From contig JANQWV010000028.1 of the NCBI GenBank assembly GCA_030729695.1, positions 20,541 through 84,540 on the forward strand: DNA of 64,000 nucleotides, written 5' to 3'. Below the pieces are notes generated by a model. That model had not been told where the DNA came from, ran no database searches, and saw only the letters and a list, made by a program, of their open reading frames with translations. Shown piece by piece: positions 1 to 64,000 of the stretch (position 1 is its first letter; each line of letters begins with the position of its first letter). The DNA is from Flavobacteriales bacterium (GTDB lineage: Bacteria > Bacteroidota > Bacteroidia > Flavobacteriales_D > Sanyastnellaceae). A program made the position numbers and the translations under genes.

Positions 1-1222
1 TACCCACCTTCTGATTGTCTTTCCAACTGCCGATATACAAATACCTTCCGTTCTTCGGCTCATAGCCCGTCCACTTGCCATACATCTTGCCCGCTTTAAA
101 ACTTCCTTCATCTTTCACTTTTCCGTTCTCATACCAGCTCATCCATTTGCCTTCCTCTTCACCCATTTTGTAATTTCCTTTCTGCAACAATCCGCCGTCT
201 TCATACCACGTGCTCCATTCACCTTCCTTGTTGTCAGCCACAAAATTTCCTTCCTTCCATTTCTTTTCACTTGGATATTGATACACCCACTTTCCTTCCA
301 TTTTCCCACTCGAGTATTTTCCTTTCGACTGCCAAACACCGTTGTCATGATAGAAAATCCAATCGCCATCTTGAAGGTCTTCCACGAAATTTCCTTCCAT
401 GTCTTTCACACCGTTTTCACGATACCATTCCCAATTTCCGGTCTTCTTTCCGTTGTCGAAAGTTCCTTTTACATACAACTTTCCATTATCGAAATACTCT
501 TCGTAAGGCCCTGTTACCAAGCCTTCCGAATAAGTGGTTGTTTTCCGAAGCTTTCCGTTGCTAAAGAATTCACTCCACTTTCCATCTTTAATTCCATTTA
601 CATATTGTCCAGAAGTTTGAATGTTTCCTTTCGAGAAAAACGCTTCGAAAATTCCATCGGGAACTCCGTTGGCATAGGTTGTTCGACTCAATAATTTGTC
701 AGCTTCATTTACTTCCGGAAGGACACCTGTTCCGTTCGTTATGGTTTGAATTCCTTTGTTGTCGAAATACGAAACGAGAAAGACACCTGAGGTATCGTAC
801 TTCAAAACACTGTTCAATTTTCCATTGTCATAATACGCACTCCATTCGCCAGTTTTCTTTCCTTTAAAGAAATTTCCTTCTTGAATTTTAATTCCTTTCT
901 CGTTGAAGGTGCGCTGCACGCTGTCTTCCACACCGAATTTGAAATACCCTTCCACTTGTAATTTTCCATTCGTATGATAGCGAAATACCTTCCCGTTGAA
1001 GTAACCGTTGCGGTAGGTGCTCTCTTCTTGAAGCGTTCCGTCTTCGTAATAAAATTTCCAAATACTGTCTTCCTTTCCAACTGCATTGAATTTTCCAATG
1101 CTGCGAATTTTTCCATTCGGATAAAGGTCTTTGTACATCTTCTGTGCATTTCCGTTCAACGAAAACAGACATACGAATACTACGATAAAGATGGGCGCTA
1201 GGCGAAAGAGAGTCTTCTTCAT
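1..1222 (-). CDS. MORN/YwqK-type repeat secreted protein (C-terminus beyond left edge)
   Basis: Own translation from ATG at 1222 (minus): MKKTLFRLAPIFIVVFVCLFSLNGNAQKMYKDLYPNGKIRSIGKFNAVGKEDSIWKFYYEDGTLQEES... then repeated 'YxNGKxxxxGxFxxGKxxGxWxxYYxNG' units to the window edge with no stop seen. Signal peptide present. Absent from the ORF track because there is no stop inside the window. Confidence 0.85.
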   Translation of the reverse strand, partial: MKKTLFRLAPIFIVVFVCLFSLNGNAQKMYKDLYPNGKIRSIGKFNAVGKEDSIWKFYYEDGTLQEESTYRNGYFNGKVFRYHTNGKLQVEGYFKFGVEDSVQRTFNEKGIKIQEGNFFKGKKTGEWSAYYDNGKLNSVLKYDTSGVFLVSYFDNKGIQTITNGTGVLPEVNEADKLLSRTTYANGVPDGIFEAFFSKGNIQTSGQYVNGIKDGKWSEFFSNGKLRKTTTYSEGLVTGPYEEYFDNGKLYVKGTFDNGKKTGNWEWYRENGVKDMEGNFVEDLQDGDWIFYHDNGVWQSKGKYSSGKMEGKWVYQYPSEKKWKEGNFVADNKEGEWSTWYEDGGLLQKGNYKMGEEEGKWMSWYENGKVKDEGSFKAGKMYGKWTGYEPKNGRYLYIGSWKDNQKVG

Positions 1223-1292
1223 GATTCGAAAATAATGGGTACTGTCGAACGTAAAACACCATTCAACCTGTTTTATTGAACATCGCAAGGCT

Positions 1293-1300
1293 TATATTTG
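1293..1300 (+). promoter_or_regulatory. Candidate Bacteroidota -7 element TATATTTG (TAnnTTTG)
   Basis: Exact match to TAnnTTTG about 19 nt upstream of ATG 1319; T-rich stretch (1271-1274) about 18 nt upstream. Confidence 0.4.
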
Positions 1301-1318
1301 AACACTAAACCTATCGAG

Positions 1319-4078
1319 ATGCGTTCGACTCTACTTTCTTTTTCAATTGCTTTGTTGGCAGTTCTTGGCGCTTACTTTTTCATTCCTTCCGCTTCAAAAT
1401 TAAAATTGTCAGGCGGTGCAATGGAAGAGGGACATGGCGTTAATCCTTCCAGCAGAAAATATTTTGAATACATGCGTAACCGCGATCCGGAAACAGGAAT
1501 AGTTCCAGAAGGAATTTTCGAGCGTTGCGTGAGCTTCGCAAATCACTTACCTCGCGTTGCAGACAGAGATTACGGTTGGACCAACAGAGGCCCTTATAAC
1601 ATCGGAGGAAGAACGCGCGCATTCGCAGTGGATGTATTGAATAGCAATCACCTTATTGCAGGTTCTGTAACCGGAGGTATGTGGAATTCCTTGAACGGCG
1701 GACAGTCATGGTTGAAGACCACTTCACCTGAGCAATTGCAGAGCGTAAGTTGTATTACACAAGACAAGCGCCCGGGACATGAGAACACGTGGTACTACGG
1801 TTCTGGTGAAGAATTTTACGGTGTGGTTTCAGGAACTTCGTTTACCGCTTTGCTCAGTGGAGACGGTATGTGGAAGAGCACAGACAACGGACAATCGTGG
1901 TTTCAGCTTTCTTCAACCATGAGCGGTACTCCACAAAACGTTCTTCAAAATGGAAGTTATGATTTCGTTTGGAACGTAATTACAGATCACACCAACCTGA
2001 ACGAAGATGTAGTTTATGCGGCAGTATTCAACGGCGTAATTCGAAGCAACGACGGAGGAAATACCTGGACGCAAGTGCTCGGATTTACATCAGGTGCTAG
2101 TGAGTTTGTAGACATCATGATGACTCCAAGTGGAGTCTTGTATGCAACGTTCAGCGATAACAGCACGAACGGGGGCGGATTCTTCAGAAGCACCGATGGA
2201 TTCAACTGGACGGAAATTTCTCCTGTGTTACCGCAAATCGCAAATCTGAGAAGAACTGTGATGTGCGCGAATCCGCAAAACGAAAACGAAATTTATTTCT
2301 TGGGTGAAACCATTAATAACACATTCTACCCGATTGATCACTTCTTCTATAAATACACATATTTGGGTGGCGATGGAAGCGGAACAGATGGAAACTGGGA
2401 GAATCGTTCAGCCAATCTTCCTTCGGTTCCTTGTCAACTTTTTACTGGAATAAGTTTCGATTTTGCAACATTTAGAACGCAATACAGCTACGACATGTGT
2501 ATTGCACATCACCCGTCAATTGCGGACTTAGTGTTTATTGGTGGAACAAACCTTCATCGCAGTACCGATGCATTCGCAACTTCTACTTCTGTGGATTGGA
2601 TAGGCGGATACCGATGCAATGTCCCTGAGCCTTGGCATTATGTCTATGCAGAGCATCACCCTGATCAGCATCTCATTGCTTTCGACCCAGCGAACGATTT
2701 GGGTATGTATAGTTTGAACGATGGAGGAGTGCGTTATACCTCAGACATTACTGCCGATAGCGTGCAATGGCAATCGTTGAATAACGGCTATTTGACTTCC
2801 CAATTTTATACAGTAGCACTTGAACCGGGCAACACAACCAGTCAGTTCCTCATGGGTGGAATGCAAGACAATGGTACTTGGTTAACACATACATCAGATG
2901 CAACTTCACCTTGGAGAGAAATGCATGCAGACGATGGAGCGCATTGCGCCATTCCTTTCGGTGCAGACTACGTGATTACAAGTTCGCAGAGTGGAAGAAT
3001 TTTTAAGAAGTCTATTGATGAAAACGGTAACCTTACCGGCACCGAGCGAATAGATGCAGAGAACGGCCCTGCTGCTTTATTCATTAATCCGTTGTTGTTA
3101 GATCCATGGACCAACAGACTTTTTATTGCTGGAAATAAAATGATTTGGTACCTCGATCGTGTTGATACGATTTCGGTTACTGGGAATTATCCTACCGCGC
3201 GCAACACAGACGATTGGTCGAATGTAGCATCAAGCACAATCACGTTAACACAAGGAAGTATATCATGTCTCGACATGGCCTATACAGACAACAGCGTGTT
3301 GTATTATGGAAGTTCAGCCGGTAAATTATTTAAACTTACAGACTTATACGGAACACCAGTAAAGACCAATATATCCTCTACGTTGTTCCCGCCGAACTCC
3401 TACACATCTGCGGTAAGCACAAATGATTTAAACGCGAATGAAGTCATGGTTAGCTTTTCCAATTTCAACAAGAAAAGTATTTTCCACTCAACAGATGCGG
3501 GCGCATCGTGGGTGAATGTAAGTGGAAATTTGGAAGAGAACGTAGATGGAACAGGAAACGGTCCTGCGGTGTATTGGGTTGAAATTTACCCGAGCTCACC
3601 CACTATTTATTTAGCTGGAACCAGCGCTGGTTTATTCAGTACTACCGAGTTGAATGGCGAAAGCACCGTTTGGCAAATGGAAGGAGCAAGCACAATAGGA
3701 AATGCTGTGGTGAATATGATTACTTCACGTCCGTTCGATGGCACGGTTGCAGTTGCCACACATGCGAATGGAATATTCACTGCGAACCTACCTGTTGTTC
3801 CGGAAGTCTCTGTTGAAGCACTTGCAGACCGCATGGTAACGGTTTCCGCTTTCCCGAATCCAACAGTAAATGAAATTCATTTCAACATGCAATTGATGCC
3901 CGGAGAAATAACCGAGATGAATATTTATTCGTTAGATGGAAAATTGCTGAACACGAAGAGATGGAAGGCAATTGGAAGAGAGCAACTTTCGTGGGAAGCT
4001 TCGCATGCAGGAACATTTATTTATCAATTGAAATCGGGAAGCACCACGAGAACCGGTAAATTTGTAGTCACAAAATAA
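1319..4078 (+). CDS. Secreted VPS10/BNR (sialidase-like) beta-propeller protein with T9SS type A sorting domain
   Basis: ORF 1298-4078; ATG at 1319 preferred to the TTG at 1298. Signal peptide; GGRTRAFAVDVLNSNHLIAGSVTGGMWNSLNGGQSW, STDNGQSW, STDAGASW repeats; C-term 'VSAFPNPTVNEIHFNM...GKLLNTK...GTFIYQLKSGSTTRTGKFVVTK'. Confidence 0.85.
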   Translation: MRSTLLSFSIALLAVLGAYFFIPSASKLKLSGGAMEEGHGVNPSSRKYFEYMRNRDPETGIVPEGIFERCVSFANHLPRVADRDYGWTNRGPYNIGGRTRAFAVDVLNSNHLIAGSVTGGMWNSLNGGQSWLKTTSPEQLQSVSCITQDKRPGHENTWYYGSGEEFYGVVSGTSFTALLSGDGMWKSTDNGQSWFQLSSTMSGTPQNVLQNGSYDFVWNVITDHTNLNEDVVYAAVFNGVIRSNDGGNTWTQVLGFTSGASEFVDIMMTPSGVLYATFSDNSTNGGGFFRSTDGFNWTEISPVLPQIANLRRTVMCANPQNENEIYFLGETINNTFYPIDHFFYKYTYLGGDGSGTDGNWENRSANLPSVPCQLFTGISFDFATFRTQYSYDMCIAHHPSIADLVFIGGTNLHRSTDAFATSTSVDWIGGYRCNVPEPWHYVYAEHHPDQHLIAFDPANDLGMYSLNDGGVRYTSDITADSVQWQSLNNGYLTSQFYTVALEPGNTTSQFLMGGMQDNGTWLTHTSDATSPWREMHADDGAHCAIPFGADYVITSSQSGRIFKKSIDENGNLTGTERIDAENGPAALFINPLLLDPWTNRLFIAGNKMIWYLDRVDTISVTGNYPTARNTDDWSNVASSTITLTQGSISCLDMAYTDNSVLYYGSSAGKLFKLTDLYGTPVKTNISSTLFPPNSYTSAVSTNDLNANEVMVSFSNFNKKSIFHSTDAGASWVNVSGNLEENVDGTGNGPAVYWVEIYPSSPTIYLAGTSAGLFSTTELNGESTVWQMEGASTIGNAVVNMITSRPFDGTVAVATHANGIFTANLPVVPEVSVEALADRMVTVSAFPNPTVNEIHFNMQLMPGEITEMNIYSLDGKLLNTKRWKAIGREQLSWEASHAGTFIYQLKSGSTTRTGKFVVTK

Positions 4079-4086
4079 TTCGAATT

Positions 4087-4512
4087 ATGTCTGAAATCAT
4101 TTCAACCGATAACGCTCCGAAACCTGTTGGTGCTTATCCACATGCAAGAAGAGTAGGCAACCTTTTATTCCTTTCAGGTGTTGGTCCGCGCATTGCGGGT
4201 AGCGATGCGAACGACACAGGAGTACCTGGATTGAAGTTAGATAAATTCGGGAATTTTATTGAGTTTGATTTTGAAGCGCAGTGCAGAAACGTCTTTGATA
4301 ACGTGCGTGCAATCCTAGATGCGAGCGGTTCGAAGTGGGAGAACTTGGTAGACGTTACAGTGTTCTTGGTGAACATGAAGCGTGACTTCCAAACCTACAA
4401 CCGCTTGTATGCTGAATACTTCAAGGACGCTAATCCCTGCAGAACAACTGTAGAGATTAACGCCCTTCCATCGCCTATTGCGATTGAGTTGAAGTGTATT
4501 GCTACTATTTAA
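4087..4512 (+). CDS. RidA family (YjgF/UK114-like) reactive-intermediate deaminase
   Basis: MSEIISTDNAPKPVGAYPHARRVGNLLFLSGVGPR...NVRAILDASGSKWENLVDVTVFLVNMKRDF...PCRTTVEINALP. Confidence 0.85.
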   Translation: MSEIISTDNAPKPVGAYPHARRVGNLLFLSGVGPRIAGSDANDTGVPGLKLDKFGNFIEFDFEAQCRNVFDNVRAILDASGSKWENLVDVTVFLVNMKRDFQTYNRLYAEYFKDANPCRTTVEINALPSPIAIELKCIATI

Positions 4513-5326
4513 TTTTCACACCCCAGATATCTACGCCTTGGAATTGCTGCAATTCCATTTTAATAGATCCGACTTTGATTTTGGCTTGCGCCATAATCGG
4601 TAGGTGATGTGCGTCGTCTGTTACCCAAACCGCAAGGTCATTGGGATTTTTGAAAATACGTCCCTTTTGAACCACGGGTGCGAAGCGCAAACATTTGAAT
4701 GTTCCAGCGTCTACGCTTACCGTTTCTTTTCCAACATAGCGCATTTTCAAGCGGTAGATTTCGTCATCGACCAACGTTTCAATAGTTATAATATCACCAG
4801 CCTTTGTATTCGTGAAATCCATGGTGCGAGCATAGAACGCCGCACTCATCATGTCTTGAACAAAAGCAGGTGCTAGGTATCCTTCGTTCTTTCTGTTTTT
4901 GAACGCACGCTTGTGCTGAAAGAAGAAATAGTCTTGCATAATCATGTAGCCACCTTCATCGCAATTGCGTTTGAATTGATAAGGGAAAATCCCTTGTTTG
5001 TCTACATACGATTCGTACTTGTCGCGAACCTTAAAAAACCAATCGAATGATCCTGTGCTGTGTCCTTCTCCTACAATGTGGTAGGTGTCTCTTCCCGCGA
5101 ATTTTTTATTTCCTTCTTCAACAGAGATCGAAGCAACTCCTGCATCTACCACTCCGTAGTGAATGCGGTATGTCGATTTTTCTCCAGACGTGAAGGCGCT
5201 ATTGTTAATGCTGCGCAAGGCATGCACAGGTAAATTTTCAACTTTAACAGGCGTAGGTTTAGAACTTTGGCCAAGCATGTTCAGCGCTCCCACTGACAAT
5301 GCTGTAAACAAGAATAGGTGTTTCAT
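4505..5326 (-). CDS. DUF3108 domain-containing secreted protein
   Basis: Signal peptide; FTSGEKSTYRIHYGVVDAGVASISVEE...FKVRDKYESYVDKQGIFPYQFKRNCDEGGY...VWVTDDAHHLPIMAQAKIKVGSIKMEL. Confidence 0.75.
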   Translation of the reverse strand: MKHLFLFTALSVGALNMLGQSSKPTPVKVENLPVHALRSINNSAFTSGEKSTYRIHYGVVDAGVASISVEEGNKKFAGRDTYHIVGEGHSTGSFDWFFKVRDKYESYVDKQGIFPYQFKRNCDEGGYMIMQDYFFFQHKRAFKNRKNEGYLAPAFVQDMMSAAFYARTMDFTNTKAGDIITIETLVDDEIYRLKMRYVGKETVSVDAGTFKCLRFAPVVQKGRIFKNPNDLAVWVTDDAHHLPIMAQAKIKVGSIKMELQQFQGVDIWGVKIK

Positions 5327-5390
5327 AAAGTCGTTTTGTTTTTAGTTAACGGAACTTTCGTTTCGAAATTTCAAACATTGGACCAAAAGT

Positions 5391-8300
5391 TTATTCCACC
5401 ACTACACGCTTCACCGTGAATGAATTTTCTGTTCGGAAAATGAACTCGTAAAGTCCAGGTGCGAAATCAGAAACATCAACAGAATAGCGCATGCTGTTAA
5501 ATTGGAAGTTCGAAATATTCTTTCCAGAAACATCTTTCACTTGCACAGAAACATTTCCAGCATGTGCACTCAATTCAATATTCAAATTAGATGAGGTTGG
5601 ATTCGGATAAAGTGTTAATCCAATTTCATTCAACGTGTAGGTATAAACTGAAGTCTCGTCTATGTAACCGTCGCAGTCGTTGTCTATGCCATCTACAGTT
5701 TCAATTGCAGAAGGGCTTATAGCAGGATTCGAATCGTTGCAATCGTCGTTATTTGTAGCGGTTCCTGTTGGCACTGTGCATGAATAAAGAACTACTCCTG
5801 CGCCATAACCGTCACCGTCTATGTCCATGTAATACGCTTGACCCAATCCTTCGTCAATAGCACCGTTGCAGTTGTCGTCGATGTCGTTACAAAACTCGGT
5901 TGCGTTTGGATTCATGGCACTGTTGTTATCGTCGCAGTCGCCCGCACATGCAGAGTAACCATCGCCGTCTGCATCGAAACCTTCGTCTACGATTCCATCG
6001 CAGTTGTCGTCGAGGTTGTTGCACAATTCCATTGCACCTGGATACGACAATGCATTACCGTCGTTACAATCATCTACACAAGAGAAGTAACCATCACCAT
6101 CTAAATCGGCATTGGTTGTAATGAAGGAACTGTTGTCGTTGCAATCGTTTCCGTTCGTAACGTACCCTGAAGGAATTTCACATCCTGTTGCTAATGTTTG
6201 TGCATCACCAAATCCATCGCCATCGGCATCTGCATAATATTCAATTTGATTGGAAACCGTAACGGCCCCAGTCCAAGTAATACTGTCGTTTGCTGCTCCA
6301 TTAGACACCATAAGAGTCACGTTGTAAACCCCAGGGGTTGTGTACATAACGTATGGATTCTGAAGTGTAGATGAACTAGGGACACCACCTGGGAATAACC
6401 AACTCCATGAGGTTGGATTGTTGTTGGTGTTGTCTACGAAATGAACAGGATAGTTCACACAAGAAACTTCGTTAAACGTTGCACTTGCTCCAATGTACTG
6501 AACAGGCATACAAGGACCTATTTGAGTAAGTACGTTGTGAATGTATACATTCAAAGCTTCATCGAATGCTGCAATACAAACTTCGTCACCGGTGAATGCT
6601 TCAACATAAACACGCAGAATAGGAGTTGGTGTGAAGTGAACAGGAATCATACTTCCCAAGTGTCCAAGTGCACCAATTTTTACTCCACCAACTTCTTTGT
6701 AAATAACCGAAGACCATGTGTTCACCGGCACGAGAGAAGTAACGTTGGTAATAGTAGCACCTCCAATATCGAATTGAAGCGCATTTATTTCGCCATTTGG
6801 ATTGGTCAGTGTAATGTCGAAGTACCCAAGTTCAGCATTCACGTTGGTTACACCAAGAATTGCGGTTTCAGATCCGTCTACAATTTCTGGATCCCAAGCG
6901 CAAGGTTGCATTAAACCTGGAGCAATACCTTCATCTATCTGCGCATGAATGCAAGCCTCAAGATATGCGGCATCTGCAATGCTTATGTCGCCGTCGCTAT
7001 TCAAATCGTTACAAATAGAAGCGCTTAAATCAGAATAAACAGCACTGTTTCCGTAAAGATCTACATCGACTTGCGTGTAACTTAAATCAGTGTTCAGATC
7101 TCCTTTTTTCTGTTCAGCTGGACAGTTGCCAAGACAATCTGGTTGCGCGTTTCCAAACAATTGTCCAACACAGTCTACAATTTGCGGACAAGATCCGATT
7201 GGAAGTTTAACGAAGTTGATGATGTTATTCATTGCATCACGTTCGAATGAAATACATACTTGCGCCCAGTTGTTATCGTAACGCAATTCGTAGTTGCCTA
7301 ACGCATCTGGATCTTGGTCCCAGTTGGTGCGAACAACTAAGTGATAAGTCCCCGCGGGCACGTTGGTAATGTCTATCCACTGACAGCTTAGACCTGAGCT
7401 ATAGATATCGTAGCATCCGGCTGTAATACCCATGTTTCCACATCCGTATTTAGCCACTCCTGATACACAACCAATGTCTAAAACACAAAATCCATTTTTG
7501 AATCCGATTTCGGGCATGAGATTGCCGTTCGAGTCGTACAATAAATATTCTGCGTAACCTGAATAGTGGTAGTGATTGTGGCAAGGATCGAAAACGAATT
7601 GTGGATTAGCAACATTCGGAACTCCAATGAAATAGTCAAGGTTACCAATGTTGTCAATACGTGTAGAGAAACGTACAACTTGTCTCGTGCCCAGACCTTG
7701 CAAACATCCTTCATTAACTAAGCATCCGTCTGTAGCTGTTAGTGTAGTTTGGTAGAGTGAAGAGTACAATAAGTTTCCTTCAACCAATAAGTCTGGACCA
7801 ATGTTGGAACAATTCGGATCGCCATTGTAGTAACATAAAGCAGGTTCTTCGGCCAAAGGGCTGTAGTTACAAGCGTTCAAATCCATACATCCAACAATAG
7901 GCCCCATGTATTCGAATAAGACTTGAAAAGCATCTAGTCCGCAGGCTCCGCCGTCGTCACCAACACGAATGTAGTATGTCATTCCTCCTTCGAGATAAGG
8001 TGTAATCTCCGCTTCTATTCCACACAAATCATCATTGAATGTGTAAGTTGCCTCATTTGTGTTGTCGAATAAAGCCATGTTGCAATAGTCGTACAACCAA
8101 ATCTTTGTATCGCATCCAGCTAATCCACACGTTGAAATTTGATACTGTCCGTTCACCGAAGGGGTGAAGGAATACCAAGAATTCGGCGAAGGCACAGCGT
8201 TCAATCCGAGATTCGCGACAATGGAATTGTCGCAGCTTGTTCCTTGCGGACAGTTCACTTGTATGGTTGCAAGTGAGCCAAATGCTGCACCGGTCGCAAC

Positions 8301-9815
8301 TGAATTTCCATCTAAATAAATGTTGTAGTTACCAGCACCGTTCGCGCAGCACAATCCATTTCCACCTGTATCGTAAATCTCTACGCGGTGACAGTTGTTG
8401 CTAATGCAGAAGTTTGCATCGTTCGTTGTTCCTTGTTGAATAACAAGATTTTCTTGATTGAAAACCTTCCAAGAAGTTTGTTGAGGAAGGTTATCTGTTG
8501 TAAGGTCGAGAGTTAAATTGTGTCCAGATGTAACAATAACATTCAAAGTAACACTGTTGCTATTGCCTTGCGGATCGTAGGTTGTAAGCGTTACAGGAAA
8601 CATACCAACAGCAGCGAAAGTTGTGGTTGGATCTTCCAATGTTGATGTTGAAGGAACACAATCACTAGGGAAAGTCCATTCAAATGAGGTGGCATTTCCT
8701 GTTGAAGTATTGTTGAATTGAAAATTCATGCAATTCGTTCCTGAAGGATAATAATTGAAATCGGAAGCCAAGGCAGGGAATTCGCAAGTGCCGTCATCAA
8801 TGGTTGCACAAGAGTTGTAGTTTGTTGCGTTAGCGTTGGTACATCCAGAAACAGTTGTCGTTGTTATGTTGAAATTGAATTCACCCATGGTGCTGTTGTA
8901 TCCGCCAACTTGCACATAGTAGGTCTGTCCAATAACGAGATAGTCATCTTCATTGGCGCCGGCTGTTCCATTTCCAGTAGGACAACCGAATTTCACCATT
9001 GAATAATTACCTGCAGCATCATCGTCGTCACAAGCGATAATTGAACCGTTGCACGCGTTGTAAACAGCAAGTTGCGTATCGGTTACACCTGTTCCTGTTC
9101 CAGTGGTTGCGCTGGTTTGAATGGTTACATTTCCACCTTGATAAACGAATGAGTACCAGATATCGCGGATGGTTCCGCCACATCCTGGAGTCGGACCAAC
9201 AGCCACGTTAATGTTATTCGTAATTATGGCTCCACTGTTTGGAACGAAGACTGCTGCTGTTGCGCATGTTTCGTTGGGCATGAAAATATTACATAGGCCA
9301 TTATCGACTGTGGCGCATGCGTTGTAATTTCCTGCTGAAGGATCTGTGCATCCGAGTATATCCGCTTTAGTTAGTTGAATGCTGAAGTTACCTTGAAGGT
9401 TGTTATATCCGCCAACCTGAACGTAATAGGTTGTTCCAACTGTTAAGGCTGGACACGACATAACCAATTGAGAGGCGTAGCCCATTCCCGCAGCATCGTC
9501 GTTACACAAAAGTTGAGCGCCGTTGCAACTGTTGTACAAGGCCATACGCGTGTCGGAAAGCGTTCCTAACGTTGTGGTTAAGGTAAATGTTCCTCCGGTG
9601 AAAATGAATTTATACCAGATGTCTTTGATTCCAAGACCAGCGCCCACTCCGCATGATGGGCTTGTGCCTTCTACTACGGTATTTAAATTACTTGTCGCAA
9701 CGGCAGGTGCATTTGGAATAAGTTCAATAGCATTCGCGCAAATGTCGTTCGCAGGTGCTTGTGCGAATACTTGGAAAGATGCGAAAAGCGCGAACGCAAG
9801 TAAAATCTTTTTCAT
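5391..9815 (-). CDS. Large modular putative T9SS cargo: PPC-like repeats, PKD, lysyl oxidase domain, dockerin-like, PKD, MopE-like metal-binding repeats, T9SS type A sorting domain
   Basis: 1474-aa ORF with signal peptide. LOX motifs FDPCHNHYHYSGYAEYLLYD, IGFKNGFCVLD, GCYDIYSSGLSCQWIDITNVPAGTYHLVV. Dockerin-like DLNSDGDISIADAAYLEACI. Repeats DCNDGNALSYPGAMELCNNLDDNCDGIVDEG. C-term LTLYPNPTSSNLNIEL...FTVKRVVVE. Confidence 0.9.
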   Translation of the reverse strand: MKKILLAFALFASFQVFAQAPANDICANAIELIPNAPAVATSNLNTVVEGTSPSCGVGAGLGIKDIWYKFIFTGGTFTLTTTLGTLSDTRMALYNSCNGAQLLCNDDAAGMGYASQLVMSCPALTVGTTYYVQVGGYNNLQGNFSIQLTKADILGCTDPSAGNYNACATVDNGLCNIFMPNETCATAAVFVPNSGAIITNNINVAVGPTPGCGGTIRDIWYSFVYQGGNVTIQTSATTGTGTGVTDTQLAVYNACNGSIIACDDDDAAGNYSMVKFGCPTGNGTAGANEDDYLVIGQTYYVQVGGYNSTMGEFNFNITTTTVSGCTNANATNYNSCATIDDGTCEFPALASDFNYYPSGTNCMNFQFNNTSTGNATSFEWTFPSDCVPSTSTLEDPTTTFAAVGMFPVTLTTYDPQGNSNSVTLNVIVTSGHNLTLDLTTDNLPQQTSWKVFNQENLVIQQGTTNDANFCISNNCHRVEIYDTGGNGLCCANGAGNYNIYLDGNSVATGAAFGSLATIQVNCPQGTSCDNSIVANLGLNAVPSPNSWYSFTPSVNGQYQISTCGLAGCDTKIWLYDYCNMALFDNTNEATYTFNDDLCGIEAEITPYLEGGMTYYIRVGDDGGACGLDAFQVLFEYMGPIVGCMDLNACNYSPLAEEPALCYYNGDPNCSNIGPDLLVEGNLLYSSLYQTTLTATDGCLVNEGCLQGLGTRQVVRFSTRIDNIGNLDYFIGVPNVANPQFVFDPCHNHYHYSGYAEYLLYDSNGNLMPEIGFKNGFCVLDIGCVSGVAKYGCGNMGITAGCYDIYSSGLSCQWIDITNVPAGTYHLVVRTNWDQDPDALGNYELRYDNNWAQVCISFERDAMNNIINFVKLPIGSCPQIVDCVGQLFGNAQPDCLGNCPAEQKKGDLNTDLSYTQVDVDLYGNSAVYSDLSASICNDLNSDGDISIADAAYLEACIHAQIDEGIAPGLMQPCAWDPEIVDGSETAILGVTNVNAELGYFDITLTNPNGEINALQFDIGGATITNVTSLVPVNTWSSVIYKEVGGVKIGALGHLGSMIPVHFTPTPILRVYVEAFTGDEVCIAAFDEALNVYIHNVLTQIGPCMPVQYIGASATFNEVSCVNYPVHFVDNTNNNPTSWSWLFPGGVPSSSTLQNPYVMYTTPGVYNVTLMVSNGAANDSITWTGAVTVSNQIEYYADADGDGFGDAQTLATGCEIPSGYVTNGNDCNDNSSFITTNADLDGDGYFSCVDDCNDGNALSYPGAMELCNNLDDNCDGIVDEGFDADGDGYSACAGDCDDNNSAMNPNATEFCNDIDDNCNGAIDEGLGQAYYMDIDGDGYGAGVVLYSCTVPTGTATNNDDCNDSNPAISPSAIETVDGIDNDCDGYIDETSVYTYTLNEIGLTLYPNPTSSNLNIELSAHAGNVSVQVKDVSGKNISNFQFNSMRYSVDVSDFAPGLYEFIFRTENSFTVKRVVVE
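5650..6245 (-). repeat. MopE-like putative metal-binding repeats (DCND/DCDDNN...ExCNxxDDNCxGxxDEG)
   Basis: YYADADGDGFGD..DCNDNSS / DLDGDGYFSCVDDCNDGNALSYPGAMELCNNLDDNCDGIVDEG / DADGDGYSACAGDCDDNNSAMNPNATEFCNDIDDNCNGAIDEG / YYMDIDGDGYGA..DDCNDSNPAISPSAIETVDGIDNDCDGYIDE. Confidence 0.8.
7200..7810 (-). other. Lysyl oxidase (PF01186-like) domain within the 1474-aa protein
   Basis: CHNHYH copper ligands at 7566-7583; Lys codon 7497-7499 in GFKNGFC; Tyr codon 7401-7403 in CYDIYSSGLSCQWID. Confidence 0.85.
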
Positions 9816-9872
9816 AGAAAAAAGGCTTAGGTTTAGACAAGGAAGTTACGAAAAAATGCGGAACGAGAATCG

Positions 9873-10421
9873 TTATTTCCTGAAAAATCCGGTATCCTTG
9901 AAATGCCAAGGATCTGTTTTTCTTCCCGGAGCAATATCAAAGTGTCCGAGGATATACTTGAACTTATAGTGCGTGTCGAGTTGATCAATGAGCTTTCGAA
10001 GCGAAGCATATTGCGCTTCGTTCGGACCAACAGTGTACGTGCACATGATTTCAATACCTATGGAACAGGAATTTACAGCCGTTGTCCCGTCGGGAAGTTG
10101 ACTCTTTCCAGCGTGATACGCTACGTTGTTCGGTTCTACTAATTCATAAACTTGGCCGTCTCTTCCAATGAGGTAATGGGCTGCTACGCCGTATTGCTCA
10201 AATTGCTTCAACACACCTTCCACAGAAAATGTATCGGGCTGTTGGGTGTTTGGAAAAGAAGCGTTGAAGGTCGAGTGAATAATTAAAGCCTTCACTTCAC
10301 GCGGAGATTCACTTGTCTTGTATCCGAATCCTACGTGCTTTCGAAGAATAAGAAACTGCGTTAATTGTGCATTAACGGCAAGTGTTAAAAATGAAAAAAC
10401 AAGAAGTGCGTAAAAACGCAT
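9873..10421 (-). CDS. N-acetylmuramoyl-L-alanine amidase (amidase_2/AmpD-like), secreted
   Basis: Start MRFYALLVFSFLTLAVNAQ at 10421 overlapping the upstream stop (TAATG); VKALIIHSTFNAS...GVAAHYLIGRDGQVYELV...NSCSIGIEIM...YILGHFDIAPGRKTDPWHF. Confidence 0.85.
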   Translation of the reverse strand: MRFYALLVFSFLTLAVNAQLTQFLILRKHVGFGYKTSESPREVKALIIHSTFNASFPNTQQPDTFSVEGVLKQFEQYGVAAHYLIGRDGQVYELVEPNNVAYHAGKSQLPDGTTAVNSCSIGIEIMCTYTVGPNEAQYASLRKLIDQLDTHYKFKYILGHFDIAPGRKTDPWHFKDTGFFRK

Positions 10422-10675
10422 TAGGCTTCTACAACGGTGAAAGTGTAGTACTCCATGATTTCGTTGCACAACAATTTCTTGCATGCTTGATCAACGATTT
10501 GTTCTGCACCAGCATGGTCGGCAGACTCAACGAATAAACTCATATGTTTTCCAACGCGAACGTTAGCAATGGTTCCAATAGATAAACTGTTCAATGACGA
10601 GGTCACTGCTTTTCCTTGTGGATCTAATAATGCTTCCAATGGCATTACGTTAATTTCAGCTTTAAACTTTTTCAT
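10421..10675 (-). CDS. purS: Phosphoribosylformylglycinamidine synthase subunit PurS
   Basis: 84 aa: MKKFKAEINVMPLEALLDPQGKAVTSSLNSLSIGTIANVRVGKHMSLFVE...ACKKLLCNEIMEYYTFTVVE. Confidence 0.85.
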   Translation of the reverse strand: MKKFKAEINVMPLEALLDPQGKAVTSSLNSLSIGTIANVRVGKHMSLFVESADHAGAEQIVDQACKKLLCNEIMEYYTFTVVEA

Positions 10676-11351
10676 GTTGTTTCCCTAATAGGTGTTGAAC
10701 GGCAGATAAAATGAGGTACAAAAGTAAGGCAATTGGAACCGTCCACAGGACTTTTTTCAGAATGAAATGTGAACCAACTGCAGATACGATGATGCTCCCA
10801 ATGAGAATAAACTTCATCGCGTTTTCCTTCCAACTGAAATTTGAAAATTTGAAAGAAAGGAGCGGTAGCTTAGATGCCATGAGGAATGCGAAAAGTAAGA
10901 TGAGTCCCACGAGAATCGAGTTGCTCAAAGGTTCTGTTTCCGTCAGTGACAAAACGCTTAACCAAAACAATCCGTTCGCTGGCACAGGAAGGCCTTTGAA
11001 TCCTGTCGACTTCGAAGTGTCTAAATTGAAACGAGCCAATCGAAAGGCTGCTGCTACGGCTAAAAGAAAAGCCAACGCTGCCCACATTTTTATTTCGGGT
11101 TGAAGTAGTTTGTACAACCAAAAAGAAGGGACAACTCCGAAGCTAACGACGTCGGCAAGCGAATCTAATTGTTTTCCCATTTCAGAAGCTGCACCAATGG
11201 CGCGAGCAACGAGTCCGTCCAGTAAATCTGCAAAAGCCGCAATGAGAACGAATAAGAAAGCGTCTTGCACATTATGAGCCAATAATGCTGCACATCCCAT
11301 AACTAGATTCAGCATGGTAAGTGTGTTGGGGATGATTGCTTTTCCGAACAT
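10662..11351 (-). CDS. pssA: CDP-diacylglycerol--serine O-phosphatidyltransferase
   Basis: Start MFGKAIIPNTLTMLNLVMGCAALL; CDP-alcohol phosphotransferase motif FADLLDGLVARAIGAASEMGKQLDSLADVVSFGVVP. Confidence 0.9.
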   Translation of the reverse strand: MFGKAIIPNTLTMLNLVMGCAALLAHNVQDAFLFVLIAAFADLLDGLVARAIGAASEMGKQLDSLADVVSFGVVPSFWLYKLLQPEIKMWAALAFLLAVAAAFRLARFNLDTSKSTGFKGLPVPANGLFWLSVLSLTETEPLSNSILVGLILLFAFLMASKLPLLSFKFSNFSWKENAMKFILIGSIIVSAVGSHFILKKVLWTVPIALLLYLILSAVQHLLGKQHEKV

Positions 11352-11367
11352 GCGGCAAAGATAGGTT

Positions 11368-13842
11368 TTAGAATTCGAATTGAAGTTTTGCGCGCAGTCC
11401 GAAGCGAACAATGTTCGGATTGTCTAGGTATGACAGGCGCCACAGCGCATCTACGCGCAAAATCTTGAAGATGTTTTCTACACCAATTGCGGCTTCTGCG
11501 TAGGGCTGTCTCAATCCGTAGATATCTGCAATTCCGTCTGCGTTGAAATCGCGACTCAACAATTCGTCGTTCTTTAAATCGTAGCTCCCCACCAAGATTT
11601 TCGCGCTCGCTACTTCGCGCCACTTCAATTTGCGCAACAAAGGAACTTTGTTGAAGAACAAGCCTTCAGCATGATAAGATCCCCAAACGCTGGCCCATTG
11701 ATCACTCACAAACTCAAAGAAATTCATAGTGTTGTAACTGGCTTCGTCGTAGAAGAACGTTTCGTTACCCTGATGCATTTGAAGCATGGGATAGGGAAGG
11801 TTACCGAATATTTTTCCTGCCTGAACAGTCAGGTTTAAATATCCGAAAGGACCGAAGCGAATCTTATCGTATACCTGCATTTGCAAGCGCTGGTACTTGT
11901 ATTCCGCATTCATTACACCTGGCATAGCAACGCTGTAGATTACTTCTAGTTCAGGGTAGCTTGTTCCTAAGCTAATTCGTTCAAACTCGCCGTAAACGAA
12001 TTTTTCTTTAAAAGCGAAGCGGGTGTAGAGTGAAACCTCTGAAGTAATAAGTGCGTTTTCGGGCTCAAAGCTGTTGGAAAGTGGAAGGAAGCGCGTGTAT
12101 GAGTATTTAGTTCCGGCAGGCTTTAAAATCCGATGGGTGAAGATGAGTTTATTGGACAGGCCGTACAACCATTCTTTTTCGATGTAGGAGTTAATGTCTG
12201 TGACATCGGTGAGTTTGTTTGCCGGATTTCTTCTGAAGAGGGAAGAGAGAATGTTGTCTTGACGGAAGGCACCTGCGCCAAGTCCGAGTTGTTCCATGTC
12301 TCTTTTTCCGTGCGCTGAAATAGCGAAGCGTGGACTTTTTTGAATGATGTACAATCCGCCTGCCCCGTATTTGAAACGGTCGTCGCGGAAGCCGTAGGCA
12401 AGATATCCGTCGAGCATAAGTTTCGTGCTGAAGGCATTGCTGGTTCTTCCGCCAAAGCGAAGACGGTTACCTTCAATGGGGTTGAAACTATAAAACGTGT
12501 AATAGGGACCGTATTCGAAGTTGCCCTTGATTTTATATCCAGACACAAACAGGGTAATGATGTCGGTTACCGTTTTGAATTGCGGCAACGATTTCAGTGT
12601 GTCTGCCATGTTGTAAATGCGTTCTTCTTTGACGGTGAGGGCAGTGTGCCGCATGCTCTGCCAATAGGCATCGTCGTGATTCGAAGAATTGGGGTCGACT
12701 ATAATGTCGGTGTAGCCTTGATAGAAATCGTCTTCACGTGGCTTGTTTATGACGAACTTTTTATAGCTGCTGTTTTTCCTTCCATAAACACCAAGTTTCT
12801 TTTCATTCATGTTGAATTCAACGAGGAGTTGATCTTTCACCAACATCCAAACTTCATTCTCCACCTCGTTGTATTCTTGGTGAACGCTGAATTGTTTTAT
12901 CCAGTTAATGTTAGCGTCTTCTGAAATGGCAGCATCTACTTGCTTCACAGCATAGGTGGTGTCGTGAATCCACATTTCACCATGGAACAACAACTCTTGT
13001 TTTCTGCGTGGAAAAAATTCTAATTTGTAACACCATTTTCCTTCAATGAATGCGCTGTCTACTAACCCGTAGTCATAGAAGCCAAGGGCGTATGCAGAGA
13101 TAGGCGATGTGAAACTCTTTCTGAAAATTATGATTTCGTTATCGTAGATATTTACGTTCTGGTACATGTCTCCCAAGAACTGATTCACACTCTGATTTTC
13201 GACTCCGGTTACGCGTGTTCCTTTTACAATTTCTTTGGCGATTTTTGGATTGCGTCGGTAATAAAAATCTGAAAGAGATTCGGTCATGAAGACCGGTAAG
13301 TAGGGCTTTTCCTGCGTTGTATCTATTCCTTCGAAAATGAATTCGAAGGGCTTCATGAGTTTCTTATCGCCAATGGCAGCGCTTATATTATTCAAGTCGA
13401 ATTCTACTTTGTTGTAGGCTTCGTATTCGTAGGCGTCTAGCTTTTCGCGGTTATTAATCTTTTTATTGGCGATTACCTTTTTCATTAAGGCAATGGCCGG
13501 ATTGGGTTCGTCTTTCGGACGAATAACAACTACCCCCGTTGTGTTTTCATCGACTAGTGCGAAGTTCACTTCTTTCGTAGTTCCTTGCTTGACATAGAAA
13601 GACTGCTGGGCATATCCCATCCCTTTGCAACGGAGGGTGTCGCTCGAATAATAAGTTTCAATTCGGTATTTTCCGTTTTCGTCAGAGGTAGTTCCAGACT
13701 TCGTTCCAACGAAATAGACAGGAGCAAAAGGTATGGTTTGTTTCGAGACTGCGTCAATTACAGTTCCATACACAACCGTTTTCTGCGCGTGAAGCACAAA
13801 AGAAATACAAATTGCGAAGAAAAGTAAAAGTCCTTTTTTCAT
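11368..13842 (-). CDS. DUF5686-type outer-membrane protein with N-terminal carboxypeptidase-regulatory-like domain
   Basis: Signal peptide; VYGTVIDAVSKQTIPFAPVYFVGTKSGTTSDENGKYRIETYYSSDTLRCKGMGY; ANKKINNREKLDAYEYEAYNKVEFDL; C-terminal beta-barrel ending RFGLRAKLQFEF. Confidence 0.8.
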   Translation of the reverse strand: MKKGLLLFFAICISFVLHAQKTVVYGTVIDAVSKQTIPFAPVYFVGTKSGTTSDENGKYRIETYYSSDTLRCKGMGYAQQSFYVKQGTTKEVNFALVDENTTGVVVIRPKDEPNPAIALMKKVIANKKINNREKLDAYEYEAYNKVEFDLNNISAAIGDKKLMKPFEFIFEGIDTTQEKPYLPVFMTESLSDFYYRRNPKIAKEIVKGTRVTGVENQSVNQFLGDMYQNVNIYDNEIIIFRKSFTSPISAYALGFYDYGLVDSAFIEGKWCYKLEFFPRRKQELLFHGEMWIHDTTYAVKQVDAAISEDANINWIKQFSVHQEYNEVENEVWMLVKDQLLVEFNMNEKKLGVYGRKNSSYKKFVINKPREDDFYQGYTDIIVDPNSSNHDDAYWQSMRHTALTVKEERIYNMADTLKSLPQFKTVTDIITLFVSGYKIKGNFEYGPYYTFYSFNPIEGNRLRFGGRTSNAFSTKLMLDGYLAYGFRDDRFKYGAGGLYIIQKSPRFAISAHGKRDMEQLGLGAGAFRQDNILSSLFRRNPANKLTDVTDINSYIEKEWLYGLSNKLIFTHRILKPAGTKYSYTRFLPLSNSFEPENALITSEVSLYTRFAFKEKFVYGEFERISLGTSYPELEVIYSVAMPGVMNAEYKYQRLQMQVYDKIRFGPFGYLNLTVQAGKIFGNLPYPMLQMHQGNETFFYDEASYNTMNFFEFVSDQWASVWGSYHAEGLFFNKVPLLRKLKWREVASAKILVGSYDLKNDELLSRDFNADGIADIYGLRQPYAEAAIGVENIFKILRVDALWRLSYLDNPNIVRFGLRAKLQFEF

Positions 13843-13901
13843 TCCTTACGAAGAAACGAAAAAGTTTTGAATGCATCAAGCAGTATGATAAACGTTACCC
13901 T

Positions 13902-15974
13902 TTACTTATTGTTGAAAGCTTGCAAGCCTTCTTCCAACCATGCACGGAATTCAGAGGTTTCAACAATTCCGCTCTTAATCGGATTCATTAATTCTTCTCT
14001 TCCTTCCGTCATTGGATCAATAATGGCGTACATCGGTTGAGAGTTGTTGTTGAACGTCTCAATTTCAAAGGCAGACCACAAGTCACCGTAGGTCTCAATT
14101 TCCTTTTCAATTCCAGCCCATTTAGTAACAACGGTTTCTTTTAATTCCGCTGGAAGTTCTTGCTTGTCATCAACGTAAAGACTTACTACAATAAATTCAT
14201 TTTGCAATAAATCTAAAACTTGCGGCCAAACGTGCTCTTCCATTTTTCTACAGTTTACACATGCATAACCTGTGAAATCGACGAACAATGGTTTTCCTTC
14301 TTTTCTTGCGCGTTCCAATGCAACGTTGTAGTCGTGTTCGCAAAGTAATCCGTGCGGACAGTCACTTGGGTAAGCGTATGAATAACCGGTAGGAGGCGCA
14401 AGTCCACTCATTAAGGAAAGCGCATTGTATGAGGTTCCCTTTTCGTTCAGCATTAATCCACTCGCGAGATATACTACCCACATTCCCACGAACGTGGTGA
14501 ACACAATTCTGAATTTCGAAAACTTCTGAATCGGACTGTCGTGTGAAAATTTAATTGCTCCAATCAAGTAGAGGTACATTCCAAAGAATATCACTACCCA
14601 CAAGCCCATGAATACCTCGTACTTTAACAAGTTCCAGTGTACCACTAAATCTGCTTGAGATAAGAATTTCAGTGCGAGCGCTACTTCTAAAAATCCTAAA
14701 ACAACTTTTACAGAGTTCAACCAGCCACCTGATTTAGGCAAGCTCTTCATCATTCCTGGGAACATCGCAAACAACGCAAACGGAATTCCGAGTGCCAATC
14801 CGAATCCACCCATTCCAACAGTCAATTGAATGGCTCCGCCGTCTTTAGCAAGCGAACCTGCGAGCAGAGATCCTAAAATAGGGCCGGTACAAGAGAATGA
14901 AACAATAGCCAATGTAAGCGCCATGAAGAAAGCTCCTAACATTCCGCCTGCTTCAGCATTTTTATCCATCTTGTTCGCCAATCCTGCAGGAAGTGTTATT
15001 TCAAACAATCCGAAGAATGAAAGAGCGAATACAATGAAAATCACGAAGAACACAATGTTCAGAGGGACATTGGTAGAAATGTCGTTCAGAATGTTCTCGT
15101 TAATCTGATCCAAGAAATGGAACGGCATTGAAAGTAAAATGTAAATCAAGAAGATGAATCCGCCGTAAATCAACGCTTGGAAAATGCCTTTCTTACGGTC
15201 TTTGTTTCCTTTGGTGAAGAACGCAACAGTTAACGGTATCATTGGGAATACACATGGAGTAAGCAATGCAACCAATCCGCCCAAGAATCCCAGGAAGAAC
15301 AATTGCCACATGTTTCCATCTTGCGTGGTGCTCGCAGAAACACTTCCACTTTCTAAACGCGTCGTTAACTTCTCTTTGTCGTTACGAATGGTTTGAATCC
15401 AGTATCTGAATTTTGTTGTGGTTGGTTCCAATTGCATTTGATCTTCAACAAGTGCCGAAGTATCTACAGGTGCTGTCGATACGGCAGAACCATCTGCTGC
15501 ATTTGGAGTGATTTGTAGTTTGAATTTCGACTCAATCGGATAGCATGCTTTGTCGTTACACGTCTGACCCTGAATGGTTCCTTTTAAAGTGAAAGGAGCC
15601 GTTCCGATAATTTTAATTTTTTGTTTGAAAACAGCAGAATTTTCAAAATAGTTTACCTCACCGCCTTGCATCTCATCGTAATGGGTGATGTACTTTCCTT
15701 CCGTTAATTTTCCAATGAGTTCGAAATTTGCTTTATCTACATTTAAGATCAATTCAGTTGGAAGGGCATATACATTAGGATCTGCAGACGGACTCGTCGA
15801 GTACAAATGGAATCCCGGTGAAATAGTCGCTTGAAATTCAATTTCAGCTTCGTTGTTGGGTAAACTAACAAGGCTTGTTTTCCATTTTACTGGATCAACA
15901 ATTTGTGCTTGAGCATTCCAAGACAAAAATAAAATAGCAAGTACCGCAAAAATCTTTACTGATAAATTCTTCAT
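13902..15974 (-). CDS. dsbD: Thiol:disulfide interchange protein DsbD
   Basis: N-terminal periplasmic domain (GQTCNDKACYPIE), TM domain LLTPCVFPMIPLTVAFFTKG and SCTGPILGSLLAG, C-terminal thioredoxin DFTGYACVNCRKMEEHVW. Confidence 0.9.
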   Translation of the reverse strand: MKNLSVKIFAVLAILFLSWNAQAQIVDPVKWKTSLVSLPNNEAEIEFQATISPGFHLYSTSPSADPNVYALPTELILNVDKANFELIGKLTEGKYITHYDEMQGGEVNYFENSAVFKQKIKIIGTAPFTLKGTIQGQTCNDKACYPIESKFKLQITPNAADGSAVSTAPVDTSALVEDQMQLEPTTTKFRYWIQTIRNDKEKLTTRLESGSVSASTTQDGNMWQLFFLGFLGGLVALLTPCVFPMIPLTVAFFTKGNKDRKKGIFQALIYGGFIFLIYILLSMPFHFLDQINENILNDISTNVPLNIVFFVIFIVFALSFFGLFEITLPAGLANKMDKNAEAGGMLGAFFMALTLAIVSFSCTGPILGSLLAGSLAKDGGAIQLTVGMGGFGLALGIPFALFAMFPGMMKSLPKSGGWLNSVKVVLGFLEVALALKFLSQADLVVHWNLLKYEVFMGLWVVIFFGMYLYLIGAIKFSHDSPIQKFSKFRIVFTTFVGMWVVYLASGLMLNEKGTSYNALSLMSGLAPPTGYSYAYPSDCPHGLLCEHDYNVALERARKEGKPLFVDFTGYACVNCRKMEEHVWPQVLDLLQNEFIVVSLYVDDKQELPAELKETVVTKWAGIEKEIETYGDLWSAFEIETFNNNSQPMYAIIDPMTEGREELMNPIKSGIVETSEFRAWLEEGLQAFNNK

Positions 15975-16004
15975 AGGTTCAAAAATAGTTCAATTCAATT
16001 CTAG

Positions 16005-17273
16005 TTACGTGAGGCGCATCACAAAAACATTCTTCGCCTTCGCGTCTAATTTGTAATCTTCTGAGATGCACAAGCCTATTACCGCAACAATCTCGTCTTT
16101 ACTAACCAATACAGGGTAGTTCTTTTTTTCGTTCATGGCAATCTTGGCCTGAACTAACACATCGCTCACCTTTTTCAATCCCTTCATTCCTAACGAACGA
16201 ATTTTATCGCCCGGTTCGTATGCACGAATCTCCAATGGGAAACGCAATTTGTCTGCGTTGAGTTGCACGACCTTCGGATCTTTTTCAATTTCGTAACCTT
16301 TCGCAGGAACAATATCCACGTCGTACTTCGATTCGTCCAAAGGCATTTCACTCTGCAGCGCATGCAACACATAGTTGTCGCGATCACGCGCCACGGCATA
16401 CGTTGCATTCGAAACCTTCGCCCCAGTCTTTTGAAGTTTCAAGATTTCATCGATCTCTCCGGTTGTGAATTCGAACAAACTCAACCATTCCCACATGATT
16501 TGTCTTGGAGCATAATGGTTGTGAACAGCATCAATGGAAAGCAATTCGCTTTCACCTTTCAGTTCAACGTTTTCTTCAAGCCAGTTTTGCAAACTCTCTT
16601 GCACAATCGAATGCTGCTCTTCCCAAATTTCAATACTGTTGTTAAGGGTTTGAAGAATATTCGGATTCAGCTCTTCCAAAATTGGGACAACCTTGTTTCT
16701 GATTTTGTTTCTTCCGTAAACAGTGGATTTGTTCGAAGCGTCTTCGCGCCATTTCAATTTCAGTTCTTTCGCAAATGCTTCCAAATCTTTTTTCGAAATG
16801 GAAAGAAGTGGGCGCCATTTGGTTGAAGTGTGACGCTTCATTCCAAGTAATCCTTTCAAGCCGCTTCCGCGAACCAAGTGCTGCAAAACGGTTTCCAATT
16901 GATCGTTCGCATGGTGCGCAAGAACAACGGTCGTATACCCGAATTCATCTTGCAATTGTTGGAAGTAGGTGTAGCGAAAATCTCTCGCGCGCTCTTGTAA
17001 ATTGTTTTTCGATTCCTTCCACAAATCGCCCGCGTGTACGCAATGAAAAGTCAGTTTGTGTTTTTTGCAATAGGCTTTCACAAACTGCTCATCTTTCTCC
17101 GAGTCTTTTCCGCGAAGCTGATAGTTCACGTGCGCCACCGCAAATGGAATTTTTGCTTTTAATAGCAGCTCTGCCATTAACATTGAATCCATTCCTCCGC
17201 TTACTGCCACAAGCAATTGCGCGTCTTCGAATGTTTGATATTCGGCTTTTAAATCTTTAAGTAGTTTTTTCAT
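16005..17273 (-). CDS. tilS: tRNA(Ile)-lysidine synthase
   Basis: PP-loop VAVSGGMDSMLMAELLLKAKIPFAVAHVNYQLRGKDSEKDEQFV; ARDFRYTYFQQL; HHANDQLETVLQHLVRGSGLKGLLGM. Confidence 0.92.
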   Translation of the reverse strand: MKKLLKDLKAEYQTFEDAQLLVAVSGGMDSMLMAELLLKAKIPFAVAHVNYQLRGKDSEKDEQFVKAYCKKHKLTFHCVHAGDLWKESKNNLQERARDFRYTYFQQLQDEFGYTTVVLAHHANDQLETVLQHLVRGSGLKGLLGMKRHTSTKWRPLLSISKKDLEAFAKELKLKWREDASNKSTVYGRNKIRNKVVPILEELNPNILQTLNNSIEIWEEQHSIVQESLQNWLEENVELKGESELLSIDAVHNHYAPRQIMWEWLSLFEFTTGEIDEILKLQKTGAKVSNATYAVARDRDNYVLHALQSEMPLDESKYDVDIVPAKGYEIEKDPKVVQLNADKLRFPLEIRAYEPGDKIRSLGMKGLKKVSDVLVQAKIAMNEKKNYPVLVSKDEIVAVIGLCISEDYKLDAKAKNVFVMRLT

Positions 17274-17275
17274 GT

Positions 17276-18493
17276 TCAGTTAAATATGGAAAGGGTAGAA
17301 GCGGCTTTCAATAGACATTCGTCGTATTCCGATTCCGCATTGGATGCATGCGTAATGGCGCTTCCCACTTTTATTGTTGTTTGTTTTTTTTCTTTGTTGT
17401 AAACGGCAGAACGAATAATGACATTGAAGTCGAAATTTCCGTTGGGTTCTATCACACCGAAGGTGCCGCTGTAGATGCCTCTGTCCAAGACTTCAAGCTT
17501 TTCCATGTGTTGAACCGCGCTAATTTTCGGAGCGCCAGTCATGGATCCCATAGGAAACGTAGCCGCTAAGATTTCAGTAAAGGTTATGTTGGAAGGAAGC
17601 TTCGCTTCTACCGTGCTTATCAAATGATGAAGCGTTTTGAACGTATGCAGTTCGCACAAGGAAGTGACTTGAACGCTTGCTTTTTCTGCTATGCGGGAAA
17701 GGTCGTTGCGAACCAAGTCTACAATCATGATGTTTTCAGACCGCTCTTTTTTACTTGTGCGAAGAACAGTTTTGTTTTCCTCATCCTCAACAGAATTTGC
17801 TCCTCTTTTAATGGTTCCTTTAATAGGTTGAGAAATAATAACGTTTCCTTTTTTCTGAATGAAACGCTCCGGTGAAGTGCACAACAGTTGAAGATTATTT
17901 CCATTGAAATATACCGCGTGCGGTGCTTCCGTGGCGTTGTTCATTTTTGAAAAATGAGCGAAGGCATCGTTAAGTAAACCCTTTGCCTGAAGAGGCATGC
18001 AGAAGTTTGTTTCGTAATAATCACCGCGCTGAATGTCGCCTGAAATTCGCTTTATCTTTTCAATATAGCTGTCCTTGGTTTCGAGCATTTCGAACACAAG
18101 TTTTTCTTCATTGCTTGACTGTTCAATGTTTTTGTAGTTGGAAATAAAATCTTCGATTACCGAACGTTCGTTCGGTTGTTCTTCGGTAAGGCAAATCCAT
18201 GTCCCGTTCTCTTCTTTCCAAATGTGCGCAGGCTCGAAGAAATAGACGAGCTCACTTCCGTCTGAACAACAATTCTCGTAAGCGTTTTTTTCAAAAAGTT
18301 TTTTCGCTTCGAACGAAAGATATCCGAAAACAGGAAGCGTTTTTTCCTTCAACCAATCATTCAATTGCGCTATTTCGGAAGGATTACTTTCGTTTAGGAT
18401 AAACGCGCTTTTTCTTCCCCAAGCAAGGTAGGCCTGACGTTCAGACGAATTTGGAGGAAGAAAAGTAAAGTGTTCGTTTTCCCAAAGCTGCAT
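17276..18493 (-). CDS. pabB: Anthranilate/aminodeoxychorismate synthase component I (PabB-like)
   Basis: Chorismate-binding motifs ISGDIQRGDYYETNFCMPL, SPERFIQKKGNVIISQPIKGTIKRG, IMIVDLVRNDLSRIAE, TFPMGSMTGAPKISAVQHMEKLE, FGVIEPNGNFDFNVIIRSAVY. Confidence 0.85.
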   Translation of the reverse strand: MQLWENEHFTFLPPNSSERQAYLAWGRKSAFILNESNPSEIAQLNDWLKEKTLPVFGYLSFEAKKLFEKNAYENCCSDGSELVYFFEPAHIWKEENGTWICLTEEQPNERSVIEDFISNYKNIEQSSNEEKLVFEMLETKDSYIEKIKRISGDIQRGDYYETNFCMPLQAKGLLNDAFAHFSKMNNATEAPHAVYFNGNNLQLLCTSPERFIQKKGNVIISQPIKGTIKRGANSVEDEENKTVLRTSKKERSENIMIVDLVRNDLSRIAEKASVQVTSLCELHTFKTLHHLISTVEAKLPSNITFTEILAATFPMGSMTGAPKISAVQHMEKLEVLDRGIYSGTFGVIEPNGNFDFNVIIRSAVYNKEKKQTTIKVGSAITHASNAESEYDECLLKAASTLSIFN

Positions 18494-18510
18494 GGGTGCA
18501 AAGGTAATGC

Positions 18511-19731
18511 TTACTGACGCCTATTTGCGAGAAGAACAGGCGGACCTCCGTCGAATGGATTTTCGCCTCGGCCAATGCTGCGGGCTTCAATACCTGCGGC
18601 TTTCATAACGGCACGGTCTCCGAATTTTTTTCGCAGTTCGTCCATGGCAGTGTACAAGCTAATCTGCTCTTCGTTGTCGTCGAACAAATTAATCTGGTAT
18701 CCGCCTGAAACCAAATGGCTGAAGCGCACGCCAATGAGGCGTATGAGTACCCTTCGCGAGTAAAGCTTTTCGAAGAGCTCGAGTATTTTCGGAATAAGAA
18801 TGTGGTCTGCCGAAGTGTAAGGAATGCGGCATTGCATGGTTTCCGTTTGAAAATCGGAATAGCGCAGTTTCACGGTAACGCATGATGTGAGCTTTTCTCC
18901 CTTCCTTAATTGGAACGCCAAGTTCTCGGTCATAGCAATTAAAAGCCCACGAAGCTTATGTACGTCTATGGTGTCCTGATCGAATGTTCTCTCTGTAGAA
19001 ATAGATTTCCGCTCTTGAAAAGGCACAACAGGCGAGGGGTCTATGGCGTTGGCTTTTTTCCAGATGCTGGTCCCGTTTTCACCAAGGGCCTTCGACATAA
19101 CGTCTAAAGGCATTTCTTGTAAGGTCTGAATTTTACGAATGCCAAGATTCACTAAGAGTTGGTGCGTTTTTTCTCCGACCATCGGAATCTTCCGAATGGA
19201 AAGAGGCGCAAGGAACGGTTTCTCTGTCCCGGTTTCAATTCGAATCTGATTGTTCGGTTTGGCCTCGCCCGTAGCCACTTTCGAAACGGTTTTGCTCGAA
19301 GACAAACCGAAAGAAATGGGCAAGCCAATTTCCTTCAAAATATTCTGACGCAATTCTCCAGCGAACTGATAGCATCCGAAAAAACGATCGAGCCCCGTAA
19401 GGTCACAGTAGAATTCGTCGATCGACGTTTTTTCGAATAACGGAACAGCTTCGCGAACCATTTCGCTCACTAGATCGGAATACTTGAGGTAGTTGTAGGA
19501 GTTTCCTTTAATGACCACTGCTTCCGGACAAAGCTTGCGCGCCATATGCATAGGCATGGCAGAATGCACCCCGAATTTGCGCGCTTCATAGCTGCACGAG
19601 GCCACTACACCGCGATCACTGGTTCCGCCAATAAGTACAGGTCTGTTGTTGAGGCGACTGTCCAATAAACGCTCTACCGACACGAAAAAGGTGTCGAGAT
19701 CCATATGTAGAATTGAGCGTTCAGGTGACAT
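18511..19731 (-). CDS. dinB: DNA polymerase IV (Y-family)
   Basis: HMDLDTFFVSVERLLDSRLNNRPVLIGGTSDRGVVASCSYEARKFGVHSAMP; EKTSIDEFYCDLTGLDRFFG; FGLSSSKTVSKVATGEAKP. Confidence 0.92.
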   Translation of the reverse strand: MSPERSILHMDLDTFFVSVERLLDSRLNNRPVLIGGTSDRGVVASCSYEARKFGVHSAMPMHMARKLCPEAVVIKGNSYNYLKYSDLVSEMVREAVPLFEKTSIDEFYCDLTGLDRFFGCYQFAGELRQNILKEIGLPISFGLSSSKTVSKVATGEAKPNNQIRIETGTEKPFLAPLSIRKIPMVGEKTHQLLVNLGIRKIQTLQEMPLDVMSKALGENGTSIWKKANAIDPSPVVPFQERKSISTERTFDQDTIDVHKLRGLLIAMTENLAFQLRKGEKLTSCVTVKLRYSDFQTETMQCRIPYTSADHILIPKILELFEKLYSRRVLIRLIGVRFSHLVSGGYQINLFDDNEEQISLYTAMDELRKKFGDRAVMKAAGIEARSIGRGENPFDGGPPVLLANRRQ

Positions 19732-19801
19732 AAAGCAAACTTATCTCGTGATGTCACAAGATTTGAAATTGTTAAAAAAGTTTTTTGAGAGGAGCGAAGA
19801 A

Positions 19802-20089
19802 TTATTTTTTCTTCTTGCCTGTTTGGTCGGTATCGTCTTCGTCTTCGTCGTCGGTAATACCGTCGTCCTCATCATCTGTAATGTCTGAACCGCCTTCAGA
19901 ATTACGATTACTGTTCGGAGTTGAAGATTCTTCTAGAATATCACTATCTGTGTTTAACTCAGTGTTATCAACGATTTCAGAACGCTCGGTTCCAACGGAA
20001 GTAACTTCTTCCATCCAAACAGATTTGCTGCACGAAGCGAATGCCAATGCAACAAAAAATAGGAGCGTTATGTAATTGAGTTTTTTCAT
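19802..20089 (-). CDS. Small putative lipoprotein with Asp/Glu-rich tail
   Basis: Start at internal Met (20089): MKKLNYITLLFFVALAFASCSKSVWMEE...GGSDITDDEDDGITDDEDEDDTDQTGKKKK; lipobox FASC. Confidence 0.65.
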   Translation of the reverse strand: MKKLNYITLLFFVALAFASCSKSVWMEEVTSVGTERSEIVDNTELNTDSDILEESSTPNSNRNSEGGSDITDDEDDGITDDEDEDDTDQTGKKKK

Positions 20090-20125
20090 AGTGGACCGAA
20101 GTCTATACAAATGTAACGAAATCTT

Positions 20126-23100
20126 TTAAAAAGTGTTGCCTTGATTGAAAATTTCCTGAAAATCTTTCGGGAAGTGAATGGTGACGCACGTTCCCGATTC
20201 TCCGTTTTCTGATTTCCAGTCCTCCGGACCCTTCAATTCAATGTGTTTGCCTGTCATCTGCTCAATCAGCGCAATTCGGCTCTTGGTAATTTCCATTCCT
20301 TTCGAAATATGTCCGTCGCTGGTTGTTTTCCGGGCTTGACTTTCCGCAAGTCCAATTCCATTGTCTTCAATTCGAATTTCAAGGCAGTCATTTTTCAACC
20401 CGAAAAATACATTCAACAATCCTCCGGAATCTTTAGGCAATAGACCGTGCCAGATGGAATTTTCCAAAAACGGTTGAATAAGCATGGCCGGAATTTTAAC
20501 CGACCGAAGAACCTCTGGCGAGTCGAGTTGAATGTGATACTTGAACTTATCTGGGAAGCGCATGCTTTCCAATTTCAAGTACAATTCCAATCTTTCAATT
20601 TCTTCCGAGAGCGGCGCGAAGTTTTCTTGTGAACTGTCTAGATTTTTGCGAATCAATTTCGCGAAGTCGGTGAGGTATTGATTCGCGGCTAGGCGATCTT
20701 GACGGTTGATGTAATATTGAATGGAATTCAAGGCGTTGAAAATAAAGTGCCTGTTCATGCTTGAATTCATGCTTTGTTGCTCGAGCATGAGTAGCTTCGC
20801 TTTCATTTCCGATTGCTCGGCTAAGTGCTTGTTGCGAATGTTACGTCTTCTAGATCGCGAAACAAGAATGACAATTGTTGAAAGGGAAATGAACTCTAAG
20901 AGAATCGCCCACCAGGTCATGTACCACGGCGGTAAAACACGGAACTGCCAAGTCACTTCTTCGCTCCACTGTCCCCATTCCCCATTGCGCGCACGAATGT
21001 GAAACGTATAACTTCCCGAAGGAAGATTGTTAAAGTTCACTTGAGAGAAGGAAGTGGGGCTGCTCCACGTGCTGTCTAATCCTTCCAACCAATAACTGAA
21101 TTCTAATCTTTCAGGGTAGGTGGTGCTTGAAGCGTCGAAGAAAAACGTAAATGAATTTTGTCTGTAATTGAATTCAAGTCCATTCGGAAAAGACTTGCCG
21201 TTCCAGGTTCCTGACGTGAGTGTTTTCCAATCGATGTTCTCAAGGTTCGACTGAATATTTGTAAGGTGAACAAGTGGAGTAGGGATGTTGAATTTCGCAT
21301 CAATGGCGCTCAGTTCAATGTGCATGACGCCGTTTGGCGTACCAACCCATACAGTGTTTTGAAGGTCAACGAAGATGGCGTTTAAGTTTGTTTCGAGGCT
21401 AATTAATCCGTCCGATTCATTGAGGTGAATCATGCGCTCACCAAGGCCTCCGGCTTGATTCATTTCCCAAATGAAAATGCCATTCAGCGTTCCAATCCAA
21501 AGTTTGTTTTGAATCACCTTCAAGAAGTTCACCGTGTTACCTCCCGGTTCTTTTGAAATGTTTACACGAACAAAACCGTTCTCGTTTCCTTTGTAAAGTC
21601 CCGACTGTGTACCCGCGATGATCTCGCCATTTGGCAGTTCCGCAATGCTGTATGCACTTGCGTCTTGAAGGCCTTGCGCTTCGCCGAAATTTGTGAATGT
21701 GTTGTTATGGAAGAGCGAAATTCCATCGCGCGTGGCCATCCATATTTTTCCATCACGCGTTTCCAACATGTGGCGAATTCTTGTCGCGGGGAAGTTGGGC
21801 AATTGCGAAAAGCTTTGAAACTTTTCTTTCGAATAAGCTTGAATTCCTTTGTTGGTTCCAATGAGCAAAGAACCATCACTTCTTTCCAGTAGGCTAAGAA
21901 CGACTTCTTCCTCCAAACCTTCTTCTTTCCCGAAATGAAGCCAATGCGGCATGGCGAATGAACAACAGTCGTATTCGTAAAGTCCTTCGGGAGTTCCAAT
22001 CCAAATACATCCTTTCCAACCCCAACTTTTCAAGGTTGTCCAAACACGCAGATTCGGAGAGAGCTCTTGCAATGCTGCATTGAAATTTGCATTAAAATTA
22101 TCAGTCAGATTAGACAAGATGCTTATTCCGTTGTCATAGGTTCCGAAGAAGTAATTTCCTCGAGAATCTTGTGTAATACTCATGACGGCATTACCGGTTA
22201 ATCCATTGTTTGTTGTGAAGCTTTTGAATTTCGTATTGGTGAGTTTGAATATACCACCTCCATAACTCGCGAACCACTGAATGCCTTCACGGTCAATGAA
22301 GACCTGACGAATATCGTCGACCGCTAACCCGTTCGATTTTGAAAAAAGCAGATGGCTTCTGTTTGCTTCATTGAACATCACAACTCCGGTTCGACTGGTG
22401 AAGTAGATGTTTCCGTTGTTCGAATCGATTCCTGTAAACACATTGGCTAAAGCGAAGTCGCCGATGTTTGTGAGTGGCAGGCCAGTATTCACATTGAGCG
22501 CGCCACCCAATGAAGTAACTACCCAAATTTCTTGGTTAGAATTTTCAATAAAATCGAAGAGCACATTTTCTTCGTCGTTCAAAAAATAAATCTGCTGCCA
22601 TTGATTGTCTTTCAGTTTCCAGATTCCTTTTTTGGTGGAAACGAGCAACTCGTTGTTGCTGTTTTTTCGAATGCGTTTGATGCTTTCTCCTTGAAAGAAA
22701 AGTGTGATGTTATCCTCAACGAATTTATTTTCTGAAAAGAAGATGAGTCCACGTTCTGTTCCAATAAGTAATTCATTTGTGTTGTATTCCACCAATGAAG
22801 TCGTTGAAGCATCATTCAGCTCTCCGGAGTATTTGTGATTGGTGAATGTGTTTCCATCTAAAACAGAAATTCCACCAATGGAACCAAAAACGATTTGTTC
22901 GTTTTGAAGTTGTTGAATGCAGTTAATCTGATTGTTAATGAGCCCGTCGGTTCGACTAAAATTCACGAATTCGTTTCCGTTGAATTTTGAAGCGCCACCG
23001 AGTGTGCCTATCCAAACATACCCTTGCTTGTCTTGCTGAATGCAACGCACTTGCGTTTGAGCTAACCCTTCTTTCAAACTGTATTGAATGAAAGAGAATT

Positions 23101-23164
23101 GCTGTCCGAATGCAAGCAAAGGAACCCAAAGCAGAACGAGTGATATGTACTTTTTGAACGACAT
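20126..23164 (-). CDS. Two-component-regulator propeller sensor histidine kinase (LytS-like HisKA_7TM/His_kinase type)
   Basis: Repeated 'DGLxxxxI..I.qd..g..WfgT..G' propeller blades, Y_Y_Y domain (LEGLDSTWSSPT...LPSGSYTFHIRARNGEWGQWSE), TM, then LEQQSMNSSMNRHFIFNALNSIQYYINRQD and FLENSIWHGLLPK, DNGIGLAES. Confidence 0.9.
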   Translation of the reverse strand: MSFKKYISLVLLWVPLLAFGQQFSFIQYSLKEGLAQTQVRCIQQDKQGYVWIGTLGGASKFNGNEFVNFSRTDGLINNQINCIQQLQNEQIVFGSIGGISVLDGNTFTNHKYSGELNDASTTSLVEYNTNELLIGTERGLIFFSENKFVEDNITLFFQGESIKRIRKNSNNELLVSTKKGIWKLKDNQWQQIYFLNDEENVLFDFIENSNQEIWVVTSLGGALNVNTGLPLTNIGDFALANVFTGIDSNNGNIYFTSRTGVVMFNEANRSHLLFSKSNGLAVDDIRQVFIDREGIQWFASYGGGIFKLTNTKFKSFTTNNGLTGNAVMSITQDSRGNYFFGTYDNGISILSNLTDNFNANFNAALQELSPNLRVWTTLKSWGWKGCIWIGTPEGLYEYDCCSFAMPHWLHFGKEEGLEEEVVLSLLERSDGSLLIGTNKGIQAYSKEKFQSFSQLPNFPATRIRHMLETRDGKIWMATRDGISLFHNNTFTNFGEAQGLQDASAYSIAELPNGEIIAGTQSGLYKGNENGFVRVNISKEPGGNTVNFLKVIQNKLWIGTLNGIFIWEMNQAGGLGERMIHLNESDGLISLETNLNAIFVDLQNTVWVGTPNGVMHIELSAIDAKFNIPTPLVHLTNIQSNLENIDWKTLTSGTWNGKSFPNGLEFNYRQNSFTFFFDASSTTYPERLEFSYWLEGLDSTWSSPTSFSQVNFNNLPSGSYTFHIRARNGEWGQWSEEVTWQFRVLPPWYMTWWAILLEFISLSTIVILVSRSRRRNIRNKHLAEQSEMKAKLLMLEQQSMNSSMNRHFIFNALNSIQYYINRQDRLAANQYLTDFAKLIRKNLDSSQENFAPLSEEIERLELYLKLESMRFPDKFKYHIQLDSPEVLRSVKIPAMLIQPFLENSIWHGLLPKDSGGLLNVFFGLKNDCLEIRIEDNGIGLAESQARKTTSDGHISKGMEITKSRIALIEQMTGKHIELKGPEDWKSENGESGTCVTIHFPKDFQEIFNQGNTF

Positions 23165-23167
23165 CTA

Positions 23168-23932
23168 TTACTCTTGCATCTTGTCTAAAAACTCTTGCAA
23201 CTTCCTTCTTGAAACAGGTACATGATCTCCGTTCGATAATACAACAACGTTTCCTTCTGTTCGATTAAATTCTTTCAAGTGGAAGGCAATATTTACAATG
23301 TGCGATTTGTGCACGCGCATGAACATGTGCGAATCTAATTTCTCTTCAAACGATTTAATGTTCTTGCTACTCACGTATTTCTTTCCATTTACACAATACA
23401 ACGTCGTGTAATTTTCATCGGCTTCCAACCGAATCAATTCATTGTTTCGAAGTATCACAAATCCGTCGCGTGTTGGGACAATGGTCTTGTCGAAGTTGCT
23501 GTGCAATGCAATTTCTTGAAGTACGCGATTGATTTTGTCTTCGTCTATTGAACCTGTTTTTTGTTCAAGATTCTTGGCAGCTTTTGCAACAACATTTTTT
23601 AATTCTTCAATGTCGATAGGCTTTTCGAGATAGTCTAACGCATTTTCTTTAATGGCCTTTACTGCGTATTCACGGAAGGCTGTTGTAAATACGACTTGAA
23701 AACTTCTGTCCTTAACTTGTTCTAAAAACGCGAAACCATCGGCTTCGGGCATCATGATGTCTAAGAAGACCAGATCTACTTTATTCTTTTCACACAATTC
23801 CAACGCCTCTTTAACTGAAGCTGCTTCGCCAATTAAATTCACATGCTCACTCGCATAATCTTCCAACAACATTTTCAAATTTTCGCGAGCGAAAAATTCA
23901 TCGTCGACCAGTATCGCTTTCAGTTTTTCCAT
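23168..23932 (-). CDS. LytTR-family response regulator
   Basis: Receiver: LKAILVDDEFFARENL...VDLVFLDIMMPEADGFAFLEQ...VFTTAFREYAVKAIKENALDYLEKPID; LytTR: VPTRDGFVILRNNELIRLEADENYTTLY...FMRVHKSHIVN. Confidence 0.92.
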   Translation of the reverse strand: MEKLKAILVDDEFFARENLKMLLEDYASEHVNLIGEAASVKEALELCEKNKVDLVFLDIMMPEADGFAFLEQVKDRSFQVVFTTAFREYAVKAIKENALDYLEKPIDIEELKNVVAKAAKNLEQKTGSIDEDKINRVLQEIALHSNFDKTIVPTRDGFVILRNNELIRLEADENYTTLYCVNGKKYVSSKNIKSFEEKLDSHMFMRVHKSHIVNIAFHLKEFNRTEGNVVVLSNGDHVPVSRRKLQEFLDKMQE

Positions 23933-23990
23933 AGTTCATTGGCTTCAATGCTTGCAAATTACGAAGGAAAATGCAGTTTTTCAGAATGAT

Positions 23991-23998
23991 TATCTTTG
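23991..23998 (+). promoter_or_regulatory. Candidate -7 element TATCTTTG, 6 nt upstream of the gpsA ATG
   Basis: Exact TAnnTTTG match directly ahead of ATG at 24004. Confidence 0.4.
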
Positions 23999-24003
23999 CA
24001 GCC

Positions 24004-25008
24004 ATGACAGATTCAGGAACGAAGACAATTGGAGTATTAGGCGGAGGTAGTTGGGCTACGGCGTTAACCAAACTATTGAGTCAATCTCAAGAACATGTGT
24101 ATTGGTGGATGCGCAATGAAGAAGCTGTGAAGCACATTCAGGAGTTTGGACACAATCCGAATTACATTCAGAGTATTGAGTTCGATATGGAAAAAGTTCA
24201 TGTTTCTTCCAACCTGCAAAAGGTGGTAGATGCCTGTGATATTTTGGTAGTTGCCATTCCTTCAGCGTTTGTTCACTCGGCCTTTCAAGAGGCGGAGGTG
24301 AAGGGGTTGGAGAATAAGATTTTGTTCTCTGCAATCAAGGGTGTTATCAACGAGTTCGATGCGATTCCTGCGCGCTACTTTCATAAAACATGGAATGTGC
24401 CATACGATAGCATTGGTATTATCTGCGGACCTTGTCACGCAGAGGAAGTAGCTCTTGAGAAGTTGTCCTACTTGACCATCGGTTGTTCCGATCTAGAGAA
24501 GGCCGATTACATGGCCGAGCAGTTGAAATGCAGGTTCATCAAGACCACGACAACGGAAGATGTTTTCGGAACCGAACTATCAGCCATTCTGAAAAATGTC
24601 TATGCGGTGGCTTCTGGAATTTGCCACGGGTTGGGATACGGCGATAATTTTCAGGCTGTACTTGTAACGGCTGCAATTGGTGAGATAGAAAGATTCATTG
24701 ATTCGGTACACGAGGTGCACAGAGATGTGAAGTCTTCTGCTTATTTGGGTGATTTGTTGGTAACAGCATACTCACCTTATTCTAGAAACCGTACGTTCGG
24801 TACCATGGTGGGTAAGGGTTACAGCGTGAAGTGGGCAACAATTGAGATGAATATGGTGGCCGAGGGTTACTATGCTACACGCGGAATTCACGAAATCAAT
24901 AAGAAATTCAACGCTGATATTCCTATTGCCGATGCGGTTTACCGCATTCTCTACGAGAAGATTTCTCCGGCTATGGAAATGCGCATCTTAGCAGATAAGT
25001 TGAGTTAG
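24004..25008 (+). CDS. gpsA: NAD(P)H-dependent glycerol-3-phosphate dehydrogenase
   Basis: IGVLGGGSWATALTKLLSQSQEHVYWWMRNEE; SAIKGVINE; GPCHAEEVALEKLSYLTIG; ELSAILKNVYAVASGICHGLGYGDNFQAVLVTAAIGEIERF; SAYLGDLLVTAYSPYSRNRTFG. ATG at 24004. Confidence 0.9.
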   Translation: MTDSGTKTIGVLGGGSWATALTKLLSQSQEHVYWWMRNEEAVKHIQEFGHNPNYIQSIEFDMEKVHVSSNLQKVVDACDILVVAIPSAFVHSAFQEAEVKGLENKILFSAIKGVINEFDAIPARYFHKTWNVPYDSIGIICGPCHAEEVALEKLSYLTIGCSDLEKADYMAEQLKCRFIKTTTTEDVFGTELSAILKNVYAVASGICHGLGYGDNFQAVLVTAAIGEIERFIDSVHEVHRDVKSSAYLGDLLVTAYSPYSRNRTFGTMVGKGYSVKWATIEMNMVAEGYYATRGIHEINKKFNADIPIADAVYRILYEKISPAMEMRILADKLS

Positions 25009-25062
25009 TTTTTATTGCCAAGCAACGCATTGTCTTCGGAAGTAGTCTTATCTTCGAAGACC

Positions 25063-28000
25063 ATGTTTCCCCAACGAAGAGCACTTTTATTTTTTCTGAT
25101 TTTTCTGGCAGGATTGCCAGCGATTGTCTCTTCACAGATTTCTTTCATTCAGAACAAAGGCCAATGGCCTTCGCAAGTCAGATACAAAGCAGAAATTCCT
25201 GGAGGTTCGTTTTGGATTCAGTCTGAAGGGTTCGCTTATCAGCTCTTCGATTCAACTATTTTTAATCCGGATCATAAGCCCAATGTCCTGCCAGATTCTA
25301 CGGTTACGTTATTCTTCCTTCAACAATTGGAAAATGCAAGTTTGAATTTGGCCGAAGAACAAGACGATTTGCCAGGGTATTTCAATTATTATTTGGGGTC
25401 TGATTCAACGAAGTGGAGTTCACATGTGAAGCGTTTTCAAAACATCAATTTTCAGAATGTTTACGAAGGAATTAACCTGCGCTTATTGGGCAAATCGAAA
25501 TCCGTTAAATATCAATTTGAACTTCAACCACACGTCAATCCCAATCAGATCTCTTGGCATTACCACGATTCCTTGCGCTTGGAATTGGATACTTCTGGAA
25601 ACCTCATAACGCATCACGGGCATGGAAGAATTTATGAATCGAGACCCTTCGCTTTTCAATCGATAAACGGACATTTAATTGAAGTTAAATGTGATTATGT
25701 GTTGAATGGAAATCGACTTCAATTTGTGTTGGGAGAATACGATTCAAACTTCACGCTCATCATTGATCCTGAAATTTCATTCTCAACATTCATAGGTTCT
25801 TCAGCTAATAATTTCGGATTTACCGCATGTGATGATTTGAGCGGAAACTTGGTTTCAGGAGCGAGCGTATTCGCCAACAATTACCCAACAACCGCCAACG
25901 CTTATTCCACAACTTTTAATCCGACTGCGGGCAACTACTTTGATGTGGCAATTTCGAAATTCGATGCAACAGGATCAGCCCTTTTATACAGCACTTACCT
26001 GGGTGGACTTCATCAAGAAACTCCACACTCCGTTGTGGTAGATAACCTTGATCGCATTATCGTTTTTGGTGTAACCGGAAGTAGCGACTTCCCTACAACT
26101 TTGGGAACTTTCCAACCCTTATTCAGCGGTGGAGCTCCATTAATGATGACTACGTTTTTTACAAGTGGACATCCAGATGGATGTGATTTTTTCATTTCGA
26201 AATTCAATGCGAGCGGAACTTTAGCGGGGTCAACTTTTTTAGGTGACGCGTCGAACGATGGATTGAACTATGCCAATGAATTGTTTTACAATTACGGTGA
26301 TGCATTTCGAGGTGTGGTGAATGTCGACGCGAACAACAATATTTTCATTGGTTCTTGTGTACGGGGTAATGCTGATTTAGCCGGAGGGTCCATTCAAACG
26401 AATTACGGAGGAGGAGATAGCGACGGTTACATTGCGAAGTTTAATCCGAGCTTAAGCATGTTGTTGTGGTCTACATACATTGGTGGATCTGCGGCCGATG
26501 CCATCTATTCGTTAGAGTTCGCGAACGACGGTTCCATTCTCGTTGCCGGAGGAACCAAGAGTCAAAATTTCCCTTTCTGTTCAGGCGGAGAAGATTCCAA
26601 TTGGAACGGGGCAACAGACGGATTCATTCTAAAAATTGACCCTGTAAATTTCAATGTAACATCGGGAACGTTCGTCGGAACTGGAGAGTACGATCAGGTG
26701 TATTTCCTTCAAACAGATTTGAATGATAACATTTATTGTTTGGGACAAACAACAGGGAGCATGAGCATCACTCCTGGGCTATACGGACAACCCAACAGTG
26801 GGCAGTTCATTCGTAAGTACAACCCAACATTGAGCACGTTGAATTGGAGCACAACCATTGGAACAGGCAGCGGTGAGATTGATATTTCCCCTACTGCTTT
26901 TTTAGTAAGCGATTGCAACCAGATTTATTTCAGCGGTTGGGGTGGACATACCAATTCATTAACGTGTCCCGCATTGACATGCCTTGCGTACAACAGCACA
27001 ACAAATAACTTACCCATTACCGCAGATGCCTTTCAATCTACCACTGATGGCAGCGATTTCTATTTAGCTGTTTTGAATGCAGATGCTACGCAACTGGTTT
27101 ACGGTTCTTACCTCGGAGGAAGTTCTAGTGCGGAACACGTGGATGGTGGGACTTCGCGTTTCGATAAAAGCGGCTCTGTGTATCAAGCGGTCTGCGCGGG
27201 CTGTCAGAACAACGACGATTTTCCAACGACACCGGGAGCGTGGTCTTCCACCAACAACAGCTTCGGCTGTAACCTGGCAGTTTTCCGTTTCAATTTAGGG
27301 CAACTTGAAGCAATAGCCAATGTGCAAGGGCCTTCACAAATTTGTGTTGGAACCCCTGCGCAATTCACCAATGAAACCCAGAATGCTTCTGATTTTATTT
27401 GGAATTTCGGAGACGGACAAACCAGCACAGCCTTTCAGCCAAGTCACGTTTTCAATGCTGTTGGAAACGTAACGGTTTCTATGATTGCTTCCGACATTAA
27501 CGACTGCTATCTATCCGATACCGCAACTGTTAATCTTCAAATCATTGAATTTGTTCCGCCAACTATTGCTCCTGCAAACCCATTGTGTGTAGGAGAGTCC
27601 GTGACCTTGAATGCAAATGGTTCTGCAAATTTATTCTGGTTGAATAACGCCACGCTTTCCAACGTGAATGGAAATACAGCTGTGGCGACGCCTTTAAATT
27701 CGACAACCTATTACGTTTCTGATTTCAATGCGTGTGGAAGCGATACGGTTGGGGTTTATGTTAATGTGATTATTCCAATTGCTGAAGCAGGCCCAGATCA
27801 CACCATTTGCATTGGCGATTCACAACCGCTTACTGCATCGGGCGGTGCAAGTTATGTATGGCAGGTAAGTCCTTCATTAAGTTCATTGAATACCGCTGCC
27901 ACAGTAGCAACTCCAACAGAAGATGAGCAATTCTTCGTAATGGTTACAACTCCCGAAGGATGTATCGCCACCGATAGCTGTTATGTTTTTGTTGAACAAA

Positions 28001-28950
28001 CTGTTCCTGGAGGTGTGACTTATCCAACCATAGATTTGTGTTTGGGAGAAAGTGTTGTTTTGCAATCGGAAGAGGGACTCACCTATTCCTGGTCTCCTTC
28101 CGCTGGATTGAATTCAACCACAATTCAGAATCCGACTGCTTCACCAAGTAATTCAATTACCTATAACGTTGCTATTACCAATTCTTGCGGAGCAGGGAAT
28201 TCCGAAGTGTCAATCAATGTCATTGAATTGAATGTAGTAGCATCCGAAGGTGGAACTGTTTGTTTGGGCGATTTTTATCCTATTGAAGCAAATGGAGCTG
28301 ACTTTTATTCGTGGCTGCCATATAGCAGTGTTGTTGATGCATCTTCTAGTTCAACGTTAGCGAATGCACCGTTTTCGCAATGGATCACTGTAGTTGGAAC
28401 AGACGTGAACGGATGTGCAGATACCGATTCATTGTACATGAATATTCTTCAATTGCCAGAAGTTGATGCCGGTCCGGATCAGTACTTCGATTATCCAGGA
28501 AGCACAACCTTATTCGGAAATACATTCGGATTGAATTTTAACTGGTCTCCTTCTACAGGCTTGTCTTGCACAGACTGTGCTTATCCTGATGCAATGCCAT
28601 CAGAGCCCACCTGGTATTATCTGTCAACAATGAACAATACGGGTTGTGTGGGAATAGATTCGGTTTATGTTCGGCCGTATTTCCCAGTTTATGTCCCCAA
28701 TACCGTAACGCCGAACGGTGATGGCTTGAATGATGTTTTCTTAGTTGTTGGAGAAAATTTAACTGGATTTCATCTTCAAATTTTCGATCGTTGGGGAATC
28801 ATGATTTTTGAAACGAAGAATCCGAATGAGCCGTGGTTAGCGGGATACAAGGGGTATTTTGTTCCGAATGATGTCTATACTTGGAAACTAACGTTCGACT
28901 CGTTGGAAAGCAGACAGCAATTAATTGGACACGTAACTGTGATTCGTTAG
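25063..28950 (+). CDS. Large secreted protein: DUF7948-like N-terminus, SBBP-like repeats, PKD domain, T9SS type B (CHU_C, gliding-motility-associated) C-terminal domain
   Basis: Signal peptide after ATG 25063; ISFIQNKGQWPSQVRYKAEIPGG; FIGGSAADAIYSLEFANDGSILVAGGT repeats; DFIWNFGDGQTSTAFQPSHVF (PKD); C-term VYVPNTVTPNGDGLNDVFLVVGENLTGFHLQIFDRWGIMIFETKNPNEPWLAGYKGYFVPNDVYTWKLTF. Confidence 0.88.
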   Translation: MFPQRRALLFFLIFLAGLPAIVSSQISFIQNKGQWPSQVRYKAEIPGGSFWIQSEGFAYQLFDSTIFNPDHKPNVLPDSTVTLFFLQQLENASLNLAEEQDDLPGYFNYYLGSDSTKWSSHVKRFQNINFQNVYEGINLRLLGKSKSVKYQFELQPHVNPNQISWHYHDSLRLELDTSGNLITHHGHGRIYESRPFAFQSINGHLIEVKCDYVLNGNRLQFVLGEYDSNFTLIIDPEISFSTFIGSSANNFGFTACDDLSGNLVSGASVFANNYPTTANAYSTTFNPTAGNYFDVAISKFDATGSALLYSTYLGGLHQETPHSVVVDNLDRIIVFGVTGSSDFPTTLGTFQPLFSGGAPLMMTTFFTSGHPDGCDFFISKFNASGTLAGSTFLGDASNDGLNYANELFYNYGDAFRGVVNVDANNNIFIGSCVRGNADLAGGSIQTNYGGGDSDGYIAKFNPSLSMLLWSTYIGGSAADAIYSLEFANDGSILVAGGTKSQNFPFCSGGEDSNWNGATDGFILKIDPVNFNVTSGTFVGTGEYDQVYFLQTDLNDNIYCLGQTTGSMSITPGLYGQPNSGQFIRKYNPTLSTLNWSTTIGTGSGEIDISPTAFLVSDCNQIYFSGWGGHTNSLTCPALTCLAYNSTTNNLPITADAFQSTTDGSDFYLAVLNADATQLVYGSYLGGSSSAEHVDGGTSRFDKSGSVYQAVCAGCQNNDDFPTTPGAWSSTNNSFGCNLAVFRFNLGQLEAIANVQGPSQICVGTPAQFTNETQNASDFIWNFGDGQTSTAFQPSHVFNAVGNVTVSMIASDINDCYLSDTATVNLQIIEFVPPTIAPANPLCVGESVTLNANGSANLFWLNNATLSNVNGNTAVATPLNSTTYYVSDFNACGSDTVGVYVNVIIPIAEAGPDHTICIGDSQPLTASGGASYVWQVSPSLSSLNTAATVATPTEDEQFFVMVTTPEGCIATDSCYVFVEQTVPGGVTYPTIDLCLGESVVLQSEEGLTYSWSPSAGLNSTTIQNPTASPSNSITYNVAITNSCGAGNSEVSINVIELNVVASEGGTVCLGDFYPIEANGADFYSWLPYSSVVDASSSSTLANAPFSQWITVVGTDVNGCADTDSLYMNILQLPEVDAGPDQYFDYPGSTTLFGNTFGLNFNWSPSTGLSCTDCAYPDAMPSEPTWYYLSTMNNTGCVGIDSVYVRPYFPVYVPNTVTPNGDGLNDVFLVVGENLTGFHLQIFDRWGIMIFETKNPNEPWLAGYKGYFVPNDVYTWKLTFDSLESRQQLIGHVTVIR

Positions 28951-28985
28951 TGGCTTTTGGAATAAATTCGCGGAAACAATTTACC

Positions 28986-29768
28986 ATGTCATTTCAATTT
29001 TTACTTCTTGAAAACATTGGTGCAACACGCATCATTACCATAAACAGACCCGATCAAATGAATGCCTTGAACAAGGCAACCATTGAAGAGCTTCACACCG
29101 CTTTTGCAGATGCTGAAGCAGATGAAAACGTTCGCGCAATTGTGTTAACTGGCGCAGGAGAGAAAGCTTTCGTAGCGGGTGCAGACATTAAGGAATTCGC
29201 AAGTTTTTCTGTTGAACAAGGAAAGGAACTTTCGTTGTTGGGACATGAACAATTATTCAATTTCGTAGAGCGTTTGAACACTCCCGTAATTGCTGCCGTA
29301 AACGGATATGCATTCGGAGGTGGTTTAGAATTGGCCATGAGCTGTCACATGCGTGTGGCCTCTTCGAATGCAGTCATGGGATTGCCTGAAGTTTCTTTGG
29401 GTGTCATTCCCGGATACGGCGGAACACAGCGTTTGCCACGATTGGTTGGAAGAGGAAAGGCAACCGAGTTAATCGTTACCGCAGGAAGACTATCAGCAGC
29501 AGACGCATTACAGTGGGGATTGGTAAACCACGTTGTGGAATTGGAAGCATTGATGCAGTTCACGACTGATCTCGCTGGGAAAATTGAGAAACTTTCTCCG
29601 TCAGCGATTTCAAGCGCATTGCGCGCAGTGCAGGCGGGATTTGATAGTGAAGCTATCGGATTGAAATCGGAAGCTGAAGAGTTCGGAAAATGTTTTGGAA
29701 CTGAAGATTTCAAGGAAGGGACAACGGCTTTCATGGAAAAACGCAAACCAACTTTCACAGGTAAATAA
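28986..29768 (+). CDS. Enoyl-CoA hydratase/isomerase family protein (crotonase-like)
   Basis: ATG at 28986; [98 protein letters not shown]. Confidence 0.9.
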
Positions 29769-30202
29769 TGAAAGTAGCCTTAATAAATAAATCGAAGTAT
29801 CCAGCTCCAGCCTACGCTACGGCGCATGCAGCGGGATTAGATCTTCGCGCGAATATTGAAGAATCCATTGAATTGAAATCACTCGAAAGAGTGTTGGTTC
29901 CAACCGGATTGTTCATGGAATTGCCTGTTGGTGTTGAAGCGCAAATTCGTCCGCGAAGTGGCCTTGCATTCAAGAACGGAATTACGGTGTTAAATACTCC
30001 TGGAACCATTGATGCCGATTACCGCGGAGAGATCAAAGTTTTATTGGTCAATTTGTCGAATGAACCTTTCTCTATTGAGCCTGGCGAGCGCATTGCGCAA
30101 ATGGTTGTAGCCAAGCACGAACAAGTAGAATGGGTAGAGCAAGATTCGCTTTCGGAAAGTGAAAGAGGTGCAGGCGGATTCGGCAGCACAGGCGTGAAAT
30201 AA
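29768..30202 (+). CDS. dut: dUTP diphosphatase
   Basis: [70 protein letters not shown]. Confidence 0.95.
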
Positions 30203-30236
30203 TTCATTCAATTTCAAATGTTCATTACTTCGTAGG

Positions 30237-30262
30237 AAGGCCGAAAAGATTTCGGCCTTTTT
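30237..30262 (+). terminator. Intrinsic terminator downstream of dut
   Basis: aaggccgaaa (30237-30246) - aga - tttcggcctt (30250-30259), 10-bp perfect stem, followed by T-rich ttttgctttctttt. Confidence 0.85.
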
Positions 30263-30295
30263 GCTTTCTTTTGTTAGAAAGAATATTCAGAAGAA

Positions 30296-31297
30296 ATGAG
30301 AATTGTTATTCCAATGGCGGGTATGGGAAAGCGTTTGCGCCCGCATACCCTCGTAACTCCGAAACCCCTCGTGCGCATTGCAGAGAAGCCTATTGTTCAG
30401 CGATTGGTAGAGGATATTGTTTCTATTCAAACCGAAAAAGTTGAAGAGATTGCATTCATTATCGGTCGATTCGGAAAGGAAGTTGAGAATAATCTTGTTG
30501 CCTTAGCAGAACAGCTAGGCGCTAAAGGAACCATACATTACCAAGACGAAGCATTGGGAACAGCACACGCGATTCTCTGCGCAGAGTCTGCGCTGCAAGG
30601 TCCCGTTACTGTGGCTTTCGCAGATACACTTTTTCGTGCCGACTTCAAATTAGATCCAAACGCAGACGGTGTTTTGTGGGTGAAGAAAATTGAAGATCCA
30701 CGTCAGTTTGGTGTTGTTGAATTGAATGCCGAAGGCACCATTGTTTCCTTCCAAGAAAAACCACAAGAGTTCGTTTCAGATTTAGCCATGATTGGAATTT
30801 ATTATTTCAAAGACGGCGAATGGTTGAAACGTGAACTTCGATATTTGTTAGACAACAACATCATGAACGGAGGCGAATACCAATTGCCAGACGCCATGCG
30901 CAACATGATGAAGCAAGGAGCCAAGTTTGTTCCGGGTGAAGTGAACGAGTGGATGGATTGCGGAAATAAGGCTGCAGTAGTGGAAACGATGGCTTCCGTT
31001 GTTTCAAGACTTCCGCAAAATCACAACGTGAAGTTGGAAGGGGATTCGAAAATTATTGAGCCTTGTTATTTCGGGAATAATGTCGTCCTTCACAATTCTA
31101 CAGTTGGTCCAAACGTTAGCATTGCCAGCAACGTTTCCATCACAAATTCAACACTTGAAAACACGTCCATTGAATCCAATTCAAAAGTTGAGAACTGTCA
31201 GCTTAAAAATTCATTGGTCGATGAGTATTGTCAAGTCATAGGAGTGAAGGGAGTGCTTGATTTGGGTTCTTACAATTCCATTCAAAACAATGACTAA
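30296..31297 (+). CDS. Sugar-phosphate nucleotidyltransferase with hexapeptide-like C-terminus
   Basis: MRIVIPMAGMGKRLRPHTLVTPKPLVRIAEKPIVQRLVEDIV; HYQDEALGTAHAIL; VVELNAEGTIVSFQEKP; C-terminal NNVVLHNSTVGPNVSIASNVSITNSTLENTSI. Confidence 0.85.
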   Translation: MRIVIPMAGMGKRLRPHTLVTPKPLVRIAEKPIVQRLVEDIVSIQTEKVEEIAFIIGRFGKEVENNLVALAEQLGAKGTIHYQDEALGTAHAILCAESALQGPVTVAFADTLFRADFKLDPNADGVLWVKKIEDPRQFGVVELNAEGTIVSFQEKPQEFVSDLAMIGIYYFKDGEWLKRELRYLLDNNIMNGGEYQLPDAMRNMMKQGAKFVPGEVNEWMDCGNKAAVVETMASVVSRLPQNHNVKLEGDSKIIEPCYFGNNVVLHNSTVGPNVSIASNVSITNSTLENTSIESNSKVENCQLKNSLVDEYCQVIGVKGVLDLGSYNSIQNND

Positions 31298-32987
31298 CAA
31301 AATTCTTCTTTTTTTCTCTTTGGTTGTTCTCGCTTCATGCGGTAAAACAAAACCGACTGCAGTTACAGACGAAAATCACGCGAAGTTTCAGCAGTATTTT
31401 TATCAGGGGGAAAAAGCGAAGATGGCAGGCAATTTTGAGATTGCAATCAACTACTTCAACACCGCATTGAAATACGAAGAGGTGAGTGCTGCTCATTATG
31501 AAATTTCAAAATTGTGTTCACAGCTTCCCAAGTTTGAAAAAATGGGAAAAGAGCACATCGAACGCGCAGTGGAGATGGAACCTACCAATTCTTGGTATTT
31601 GAAGGATTTAGGATACTATGAAATTTATTCAGGTGACATCAAAGAAGGAATCAAGCATTTCGATTTAGCCGTGAAGTACAGCTCGAATCCGGTGCCGGTT
31701 TTGAATGAGTATCTAAATGTTATTGGCAACTACGATATGAATCAAGCTGCCAGTGTGCTCGCTCAAATCGCGGCCATTCAAGGGGAAGATGAGGATGTGG
31801 CCCGCAAGCGTTTTGAACTTTTAAGTGCGCAAGGCAAATTTAAAGAAGCGGGAAAGGTCTTAGAAGATTTCGAGAGTAAGAACAAAGTAGAAGATGCGTA
31901 TTATTTCTATTTGTTAGATTTTTATCGTGAGAATAAGATGAGTGAAGAAGCTTCAAAATGGCTGAAGCACATGAAGGAAGTTATTCCTAACAATGGAAAA
32001 TTACTTCTAGAAGAAAGTGGTGAGTTGGCCAATTCGGGTCAGGATGCAAAGAGCTATGAGGTTCTGAAAAAATCAATCAAATCAGGAGATTTGGCCTGGT
32101 ACGATGCAGTGGATATTCTAAAAAAGTATGAAGAACGTGCAGCGCAGGACGAAAAATTCTTAAAGCCTCTTTGGGAAATTTTCGACCTTACGTTCAATCA
32201 GTTTAAATCGGAATATCAGTGCTTGGTTCAATTGTCTTTTGTTGCGAATCATCAAAATAATTTTGTTCGTCAAGAGGAAATGTTAAAGCTGGCCATTGAC
32301 TTAAACAAAAGTGATTTGTTGGTGTGGCAGTTCTTACTAGAGAACCAAAAGGCACTGCGCAAGTGGAATGAATTAGTGAAATATGCAAATGAAGCATTGG
32401 AGCTTTATCCGACCGATGCTGAAGTGTATTACTATGGCGGTTTGGGTTATCTCAAATTACAAGATTACACGAAGTCTTTGGAATTGCTCTTGACGGGAAG
32501 AGATTTGGTAATAGAAGATCCAGAACTTCTTTCTCAGTTTTATTCTTCGCTGGGAAGTGTTTACTTCAAGACAGACAATTGGACAGAATGCCAGAAGTCG
32601 TTTGAGCAGGCATTGATTCAAAATCCAGATAATGCTACAGGGCTTAACAATTACGCGTATTATCTCGCTTTGAAAAAAGTGCAGTTGGATAAGGCCTTGG
32701 GTATTATTCAATATGCCGTTTCTATGCAACCCAACAACGCTATTTACTTAGACACATTTGGATTTGTATTGTTTCAAAAGAAACAATATCAGAATGCGTT
32801 GGTGCAACTCGAAATTGCTGCAGGAATACTGAAAACAGATCAAGAGATTTGGGAACATTTGGGCGATACCTATTTCATGTTAGGCAACGAAGCGAAAGCG
32901 CTAGAATGCTGGAACAAAGCGTTGACTTTGAATCCAGCTCATTCGAAATTGAAAGAAAAAATTAACCAAAAGAAATTCATTGAATAA
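31290..32987 (+). CDS. Tetratricopeptide-repeat lipoprotein
   Basis: ATG at 31290 overlapping the previous gene: MTNKILLFFSLVVLASCGKTK lipobox; multiple TPR units (DNATGLNNYAYYLALKKVQLDKALGIIQYAVSMQPNNAIYLDTFGFVLFQKKQYQNALVQLEIA). Confidence 0.85.
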   Translation: MTNKILLFFSLVVLASCGKTKPTAVTDENHAKFQQYFYQGEKAKMAGNFEIAINYFNTALKYEEVSAAHYEISKLCSQLPKFEKMGKEHIERAVEMEPTNSWYLKDLGYYEIYSGDIKEGIKHFDLAVKYSSNPVPVLNEYLNVIGNYDMNQAASVLAQIAAIQGEDEDVARKRFELLSAQGKFKEAGKVLEDFESKNKVEDAYYFYLLDFYRENKMSEEASKWLKHMKEVIPNNGKLLLEESGELANSGQDAKSYEVLKKSIKSGDLAWYDAVDILKKYEERAAQDEKFLKPLWEIFDLTFNQFKSEYQCLVQLSFVANHQNNFVRQEEMLKLAIDLNKSDLLVWQFLLENQKALRKWNELVKYANEALELYPTDAEVYYYGGLGYLKLQDYTKSLELLLTGRDLVIEDPELLSQFYSSLGSVYFKTDNWTECQKSFEQALIQNPDNATGLNNYAYYLALKKVQLDKALGIIQYAVSMQPNNAIYLDTFGFVLFQKKQYQNALVQLEIAAGILKTDQEIWEHLGDTYFMLGNEAKALECWNKALTLNPAHSKLKEKINQKKFIE

Positions 32988-33849
32988 GTATCTCATCATA
33001 CTCCTTATCCCATTTCTCTTCGCCTGCAAAAGCAAAGAGGTTGTTGTTACACAAGAACCGCTGAAGGAAAGAACGCAAGCTTTTTTGACTAGAAATATCG
33101 AGAAGAATAAATTCGAATTTGATTGGTTGGGAATGAAGCTCGACGCTGAATTTACAAGCGGAGAAGAGCAGCAAGGATTCAAGGCCACTGTTCGCATGCG
33201 TAAGGACAGCGCAGTATCTGTAAGCGTGAGTCCGGCATTGGGTATTGAGGTGTTGCGACTTTTGGTTGATAAGGATAGTTTGAAAATGGTTTCTGACATT
33301 CCTGGAGATAAGTATGTTTTCTTGGGCTCTGTGAATCAGTTGACAGAACTAGCAAAGATTGACTTGGATCTATCTACGCTTCAAGATTTATTAATCGGAA
33401 ACCCAATTGGTTTAAGCCGCGAGGAAGGTCGTATGAAAAGTGGAATTGAGAAACTTGACGTTGAATATTACACCCTTGTATCTCGTATGTCTCGACGTGT
33501 TAGGAGAGCGTCGGAGGATCAAGATTCATTGACAAATCGCGATGGACGAAGAGTTCCCAAAAGGTTGGAAGATAACGATTGGATTTCTTCCAAATTCTGG
33601 ATTGAATCGGATTTGTACAAAGTGGTGAAATGTGAGTTGACCGATATACGCACGAAAAGAATGGTGCAGATTAACTATTCTGAGTTCGATGAAGAAGATC
33701 CTTCGCATTATCCGCATAAGTGCAACATTCAAATCGATGATGTGAAAGGAAAGACAGCACTCGATTTTAAAATTGTTCGATTGAACACACAGAATCATTA
33801 CGATTTTTCGTTCGACTACGATAAGGACTATCCAATCAAAAGGAAATAG
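32980..33849 (+). CDS. DUF4292-type lipoprotein (possibly LolB-like fold)
   Basis: Putative TTG start overlapping the upstream TAA: MNKYLIILLIPFLFACKSKEVVV lipobox; FDWLGMKLDAEFTSGEEQQGFKATVRMRKDSAVSVSVSPALGIEVLRLLVDKDSLKMV...LQDLLIGNPIGL. Confidence 0.75.
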   Translation: MNKYLIILLIPFLFACKSKEVVVTQEPLKERTQAFLTRNIEKNKFEFDWLGMKLDAEFTSGEEQQGFKATVRMRKDSAVSVSVSPALGIEVLRLLVDKDSLKMVSDIPGDKYVFLGSVNQLTELAKIDLDLSTLQDLLIGNPIGLSREEGRMKSGIEKLDVEYYTLVSRMSRRVRRASEDQDSLTNRDGRRVPKRLEDNDWISSKFWIESDLYKVVKCELTDIRTKRMVQINYSEFDEEDPSHYPHKCNIQIDDVKGKTALDFKIVRLNTQNHYDFSFDYDKDYPIKRK

Positions 33850-33851
33850 GA

Positions 33852-35267
33852 ATGAAAGGGCTGAATAAATCACATGTTTCTTACGCGCTTCTTGTGCTTA
33901 TTCTTGTTTGTTCAGGAATGACCTTTCAATGGGTATTTGCTCAAACCAAGAAAGCAGAGCTTACCTCTCGTAGAAGCGAATTGAATAATGAAATAGCAAG
34001 AACGAAGCAACTCATCAAGGAATATCAGGCCGATCAGCGCAGCGCTTCAGCAGAACTCTCGTTGTTGAATGAGCAAATTCGTTTGCGTGAAGAATTAATC
34101 CAATCCATCAATTCAGAAGTAGGAACCATTGATGGTGAAATTAAAAAAGGTGAAGGTCGCGTGGTTGATCTTGAAGCGAGCATTCAAGATTTAAAAGCTG
34201 AATACGCGAAGATGATTTACAACAGCTACAAGCAGCGTTCATCCTATTCGAAACTAGCATTCATTCTTTCTTCATCAGATTTCTTCCAGGCGGTAAAGCG
34301 TGTTCAGCTTTTGAAGCAATACGCTGAGAACAGGAAATTTCATGCTCAACAAATGAAAGATGCTCAGTTAGAGATAGCCGAAAATATTTCTATGTTGGAA
34401 GGAAACAAACAGACCAAGTTGGCCCTTTCGAGCGATGAACAAAGTGAACGAAACGAGATTGCGTTGAACAAATTAGAACAACAGAAGAAGTTGGAATTCC
34501 TTAAATCGGAAGAAGGGAAATTACGTGAAATTCAGCGTCAAAAGGAAGTTGAGAGAAGGCAGTTAACTAATAAGATTGAAGAAATTGTTCGTCAAGAAAT
34601 CGCTGCAGAGAACGAACGTATTCGCAAGCAAGAAGCAGAGAAAGCGAGGCTTGCGGAAGAGAAGAGGAAGGAAGATCAACGAAGAGCTGCAGCGAATGCA
34701 ACGGCTTCGAATAATGCATCTGCCAACGCCTCGGGAACAACAGCACCTGTTAAGACCAATACACCTGTCGCGGTGGTTACACCGCCGAAACCAGTCGTAA
34801 ATGCAACTCCCAAAATGGAAAGTGCACCGGAGGTTGTTCTCGCAAATACAGTATTCGAACAGAATAAAGGAAGTTTGCCTTGGCCTATTGCGTCAGGAGC
34901 TGTCGGATCTAAGTTCGGTAGGCATGCGCATGAAAGCATTGCGGGTATTGAGGTGAACAACAAAGGCGTGGATTTCATTACTTCAGCAAATGCAGAAATA
35001 TTCACGGTGTTCAACGGAACAGTAACCAGTGTCTTCAATATTCAAGGTGCTGGAATGAACGTGATTGTCACACACGGCGCTTACAAAACGGTGTACAGCG
35101 GATTGCAAAACGTCTATGTTTCAGTGGGAACGAAAGTCAACACCAAAGACAAGATAGGAACCGTAGCTGATAACGGTGAAGGTTACGTCCTTCACTTTGA
35201 ATTGGGAAAAGTTTCAGAAGCCGGATGGGTGCCGCAGAACCCAGAGCTTTGGCTGAAAAGACGTTAA
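33852..35267 (+). CDS. Murein hydrolase activator EnvC-like / M23 peptidase-domain protein
   Basis: Coiled coil then LytM domain: LPWPIASGAVGSKFGRHAHESIAGIEVNNKGVDFITSANAEIFTVFNGTVTSVFNIQGAGMNVIVTHGAYKTVYSGLQNVYVSVGTKVNTKDKIGTVADNGEGYVLHFEL. Confidence 0.88.
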   Translation: MKGLNKSHVSYALLVLILVCSGMTFQWVFAQTKKAELTSRRSELNNEIARTKQLIKEYQADQRSASAELSLLNEQIRLREELIQSINSEVGTIDGEIKKGEGRVVDLEASIQDLKAEYAKMIYNSYKQRSSYSKLAFILSSSDFFQAVKRVQLLKQYAENRKFHAQQMKDAQLEIAENISMLEGNKQTKLALSSDEQSERNEIALNKLEQQKKLEFLKSEEGKLREIQRQKEVERRQLTNKIEEIVRQEIAAENERIRKQEAEKARLAEEKRKEDQRRAAANATASNNASANASGTTAPVKTNTPVAVVTPPKPVVNATPKMESAPEVVLANTVFEQNKGSLPWPIASGAVGSKFGRHAHESIAGIEVNNKGVDFITSANAEIFTVFNGTVTSVFNIQGAGMNVIVTHGAYKTVYSGLQNVYVSVGTKVNTKDKIGTVADNGEGYVLHFELGKVSEAGWVPQNPELWLKRR

Positions 35268-35270
35268 GAC

Positions 35271-35798
35271 TTAAACGAATTTAGGATCCGTTTCCATCAC
35301 GTGTCCGCAAGACTTGCACGTTCTCATTTCTTCACTTCCGTAAAATTCTCTGAAGCGAGGTAAGAAATCTTTTTCAATGTTTTCCAAAATGAAATACGTT
35401 TCATGAAGTGGGTGATTGCATTTTTCGCAAAACCACAATAGTCCGTCTTTTAACTCGCGCTCTGCACGTTTCACTTCGATAACAATTCCAACAGTTCCTT
35501 CACCTCTGCGCGGTTGGTGTGGTGTTCTTGGTGGAAGTAAGAACATTTCTCCTTCTTTCACTTCAATATCAACGGCCTTTCCATCTTCTTGCACACCAAT
35601 CATAACGCTGCCTTCAACTTGGAAGAACCATTCTTCGGTCTCGTTGTAGTGATAATCTTTACGAGCGTTTGGTCCGCCAACAATCATGATCACATAGTCC
35701 TCCGATTCAACATAAAGATTTTTATTTCCTACTGGGGGTTGAAGTAAACTTCTGTTTTCTTCGATCCATTTTTTTAGGTTGAAAGGTCTACGAATCAT
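35271..35798 (-). CDS. nbaC: 3-hydroxyanthranilate 3,4-dioxygenase
   Basis: FNLKKWIEENRSLLQPPVGNKNLYVESEDYVIMIVGGPNARKDYHYNETEEWFFQVEG; MFLLPPRTPHQPRR; C-terminal CEKCNHPLHE...CKSCGH. Confidence 0.92.
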   Translation of the reverse strand: MIRRPFNLKKWIEENRSLLQPPVGNKNLYVESEDYVIMIVGGPNARKDYHYNETEEWFFQVEGSVMIGVQEDGKAVDIEVKEGEMFLLPPRTPHQPRRGEGTVGIVIEVKRAERELKDGLLWFCEKCNHPLHETYFILENIEKDFLPRFREFYGSEEMRTCKSCGHVMETDPKFV

Positions 35799-36529
35799 AA
35801 GGCATTCAATTTTTGTATTTCGAAAAGTATTTCAGGATTCTGTTCTACTGCGGTTCCCATAACCACAACGTCGGCACCCGCTTGCCAAGCAGCATGCGCT
35901 TGTTGTTCATTCACTATTCCTCCACCAACAATTACAGGAAGTTGTGTAGTCTTTTTTACAGCGTAAATCAGTTCTTGAGAAACTGGAAAATCTGCCCCAC
36001 TTCCGGTGTCTAAATAGAAACAACGAAGTCCTAAATATTTTCCTGCAAGCGCTGTCGCAGCGGCTACTTCAGGTTTGTCGTTAGGAAGAGGAACGGTCTG
36101 ACTAATGTATATCGCTGTTGTTGTATTTCCGCCATTAACCAACATGTATCCGGTTGGAATGACTTCCTGTTTCCATTCATGTAAATAAGGTGCCGAAACA
36201 ACTTGATGTCCAATAAGGAATTCAGCATTTCTTCCAGATATCAAAGAAAGAAAAAGTGTTGCGTCTACATGTTTGGTAAGTTGCAGTGGATGACCAGGAA
36301 AGAGCACCAATGGCAAAGGACAAGTTGCTCGCAAGCGTTCCACTCGTTCATTGAAATCTGAAGCTGCATTTAAACTTCCACCTACCAGAATAAAATCTAC
36401 GCCAGCAGCCTTGTATAAAGCTCCTTGCTGTTGCGCGTTTTCACTGTTCCATTTATCTGGATCAATAAGAACCGCCAATTGTTTCTTCTTGGAATGAAGC
36501 AGCAATTCTATTTTTCCGGCAGAGGTCAT
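35795..36529 (-). CDS. Geranylgeranylglyceryl/heptaprenylglyceryl phosphate synthase family (PcrB/GGGPS)
   Basis: LAVLIDPDKWN; AAGVDFILVGGSLNAASDFNERVERLRATCPLPLVLFPGHPLQLTKHVDATLFLSLISGRNAEFLIGHQVV; EVIPTGYMLVNGGNTT; LPVIVGGGIVNEQQAHAAWQAGADVVVMGTAVEQNPEIL. Confidence 0.9.
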   Translation of the reverse strand: MTSAGKIELLLHSKKKQLAVLIDPDKWNSENAQQQGALYKAAGVDFILVGGSLNAASDFNERVERLRATCPLPLVLFPGHPLQLTKHVDATLFLSLISGRNAEFLIGHQVVSAPYLHEWKQEVIPTGYMLVNGGNTTTAIYISQTVPLPNDKPEVAAATALAGKYLGLRCFYLDTGSGADFPVSQELIYAVKKTTQLPVIVGGGIVNEQQAHAAWQAGADVVVMGTAVEQNPEILFEIQKLNAL

Positions 36530-36558
36530 GTTTCAAAAATACGAAAGATGAAGATGCT

Positions 36559-38775
36559 TTAAGCAAATTCACTTTCAATACGATCTACCGTTAGAACGCC
36601 GTCTACGTCTTGAAGGTTTTTAATCAGATGATTCAAATGTTCTGTATCATGCACCAGCACTACCATTTTTCCTTCGAATATACCGTCTCTTGCTTCGAAA
36701 GAAATGGCGCGCATGTTCACATTCATATCGGTAGAAATGATGTTTGTTATTTTCTGAACCAATCCAACATCATCGGTTCCTGAGAACTTCAATCCTACTT
36801 CGAATTGCACCAAATCGTTGCTGCTCCATTTTGCTTTGATGACACGATAGGCGTATTTGCTCATCAGCTCCTGCGCATTGGGACAATTCGTTCGGTGAAT
36901 TTTTATTCCTTCAGAAACAGTAATAAATCCGAATACTTCATCCCCTGGAATCGGGCTGCAACAAACAGATAAGCTGAAGTCTACTTTTTGCTTGTCGTCT
37001 CCAATAAGTACGGTGTCACCGGTTGAAGGCGCTGTCGTAACAATGCGTGTAATTTCTTCGTGCTTCTCCTGCGTGTTCTTATCGAATCGAATGCGGTCGG
37101 CTTCCACAGTATGTGGTTTTAGCTTCTTCAATTCGATGCGACCCTTAGCAATTTTGAAGTAGAAGTCAACTGCGGTAACGCATCCATAGGCACGCACGAA
37201 TTCGTCAATATTCTTGCTGCCCCAGGTAATTTTTAGCGAGTTGAAACGGCGTTTCAACATTTCCTTTCCTTCTTCAGAGATTTGTTTTTTCTCTTCTTTT
37301 AATGCCGTTTTTATTTTCTGACGTGCAGAAGCGGTGATGACAATGTTCAACCAATCTTCTTTCGGACGTTGCTTTTTAGAAGTTAGAATTTCAACTTGAT
37401 CACCGCTGCTTAACTTGTGGCTGAGAGGTTCTAGTTTGTGGTTAACCTTGGCTCCAATGCACTGGTAGCCTATCTGTGAGTGAATGAGAAAAGCGAAGTC
37501 CAAAGTTGTTGATCCAACAGGAAGCGTTTTCAAATCGCCACTTGGCGTGAAGACATAAATCTCTTCGCTGAAAAGAGAAAGCTTGAAATTGTCAATGAAT
37601 TCAATGGCATTGTCGCTTGGTGCCTCTAGCACGTCACGAATTTGTCCGAGCCATTTATCGAGTTTGCTTTCCGGACTTTCAACTGCGTCTTTATATTTCC
37701 AATGCGCTGCATATCCTTTCTCGGCAAGGTCATCCATGCGCTCGCTTCGAATTTGAACTTCCACCCATTTACCCGTTGGCGACATAACTGTGGTGTGAAG
37801 CGATTCGTAGCCGCTGCTTTTCGGTGTACTAATCCAATCGCGCAGGCGCTCAGTGCTTGGCACATAAAAATCGGTTACTGCAGAGTATACTCTCCAGCAA
37901 TCGGTTTTTTCTTGTTCTTGCGGAGTTTTAAGAATGATTCGAATGGCGAACAAGTCGTAGATTTCTTCGAATGGAACCCCTTTCGTATGAATCTTATTGT
38001 AGATGCTGAAGATGCTTTTTGTTCGGCTTTTGATTTCGTAGATCAATCCTTGTTCATCGAGCGCTCTGCGGATAGGCAGTGTGAACTGATTAATGAACCG
38101 GGTACGAACGGCTTGTGTCTTTTGAAGTTTTGTTATGATGTCATCGTATGCGGCAGGATCTGTAAACTTCAGGCTTAAATCTTCGAGTTCTGTTTTGATG
38201 TTGTACAATCCAAGTCGATGGGCGAGTGGCGCATACATGAAAAGTGTTTCGCTTGCAATTTTCAATTGCTTGTCTCTTCGCATGTGATCGAGCGTGCGCA
38301 TGTTGTGCAGACGATCGGCAAGTTTGATCAGGATCACGCGCACGTCATCTGACAGCGTCAGAAGCATCTTGCGAAAGTTCTCGGCCTGATCGCTGGAGCT
38401 CAAGTCTGCAACGCCAGAAATTTTTGTCAGGCCGTCGATAATAACGCGTTCTTTTTTTCCGAACTGACGTTGGATATCGTCTAGCGTTATTTCAGTGTCT
38501 TCGACAGTATCGTGAAGAAGAGCGCAGACGATGCTCATGGTAGCGAGCCCCAATTCTTCTGCGGCGATTTTTGCCACAGCTATCGGGTGGTAGATGTAGG
38601 GCTCGCCGCTCTTGCGACGCATGTCTTTGTGAGCATCTACGGAAAGCTCGAAGGCTTTCCTTATCCGCGCACGATCGGCACGGGTTTTCGAGCGATAACA
38701 AACGCGTAAGAGTGCGCGGTATCTGCGAAGTATCTCGCGATTTTCTTCTTCTAAATCAATTTCTATTTTCGCCAT
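36559..38775 (-). CDS. Bifunctional (p)ppGpp synthetase/hydrolase (RelA/SpoT)
   Basis: HD domain (YIYHPIAVAKIAAEELGLATMSIVCALLHDTVEDTEITLDDI), synthetase (YESLHTTVMSPTGKWVEVQIRSERMDDLAEKGYAAHWKYK), TGS and ACT domains. Confidence 0.95.
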   Translation of the reverse strand: MAKIEIDLEEENREILRRYRALLRVCYRSKTRADRARIRKAFELSVDAHKDMRRKSGEPYIYHPIAVAKIAAEELGLATMSIVCALLHDTVEDTEITLDDIQRQFGKKERVIIDGLTKISGVADLSSSDQAENFRKMLLTLSDDVRVILIKLADRLHNMRTLDHMRRDKQLKIASETLFMYAPLAHRLGLYNIKTELEDLSLKFTDPAAYDDIITKLQKTQAVRTRFINQFTLPIRRALDEQGLIYEIKSRTKSIFSIYNKIHTKGVPFEEIYDLFAIRIILKTPQEQEKTDCWRVYSAVTDFYVPSTERLRDWISTPKSSGYESLHTTVMSPTGKWVEVQIRSERMDDLAEKGYAAHWKYKDAVESPESKLDKWLGQIRDVLEAPSDNAIEFIDNFKLSLFSEEIYVFTPSGDLKTLPVGSTTLDFAFLIHSQIGYQCIGAKVNHKLEPLSHKLSSGDQVEILTSKKQRPKEDWLNIVITASARQKIKTALKEEKKQISEEGKEMLKRRFNSLKITWGSKNIDEFVRAYGCVTAVDFYFKIAKGRIELKKLKPHTVEADRIRFDKNTQEKHEEITRIVTTAPSTGDTVLIGDDKQKVDFSLSVCCSPIPGDEVFGFITVSEGIKIHRTNCPNAQELMSKYAYRVIKAKWSSNDLVQFEVGLKFSGTDDVGLVQKITNIISTDMNVNMRAISFEARDGIFEGKMVVLVHDTEHLNHLIKNLQDVDGVLTVDRIESEFA

Positions 38776-38872
38776 AACATCACAAATTAAAGGCTATTCT
38801 TTCAACATAAAATTGTGAAACTTATTACCTATTAACAATGCATGTTTTGAAAGACTGTTCTATCTTTCCCTC

Positions 38873-40285
38873 GTGAAAAAAATCATTGCTATACTCTCGC
38901 TTTTTGTAGCGTGTAACGTCGTGTTTTCGCAGGACTCTCTGTTCAATGAGTTGCGTTACGCTACTTTATTGAAAGTGGAAACGGACACCGTTATTTCAAA
39001 ATTCAATTTTGAATTGGCCGCAGGGTTAGATCGTTCGCGCGAAATTTCCAATCTTGGCTATTCAGCAGTGTTAAACTACAGCAATATTTTCAAGAATGTA
39101 AAAAACAAGTTGTCGCTGTCGTTAACCGGCGCTGTTTTTCATCTTCCAGCATTCAACAAACGTTTTTTAGATTCTTTAGGAGTTCTTCCAAACTTTGGAA
39201 GAGTGCTAACGCCCGACTCTGGAGCCACTGCTTTTGCAGCACTTCCGGAAGTCGTGTATTCCAGAAAACTAAACAATCATTTTACGCTATCGGTTGGAAA
39301 TTCAAGACAGAATTTGGGATACGGATATCGCTCACTCATTCTTTCGAGCAGCACAAGTGCTCTTCCATTCATGAAATTGGAAACGAAGATTGGAAAGAAA
39401 ATCACCTTCACGAATCTTTGGTCGCGAACGCACAGCCTTCAACGCATGCAGAATCATTTCGATCTGAATCCAAAGTACATTGCGGTGCATACCCTCGAGT
39501 GGAAGATCAATAAGAAATGGTCGGTATCGGCCCATGAAATGGTTGTTTGGCAAGCAAGAGATTCTGCAAGTAACAGAGAGTTAGATCTTCATTATTTGAA
39601 TCCGTTTTTATTTTATCGTCCTGCTGAATTTTCTCAAGGATCTGCTGATAACGTTTTGCTAGGCGCTTCAGGAATTTATAAGCACAGCAATGCGTTGGAG
39701 TTTTACGGACAAATTGTTCTCGATGAATTTTTAGTGAGTGAAATTCGAAACAGAAACGGCTGGTGGGGAAATAAATTCGGAATGCAATTGGGTATGCGAT
39801 TAGCGCCGAAGAAAATCGAAGGCTTATCAATTCTTACGGAATGGTCTTTTGTTAGACCTTTCACTTACACGCATGGAAGTGAGATTCAGGCGTGGGAACA
39901 CATGGGACAGCCATTGGCTCATCCGTTGGGAGCAAACTTTTATGAATGGTATACCTCCGTTAATTACGCTCATGCAAAATGGAACTATACCGCTAGCATT
40001 GTTTGGGGTGCATTCGGAAGAGACGCTCAGCAAAATGTCGGCGGAAACATCTTCCAATCATACGTTAACCCTTGGAGTGTATACGGAAACAACATTCTTC
40101 AAGGGAACAGAAGTACCCTATTTGTCGTGAATGCTGAAGCTGCTTATCAAGTTTCTCCCGCCCTTCAGGTATTCGGATTTGCTCGCTATCGCTCGGAAGA
40201 CAGACGCGTAGACCCGTTCAAAGAGGCTTGGCTTATGGTTGGAATACGCAAAGGACTCCGTCAAGTGCGTCGTTGGGATTATTAA
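38873..40285 (+). CDS. Outer-membrane beta-barrel protein (RemB / capsule-assembly Wzi-like)
   Basis: GTG start, signal peptide; NHFTLSVGNSRQNLGYGYRSLILSSSTSALPFMKLETKIGKKITFTNLWSR; LHYLNPFLFYRPAEFSQGSADNVLLG; EWSFVRPFTYTH...PLAHPLGANFYEWYTSVNY. Confidence 0.6.
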   Translation: MKKIIAILSLFVACNVVFSQDSLFNELRYATLLKVETDTVISKFNFELAAGLDRSREISNLGYSAVLNYSNIFKNVKNKLSLSLTGAVFHLPAFNKRFLDSLGVLPNFGRVLTPDSGATAFAALPEVVYSRKLNNHFTLSVGNSRQNLGYGYRSLILSSSTSALPFMKLETKIGKKITFTNLWSRTHSLQRMQNHFDLNPKYIAVHTLEWKINKKWSVSAHEMVVWQARDSASNRELDLHYLNPFLFYRPAEFSQGSADNVLLGASGIYKHSNALEFYGQIVLDEFLVSEIRNRNGWWGNKFGMQLGMRLAPKKIEGLSILTEWSFVRPFTYTHGSEIQAWEHMGQPLAHPLGANFYEWYTSVNYAHAKWNYTASIVWGAFGRDAQQNVGGNIFQSYVNPWSVYGNNILQGNRSTLFVVNAEAAYQVSPALQVFGFARYRSEDRRVDPFKEAWLMVGIRKGLRQVRRWDY

Positions 40286-40306
40286 TTATTGAACAGCATT
40301 AAGCAG

Positions 40307-40314
40307 TACTTTTG
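40307..40314 (+). promoter_or_regulatory. Candidate -7 element TACTTTTG upstream of ctaB
   Basis: TAnnTTTG match 20 nt upstream of ATG 40335. Confidence 0.35.
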
Positions 40315-40334
40315 CAAAAATTGAGGTAGCAGAA

Positions 40335-41231
40335 ATGGAAGTTTCGGTTGAAGAGAAATCAGGTTTTATGGGGAAAATCAAAGCGGCTTTGGATTTATTC
40401 AAGTTGCGTCTTTCATTTTTGGTCGTAGTTTCTTGCGTTCTCTCCTATGAAATGGGAGCAGAAACGTGGGAGTTTGATAAAATAGGATGGTTAATTCTCG
40501 CTGGATTTTTATTGGCAGGTGGAAGTAACGGTGCCAATCAGGTACTCGAACAGCAGTGGGATTCGCTAATGCACCGCACTAGAACCCGTCCGCTTCCAAC
40601 CAAAAGAATCTCCACACTTGAAGCTTGGTTCGTCTCTCTAACAACAGCAGGTCTCGGAATTTTCATTTTGTTCTACTACTTGAACACTGCTTCAGGTATC
40701 CTCGGATTTTCTGCCTTTTTATCCTACGCTTTCATCTACACGCCACTCAAACGCGTTTCACCGTGGGCAGTCTTTATTGGAGCTTTCCCAGGTGCTATAG
40801 CGCCTATGATTGGTTATGTTGCTGCTACGAATCAATTCGGATTGGAGGCTGGGGTCTTATTTGCCGTGCAGTTTATGTGGCAGTTCCCTCACTTTTGGGC
40901 TATCGCTTGGGTGTCCCACGAGGACTATAACAGAGGCGGATACAAATTGCTTCCCTTCAGTGGAACGCCCGATAAGAAGACTGCTTTCCAAATTATGGTG
41001 TACAGCTTTTTCCTTATTCCAGTAAGCCTTCTCCCTTGGACACTTCCACTCGAAACACCCATGGTTGGTAACATTGCTGCAATCATTGTTGTGTTAGCGG
41101 GCATCTGGATATCTTCTCTCGCTTACAAACTTTTTAAAGAACCAACTTTGTTGAATGCACGCAAGGTTATGTTTGCCTCATTCTTTTATTTACCCATTGT
41201 TCAAATTGCTTACGTAATAGATAAAATCTAA
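40335..41231 (+). CDS. ctaB: Protoheme IX farnesyltransferase
   Basis: GGSNGANQVLEQQWDSLMHRTRTRPLPTKRISTLEA; YTPLKRVSPWAVFIGAFPGAIAPMIGYVAATN; QFMWQFPHFWAIAWVSHEDYNRGGYKLLPF. Confidence 0.93.
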   Translation: MEVSVEEKSGFMGKIKAALDLFKLRLSFLVVVSCVLSYEMGAETWEFDKIGWLILAGFLLAGGSNGANQVLEQQWDSLMHRTRTRPLPTKRISTLEAWFVSLTTAGLGIFILFYYLNTASGILGFSAFLSYAFIYTPLKRVSPWAVFIGAFPGAIAPMIGYVAATNQFGLEAGVLFAVQFMWQFPHFWAIAWVSHEDYNRGGYKLLPFSGTPDKKTAFQIMVYSFFLIPVSLLPWTLPLETPMVGNIAAIIVVLAGIWISSLAYKLFKEPTLLNARKVMFASFFYLPIVQIAYVIDKI

Positions 41232-42010
41232 TGGAAAACACAGACTTTAAAGAAATTGATCCTTTTGTAGGACACAACCCAGATGTGAAACTTCGCTCAA
41301 AGAAGATGATAGTTTGGTTTTTAATCTTCGCCGTTGTCATGTTGTTTGGTGGAATCACCAGCGCAATCATGGTCCTTTACGGAAAACTTTTGTGGGTGCA
41401 CATTCAACCACCTGCTATTTTTTGGGTCGGTAACGCATTCATCGTTTTAAGCAGTATCACGCTCATAGTTGCCCTTCGCGCATTGAAAGCTGGAAAGCAG
41501 TCAATGGCTTTGTATAGCACTTTGGCTACCTTCATTCTTGGACTTGGATTCGTTTATGCTCAGAATAAGGGTTGGGATGAAATGGCTGCAATGGGAATGG
41601 GAAACACCATTACACAAACAGAACAGGGATTGAAACAATCGCGTTGGAACACCCTTGGAAAACTAAACGGTGAATACGGAACGAATTATTATTTCGAATT
41701 GAACGATCAAATTTTGATTAAAGAGGGTGACAACTATTATTATGTCCGTCCCGATCAGTCAAGAGAAGACAAGACATTGGAAGTTCAAACAACGTTCAAT
41801 GCATCGGGTGCCATGTTAAGCGTTCTTATCTATCTGCACATTGCTCACTTGCTTTTCGGACTAATTTATTTAGCGGTTAACCTTTTCAGATTAAAGAGCG
41901 GAAAGCTAAACAAAGACAATTGGATTAGCCTTCATTCCAATGGAATGTATTGGCATTTCATGGGAATCTTGTGGATTTACCTCTTCTTCTTCATTTTTTA
42001 CATTTACTAA
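41231..42010 (+). CDS. Cytochrome c oxidase subunit III (copy 1)
   Basis: SKKMIVWFLIFAVVMLFGGITSAIMV...AHLLFGLIYLAVNLFRLKSGKLNKDNWISLHSNGMYWHFMGILWIYLFFFIFYIY. Confidence 0.88.
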   Translation: MENTDFKEIDPFVGHNPDVKLRSKKMIVWFLIFAVVMLFGGITSAIMVLYGKLLWVHIQPPAIFWVGNAFIVLSSITLIVALRALKAGKQSMALYSTLATFILGLGFVYAQNKGWDEMAAMGMGNTITQTEQGLKQSRWNTLGKLNGEYGTNYYFELNDQILIKEGDNYYYVRPDQSREDKTLEVQTTFNASGAMLSVLIYLHIAHLLFGLIYLAVNLFRLKSGKLNKDNWISLHSNGMYWHFMGILWIYLFFFIFYIY

Positions 42011-42120
42011 ATCTCGAAGCTCGGCTTATTCAGAATTATTCAAAATAGTGAAAAATGCCGATTCTCTTTTCTAAATTGAAGCTTTTGAAGTAAAATTGCA
42101 CCCAAATTTCATTCACTATT

Positions 42121-43146
42121 ATGGCAGGTCAAGCAGAACATGTAACTACGGACGAATTATGGGGCGGTAATCGCTCTCCGTTCAGCGTTTCTTACGGTAA
42201 AATGATGATGTGGTTTTTCCTTGTATCGGACGCCCTCACATTTGGCGGACTTCTTACGGCATATGGAGTTATTCGTCACGGAAGTTCAGACTTGTGGCCT
42301 GTAGGTGAACAAGTATTCGAGGCCCTGCCTGGTCTTCACGGTTCTTATCCTTTGATGTACGTTGCTTTAATGACGTTCATCCTTATCATCTCTTCTGTAA
42401 CAATGGTATTGGCTGTAGAAGCTGGACACCGTATGGACAAGAAGGGGGTTGTGAAATGGTTAGGTCTTACAATCATCGGTGGATTCATCTTCTTGGGTTC
42501 TCAAGCTTGGGAATGGTCTCACTTTATTCACGGTTCTGGTGGAGGTTTCCAAATTAACCAACCAATGACCGTTACCGCAGCTGACGATGCAGGAAACACA
42601 TACCAAATTACTTTAGATAACGGTTCTTGGGTTCACATGACAAGCGACTTCGGTCATAAGTATGAGCACGCAATGGAAGCTGCAGAAGAGCCTGTTTCTC
42701 ATGACGCTCATGGCGGACATGGTGAACACGCCGCTGCTGAAACACACGAAGACATTTCGACAATGGTTCCAGAGGAAATCATTTTGAACAAATACACACT
42801 TGAGCACAAAGACGGAAAAGACCTTCGTAAGTTGGTTGTAAAAGGCGATGATGTGAAAAAGATTTGGGCTGCTAAGGAAGAAGGTTCAATGGCTTTCGGA
42901 GCAAACATGCACAAGAACGAATACGCTATTCAACAGCAATACGCGAACTTCTTCTTCTTCGTGACAGGTTTCCACGGTTTCCACGTTTTCTCGGGCGTGT
43001 TAATCAATGTCATCATTTGGCTTATGGCCATCAAAGGGGTATTCGAAAAACGTGGTCACTATGAAATGATTGAGAAAATCGGATTGTACTGGCACTTCGT
43101 TGACCTTGTTTGGGTATTCGTATTCACATTCTTCTACCTTATCTAA
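42121..43146 (+). CDS. Cytochrome c oxidase subunit III (copy 2) with His-rich extramembrane insertion
   Basis: SYGKMMMWFFLVSDALTFGGLLTAYGVIRHG; GSQAWEWSHFIHG; insertion HDAHGGHGEHAAAETHED; TGFHGFHVFSGVLINVIIWLMAIKG...EKIGLYWHFVDLVWVFVFTFFYLI. Confidence 0.9.
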   Translation: MAGQAEHVTTDELWGGNRSPFSVSYGKMMMWFFLVSDALTFGGLLTAYGVIRHGSSDLWPVGEQVFEALPGLHGSYPLMYVALMTFILIISSVTMVLAVEAGHRMDKKGVVKWLGLTIIGGFIFLGSQAWEWSHFIHGSGGGFQINQPMTVTAADDAGNTYQITLDNGSWVHMTSDFGHKYEHAMEAAEEPVSHDAHGGHGEHAAAETHEDISTMVPEEIILNKYTLEHKDGKDLRKLVVKGDDVKKIWAAKEEGSMAFGANMHKNEYAIQQQYANFFFFVTGFHGFHVFSGVLINVIIWLMAIKGVFEKRGHYEMIEKIGLYWHFVDLVWVFVFTFFYLI

Positions 43147-43160
43147 TATCGCTGATTATC

Positions 43161-43538
43161 ATGGAAAGAGACGACCTTATTGTAAACGAGAGCTACGCTC
43201 TTAATGCAAAACACAGCGAAGAAGCTGGAAAGCAAATTCGTAAGAAATTATATGCAGTAACCATACTTTTAACGGTTATAACACTCGTTGAAGTATTCAT
43301 GGGTGTTGCTTTCAAAAGAAACGGAACATTTACTTGGGAGGCAATCAAATTAACGTTCTTAGTTCTAACGTTAGTGAAGGCTGCATACATCGTTCTAATC
43401 TTTATGCACCTTGGCGATGAGAGAAAGAACCTGAAGTATGTTGTACTTCTTCCTTACGCATTATTCATCATGTATTTAATCTTTATTGGATTGTATGAAG
43501 GTGTAAGTGTGCAAACAGGACACAACATCTTCGGCTAA
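43161..43538 (+). CDS. Cytochrome c oxidase subunit IV family protein
   Basis: ATG at 43161; KKLYAVTILLTVITLVEVFMGVAF...LVKAAYIVLIFMHLGDERKNLKYVVLLPYALFIMYLIFIGLYEG. Confidence 0.85.
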   Translation: MERDDLIVNESYALNAKHSEEAGKQIRKKLYAVTILLTVITLVEVFMGVAFKRNGTFTWEAIKLTFLVLTLVKAAYIVLIFMHLGDERKNLKYVVLLPYALFIMYLIFIGLYEGVSVQTGHNIFG

Positions 43539-43549
43539 GCTGAAGATCA

Positions 43550-44191
43550 ATGAAAAACAAAAAATTAAAAAAGTATATCCTCTTGGTGGGTATGCTTTTT
43601 TTTATTCCCCTCACCTTACTCATTGTCCTTGGACCAATGGGAAAGCATAACTTTAGCGAACCCCTCTATTTTGGACCTGCTTGCGACACCGGCTGCGTGA
43701 CTTCAGATTACCAAATTCCCGATTTCGCATTTGTCAATCAGAACAATGAACTCATCAATCGAGACTCCCTCATGGGAAAGATTTGGGTGGCGGCATTTGT
43801 AGACTTTGAAGATTCAAATCTTTCAAAAATTACAGAGCGCTTACTGATTCCGAATTTTAAATTCCGAATGGAGCCTGATATTTATATTGTTTGTTTTGAT
43901 CCAAATGGATATTCAGACACGGCGGCTGTTCAGGCATATGTAACTCAGAACCTAAGGTATTCGAACAACAAGAGTAAATGGCAATTTCTTCAAGGAGATT
44001 CTGCTTCAATGGATTCGTTTGTTCGAAACGGATTCCTTATTCAAGATTTGAAAAAGGAGGCTGTATTTCGTTTGTTAGACGAGTCTGGACATATACGCGG
44101 ACTATACGGCAACACGGAATATCACTTTGAGAACCTCATGGAGGATGTCGCTATCTTAAATAAAAAGAGAAAGATTAAACGTGGGTACTAA
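43550..44191 (+). CDS. SCO1/SenC-like membrane-anchored protein lacking the CxxxC copper motif
   Basis: N-terminal TM; YQIPDFAFVNQNNELINRDSLMGKIWVAAFVDFEDSNLSKITERLL aligns with the next gene's PLFAFTNQDGKIITNDFMVGKIAIVDFFFTKCTSICPMLSSQM; FRLLDESGHIRGLYGNTEYHFENLMEDVAIL. Confidence 0.7.
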   Translation: MKNKKLKKYILLVGMLFFIPLTLLIVLGPMGKHNFSEPLYFGPACDTGCVTSDYQIPDFAFVNQNNELINRDSLMGKIWVAAFVDFEDSNLSKITERLLIPNFKFRMEPDIYIVCFDPNGYSDTAAVQAYVTQNLRYSNNKSKWQFLQGDSASMDSFVRNGFLIQDLKKEAVFRLLDESGHIRGLYGNTEYHFENLMEDVAILNKKRKIKRGY

Positions 44192-44843
44192 ACGTATTTT
44201 CCTTTTCGCTTTCATTGGGCTTGCAGCGTGCGCAAATCCTGTGAAAACACCAGAACAAAAGCAAAAGACATTGCCTTATTTCGGTGATTTCGGAATTGAA
44301 ATCAAATACAACGAGAAGGGAGAGGGTATCTCAGATACAGTCTATGATCCCATTCCATTGTTTGCGTTTACCAATCAAGATGGTAAAATCATCACCAATG
44401 ATTTCATGGTTGGAAAGATAGCGATTGTCGATTTTTTCTTTACGAAGTGCACAAGCATCTGTCCAATGCTTTCCTCTCAAATGGCACGGTTGCAACATTC
44501 GGTTAAATCAGAAAACATCAACGAGCAAGTTGTCTTCCTTTCACACACCGTTGATCCCAAAAACGATACGCCCGAGGCCCTGAAAGCCTACGCCGATCGC
44601 ATGGGAGCCGATTATTCAAATTGGAATTTCGTGACCGGAAAAGAAGAAGATATTTATTGGCAAGCGAAGGAAGGATATAAGCTCACAGCTTTTCCATCCG
44701 ATACGGCGCAAGGCGGATTCTTTCATACCGATCAAATAGCATTAATTGATCAAGAAGGAAAAATTCGAGGATATTACGACGGAACTTCAACAAAAGCAGT
44801 GGATCAGCTGTTTACAGATTTACATTTGTTACTTAAGAAATAA
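44181..44843 (+). CDS. SCO family copper chaperone
   Basis: VGKIAIVDFFFTKCTSICPMLSSQMARLQ (CxxxC), VFLSHTVDPKNDTPEALKAYADRMGADYSNWNFVTG, FFHTDQIALIDQEGKIRGYYDGT; lipobox LAAC; GTG start overlapping the previous gene. Confidence 0.9.
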   Translation: MGTKRIFLFAFIGLAACANPVKTPEQKQKTLPYFGDFGIEIKYNEKGEGISDTVYDPIPLFAFTNQDGKIITNDFMVGKIAIVDFFFTKCTSICPMLSSQMARLQHSVKSENINEQVVFLSHTVDPKNDTPEALKAYADRMGADYSNWNFVTGKEEDIYWQAKEGYKLTAFPSDTAQGGFFHTDQIALIDQEGKIRGYYDGTSTKAVDQLFTDLHLLLKK

Positions 44844-44847
44844 GACC

Positions 44848-45390
44848 ATGAAAGCAGAATTGAAAAAGAACGATAAACTAGCGAAGACGTTAATCTATAT
44901 CGTATCGGCAGTTGTATTCCTAGTAGTCGTTTCATTGCGTTATCTGAAATTCACCAACGTTGATCTAGGATTCGATGTACACTTATTAGCGAAGGCCAAC
45001 GCGCTTATCAATGGAACAGTGTCGATCCTTTTGGTAGCTGCGCTTGTCGCAGTGAAGAAGAAGAATTTTGAAGCGCATAAGAAATTAATGAAAGGCGCTA
45101 TTTATTTAAGCGTTTTGTTTTTGGTTACCTACATCGGACACCACATGTTCGCAGGAGAAACAGAATTTCCGAAAGACCATTCATTAAGACCATTGTACTT
45201 GATCATCCTTTCAACACACATTGTATTGGCGGCTATTATTCTTCCATTCATTTTATTTACTGCTTACCGCGCTTTAATTGCCGAGTTTCCTGCTCATAAG
45301 AAATTGGCGAAATACACGTGGCCAATTTGGTTCTATGTTGCCGTAACCGGAGTTGTAGTTTACTTCATGATTTCACCTTATTACCATTGA
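44848..45390 (+). CDS. DUF420 domain-containing membrane protein
   Basis: ATG at 44848; FDVHLLAKANALINGTVSILLVAALVAVKKKNFEAHKKLMKGAIYLSVLFLVTYIGHHMFAGETEFP...PLYLIILSTHIVLAAIILPFILFTAYRAL...HKKLAKYTWPIWFYVAVTGVVVYFMISPYY. Confidence 0.88.
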   Translation: MKAELKKNDKLAKTLIYIVSAVVFLVVVSLRYLKFTNVDLGFDVHLLAKANALINGTVSILLVAALVAVKKKNFEAHKKLMKGAIYLSVLFLVTYIGHHMFAGETEFPKDHSLRPLYLIILSTHIVLAAIILPFILFTAYRALIAEFPAHKKLAKYTWPIWFYVAVTGVVVYFMISPYYH

Positions 45391-45392
45391 AC

Positions 45393-45626
45393 ATGAAAAA
45401 GTTTTTTGTTGTCTTGTTTTTCTTCGCGTTGAATCTCGCAACCTATGCGCAATGCGCCATGTGTAAGGCTACAGCCGAAACAGCAAACCAGAATACTTCG
45501 GGAAGTTTAGCTGAAGGGTTGAATTCAGGAATCCTTTACCTGATGCTCATTCCATATACGCTTTTGGCAGTTATTGCCATTGTCTTTTTCAGAAAGCGTA
45601 TTGCGAATTTCTTCAAGGCGAATTAA
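45393..45626 (+). CDS. Small membrane protein with extracytoplasmic CAMC motif
   Basis: MKKFFVVLFFFALNLATYAQCAMCKATAETANQNTSGSLAEGLNSGILYLMLIPYTLLAVIAIVFFRKRIANFFKAN; signal peptide, CxxC, one TM helix; ATG at 45393. Confidence 0.75.
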   Translation: MKKFFVVLFFFALNLATYAQCAMCKATAETANQNTSGSLAEGLNSGILYLMLIPYTLLAVIAIVFFRKRIANFFKAN

Positions 45627-45687
45627 AAGAACTTCAGTTACCTTTGAATACCGAAAGTCTAGTGATATTCGGAAATTTTAAAGATTT

Positions 45688-47118
45688 ATGAAGCGTTGTT
45701 TCCTTGTTTTCTTAGTCATTTTAGGAAGTCATATTTCTTACGCTCAGTGGTCGTTGCAACAATGTGTCGGCACAGCCATCGAGCGCAACATTGGCTTGAA
45801 GAGAAACAGTCTTGGATTAGAACAAACCAAGTTGAATCAAGAACAGGCGTTGGGTAATTTCCTTCCGAATTTAAACGGACAAGTTTCACACGGATACAAC
45901 TGGGGACAACGTATTGACCCTTTCACCAATCAGTTCGCAACACAACGTATTCAGAGCAATAGTTTGGGTCTCTCAACAAGCGTTACCCTATTTTCAGGTC
46001 TGCAAAATGTGAATCAATACAAGAAGGCGCAAGTCGATACGCGTGCCCAAATGCTCACTTTCGACTACCAACGCAATCAATTGGCGCTTCAAGTCTCTGT
46101 TGCTTATTTGAATGTGTTGTTAACCAAAGAACTTCAGGCCGCCTTGGAACTGACATTCAATCGTACCAAGGAACAAGTTAAACGCATTACTGATTTGGTG
46201 AATGCAGGCAATGCTGCAGAAGGAAGTCTTCGCGACATTGAGGCGCAATTGCTTTCAGATGAAGCCAATGTTATTTCGGCCGAGAACAATGTGCAGTCTG
46301 CAATTTTAGATATAGCTCAATTGATGCAATTAACAGAACAAGAGCAAAGAAGTTTTACCATTCAAGCAGACCCTGCGGCATTCAATATTGCTGAGCAAAT
46401 TCCCGATTTAACGCAATGCATAAAGAATGCATTGGGAACATTCCCTGAAATTAAATCTGCAGAACTTTCATTGGCTTCAAGTCAATTGAACCTCAACATT
46501 GCCAAAGGGGGAATGTCACCCCGATTAAGCATGAGCTATTCTTACGGTTCAGGTTATTCAGGTGCATCAAAGGTGCTAACAGGATCCCCAGATTCAATGG
46601 CCTTTCCAATTGGACAAGTGTTTGGCTCGAATCAATACGTATTCTCATTTCCTCAAGCCATTTACAATGTAGACGACTACACCACGAAGGCATTCGGAAA
46701 TCAGTTGAAGGATAACGTCAATCAATCGCTTTTTTTCAGTTTAACCCTTCCATTGTTCAACGGCTTTTCAAACGACGTGAATATCAAACGCGCGGAATTG
46801 TCGCGTGCCGATAATGAACTCTCTGTTCAGCAAACCAAAGTTCAACTGGAACAAGAAGTGCGCAAAGCTTATCTCGACGTGACTCGCGCAAAAGCCACGT
46901 ATGAAGCCACTGAAAAGGCAGTGGAAGCAAGTCAACTCGCGTATGATTGGAACGAACTTCGATTCAATCAAGGTGTGGTGGGTATGTCTGAATACCTCGA
47001 TGCGCGCAACCGACTGCAGCAAGCAGAATCGAACTTTGTTCGAAGTAAATACGACTGGATTTTTAAACGGAAAATAATCGACTTCTACATGGGAGTCCCT
47101 CTAATGTCACAACCATGA
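45688..47118 (+). CDS. TolC family outer-membrane efflux protein
   Basis: WSLQQCVGTAIERNIGLKRNSLGLEQTKLNQEQALGNFLPNLNGQVSHGYNWGQRIDPFTNQF; LTLPLFNGFSNDVNIKRAELSRADNEL; YLDVTRAKATYEATEKAVEASQLAY. Confidence 0.9.
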   Translation: MKRCFLVFLVILGSHISYAQWSLQQCVGTAIERNIGLKRNSLGLEQTKLNQEQALGNFLPNLNGQVSHGYNWGQRIDPFTNQFATQRIQSNSLGLSTSVTLFSGLQNVNQYKKAQVDTRAQMLTFDYQRNQLALQVSVAYLNVLLTKELQAALELTFNRTKEQVKRITDLVNAGNAAEGSLRDIEAQLLSDEANVISAENNVQSAILDIAQLMQLTEQEQRSFTIQADPAAFNIAEQIPDLTQCIKNALGTFPEIKSAELSLASSQLNLNIAKGGMSPRLSMSYSYGSGYSGASKVLTGSPDSMAFPIGQVFGSNQYVFSFPQAIYNVDDYTTKAFGNQLKDNVNQSLFFSLTLPLFNGFSNDVNIKRAELSRADNELSVQQTKVQLEQEVRKAYLDVTRAKATYEATEKAVEASQLAYDWNELRFNQGVVGMSEYLDARNRLQQAESNFVRSKYDWIFKRKIIDFYMGVPLMSQP

Positions 47119-48386
47119 AAAACAAAAAAAGATGGATCTGGATTTCAGTAATCGTTGTGATTATTGCGGCCATTGTATTGCCAATGGTATTCGGTTCTGG
47201 TGATGCGAAAGTGGTTACACTTGGAAAGTCGGAAAAGAGAAATTTAAGTGAAGTGGTGGCTGCAAGCGGAAAGGTTCAGCCTTCCGTTGAAGTGAAAATT
47301 CAGTCGGAAGTTTCAGGACAAATTGTTGAACTGCCTGTGAAAGAAGGAGACTTCGTTCAGAAAGGCCAGTTACTCGTGCGCATCAATCCCGATCTTTATG
47401 TCTCGGCGCTCAGTCGCGCTGAAGCCGCATTGAACACAGCAAAAAGTAATTTGTCTAGCGCGAAAGCACGCTTAACGCAAGCGAAAGCACAAAAGCGTTT
47501 GCAAGAAACTACCCTCGGACGTCTTGGGAAATTAATTGAACAAAAAGCAATATCACAAGCCGAATACGACAACGCAAGCAGTGCTTTAGAAACAGCAGTG
47601 GCAGAAGTTGAAGCCGCTGAAGAGAGCGTACACAGTGCAAACTTTTCCATAGCAAGCGCAGACGCTGGAAAGAGCGAAGCGCAAGAAAACTTAAGAAGAA
47701 CTACCATTGTTGCGCCTATTTCAGGAACGGTCACCGCTCTTGCTAAAGAGCTCGGTGAAACTGTGCTTGGAAACAACATGATGAGCGGAGATGTGATCAT
47801 GAAGGTTTCTGTTTTGAATGAAATGGAAATTGATTTGGAGGTGAATGAAAACGACATTGTTCACGTGCAAGTGGGCGATACCGCGGATGTTGAAATAGAC
47901 GCGTTCAGCGATCAAGTTTTCAAAGGTGTGGTAACTGAAGTCGGTTCTTCTGCTTTGAATTCAGGACAAGGTCTTGCAGCAAGCACAGAGCAAGTGACCA
48001 ACTTTTCGGTGAAGGTGAAAATTGTGAAAGAATCATATGCTAGTGTTAATGGAAATTCAGAGAATAATTCACCGTTCAAGCCAGGCATGAGTGCAACAGT
48101 GAAAATTCACACAGACGAAGCCAATCAAGCGCTTTCGGTGCCTACAGCTGCTGTGACCACACGCGCAGATTCACTTCAAAATAATATTTCTTTAACGGTG
48201 GTATTCGTGAAGAAAGCCGACAATACGGTTGAGATGAAACAAGTTCAAACCGGAATTCAAGACGGAACATTTATTCAAATAACCAACGGATTGAATGAAG
48301 GAGAGGAAATCGTGACGGGGCCTTATGAACTCTTATCGAAAGAACTTGAGAACGGAGATAAGATTAAGCTTGAGGAGAAGAAATAA
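47115..48386 (+). CDS. HlyD/RND-type periplasmic adaptor subunit
   Basis: VVAASGKVQPSVEVKIQSEVSGQIVELPVKEGDFVQKGQLLVRINPDLY; RRTTIVAPISGTVTALAKELGETV; FKPGMSATVKIHTDEANQALSVPTAAV. Confidence 0.9.
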   Translation: MKNKKRWIWISVIVVIIAAIVLPMVFGSGDAKVVTLGKSEKRNLSEVVAASGKVQPSVEVKIQSEVSGQIVELPVKEGDFVQKGQLLVRINPDLYVSALSRAEAALNTAKSNLSSAKARLTQAKAQKRLQETTLGRLGKLIEQKAISQAEYDNASSALETAVAEVEAAEESVHSANFSIASADAGKSEAQENLRRTTIVAPISGTVTALAKELGETVLGNNMMSGDVIMKVSVLNEMEIDLEVNENDIVHVQVGDTADVEIDAFSDQVFKGVVTEVGSSALNSGQGLAASTEQVTNFSVKVKIVKESYASVNGNSENNSPFKPGMSATVKIHTDEANQALSVPTAAVTTRADSLQNNISLTVVFVKKADNTVEMKQVQTGIQDGTFIQITNGLNEGEEIVTGPYELLSKELENGDKIKLEEKK

Positions 48387-49036
48387 TGTATTTGTGTTTG
48401 GAAACCGCTACGCGGAATTGCAGTGTCGCACTCATCAAAGACAATGTCCTTGTCGATCTTTTTGAGCGCGAAGAAAATGAATTCGTTCATGCGGAAGCGC
48501 TGCACCAAATGATGAAAGACATACTCGATCGAAACAATCTAAAGCCAAGTGATTTAACTGGAATAGCAGTTGGAATTGGTCCAGGTTCATACACCGGTTT
48601 ACGCATAGGAGTCACAGCAGCTAAAGGATTAGCGTACGCCTTGAACATCGGAATGGTGCCCATTACAACAGGAGAACTTTTGGTTAATTCGGTTGGAAGT
48701 GAAAACGGTTTTACCCCGGTCGCTTTAATCGATGCACGAAGAAACGATGCCTATGTTTATTCAAATGGAAGTTGGTCGTTCGCTACGCTGAATGAAGAAT
48801 GGCGAGCCAATCTCGGTATTGAAAAGGCAATTTTTGTGGGAGATGCTGCGTTTAAAATGAATGATTTGTTGGGGAAGGAAGATCAAGTGAAAGCAGTCTC
48901 TCCAAGCGCGAAACATTTTGTAGGACTTTTACCCAATTCTTCATCTAAATTTGAAGAACACATGGCGCAAATAGAGCCTTTCTACATGAAAGAATTTGTT
49001 CCAACCGAATCGAAAAAAAATATTTTGAATGGATAA
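48386..49036 (+). CDS. tsaB: tRNA threonylcarbamoyladenosine biosynthesis protein TsaB
   Basis: MYLCLETATRNCSVALIKDN; HAEALHQMMKDILDRNNLKPSDLTGIAVGIGPGSYTGLRIGVTAAKGLAYALNIGMVPI; ALIDARRNDAYVYSNG. Confidence 0.93.
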   Translation: MYLCLETATRNCSVALIKDNVLVDLFEREENEFVHAEALHQMMKDILDRNNLKPSDLTGIAVGIGPGSYTGLRIGVTAAKGLAYALNIGMVPITTGELLVNSVGSENGFTPVALIDARRNDAYVYSNGSWSFATLNEEWRANLGIEKAIFVGDAAFKMNDLLGKEDQVKAVSPSAKHFVGLLPNSSSKFEEHMAQIEPFYMKEFVPTESKKNILNG

Positions 49037-49466
49037 GTTGAAGAAGTTCCTTGCCGGATTTTTATTCTTGAGTCTGTTCTTCGTCCCTATGCATTCCTGC
49101 ACAGACCGAAGTCAAATGCTCAATGAAATTGCGTTTTCAATCAACGTGAATATTTTCGAACCTGCGTTTTTCGATTTAACCGTTCCAACCGGATGGGTTT
49201 ATTACGACGGGAATACTGTTGATCTCATTATTTACAGAAACGACCTTGATGTGTTTTCTGTCTTCGATGCGCGAAGCACCCACAATCCCGATAATCCATG
49301 CTACGTTCAAGTGAACTCAGATAACGTGACAATCTCTGATACTTGTTCAGGAAGTAAGTGGTTGCTATCCGACGGCAGTTTAATTAACGGCCCGGCAAAC
49401 TACAATTTGCTTCAGTACAACGCTGATTACAACTCGGTAACCGGATACCTTCATTTGTATAATTAA
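49029..49466 (+). CDS. Lipoprotein with Rieske-like C-terminal half and degenerate cluster ligands
   Basis: Lipobox MHSC; FSVFDARSTHNPDNPCYVQVNSDNVTISDTCSGSKWLLSDGSLINGPANYNLLQY resembles the Rieske CTHxGC...CPCHGSxFxxxxGxVxxGPAxxxLxxY layout. Confidence 0.55.
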   Translation: MDKLKKFLAGFLFLSLFFVPMHSCTDRSQMLNEIAFSINVNIFEPAFFDLTVPTGWVYYDGNTVDLIIYRNDLDVFSVFDARSTHNPDNPCYVQVNSDNVTISDTCSGSKWLLSDGSLINGPANYNLLQYNADYNSVTGYLHLYN

Positions 49467-49473
49467 TTGTTTT

Positions 49474-49872
49474 ATGAAAATTGAACACATTGGCATCGCA
49501 GTGAAAGACATTGCTGCTTCGAACGAAATTTTTTCCGCCTTACTTGGCGTTAAGCCCTACAAAGAAGAGCGCGTTGAATCGGAGAATGTTATTACTTCGT
49601 TCTTCCAAGTTGGAGAGTCGAAAATAGAATTACTTCAAGCCACTTCTCCGGATAGCGCCATTGCAAAATTCCTCGAAAAGAACAAGGAAGGAATGCATCA
49701 CATTGCCTTCGAAGTTCAAGACATTTATGCTGAAATAGAACGCTTGAAATCCGAGGGTTTCACCATGATTCACGAAGCTCCGAAAGAAGGCGCAGACAAC
49801 AAGCTCATTGCCTTTCTTCATCCGAAAAGTAGCAATTCAGTTTTGGTGGAATTGTGTCAAGAACGCGTCTAA
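49474..49872 (+). CDS. mce: Methylmalonyl-CoA epimerase
   Basis: KIEHIGIAVKDIAASNEIFSALLGVKPYKEERVESENVITSFFQVGESKIELLQATSPDSAIAKFLEKNKEGMHHIAFEVQDI. Confidence 0.93.
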   Translation: MKIEHIGIAVKDIAASNEIFSALLGVKPYKEERVESENVITSFFQVGESKIELLQATSPDSAIAKFLEKNKEGMHHIAFEVQDIYAEIERLKSEGFTMIHEAPKEGADNKLIAFLHPKSSNSVLVELCQERV

Positions 49873-49908
49873 AAAAAATGTATCTTCGCCTCACTTCAAA
49901 TTAAGAAT

Positions 49909-52900
49909 ATGATTTCGTTTCAACGTGCAAACATTATTTTAGGTTGGTTCATGTTTATGGCAGCAACCGCTGTGTACATGATGACCCTCGAACCAACAAT
50001 GCCTTTCTGGGATTGTGGTGAGTTCATTGCTTCGGCTTATAAACTAGAAGTTGGTCACCCGCCAGGGGCGCCTTTGTTCATGCTTATTGCACGTTTGTTT
50101 TCTGCATTCGTTGGAGTAGAGAATGTTCCATACGCGATCAACTCACTTTCAGCCGTTTCTTCCGGAGCAACCATCATGTTCCTCTTCTGGACCATTACGC
50201 ACCTCGCGAAGAAAATGGTTGACAAAGACGGAGATAAAAACGACAACAAGAACCTAATCATTTTCGCAGCCGGATTAATCGGCGCATTTGCATACACATT
50301 CAGCGATACGTTTTGGTTCAGTGCTGTTGAAGGAGAGGTTTACGCCATGTCTTCGTTGTTCACTGCCGTTGTTTTCTGGGCAATTTTGAAATGGGAAAGT
50401 GAGGCAGATGAGCCAAGCAACTTGCGTTGGATCATTTTAATTGCTTACCTCATGGGATTGTCAATCGGTGTTCACTTATTGAACTTGTTGGCTATTCCTG
50501 CAATCTGCTTTGTGTATTATTTCAAGAAGAACACCTTCTCTTGGAAAGGCGTTGCCATTACTTCCGGAGTTGCTTTGGGATTGTTGTTCCTTATGCAAAC
50601 CGTTATCCTTATTTGGTCCATTCAAATTGCAGCATGGTTTGAGCGTTTCTTCACGAACACACTTGGAATGCCTTTCAACACAGGGGTATTCTTCTATGCA
50701 TTAATTCTTATTGGCGGACTAGTTGCATTAATTATCTATTCGAAGAAACGCGGATGGGTAGCAGTGAACACGCTTACTTGGAGCGTTGCTGTTGCATTGA
50801 TTGGTTATACAACTTTCGCGACCATCGTTATTCGTTCACAGGCCGACACGCCAATGAACGAGAACAAACCGAACAACTTCTTCGCATTGGTTTCATACAT
50901 GAATCGTGAGCAGTACGGTGATCGTCCTCTTCTTCGCGGACAATACTTCAACACGCCTCAAGTGCGTAAAAAGCCGTACTTAGATGGAAACGAAGTGTAC
51001 GTAAAATCATACAGCGTGCGTGAAGACAACAACAAAAACAAGTTGGTGATTTCATTCAAAAACAGATTCGAAGCCGAGCAATACGTTTCCAACAACACCG
51101 ATCAGAAATTAATGGTGAAGGAAGAGTATTTGGAAACAGGTGAGAAGAAAGCGACTGAACCAAACTATGCGCAAACACACGTGTTCCCGCGTATGTACAG
51201 CAGCCAAGGAAGTCACATTCAACGATATAAAATTTGGGCTGAGCTGAAAGACTTAAAGCGCACACCAACCTTCGGTGAGAACATGGGCTATTTCTTCAGT
51301 TACCAAGTGAATTGGATGTACTGGAGATACTTTATGTGGAATTTCGCCGGAAGACAAAACGATACCCAAGGACACGGAGATTTCGTAGACGGAAACTGGA
51401 AAACAGGTATCGGCTTCTATGATGAAGCGCGCTTAGGTAATCAAGAAGCAGTTCCAGAATTGTCGAAGAACAACAAGGCGAACAACTCGTATTACATGAT
51501 TCCGCTTTTGATCGGATTACTTGGTTTAGTTTATCAATTGCTTCGTCACAGAAACGACTTCATTGTTGTTGGGTTGCTTTTCGTTTTAACTGGATTCGCA
51601 ATTGTGGTTTACTTGAACCAAACTCCACTTCAACCGCGTGAACGCGACTACGCATATGCAGGTTCGTTTTACGCCTTCGCCATCTGGATTGGATTGGGCG
51701 TAACTGCCATTTACTTCTGGTTGAAGTTAATGTTGAAGAATGTTCCTTCAACGGCATTAGCGGGTATTGCATTCTTGGTTTCTCTTGTTGCTCCGGTTTT
51801 AATGGCTGCGCAAGGTTGGGACGATCACGATCGTTCAGACCGCAGAACAGGAATAGACATGGCGAGAAACTATTTGAATTCACTTCAACCAAACGCTATC
51901 ATCTTCACCAACGGTGATAACGACACCTTCCCATTGTGGTATGCACAAGAAGTAGAAGGCGTTCGTACCGATGTTCGCGTGGTGAATCTTTCATTATTGA
52001 ATACCGATTGGTACATCGATCAAATGAAACGACGTCAATACGAAAGCGCACCTGTGCCGTTCTCAATTCCAGAATTCAAATACCGTCAAGGAACTCGCGA
52101 TTTGATTGTGTTGAATTCAGACACGGCATTAACGCCATTGGAAGAAGCATTGGCTTACTGTTTAGACGACGCGAAAATTCAAGATTTCGGTTACAAGAAA
52201 TTCAGCGTAATGCCGAACTACCAATTCTCTTATGCCGTATCGAAAGAGAACCAAGCGAAGTTCAGTCAGTATGTTGGAGTCAACGATTCATTGGTAAGCA
52301 CTATGAGCTTTGCATTAATGGATGACAATGGTGAGAACCCACGTCAGTTCATTACCAAAGCACAGTTGATGGTTATGGACTTAATCGTTCACAACAACTG
52401 GGAGCGCCCAATCTACTTCGCTGTAACCACCGGTTCTGAGGCTTATATGGGTCTAGAGCCATACTTCCAGCTGGAAGGTTTGGCTTACAGATTAACCCCA
52501 ATCTTCCACACGGATTATGATCGCGATAACATGTCAGGTGGAGTAGCCTCTGAATTGATGTACGACAACGTAATGAATAAATTCCAATGGGGAAATATTG
52601 ATACGAAAGACATCTACCTCGATGAGAACAACCGCCGCATGGTGACAAACTTGCGCATGCAAATGAACAACCTTGCTGAGCAGTTCATCATTGAAAACAA
52701 AATGGACAAAGCAGCAGCTGTGTTGAACAAGTCGTTAACGGCTCTTCCTGAAAAGAACGCGCCATACGATCAACCACAAATCATGTGGCAAACGGCAGAG
52801 TTGTTATTCAAAGCTGGTGATCTTCAAACCGCTACGAAATTGGCCGAGCGCGTATTCGCATTGAACAATCAAATGCTCGATTATTACGAATCGCTTACCA

Positions 52901-53193
52901 AGGCTGAGCAGAAAACCATTGAGCGTAAAATGCAAATGAGTGCCTTCGTTAACGAAGAGTTGGTGAAAGACATGGAAGCATTTGTTCCTGGGTCAGAGGC
53001 TGCGAAGAACATGCGCGCAGCGCACGAGGCGGCTTTAGATAACGTTGGACTTCTTGAATTGATGAAGGAAGAGCGCGGAAAGAAAGAAGCATACGAAGCG
53101 CAAATGAAAGTGCGTGATTCGATAATCAAAGTGCTGGGGCAAGAGAAGTTCGACTCATTGTCGAACATTAGAAAGAGTCAAGGTAAATTCTAA
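49909..53193 (+). CDS. DUF2723 family membrane protein (putative protein O-mannosyltransferase-like)
   Basis: YMMTLEPTMPFWDCGEFIASAYKLEVGHPPGAPLFMLIARLFSAF; NQTPLQPRERDYAYAGSFYAFAIWIGLG; FTNGDNDTFPLWYAQEVEGVRTDVRVVNLSLLNTDWYIDQM. Confidence 0.9.
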   Translation: MISFQRANIILGWFMFMAATAVYMMTLEPTMPFWDCGEFIASAYKLEVGHPPGAPLFMLIARLFSAFVGVENVPYAINSLSAVSSGATIMFLFWTITHLAKKMVDKDGDKNDNKNLIIFAAGLIGAFAYTFSDTFWFSAVEGEVYAMSSLFTAVVFWAILKWESEADEPSNLRWIILIAYLMGLSIGVHLLNLLAIPAICFVYYFKKNTFSWKGVAITSGVALGLLFLMQTVILIWSIQIAAWFERFFTNTLGMPFNTGVFFYALILIGGLVALIIYSKKRGWVAVNTLTWSVAVALIGYTTFATIVIRSQADTPMNENKPNNFFALVSYMNREQYGDRPLLRGQYFNTPQVRKKPYLDGNEVYVKSYSVREDNNKNKLVISFKNRFEAEQYVSNNTDQKLMVKEEYLETGEKKATEPNYAQTHVFPRMYSSQGSHIQRYKIWAELKDLKRTPTFGENMGYFFSYQVNWMYWRYFMWNFAGRQNDTQGHGDFVDGNWKTGIGFYDEARLGNQEAVPELSKNNKANNSYYMIPLLIGLLGLVYQLLRHRNDFIVVGLLFVLTGFAIVVYLNQTPLQPRERDYAYAGSFYAFAIWIGLGVTAIYFWLKLMLKNVPSTALAGIAFLVSLVAPVLMAAQGWDDHDRSDRRTGIDMARNYLNSLQPNAIIFTNGDNDTFPLWYAQEVEGVRTDVRVVNLSLLNTDWYIDQMKRRQYESAPVPFSIPEFKYRQGTRDLIVLNSDTALTPLEEALAYCLDDAKIQDFGYKKFSVMPNYQFSYAVSKENQAKFSQYVGVNDSLVSTMSFALMDDNGENPRQFITKAQLMVMDLIVHNNWERPIYFAVTTGSEAYMGLEPYFQLEGLAYRLTPIFHTDYDRDNMSGGVASELMYDNVMNKFQWGNIDTKDIYLDENNRRMVTNLRMQMNNLAEQFIIENKMDKAAAVLNKSLTALPEKNAPYDQPQIMWQTAELLFKAGDLQTATKLAERVFALNNQMLDYYESLTKAEQKTIERKMQMSAFVNEELVKDMEAFVPGSEAAKNMRAAHEAALDNVGLLELMKEERGKKEAYEAQMKVRDSIIKVLGQEKFDSLSNIRKSQGKF

Positions 53194-53199
53194 AATGGA

Positions 53200-54213
53200 A
53201 TGAAGGAATTCCTTCGGTTCATTCAAAAAACAATAACAGCAAAGCGTTTAACAAACGCTTTGCTTGTTTATATAGGTTTTTATTTTTCGCGTTTCTTCAA
53301 ATCGGCAAAGCCTTGGGGAATGCCCATTTCGTTGAGCATTGAACCAACCACCGCGTGTAACCTCGGTTGTCCTGAATGTCCTTCCGGATTGAAACAATTC
53401 TCGCGCGATACAGGAAATTTAAAGGCTGAAAATTTCAATCGTTGGCTCGATCAATTGTCCCCAACATTAAGTTATCTGAATTTCTATTTTCAAGGAGAGC
53501 CCTTCATTCATAACGATATTTTACAATTCATTTCGAAGGCTTCGCAAGCAGGTATTTATACTTCCACTTCCACCAACGCACATTTCATCACTGAGAAAAA
53601 AGCACAGGAAATTGTTCAGTCAGGTTTAGACAGAATACTTATTTCCATTGATGGAACAACGCAAGAGGTCTACGAGCAATACCGCGTGCACGGCTCGTTG
53701 CAGAAGGTGTTAGACGGCACCAAGCATTTGGTTGAAGCAAGAAAAAATCTAAATTCAAAAACGCCGCATATCATCTTTCAATTCCTAGTCGTTCGCCCAA
53801 ACGAGCATCAAATTGAAGAAGCGAAGCAGTTGGCGAATGAATACAAAGTCGATGAAATTCGCTTTAAGACAGCGCAGGTATACGATTACGAGAACGGCAA
53901 TCCTCTTATTCCAACCATAGAAAAATACAGTCGTTATAAGCGTCTTTCGAATGGAAAGTTCATAGTGAAATCTTCGTTAGACAATCACTGCTGGCGCATG
54001 TGGAGTGGGGCGGTGGTCACTTGGGACGGAAAGGTAGTTCCGTGTTGTTTCGATAAAGATGCTACGCATGAAATGGGAAATCTTTCGAAGGAAGATTTTA
54101 AATCTATCTGGAAGGGTAAAGCGTATGCAATGTTCCGCAAACAACTCTTAAAAGGAAGAAAGGAAATAGATATCTGTAAGAATTGTTCGGAAGGAACAAA
54201 AGTTTGGGCTTAG
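53200..54213 (+). CDS. Radical SAM/SPASM domain protein
   Basis: ISLSIEPTTACNLGCPECPSG (CxxxCxxC); ISIDGTTQEVYEQYRVHGSLQKVLDG; SPASM: CWRMWSGAVVTWDGKVVPCCFDKDATHEMGNLSKEDFKSIWKG...ICKNC. Confidence 0.9.
   Translation: MKEFLRFIQKTITAKRLTNALLVYIGFYFSRFFKSAKPWGMPISLSIEPTTACNLGCPECPSGLKQFSRDTGNLKAENFNRWLDQLSPTLSYLNFYFQGEPFIHNDILQFISKASQAGIYTSTSTNAHFITEKKAQEIVQSGLDRILISIDGTTQEVYEQYRVHGSLQKVLDGTKHLVEARKNLNSKTPHIIFQFLVVRPNEHQIEEAKQLANEYKVDEIRFKTAQVYDYENGNPLIPTIEKYSRYKRLSNGKFIVKSSLDNHCWRMWSGAVVTWDGKVVPCCFDKDATHEMGNLSKEDFKSIWKGKAYAMFRKQLLKGRKEIDICKNCSEGTKVWA
53238..53264 (+). repeat. 12-bp perfect inverted repeat (3-nt loop) inside the 5' coding region of the radical SAM gene
   Basis: agcaaagcgttt (53238-53249) - aac - aaacgctttgct (53253-53264). 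Confidence 0.9.
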
Positions 54214-54689
54214 TCTTTTTGAATCAGTGTAACCGCATAAGCATTCACACCTTCTTCTCTTCCAACAAATCCCATCTTCTCTGAAGTGGTAGCCTTAATG
54301 CTCACATCTTCTTCTTCAATTTCGCAAATGGAAGAAATGACTTTCTTCATTTCAGGAACGAACGACATAATTTTCGGACGTTCCATACACAGCGTAGAAT
54401 CAATGTTTCCAACTTTCCATCCATCGTCTTTCAATACTTGAATGGTACGTTGAAGAAGAATTTTTGAATCAATGTTTTTGAATTCCGAAGAAGTATCTGG
54501 AAAATAAAATCCGATATCACGTTTTCCTGCTGCGCCTAACAACGCATCGCAAATAGCGTGTAAAAGAACATCGGCATCGCTGTGTCCTAACGCTCCTTTG
54601 TCATGAGGAATTTGAACGCCTCCTAACCACAGTTCACGGTTCTCAGTTAACTGATGGACGTCGTATCCGAACCCTACGCGAATCTTCAT
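54210..54689 (-). CDS. ispF: 2-C-methyl-D-erythritol 2,4-cyclodiphosphate synthase
   Basis: MKIRVGFGYDVHQLTENRELWLGGVQIPHDKGALGHSDADVLLHAICDALLGAAGKRDIGFYFPDT; KATTSEKMGFVGREEGVNAYAV. Confidence 0.95.
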   Translation of the reverse strand: MKIRVGFGYDVHQLTENRELWLGGVQIPHDKGALGHSDADVLLHAICDALLGAAGKRDIGFYFPDTSSEFKNIDSKILLQRTIQVLKDDGWKVGNIDSTLCMERPKIMSFVPEMKKVISSICEIEEEDVSIKATTSEKMGFVGREEGVNAYAVTLIQKD

Positions 54690-55954
54690 TATTCTACAGG
54701 ATCAGAAACTTTTGCATTCGCACCAACGCTGAAGCGAAGGCTAAAACGCAAAGTGTTCGCAAGTGGATTTTGTTGAGTAGTACTGACCAAATAACTCATG
54801 TCAATGGTCAATACTTGGTAGTGCAAGCCTGCACCGAACGTAATGAACTGACGATTTCCTTTTGTATAATGTTCATGGAAATAACCAAGGCGAATGGCGA
54901 ATTGCTGCGCGAAGTCGTATTCAAATCCAGTAGCAATATTGTACTCGCGAAGCTCTTCACCGAACTTACTTCCAGCAACAATAGATTGAGTCTCTGGATC
55001 GTAAATACCCGGAGCGTCATAGAAAGATTGAATCATTCCCGTAGCAGTTCCAACCTCCGGATTGTATCCAGAAATAATCGTGTCACCACCGTTGTTATAG
55101 ATAGGAGGAGATGGAACTAGAAGCTTATTCAAATCAAATAAGAAGGTTAACTTATTGTAGTCGTCAAGGTTTGAAGATATTGCAGTTCCCAAACGCAAGT
55201 TGGTTGGAATGAAATCACGATTGTCTGAGTTCGTGTAACTCATCTTCGCGCCAATGTTTGAGATATTTAAACCCCAATTCATTTTTGCCTTACGACCCGC
55301 TATTTTAATCTTGTCATTTGTGTAGAAGGTGGAAATGTCAACCGCAACGGATTGTCCAGGGCGACTTTCAGCACCTTGCAAGTTTGTTCTGCCGGTTAGA
55401 TTTGAGTTGATATAGCGAAGCGCAATACCTCCTGAGAATTTTTTAGAAAGCTTTTGAGAGTAGGCAAGATCAAGTGCGAATTCAGCAGGACGGAAGTCCA
55501 TAATGTTCGTTCCTACTTCATCGGTAAAGGTAATATTTCCTAAAGTGAAATAGCGAAGAGAGCCGCCCAATGCTTGGGTTTTGCTCAACTTTTTAATCGC
55601 ACTCAAATAGGTTAAACTCATGTCGTTTACCAATGCACGAAGCCACGGCGAGTAAGAAACAGAAACGTCTAAATCATTTTCAGAGAAAGCCATTTTTGAT
55701 GGATTCCAGTGAATACTGCTAGCGTCTGGATCAAGCGCCACACCTGCGTCTCCAAGCGCACCGCTGCGAGAGTCAGGAGCAATGGTTAAAAATGGTACGG
55801 CTGTAGTAATGGTGTTAATGGTAGCTTGACGACCATTCAACTCATTCGGATTTGTAAGTTGTGCGAAGGAAGCAGAGGTTGTCAAAACCAAGGCAGCAAC
55901 TAGAACATTTATTTTGAAAATACTTTTCATGCGTGGTGCAAATTTAACATACAT
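54689..55954 (-). CDS. porV: Type IX secretion system outer-membrane protein PorV (LptO)
   Basis: PFLTIAPDSRSGALGDAGVALDPDASSIHWNPSKMAFSENDLDVSVSYSPWLRALVNDMSLTYLSAIKKL; next to porU. Confidence 0.92.
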   Translation of the reverse strand: MYVKFAPRMKSIFKINVLVAALVLTTSASFAQLTNPNELNGRQATINTITTAVPFLTIAPDSRSGALGDAGVALDPDASSIHWNPSKMAFSENDLDVSVSYSPWLRALVNDMSLTYLSAIKKLSKTQALGGSLRYFTLGNITFTDEVGTNIMDFRPAEFALDLAYSQKLSKKFSGGIALRYINSNLTGRTNLQGAESRPGQSVAVDISTFYTNDKIKIAGRKAKMNWGLNISNIGAKMSYTNSDNRDFIPTNLRLGTAISSNLDDYNKLTFLFDLNKLLVPSPPIYNNGGDTIISGYNPEVGTATGMIQSFYDAPGIYDPETQSIVAGSKFGEELREYNIATGFEYDFAQQFAIRLGYFHEHYTKGNRQFITFGAGLHYQVLTIDMSYLVSTTQQNPLANTLRFSLRFSVGANAKVSDPVE

Positions 55955-55969
55955 ATACCCTTCAACACA

Positions 55970-58900
55970 TTATTTTAAAATTACCAATTTTTGAAACGAC
56001 TCCGCTCGTTGTCCTTTTTCGTTGCGAAGCTCTAACTTGTAGATATAAGTTCCTCTTCCAATGGCGTTGCCAAAATCATCTTTCCCGTCCCAAGGAATGT
56101 CTTGTCCGCGGAAGCCGGTAGCGTAAAAGGAAGACTCTATCGTCTTCACCAATTTTCCACTTACAGTGAAAATTTGAACGCGCGCATCGAGCTGCTGGCA
56201 GGCTTGATTGTGCTCGTAGATGAAGCTGGTATTCGTGGTAAACGGATTCGGAAAATTCAGCAAGTGACTTAGCGCAACTTTGGAATCTTCTTCCACACGG
56301 AATTGAATGGTCTCTTCATTGCTGTTGTTGAACACATCCCAAGCCTTTACTGTTAACGTATGTTCACCAATAGAAAGTGTGCTTAAGGGATAACGAACTT
56401 CGCCACTTGTATAAGTGTCTAAATCAGATTCATAGAAATCATTCAAAACAATGGGTTTGGCAGAGTTGCCGTCAATAATAGCAGTGAGGTTGTGTCCAAC
56501 TCCATTTCCAACCGTATTGATTCCATTTTCATCCTTAAGTTTAGCCAGAATAATCGGTGTTGTATTCGTGGAACCTCCGCTTACAAATGTTGAATCGTTC
56601 AGGAACAATGATATCTCTGGTCCAACGGTGTTTAATTGGGCATTCGGATTCAAACTTCCAATTTTAAACGCTTCACAAAAACCATGTCCATCATTATTTC
56701 CCGAGACAGTATAATAGCTCACACGTGCGCTGTCAACGGAATAGTTAATATCGAAAGGAACAATGAACTTGAACGAAAACTCACCATTCGTCACACTCGC
56801 TTTTCCTCGGTAAATAATTTTATTGTAAGAAGAGAATTCTTGAAACTGCCCTTCTTCGCCGTTCTGATCGTTGTTCTGTGTAATCACCTTCGATTCTTTA
56901 TCGAATACAGTTGGATATATAAACCCATTGAAATTGTTAAGAAAATTTCCATTGCTGTCTGTCAACTTTCCTCTGAACTCCGCTTCATCAAGAGCTTTTA
57001 AGGTGTCTGTGAAATTAGCCAATTCAATGCTGTTGATGTGTGTTGTCTGCACGCTTAATTTGGGGTAAGCCATTGCCAATGCGGGGTCACCAAGTAGACT
57101 GAAATTCGGTTTGCTGTCGTTTCCAATAGACACCCCGTTTTTCGTGAGCATATTCAGTTCACCAAGAGTTTTTAAGTTTCCGTTTTCACTGTACAAAGCA
57201 TGCTCGAAAAATGCCAAATCCATCTCGTAGTTTTCGCCACTAAACACAATGCGTGTTGTCGTGAGCATGGCAATAGCTCCGCCATTCGCGTTCATGACTA
57301 ATCGTTCGCCGGCCGATTTAAACTCAGGGTCATCGTAACGCGCTAATTCGCATGTCGCGGTCAAGAAAACAGGTAAACGGTATTTGTTGGTGAAGCTTTC
57401 GATTGTTGGGATATCCAAAATACGTTCATGTGCCCATCCTTTTTCACCTCCGTGACCAATGTATGTCATGAGCAATGACCCACTTTGAATGCGCTGTTGT
57501 ATCGCTTTTTCACCGTCTACATAGCGCTCTCCTCCAGGGGTGGAAATTTGAGTAAAAGCATCCATGTAAAGCTTTGAAATATCATATTCAGGATGGTTTG
57601 TGGAAACAATATTAGCCAGGCTGTTTGCAGAGTTCAAGTGAACTTGTTCATACGCCCCGCCACTGCCGTCTTGGTCATCTGCTACGAACGTTATAACATT
57701 TCTCCAATTGCCAAAAGGAGAATCCTGGACATCCCCAATACATGAAGCCCCTCCGTTGCTCGAAGTGTTTTCAGCTAAGTACGCTTTAATTTTTCCCAAG
57801 TAACCGTATGCCTCATTCAAAGAACTCGCTGGAATTCTTCCAACGCCGCAATCTAAAAGTCCAATTGCGTTTCCATCTTCTAGGGGAGAGACCATGACGA
57901 AATAGTCATCGCTTACATAGCTGCTTGTCGGAGAAAGTGAGTTGTTCGATTCGAAAACAAGAACGTTCGTTCCTTCGTGATTCGCAATGCCCTTGTTTCT
58001 CGAATAATCTCCGTCTCCTAAAATAAGCAAATTCTTTGGGCCTCGTGGACCACCATTGGCTCGGTCGTATTGCATTTTAACTAATTGACGGAAAGCCATG
58101 ACATCTGGATTTCCACTCGAAAATTCATTGAAGATTTGAAGCGGTGTTGCTATTTGAACCGTTTGTCCTTGGGCTTTGTGAATAGCTGCAATTTCTTCAG
58201 CCACTGGCATTAGAACTGGTGAACTTATGATAATTAACTCGGCACTTGGCCACCCATGTATGTCCTGATTTTCAACTTTACCAATGGCTACAGGAGTGAA
58301 AAAACTTGAAGCAAAAGCAACAAATTCTTTCAAGTCATCGGTGTTTGTAGTCCATGTGCTTAGGGTACCACTGCCAGATAAAGTCATACGCTTAGGAGCA
58401 GTGAAATTTGTAATGTCCCAAATTTCATTTACAGGGAAGGCTTGCTCTGAAATCTGAAACTCCGTAATATTCCCAACTCCAACCGAGAGAGTGTCTCGAA
58501 AACGCATTTGTGTTCCTTGCATTTTCAATTGCTGTGTTGCATTCACACAGATATAGTCGAGCCATCCCTTCGCATCGGCATTTCCTTTATTGAAATTTAC
58601 TGTGACGTTGAAATTTCCATTTGCGGGGATAAAGGATGTGTTGATTCTCCCTGTTCTCGCAACCTGAGAAGTTGGTGAGTCGGTTACATTTCCGATGGAA
58701 ACGGTATTCACGTTTCCTTGAACTGTCGCCGTGAAAACGGAACTCCCTCCAATTGTCCGCGCTATCGCGCTGAAGTCCATGCTTGCAGGAGCAGTGGTTT
58801 TCACATTGGGAAAACTAAAGTTGTAGGTCCCGGAAAGAACAGCGTCATACAAGTCACCGTAAAATTCTCTTCCCGATTTTGCTGGACTGTATTGGTCGGT

Positions 58901-59851
58901 TTCAACATACAAAAAATCTTGGAATGAATCCGAGATGCGGTTCGCGGTTGAACCACTGTTTTCCGTTGAAATTCGAAGAGGTGCAGTGTCGTTGATTTTT
59001 ATATAGTAGTATGCTGAGTCGCTATAGTAATGCTTAGTATGAAACCAACGCTTTCTTCCAATACCGTTGTCTTGCGCAAGTGTCCACGTGTCAGAACCTT
59101 TTCCATAAAAAAGAATGTAATCATTCGCGTTGAAAACACCATCCGATTCACCTTGAATGTGAATGGCGTTTTTAACTAAATCATCAGCCTTATATACAAA
59201 ATTCTTCTCAGGAAGAAGTGCGCCACCATTGCCATAAATGTTTATGGTATTCGGATCCAATCCGGATACCGAAATGCCGAGAGATTGCAAAAAACTGCGG
59301 TCTATTTTGTATACGCCATCTTTTGCAATGGCAATCTTATAAATATCTCCATCTGCTAAAACACTGTGAGTGGCATAGGTGTAATTATTCTTTTTTGTTT
59401 CGTTGAAGGATGTTGCGCCCTCCACTTCAAATGAAAGTAGGCGTTCGATTTTTCCATTTCGCTTGCGGAAGGGAAATACGGTAACCACTTGTTGGTTTTT
59501 TTTATCCGTTTGAACTGACTCAACTTCCACACGGAAGTCTTCTTCCATATTTTGAAGTTGGTGATTATCGAAATAGCTCGAGCTGATTTCAGAGATTGTT
59601 AGTTGCGTTAGAATGGGCTGAATGAACTGCTCATTAGAAGAAGTGTTAGCTCGAAAGGCAAGCACAGGTAGCGGCGAATGGGTAGATAAAATGAGAGATG
59701 GACACAGTTCTTCGACAACTGAAAAAGAGGTCCTGTTTTGTTTAAGATCCAGCCAGTTAATTTTTTGTTCAGGTACAAGTATTACTTGCGCCGAAATATT
59801 TACAGTGCAAATAACTGATAAACAGGTGAGTAGTAACTTAATCGTTCGCAT
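55970..59851 (-). CDS. porU: Type IX secretion system sortase PorU (C25 gingipain-like)
   Basis: IYKIAIAKDGVYKIDRSFLQSLGISVSGLDPNTINIYGNGG; GPKNLLILGDGDYSRNK; LLMTYIGHGGEKGWAHERIL and LPVFLTATCELARYDDPEF catalytic His/Cys regions; C-term LLNFPNPFTTNTSF...WDGKDDFGNAIGRGTYIYKLELRNEKG. Confidence 0.93.
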   Translation of the reverse strand: MRTIKLLLTCLSVICTVNISAQVILVPEQKINWLDLKQNRTSFSVVEELCPSLILSTHSPLPVLAFRANTSSNEQFIQPILTQLTISEISSSYFDNHQLQNMEEDFRVEVESVQTDKKNQQVVTVFPFRKRNGKIERLLSFEVEGATSFNETKKNNYTYATHSVLADGDIYKIAIAKDGVYKIDRSFLQSLGISVSGLDPNTINIYGNGGALLPEKNFVYKADDLVKNAIHIQGESDGVFNANDYILFYGKGSDTWTLAQDNGIGRKRWFHTKHYYSDSAYYYIKINDTAPLRISTENSGSTANRISDSFQDFLYVETDQYSPAKSGREFYGDLYDAVLSGTYNFSFPNVKTTAPASMDFSAIARTIGGSSVFTATVQGNVNTVSIGNVTDSPTSQVARTGRINTSFIPANGNFNVTVNFNKGNADAKGWLDYICVNATQQLKMQGTQMRFRDTLSVGVGNITEFQISEQAFPVNEIWDITNFTAPKRMTLSGSGTLSTWTTNTDDLKEFVAFASSFFTPVAIGKVENQDIHGWPSAELIIISSPVLMPVAEEIAAIHKAQGQTVQIATPLQIFNEFSSGNPDVMAFRQLVKMQYDRANGGPRGPKNLLILGDGDYSRNKGIANHEGTNVLVFESNNSLSPTSSYVSDDYFVMVSPLEDGNAIGLLDCGVGRIPASSLNEAYGYLGKIKAYLAENTSSNGGASCIGDVQDSPFGNWRNVITFVADDQDGSGGAYEQVHLNSANSLANIVSTNHPEYDISKLYMDAFTQISTPGGERYVDGEKAIQQRIQSGSLLMTYIGHGGEKGWAHERILDIPTIESFTNKYRLPVFLTATCELARYDDPEFKSAGERLVMNANGGAIAMLTTTRIVFSGENYEMDLAFFEHALYSENGNLKTLGELNMLTKNGVSIGNDSKPNFSLLGDPALAMAYPKLSVQTTHINSIELANFTDTLKALDEAEFRGKLTDSNGNFLNNFNGFIYPTVFDKESKVITQNNDQNGEEGQFQEFSSYNKIIYRGKASVTNGEFSFKFIVPFDINYSVDSARVSYYTVSGNNDGHGFCEAFKIGSLNPNAQLNTVGPEISLFLNDSTFVSGGSTNTTPIILAKLKDENGINTVGNGVGHNLTAIIDGNSAKPIVLNDFYESDLDTYTSGEVRYPLSTLSIGEHTLTVKAWDVFNNSNEETIQFRVEEDSKVALSHLLNFPNPFTTNTSFIYEHNQACQQLDARVQIFTVSGKLVKTIESSFYATGFRGQDIPWDGKDDFGNAIGRGTYIYKLELRNEKGQRAESFQKLVILK

Positions 59852-60000
59852 TTAATCTTCTAAGGTTTTGCTTTGAGGCCTGCCAATAACCAAAGATATT
59901 CCGATTTATTGTTTGGGCCCCATGTTATTTGAAAGCAAAAATGTTGTATAATTGCTATTCGAATCGAATATTTTTTACAAACTTTCGAATGAAGATTGCG

Positions 60001-60975
60001 ATGAAATTAAAATTCTTAGGGTTCATGATCTGTGTAATTGGTGTAACAAATGTTATGGCCCAAGATCCCGAGTTCACACAGTTTTACTCCAACCCACTTT
60101 ACTTGAATCCCGCATTTGCAGGGACTTCTAAGTGTCCACGTTTTGTAATGAACTACAGAAACCAATGGCCGTCATTAACCGGTGCATACGTAACAACGTG
60201 TGCCAGTTATGACCAGCACGTTGAAACAGTTTCGGGTGGTTTAGGCATAATGGTCATGAATGACCGCGCCGCGCAGAATACTCTAAATACGACTGTTGTA
60301 AGTGGGATTTATTCCTATCAGCAAGCGATTAATCGTAAGTTCAGTATTAAGGCAGGTTTCCAAGCATCATACTTCCAAAAATCTTTGGATTGGAGTAAAC
60401 TTACTTTCGGAGATATGATTGATCCGAGAAAAGGATTTATCTACGAAACGAATGACATACCAAGAGGAGGAAATATCAAGAATATCGATTTTTCTGCAGG
60501 TGTGTTAGGCTTCAGCCAGACATTTTACGGTGGATTCGCTGTTCATCACTTGAACGAGCCAAACGAAAGTTTAATTGTAGGAACTTCTCGTCTTCCAATG
60601 AAGTACACTGTTCACGCAGGAGCTGTTATTCCAATTAAGCAGAAATACAAGGACTCAAGCACACTTTCTCCAAATATCCTTTATCGCCGTCAAGGTGAAT
60701 TCCAACAATTGAATCTTGGTATGTATGTAACCAAAGGTCCAATCGTTGCAGGAGTTTGGTTCCGTGGAATGTTGTTCGGACAACGATACAGCGATAGTTT
60801 CATTGCTACCTTAGGTTTGCAAAATGACAACATTCGTGTAGGTTACAGTTATGACATTACTGTAAGTGCATTGACTCCGGCTACCGGCGGATCGCATGAA
60901 GTTTCTTTGGGAATTAATTTCGATTGCCGTCCAAGAAAACCGAAGTTCCGCACAATAGCGTGTCCTTCTTTTTAG
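60001..60975 (+). CDS. PorP/SprF family type IX secretion system membrane protein
   Basis: AQDPEFTQFYSNPLYLNPAFAGTSKCPRFVMNYRNQWPSLTGAYVTTCASYDQHVETVSGGLGIMVMNDRAAQNTLNTT; NIRVGYSYDITVSALTPATGGSHEVSLGINF. ATG 60001 preferred (59989 possible). Confidence 0.9.
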   Translation: MKLKFLGFMICVIGVTNVMAQDPEFTQFYSNPLYLNPAFAGTSKCPRFVMNYRNQWPSLTGAYVTTCASYDQHVETVSGGLGIMVMNDRAAQNTLNTTVVSGIYSYQQAINRKFSIKAGFQASYFQKSLDWSKLTFGDMIDPRKGFIYETNDIPRGGNIKNIDFSAGVLGFSQTFYGGFAVHHLNEPNESLIVGTSRLPMKYTVHAGAVIPIKQKYKDSSTLSPNILYRRQGEFQQLNLGMYVTKGPIVAGVWFRGMLFGQRYSDSFIATLGLQNDNIRVGYSYDITVSALTPATGGSHEVSLGINFDCRPRKPKFRTIACPSF

Positions 60976-61017
60976 TTATACAAGAAACCCAACAGTTATT
61001 TCATAAAATAGGAAATC

Positions 61018-62778
61018 ATGAAAAACTTTAAATTAACCTTAACAACACTCGCCCTCTCAGGTATGGTTGTTCTCAACTCTTGCGAGGAGAATCGCTCCAC
61101 AGCAACGGGTTGGGAATACAATGATCCTGATAACGGAGGATTCGATAGAGTGGAATATTTAGGTCAAGAGACCGGTCCAGGTTTAGTATTCATTGAAGGC
61201 GGCCGCTTTTCAATGGGTCGCGTTGAAGATGACGTAAACTACACTTGGGATCATTTGCAGACTCCTGTAACCGTGAGTTCATTCTACATGGATGAAACAG
61301 AGGTAACTAATCAACATTGGTTAGATTACTTGCACTGGTTAGAGATGGTTTACGCAGATTCATACCCAGAATTAATTGGTCGCGCCCTTCCAGATACCAA
61401 CTGCTGGAGACAGAAGAACCAAGACATGGAGAAATACGTAGAGTTGTACTTGCGTCATCCAGCATACCAAGACTACCCTGTAGTAGGTGTTAGTTGGTTG
61501 CAAGCAAATGACTACTGTTCTTGGAGAACTGATCGCGTTAACGAGCAAATCCTTGTTCGTGAAGGTTTCTTAGCTCACAACTTAGCTGCTCAAGGTGCAG
61601 ATGAGCACTTTACAACAGAAACTTACTTCAATGGTCAATACGAAGGAGAGCAATTAGGAGAGGGACTCCCTAATTACAATCCTAAAGGAGATCCTTTCCG
61701 TAAAGTTAGAATGGAAGACGGAATTCTTTTGCCACGTTACCGCCTGCCTTCTGAGGCAGAATGGGAGTACGCTGCAATGGCGCTTATTGGAAACTCTTAC
61801 CAAGAATTAATCACAGATCGTAGAACCTATCCTTGGAACGGTCACTATGTTCGTAATGGAGACAACGGAACGGAGTATTTCGGTACAATGCGTGCAAACT
61901 TCATGCGTGGAACCGGAGATGCGATGGGTGTTGCAGGATACTTAAACGATAACGCAGATATCACTGCACCAGTTTACCAATACCCGCCAAACGATTTCGG
62001 TTTGTACAATATGGCTGGTAACGTTTCTGAATGGGTAGCTGACGTTTATCGTCCGCTTACTGATGAAGATCGTTCTGAATTCCGCCCATACAGAGGTAAC
62101 GTCTACAAAACAAAAACATTGAACAGCGATGGAACTGTTGCAGACAAGTTGACTTACAACGTGTACGATGTTGATGAAGTGAAAAGGTATTTGGAAAGTT
62201 TGAAAGACTCTTCTTTAATTACGCGTAGTAAGTACGGAGAGAAAGATATTCAAGTGTTAGATCAAAGCTTAGTGAAGATAGATCAAGCTATCGAGAAGCG
62301 TGACCAACGTCGTGAAGAAGAATCTATGGCTATCATGGATGAAATCATGGAATTGATTCGCAGTTCAGAAGCTGATATCGCCTACACAATGGTAGATAAC
62401 ATCGAGAACTTTATTGTAAGCACCTCAGGTCGTCAGAAGATGAGAAACGTTTCGTTGGAAGAAAACATCAACAGAACAAACTATCGCAAGGCAGATAACA
62501 TTGATTACAACGATGGTGATTTCCAAAGCAGTTCGAAATATTTGAACCCTGACTTTGAAAATCGTGCAGACCGTATGTACGATTATGGTAAAACTACTTT
62601 AATCAACAACAGATCACGTGTGTACAAAGGCGGTAGCTGGGAAGATCGTGTATATTACAACATTCCAAGTACAAGAAGATTTATGGATGAAAGAAAGTCT
62701 AGTCGTTCTCTCGGATTCCGTTGCGCTATGGACCGCGTAGGTTCACCATCGGGTATTGGAGCGAAAGGAGGAGAATAA
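61018..62778 (+). CDS. gldJ: Gliding motility lipoprotein GldJ (SUMF1/FGE-like fold)
   Basis: Lipobox LNSC; GLVFIEGGRFSMGRVEDDVNYTWDHLQTPVTVSSFYMDETEVTNQHWLDYLHWLEMVYADSYPELIGRALPDTNCWR; RLPSEAEWEYAAMALIG; YNMAGNVSEWVADVYRP; flanked by porU/porV and murF. GldK paralogue considered less likely. Confidence 0.88.
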   Translation: MKNFKLTLTTLALSGMVVLNSCEENRSTATGWEYNDPDNGGFDRVEYLGQETGPGLVFIEGGRFSMGRVEDDVNYTWDHLQTPVTVSSFYMDETEVTNQHWLDYLHWLEMVYADSYPELIGRALPDTNCWRQKNQDMEKYVELYLRHPAYQDYPVVGVSWLQANDYCSWRTDRVNEQILVREGFLAHNLAAQGADEHFTTETYFNGQYEGEQLGEGLPNYNPKGDPFRKVRMEDGILLPRYRLPSEAEWEYAAMALIGNSYQELITDRRTYPWNGHYVRNGDNGTEYFGTMRANFMRGTGDAMGVAGYLNDNADITAPVYQYPPNDFGLYNMAGNVSEWVADVYRPLTDEDRSEFRPYRGNVYKTKTLNSDGTVADKLTYNVYDVDEVKRYLESLKDSSLITRSKYGEKDIQVLDQSLVKIDQAIEKRDQRREEESMAIMDEIMELIRSSEADIAYTMVDNIENFIVSTSGRQKMRNVSLEENINRTNYRKADNIDYNDGDFQSSSKYLNPDFENRADRMYDYGKTTLINNRSRVYKGGSWEDRVYYNIPSTRRFMDERKSSRSLGFRCAMDRVGSPSGIGAKGGE

Positions 62779-62801
62779 TCTTTCTGAAATTTTAAAAACA
62801 C

Positions 62802-62832
62802 AACACCCCGCAACTGCGGGGTGTTTTATTTT
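62802..62832 (+). terminator. Intrinsic terminator between gldJ and murF
   Basis: aacaccccgc (62802-62811) - aact - gcggggtgtt (62816-62825), 10-bp perfect stem followed by ttatttt. Confidence 0.88.
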
Positions 62833-62838
62833 AGCACC

Positions 62839-64000
62839 ATGATTGAATTAATATTTCAAAAATATCTCGAAGTACGTCGTGTAACAACAAGCACGCGCAA
62901 CGTTCAGTCCAATGATATTTTCTTCGCACTGAAGGGAGACAATTTCAATGGAAATCATTTTGCTAAGCAGGCATTGGATGCAGGTGCTTCTCTCGTAGTG
63001 GTTGACGAAGAGGTTGGATTCGATTCTGAACAGGTAGTGCGCGTTGATGATAGTTTGAAGGCTCTTCAGGCTCTCGCCAAACAATACCGCGAAACCTTTT
63101 CTTTTCCTGTTATTGGTATTACCGGAAGCAATGGAAAGACTACTACAAAGGAACTTATGCGCGAAGTGCTAAGCATGAAGTATAAGACATTCGCAACCCA
63201 CGGCAACCTGAACAATCACATAGGTGTGCCGCTCTCGCTTTTGGCTGTTCCTTCCGATTGTGAAATAGCAATCATCGAAATGGGTGCGAATCATCAAAGA
63301 GAAATTGCATCTTACTGCGAATATGCCATGCCGAATTACGGAGTCATTACCAACATCGGGAAGGCTCATCTCGAAGGATTCGGTGGAGTGGAAGGAATTA
63401 TAAAAGGAAAGGGTGAACTCTTTGATTATGTTTCGACCCATAACGGAATGTGCTTGGTCAATACGGAATTGGCACATTTAGATGCTATGGCCGCGCGTAT
63501 TCCACATAAAAAATACGGATTCAATTCTGGCGGATTTAATTTGGAAATAGTTGCTGAACATCCAACACTTTCATTCAAATTCAGCACGCCTTCGGAAGAT
63601 GTTAAACAAGTTTGTCACGCACAAATGGCGGGTACTTATAATTTGTACAACATGGCAACTGCAATTGCGGTTGGATATGAATTTGGAGTTTCTTCTGAAT
63701 TAATGAGTAAGGCCATTTCGTCTTATACTCCAGAAAACAATCGCAGTCAGTGGTGGGATTCCGGGAAGAACAAGGTTATTCTCGATGCATACAATGCGAA
63801 TCCAAGCAGTATGGAGGCGGCCTTGTTAAATCTTTCGAAAATGGAAAATACATTTTTCATTATCGGAGATATGTTTGAAATGGGGGAGTATGCCCATGAA
63901 GAGCACCTGAAGATTTTCAACCTGACAAAGGAATTGGGTGTAGAGGGTATTTTCATTGGGAAGGAATTTCAATCGGTTGGAGCAACGGAATTGATAAATG
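62839..64000 (+). CDS. murF: UDP-N-acetylmuramoyl-tripeptide--D-alanyl-D-alanine ligase (runs off right edge)
   Basis: Own translation: MIELIFQKYLEVRRVTTSTRNVQSNDIFFALKGDNFNGNHFAKQALDAGASLVVVDEEV...FPVIGITGSNGKTTTKELMREVLSMKYKTFATHGNLNNHIGVPLSLLAVP...AIIEMGANHQREIASYCEYAMPNYGVITNIGKAHLEGFGG. Absent from the ORF track because there is no in-window stop. Confidence 0.93.
   Translation, partial: MIELIFQKYLEVRRVTTSTRNVQSNDIFFALKGDNFNGNHFAKQALDAGASLVVVDEEVGFDSEQVVRVDDSLKALQALAKQYRETFSFPVIGITGSNGKTTTKELMREVLSMKYKTFATHGNLNNHIGVPLSLLAVPSDCEIAIIEMGANHQREIASYCEYAMPNYGVITNIGKAHLEGFGGVEGIIKGKGELFDYVSTHNGMCLVNTELAHLDAMAARIPHKKYGFNSGGFNLEIVAEHPTLSFKFSTPSEDVKQVCHAQMAGTYNLYNMATAIAVGYEFGVSSELMSKAISSYTPENNRSQWWDSGKNKVILDAYNANPSSMEAALLNLSKMENTFFIIGDMFEMGEYAHEEHLKIFNLTKELGVEGIFIGKEFQSVGATELIN

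Follow-up and report, generated by a model that had tools for sequence, protein, structure and literature searches.

Lysyl oxidase (LOX) is the copper enzyme by which animals cross-link collagen and harden both collagen and elastin. The question raised by the present locus is what a domain of this family does in the putative T9SS cargo of a Flavobacteriales bacterium of the family Sanyastnellaceae. The window, which is the whole stretch of 64,000 nucleotides that was analysed, contains three LOX motifs quoted in an earlier sequence-only reading, and all three share one open frame on the minus strand. The features assigned to this frame are as follows.

5391..9815 (-): open reading frame of the LOX-containing T9SS cargo protein, 1474 aa
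9759..9815 (-): signal-peptide-like N-terminal segment, aa 1-19, by inspection
9396..9752 (-): GBD_T9SS_assoc domain, the better of two matched stretches (PF23759, E 3.6e-10)
8547..8732 (-): PKD domain (PF00801, best stretch aa 362-423)
6501..8540 (-): conserved core, aa 426-1105, common to nearly all LOX proteins of the family (alignment occupancy)
8244..8531 (-): Cys-containing module with a DSYGDG-type motif, inside the conserved core
about 7194..7838 (-): lysyl oxidase catalytic domain, aligned and modelled extent
7233..7697 (-): PF01186 stretch, aa 707-861 (Pfam)
7566..7583 (-): copper motif CHNHYH with H746 (codon 7578-7580), H748 (7572-7574) and H750 (7566-7568), from LOXL2 alignment and codon mapping
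7497..7499 (-): LTQ lysine K773, from LOXL2 alignment and codon mapping
7401..7403 (-): LTQ tyrosine Y805, from LOXL2 alignment and codon mapping
6888..7148 (-): dockerin-like segment of Ca-binding type (Dockerin_1 in relatives, profile comparison)
6498..6884 (-): conserved domain directly after the dockerin-like segment (conservation)
6273..6506 (-): PKD_4 domain (PF18911)
5982..6071 (-): MopE-type metal-binding repeat, best of three (PF11617)
5397..5612 (-): T9SS type A C-terminal sorting domain (PF18962, TIGR04183)

The assignment to the LOX family was borne out by a Pfam search of the window ORF, in which PF01186 matched with an E-value of 2.8e-27 and 96.1 bits against a curated cut-off of 20.4. 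Among PDB sequences, human LOXL2 (5ze3) alone matched at E-values up to 1 (E 3.4e-22, 28% identity), and the His triad, lysine, and tyrosine of the window protein align with it column for column. The segments CHNHYH, GFKNGFC, and GCYDIY fall on the copper, lysine, and tyrosine motifs of LOXL2, respectively, most cysteines pair as well, and the codons of the copper-binding histidines and of the two LTQ residues lie exactly where the sequence-only reading had put them. That reading placed the domain at 7200-7810; the modelled domain is slightly wider. An AlphaFold2 model of the LOX domain, built from an alignment of 39 relatives, reached a pLDDT of 89 and a pTM of 0.84; Foldseek matched it in the PDB to LOXL2 chains (E 8.4e-15, with a TM (TMq) of 0.72, and E 3.0e-14) and to nothing else at E<0.001. 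Since the LOXL2 structure is that of a precursor, the model cannot display LTQ formation. The E-values and the conservation in related sequences rule out chance for this observation, and the window domain is confirmed, at the level of alignment and model, as a LOX-family domain with a complete set of active-site residues.

The conservation of these residues was followed with an HMM built from 39 relatives with no motif filter, which gave 98 domain hits over the ORFs of the fetched loci, some of them short, split, or redundant. Counting the relatives in which the column is covered, the three histidines and the lysine are kept in 89/89 and the tyrosine in 94/94, while the structural cysteines are conserved less strictly than the catalytic residues. 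The invariance of the five residues points to strong purifying selection on the active site. No other part of the protein is as well conserved as the LOX region, which has a block identity of 58-70% in its core, compared with about 10-40% across much of the flanking sequence. Occupancy is mostly 0.9-1.0 in the core of about 680 residues (aa 426-1105) and mostly 0.1-0.5 outside it; the PKD stretch just after the core is also mostly present, and the outer modules otherwise vary. The core comprises the DSYGDG-type module, a second Cys-containing stretch, the LOX domain, the dockerin-like segment, and a further conserved domain. Dockerin_1 was matched by 22 of 27 members, and the profile of the dockerin-like segment matches solved dockerins (1daq, E 9e-5); the window copy of the segment alone scores 19.1 bits, below the Pfam cut-off of 22.9. 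The domain that follows had no convincing Pfam or PDB match, and a cohesin-like reading of it was dropped because the profiles give no support. The LOX proteins found here range from roughly 680 to 2250 aa and are multidomain T9SS cargo. A type A sorting domain was recognised in 25 of the 38 full LOX proteins, and in the rest it may have been missed or cut off at contig ends. The MopE repeats were also considered as a copper chaperone, a role that was rejected because they occur in only 14 of the 38 members and are thus no fixed companion.

The LOX domain is near-core in the family of the window organism and not a curiosity. Of 50 good Sanyastnellaceae genomes, 45 contain PF01186, as do 84/238 genomes of the order and 3/342 genomes sampled across the phylum. 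A genome scan at the species level yielded 448 relatives, 80 of which were kept; these are mostly Flavobacteriales and Saprospiraceae MAGs and include two cultured Phaeodactylibacter strains. The relatives appear to be lake-dwelling, judging from the isolate names of the nearest named MAGs, which refer to lake sampling series. In a phylogeny of the kind proposed by the sequence-only reading, comprising 110 domains and no eukaryotic sequences, the window protein groups with its own genus and family. A second LOX-containing T9SS protein of 682 aa is encoded in the same genome (L032 7713-9761, contig C17) and sits in a separate, long-branched group of this tree.

A survey of the order revealed many genomes that match only the C-terminal half of PF01186. 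The corresponding ORFs, when read directly, carry HxHxH, a KxxFC/KxxYC lysine motif, and a DxY tyrosine motif, and hhalign related this diverged branch to the window group with a probability of 97.8% (E 9e-13). The branch resembles the window group in its catalytic residues, all five of which are kept in 16/16 aligned members, and differs from it in that PF01186 covers the C-terminal half only; several disulfide cysteines have been lost. A model built from seven diverged members matched 49/296 genomes of the class at E below 1e-50, a count read off the table, with residues checked only in ten fetched loci. The AlphaFold2 prediction for the branch was too weak to serve as confirmation of the fold (pLDDT 77.5; top match LOXL2, non-significant) and was set aside. 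The diverged branch suggests that surveys based on PF01186 undercount bacterial LOX. Diverged LOX-like T9SS proteins of Flavobacteriales were seen at L067 6141-7085 and in L053, L058, L060, L069, and L092-L101. Each of the five loci that were checked (L053, L058, L066, L067, and L069) has a propeller-type gene next to the diverged LOX; this gene is Reg_prop by Pfam in the two loci scanned.

With respect to export, the proposed T9SS type A C-terminal domain was recovered by two models, PF18962 (E 1.3e-12, aa 1402-1473) and TIGR04183 (30.7 bits, cut-off 23), both above cut-off, and by inspection the N-terminal segment MKKILLAFALFASFQVFAQ is a plausible signal peptide. A cluster of T9SS and gliding genes spans window positions 54692-62775.

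54692..55954 (-): PorV, T9SS outer membrane protein (NF033710, 466 bits, cut-off 250)
55973..59851 (-): PorU, T9SS sortase (NF033707, 1207 bits, cut-off 420)
59929..60972 (+): PorP/SprF family T9SS membrane protein (TIGR03519, above cut-off)
61018..62775 (+): GldJ-like gliding lipoprotein (TIGR03524, 437.6 bits, just under the cut-off of 458.2)

SprA was found elsewhere in the genome, outside the window. The presence of SprA, PorV, PorU, and PorP/SprF makes the T9SS a plausible export route for the LOX protein. The window also encodes, at 25015-28950, a second large Lys-poor cargo, whose sorting domain is of T9SS type B. A DsbD-type thiol-disulfide protein (13902-15974) is encoded a few genes upstream of the Cys-rich LOX in the same orientation, and this neighbourhood is kept in the genus.

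The LOX protein is probably a copper amine oxidase of the lysyl oxidase family that is either displayed on the cell surface or released, and it is very likely that it is an active Cu/LTQ enzyme. The course that we infer, from the binding of the metal and the making of the cofactor to activity, substrate, and role, is as follows. The protein would fold in the periplasm with several disulfides and be exported by the T9SS, and PorU would anchor or release it. At the surface, Cu2+ bound to H746, H748, and H750 would drive the self-formation of LTQ from K773 and Y805. Once mature, the enzyme may convert primary amines, most likely those of lysyl side chains in extracellular proteins or peptides, into aldehydes with the release of H2O2 and NH3, and the resulting aldehydes could cross-link proteins. 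Whether protein-bound lysine is the main substrate is evenly poised, and a role in cross-linking or maturing the cell's own surface or attachment matrix is somewhat less probable. More tentative is the wider proposal that, in part of the Bacteroidota, a T9SS-exported LOX with two sub-branches and a conserved module in one of them may be a standard lysine-oxidising surface enzyme that covalently cures a proteinaceous layer or attachment matrix. If true, such surface curing would be a bacterial counterpart of animal LOX-based matrix maturation.

The substrate was approached through the genome and the neighbouring genes. No collagen-like protein (PF01391) was found in the genome, the assembly of which is 88.56% complete, and collagen was rejected as a substrate. 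The lysine content is also low, with a median of 1.0% in LOX proteins and 0.6% in CotH-type T9SS neighbours. The window LOX protein itself has 65 cysteines versus only 18 lysines in 1474 aa, a bias that is also seen in the LOX proteins and CotH-type cargo of the family. The Lys-poor composition of LOX and CotH-type cargo speaks against dense self-cross-linking; cross-linking at specific sites or of foreign targets would still be compatible with it. This composition might be read as an avoidance of lysine by LOX against self-oxidation; this was rejected, because CotH-type cargo is even poorer and the trait is not specific. The sequence-only reading had interpreted the protein as a cell-surface or secreted amine oxidase, with surface proteins, matrix, or host polymers as the targets of its cross-linking. 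This reading was supported in part: LOX family membership, a complete active site, and secreted T9SS cargo stood, and the cross-linking of these targets is a putative function.

Synteny around LOX is conserved within the window genus, and across lineages no consistent substrate gene adjoins LOX in the fetched loci. A CotH kinase is near LOX in 47 loci, a number that includes duplicate fetches and mostly reflects the synteny of one family. The CotH kinase was rejected as a functional partner, as it is not beside LOX in the window genus and, with eight CotH matches in the genome, its proximity may be due to chance. In 13 loci, a gene for an S46 peptidase is found close to LOX. Both neighbours are conserved in parts of the family and not around the window copy.

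The S46 gene is one of the points that would suit a nutritional or offensive amine oxidase, which would deaminate free amines, polyamines, amino sugars, or peptides for ammonia and aldehydes, or direct H2O2 against neighbours, with no structural cross-linking. Many small primary amines, as well as aminoglycosides and polymyxin, are substrates of the archaeal HTU-LOX (PMC6452851), and the surface proteins examined here are lysine-poor, which fits as well. However, the S46 gene does not adjoin LOX in the window genus, and the long conserved module with its dockerin-like segment and PKD suggests attachment to a polymer or surface and not a simple scavenger. This explanation is possible but rather unlikely. 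Considerably less probable is that the LOX fold has been reused as an inert domain for adhesion or metal binding. The adhesin-like multidomain context with PKD, MopE repeats, and GBD would allow it, but pure binding does not need the retention of K and Y, and the catalytic set (His/His/His/Lys 89/89, Tyr 94/94) persists even in the branch that lost several disulfide cysteines. Least credible, and already disfavoured, is that LOX was acquired recently in a single transfer from an animal or another eukaryote and has no established role: the likeness to animal motifs is strong and the distribution across the phylum patchy, but LOX is near-core in the family, syntenic in the genus, and diversified within the Bacteroidota, and Bacteroidetes were already among the bacterial carriers in a 2015 survey (PMC4448552).

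The probable surface or released copper amine oxidase can finally be compared with known systems. The catalytic domain is known, and the architecture, the T9SS export route, and the near-core status appear to be undescribed; the earlier suggestion that the domain context is unstudied agrees with the open-access literature, where no study of LOX as T9SS cargo was found and only an unrelated review matched. With human LOXL2 (5ze3) and animal LOX, the window protein shares the Pfam family, the His triad, the LTQ lysine and tyrosine, most cysteines of the catalytic domain, and the predicted fold; unlike LOXL2, it lacks SRCR domains and has T9SS export and dockerin-like, PKD, and MopE modules. HTU-LOX of Haloterrigena turkmenica is the only characterised prokaryotic LOX enzyme found. 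Refolded with copper, it is an active copper amine oxidase sensitive to 3-aminopropionitrile, with a broad specificity for primary amines and a native role that its authors call cryptic (Pestov et al., 2019; PMC6452851). It shares with the window protein a prokaryotic LOX domain, the copper-binding histidines, and the LTQ residues, but it is archaeal, and neither T9SS export nor a place in a large multidomain protein has been described for it. With LOX in a conserved T9SS cargo in 45 of the family's 50 good genomes and cultured Phaeodactylibacter available, the native role of a prokaryotic LOX becomes testable by deletion and biochemistry. The 2015 survey reported bacterial LOX, including those of Bacteroidetes, with conserved catalytic motifs; only three of its prokaryotic sequences had anything other than a simple architecture (Grau-Bove et al., 2015; PMC4448552). 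In contrast to these, the LOX proteins described here are multidomain T9SS cargo and near-core in one family.
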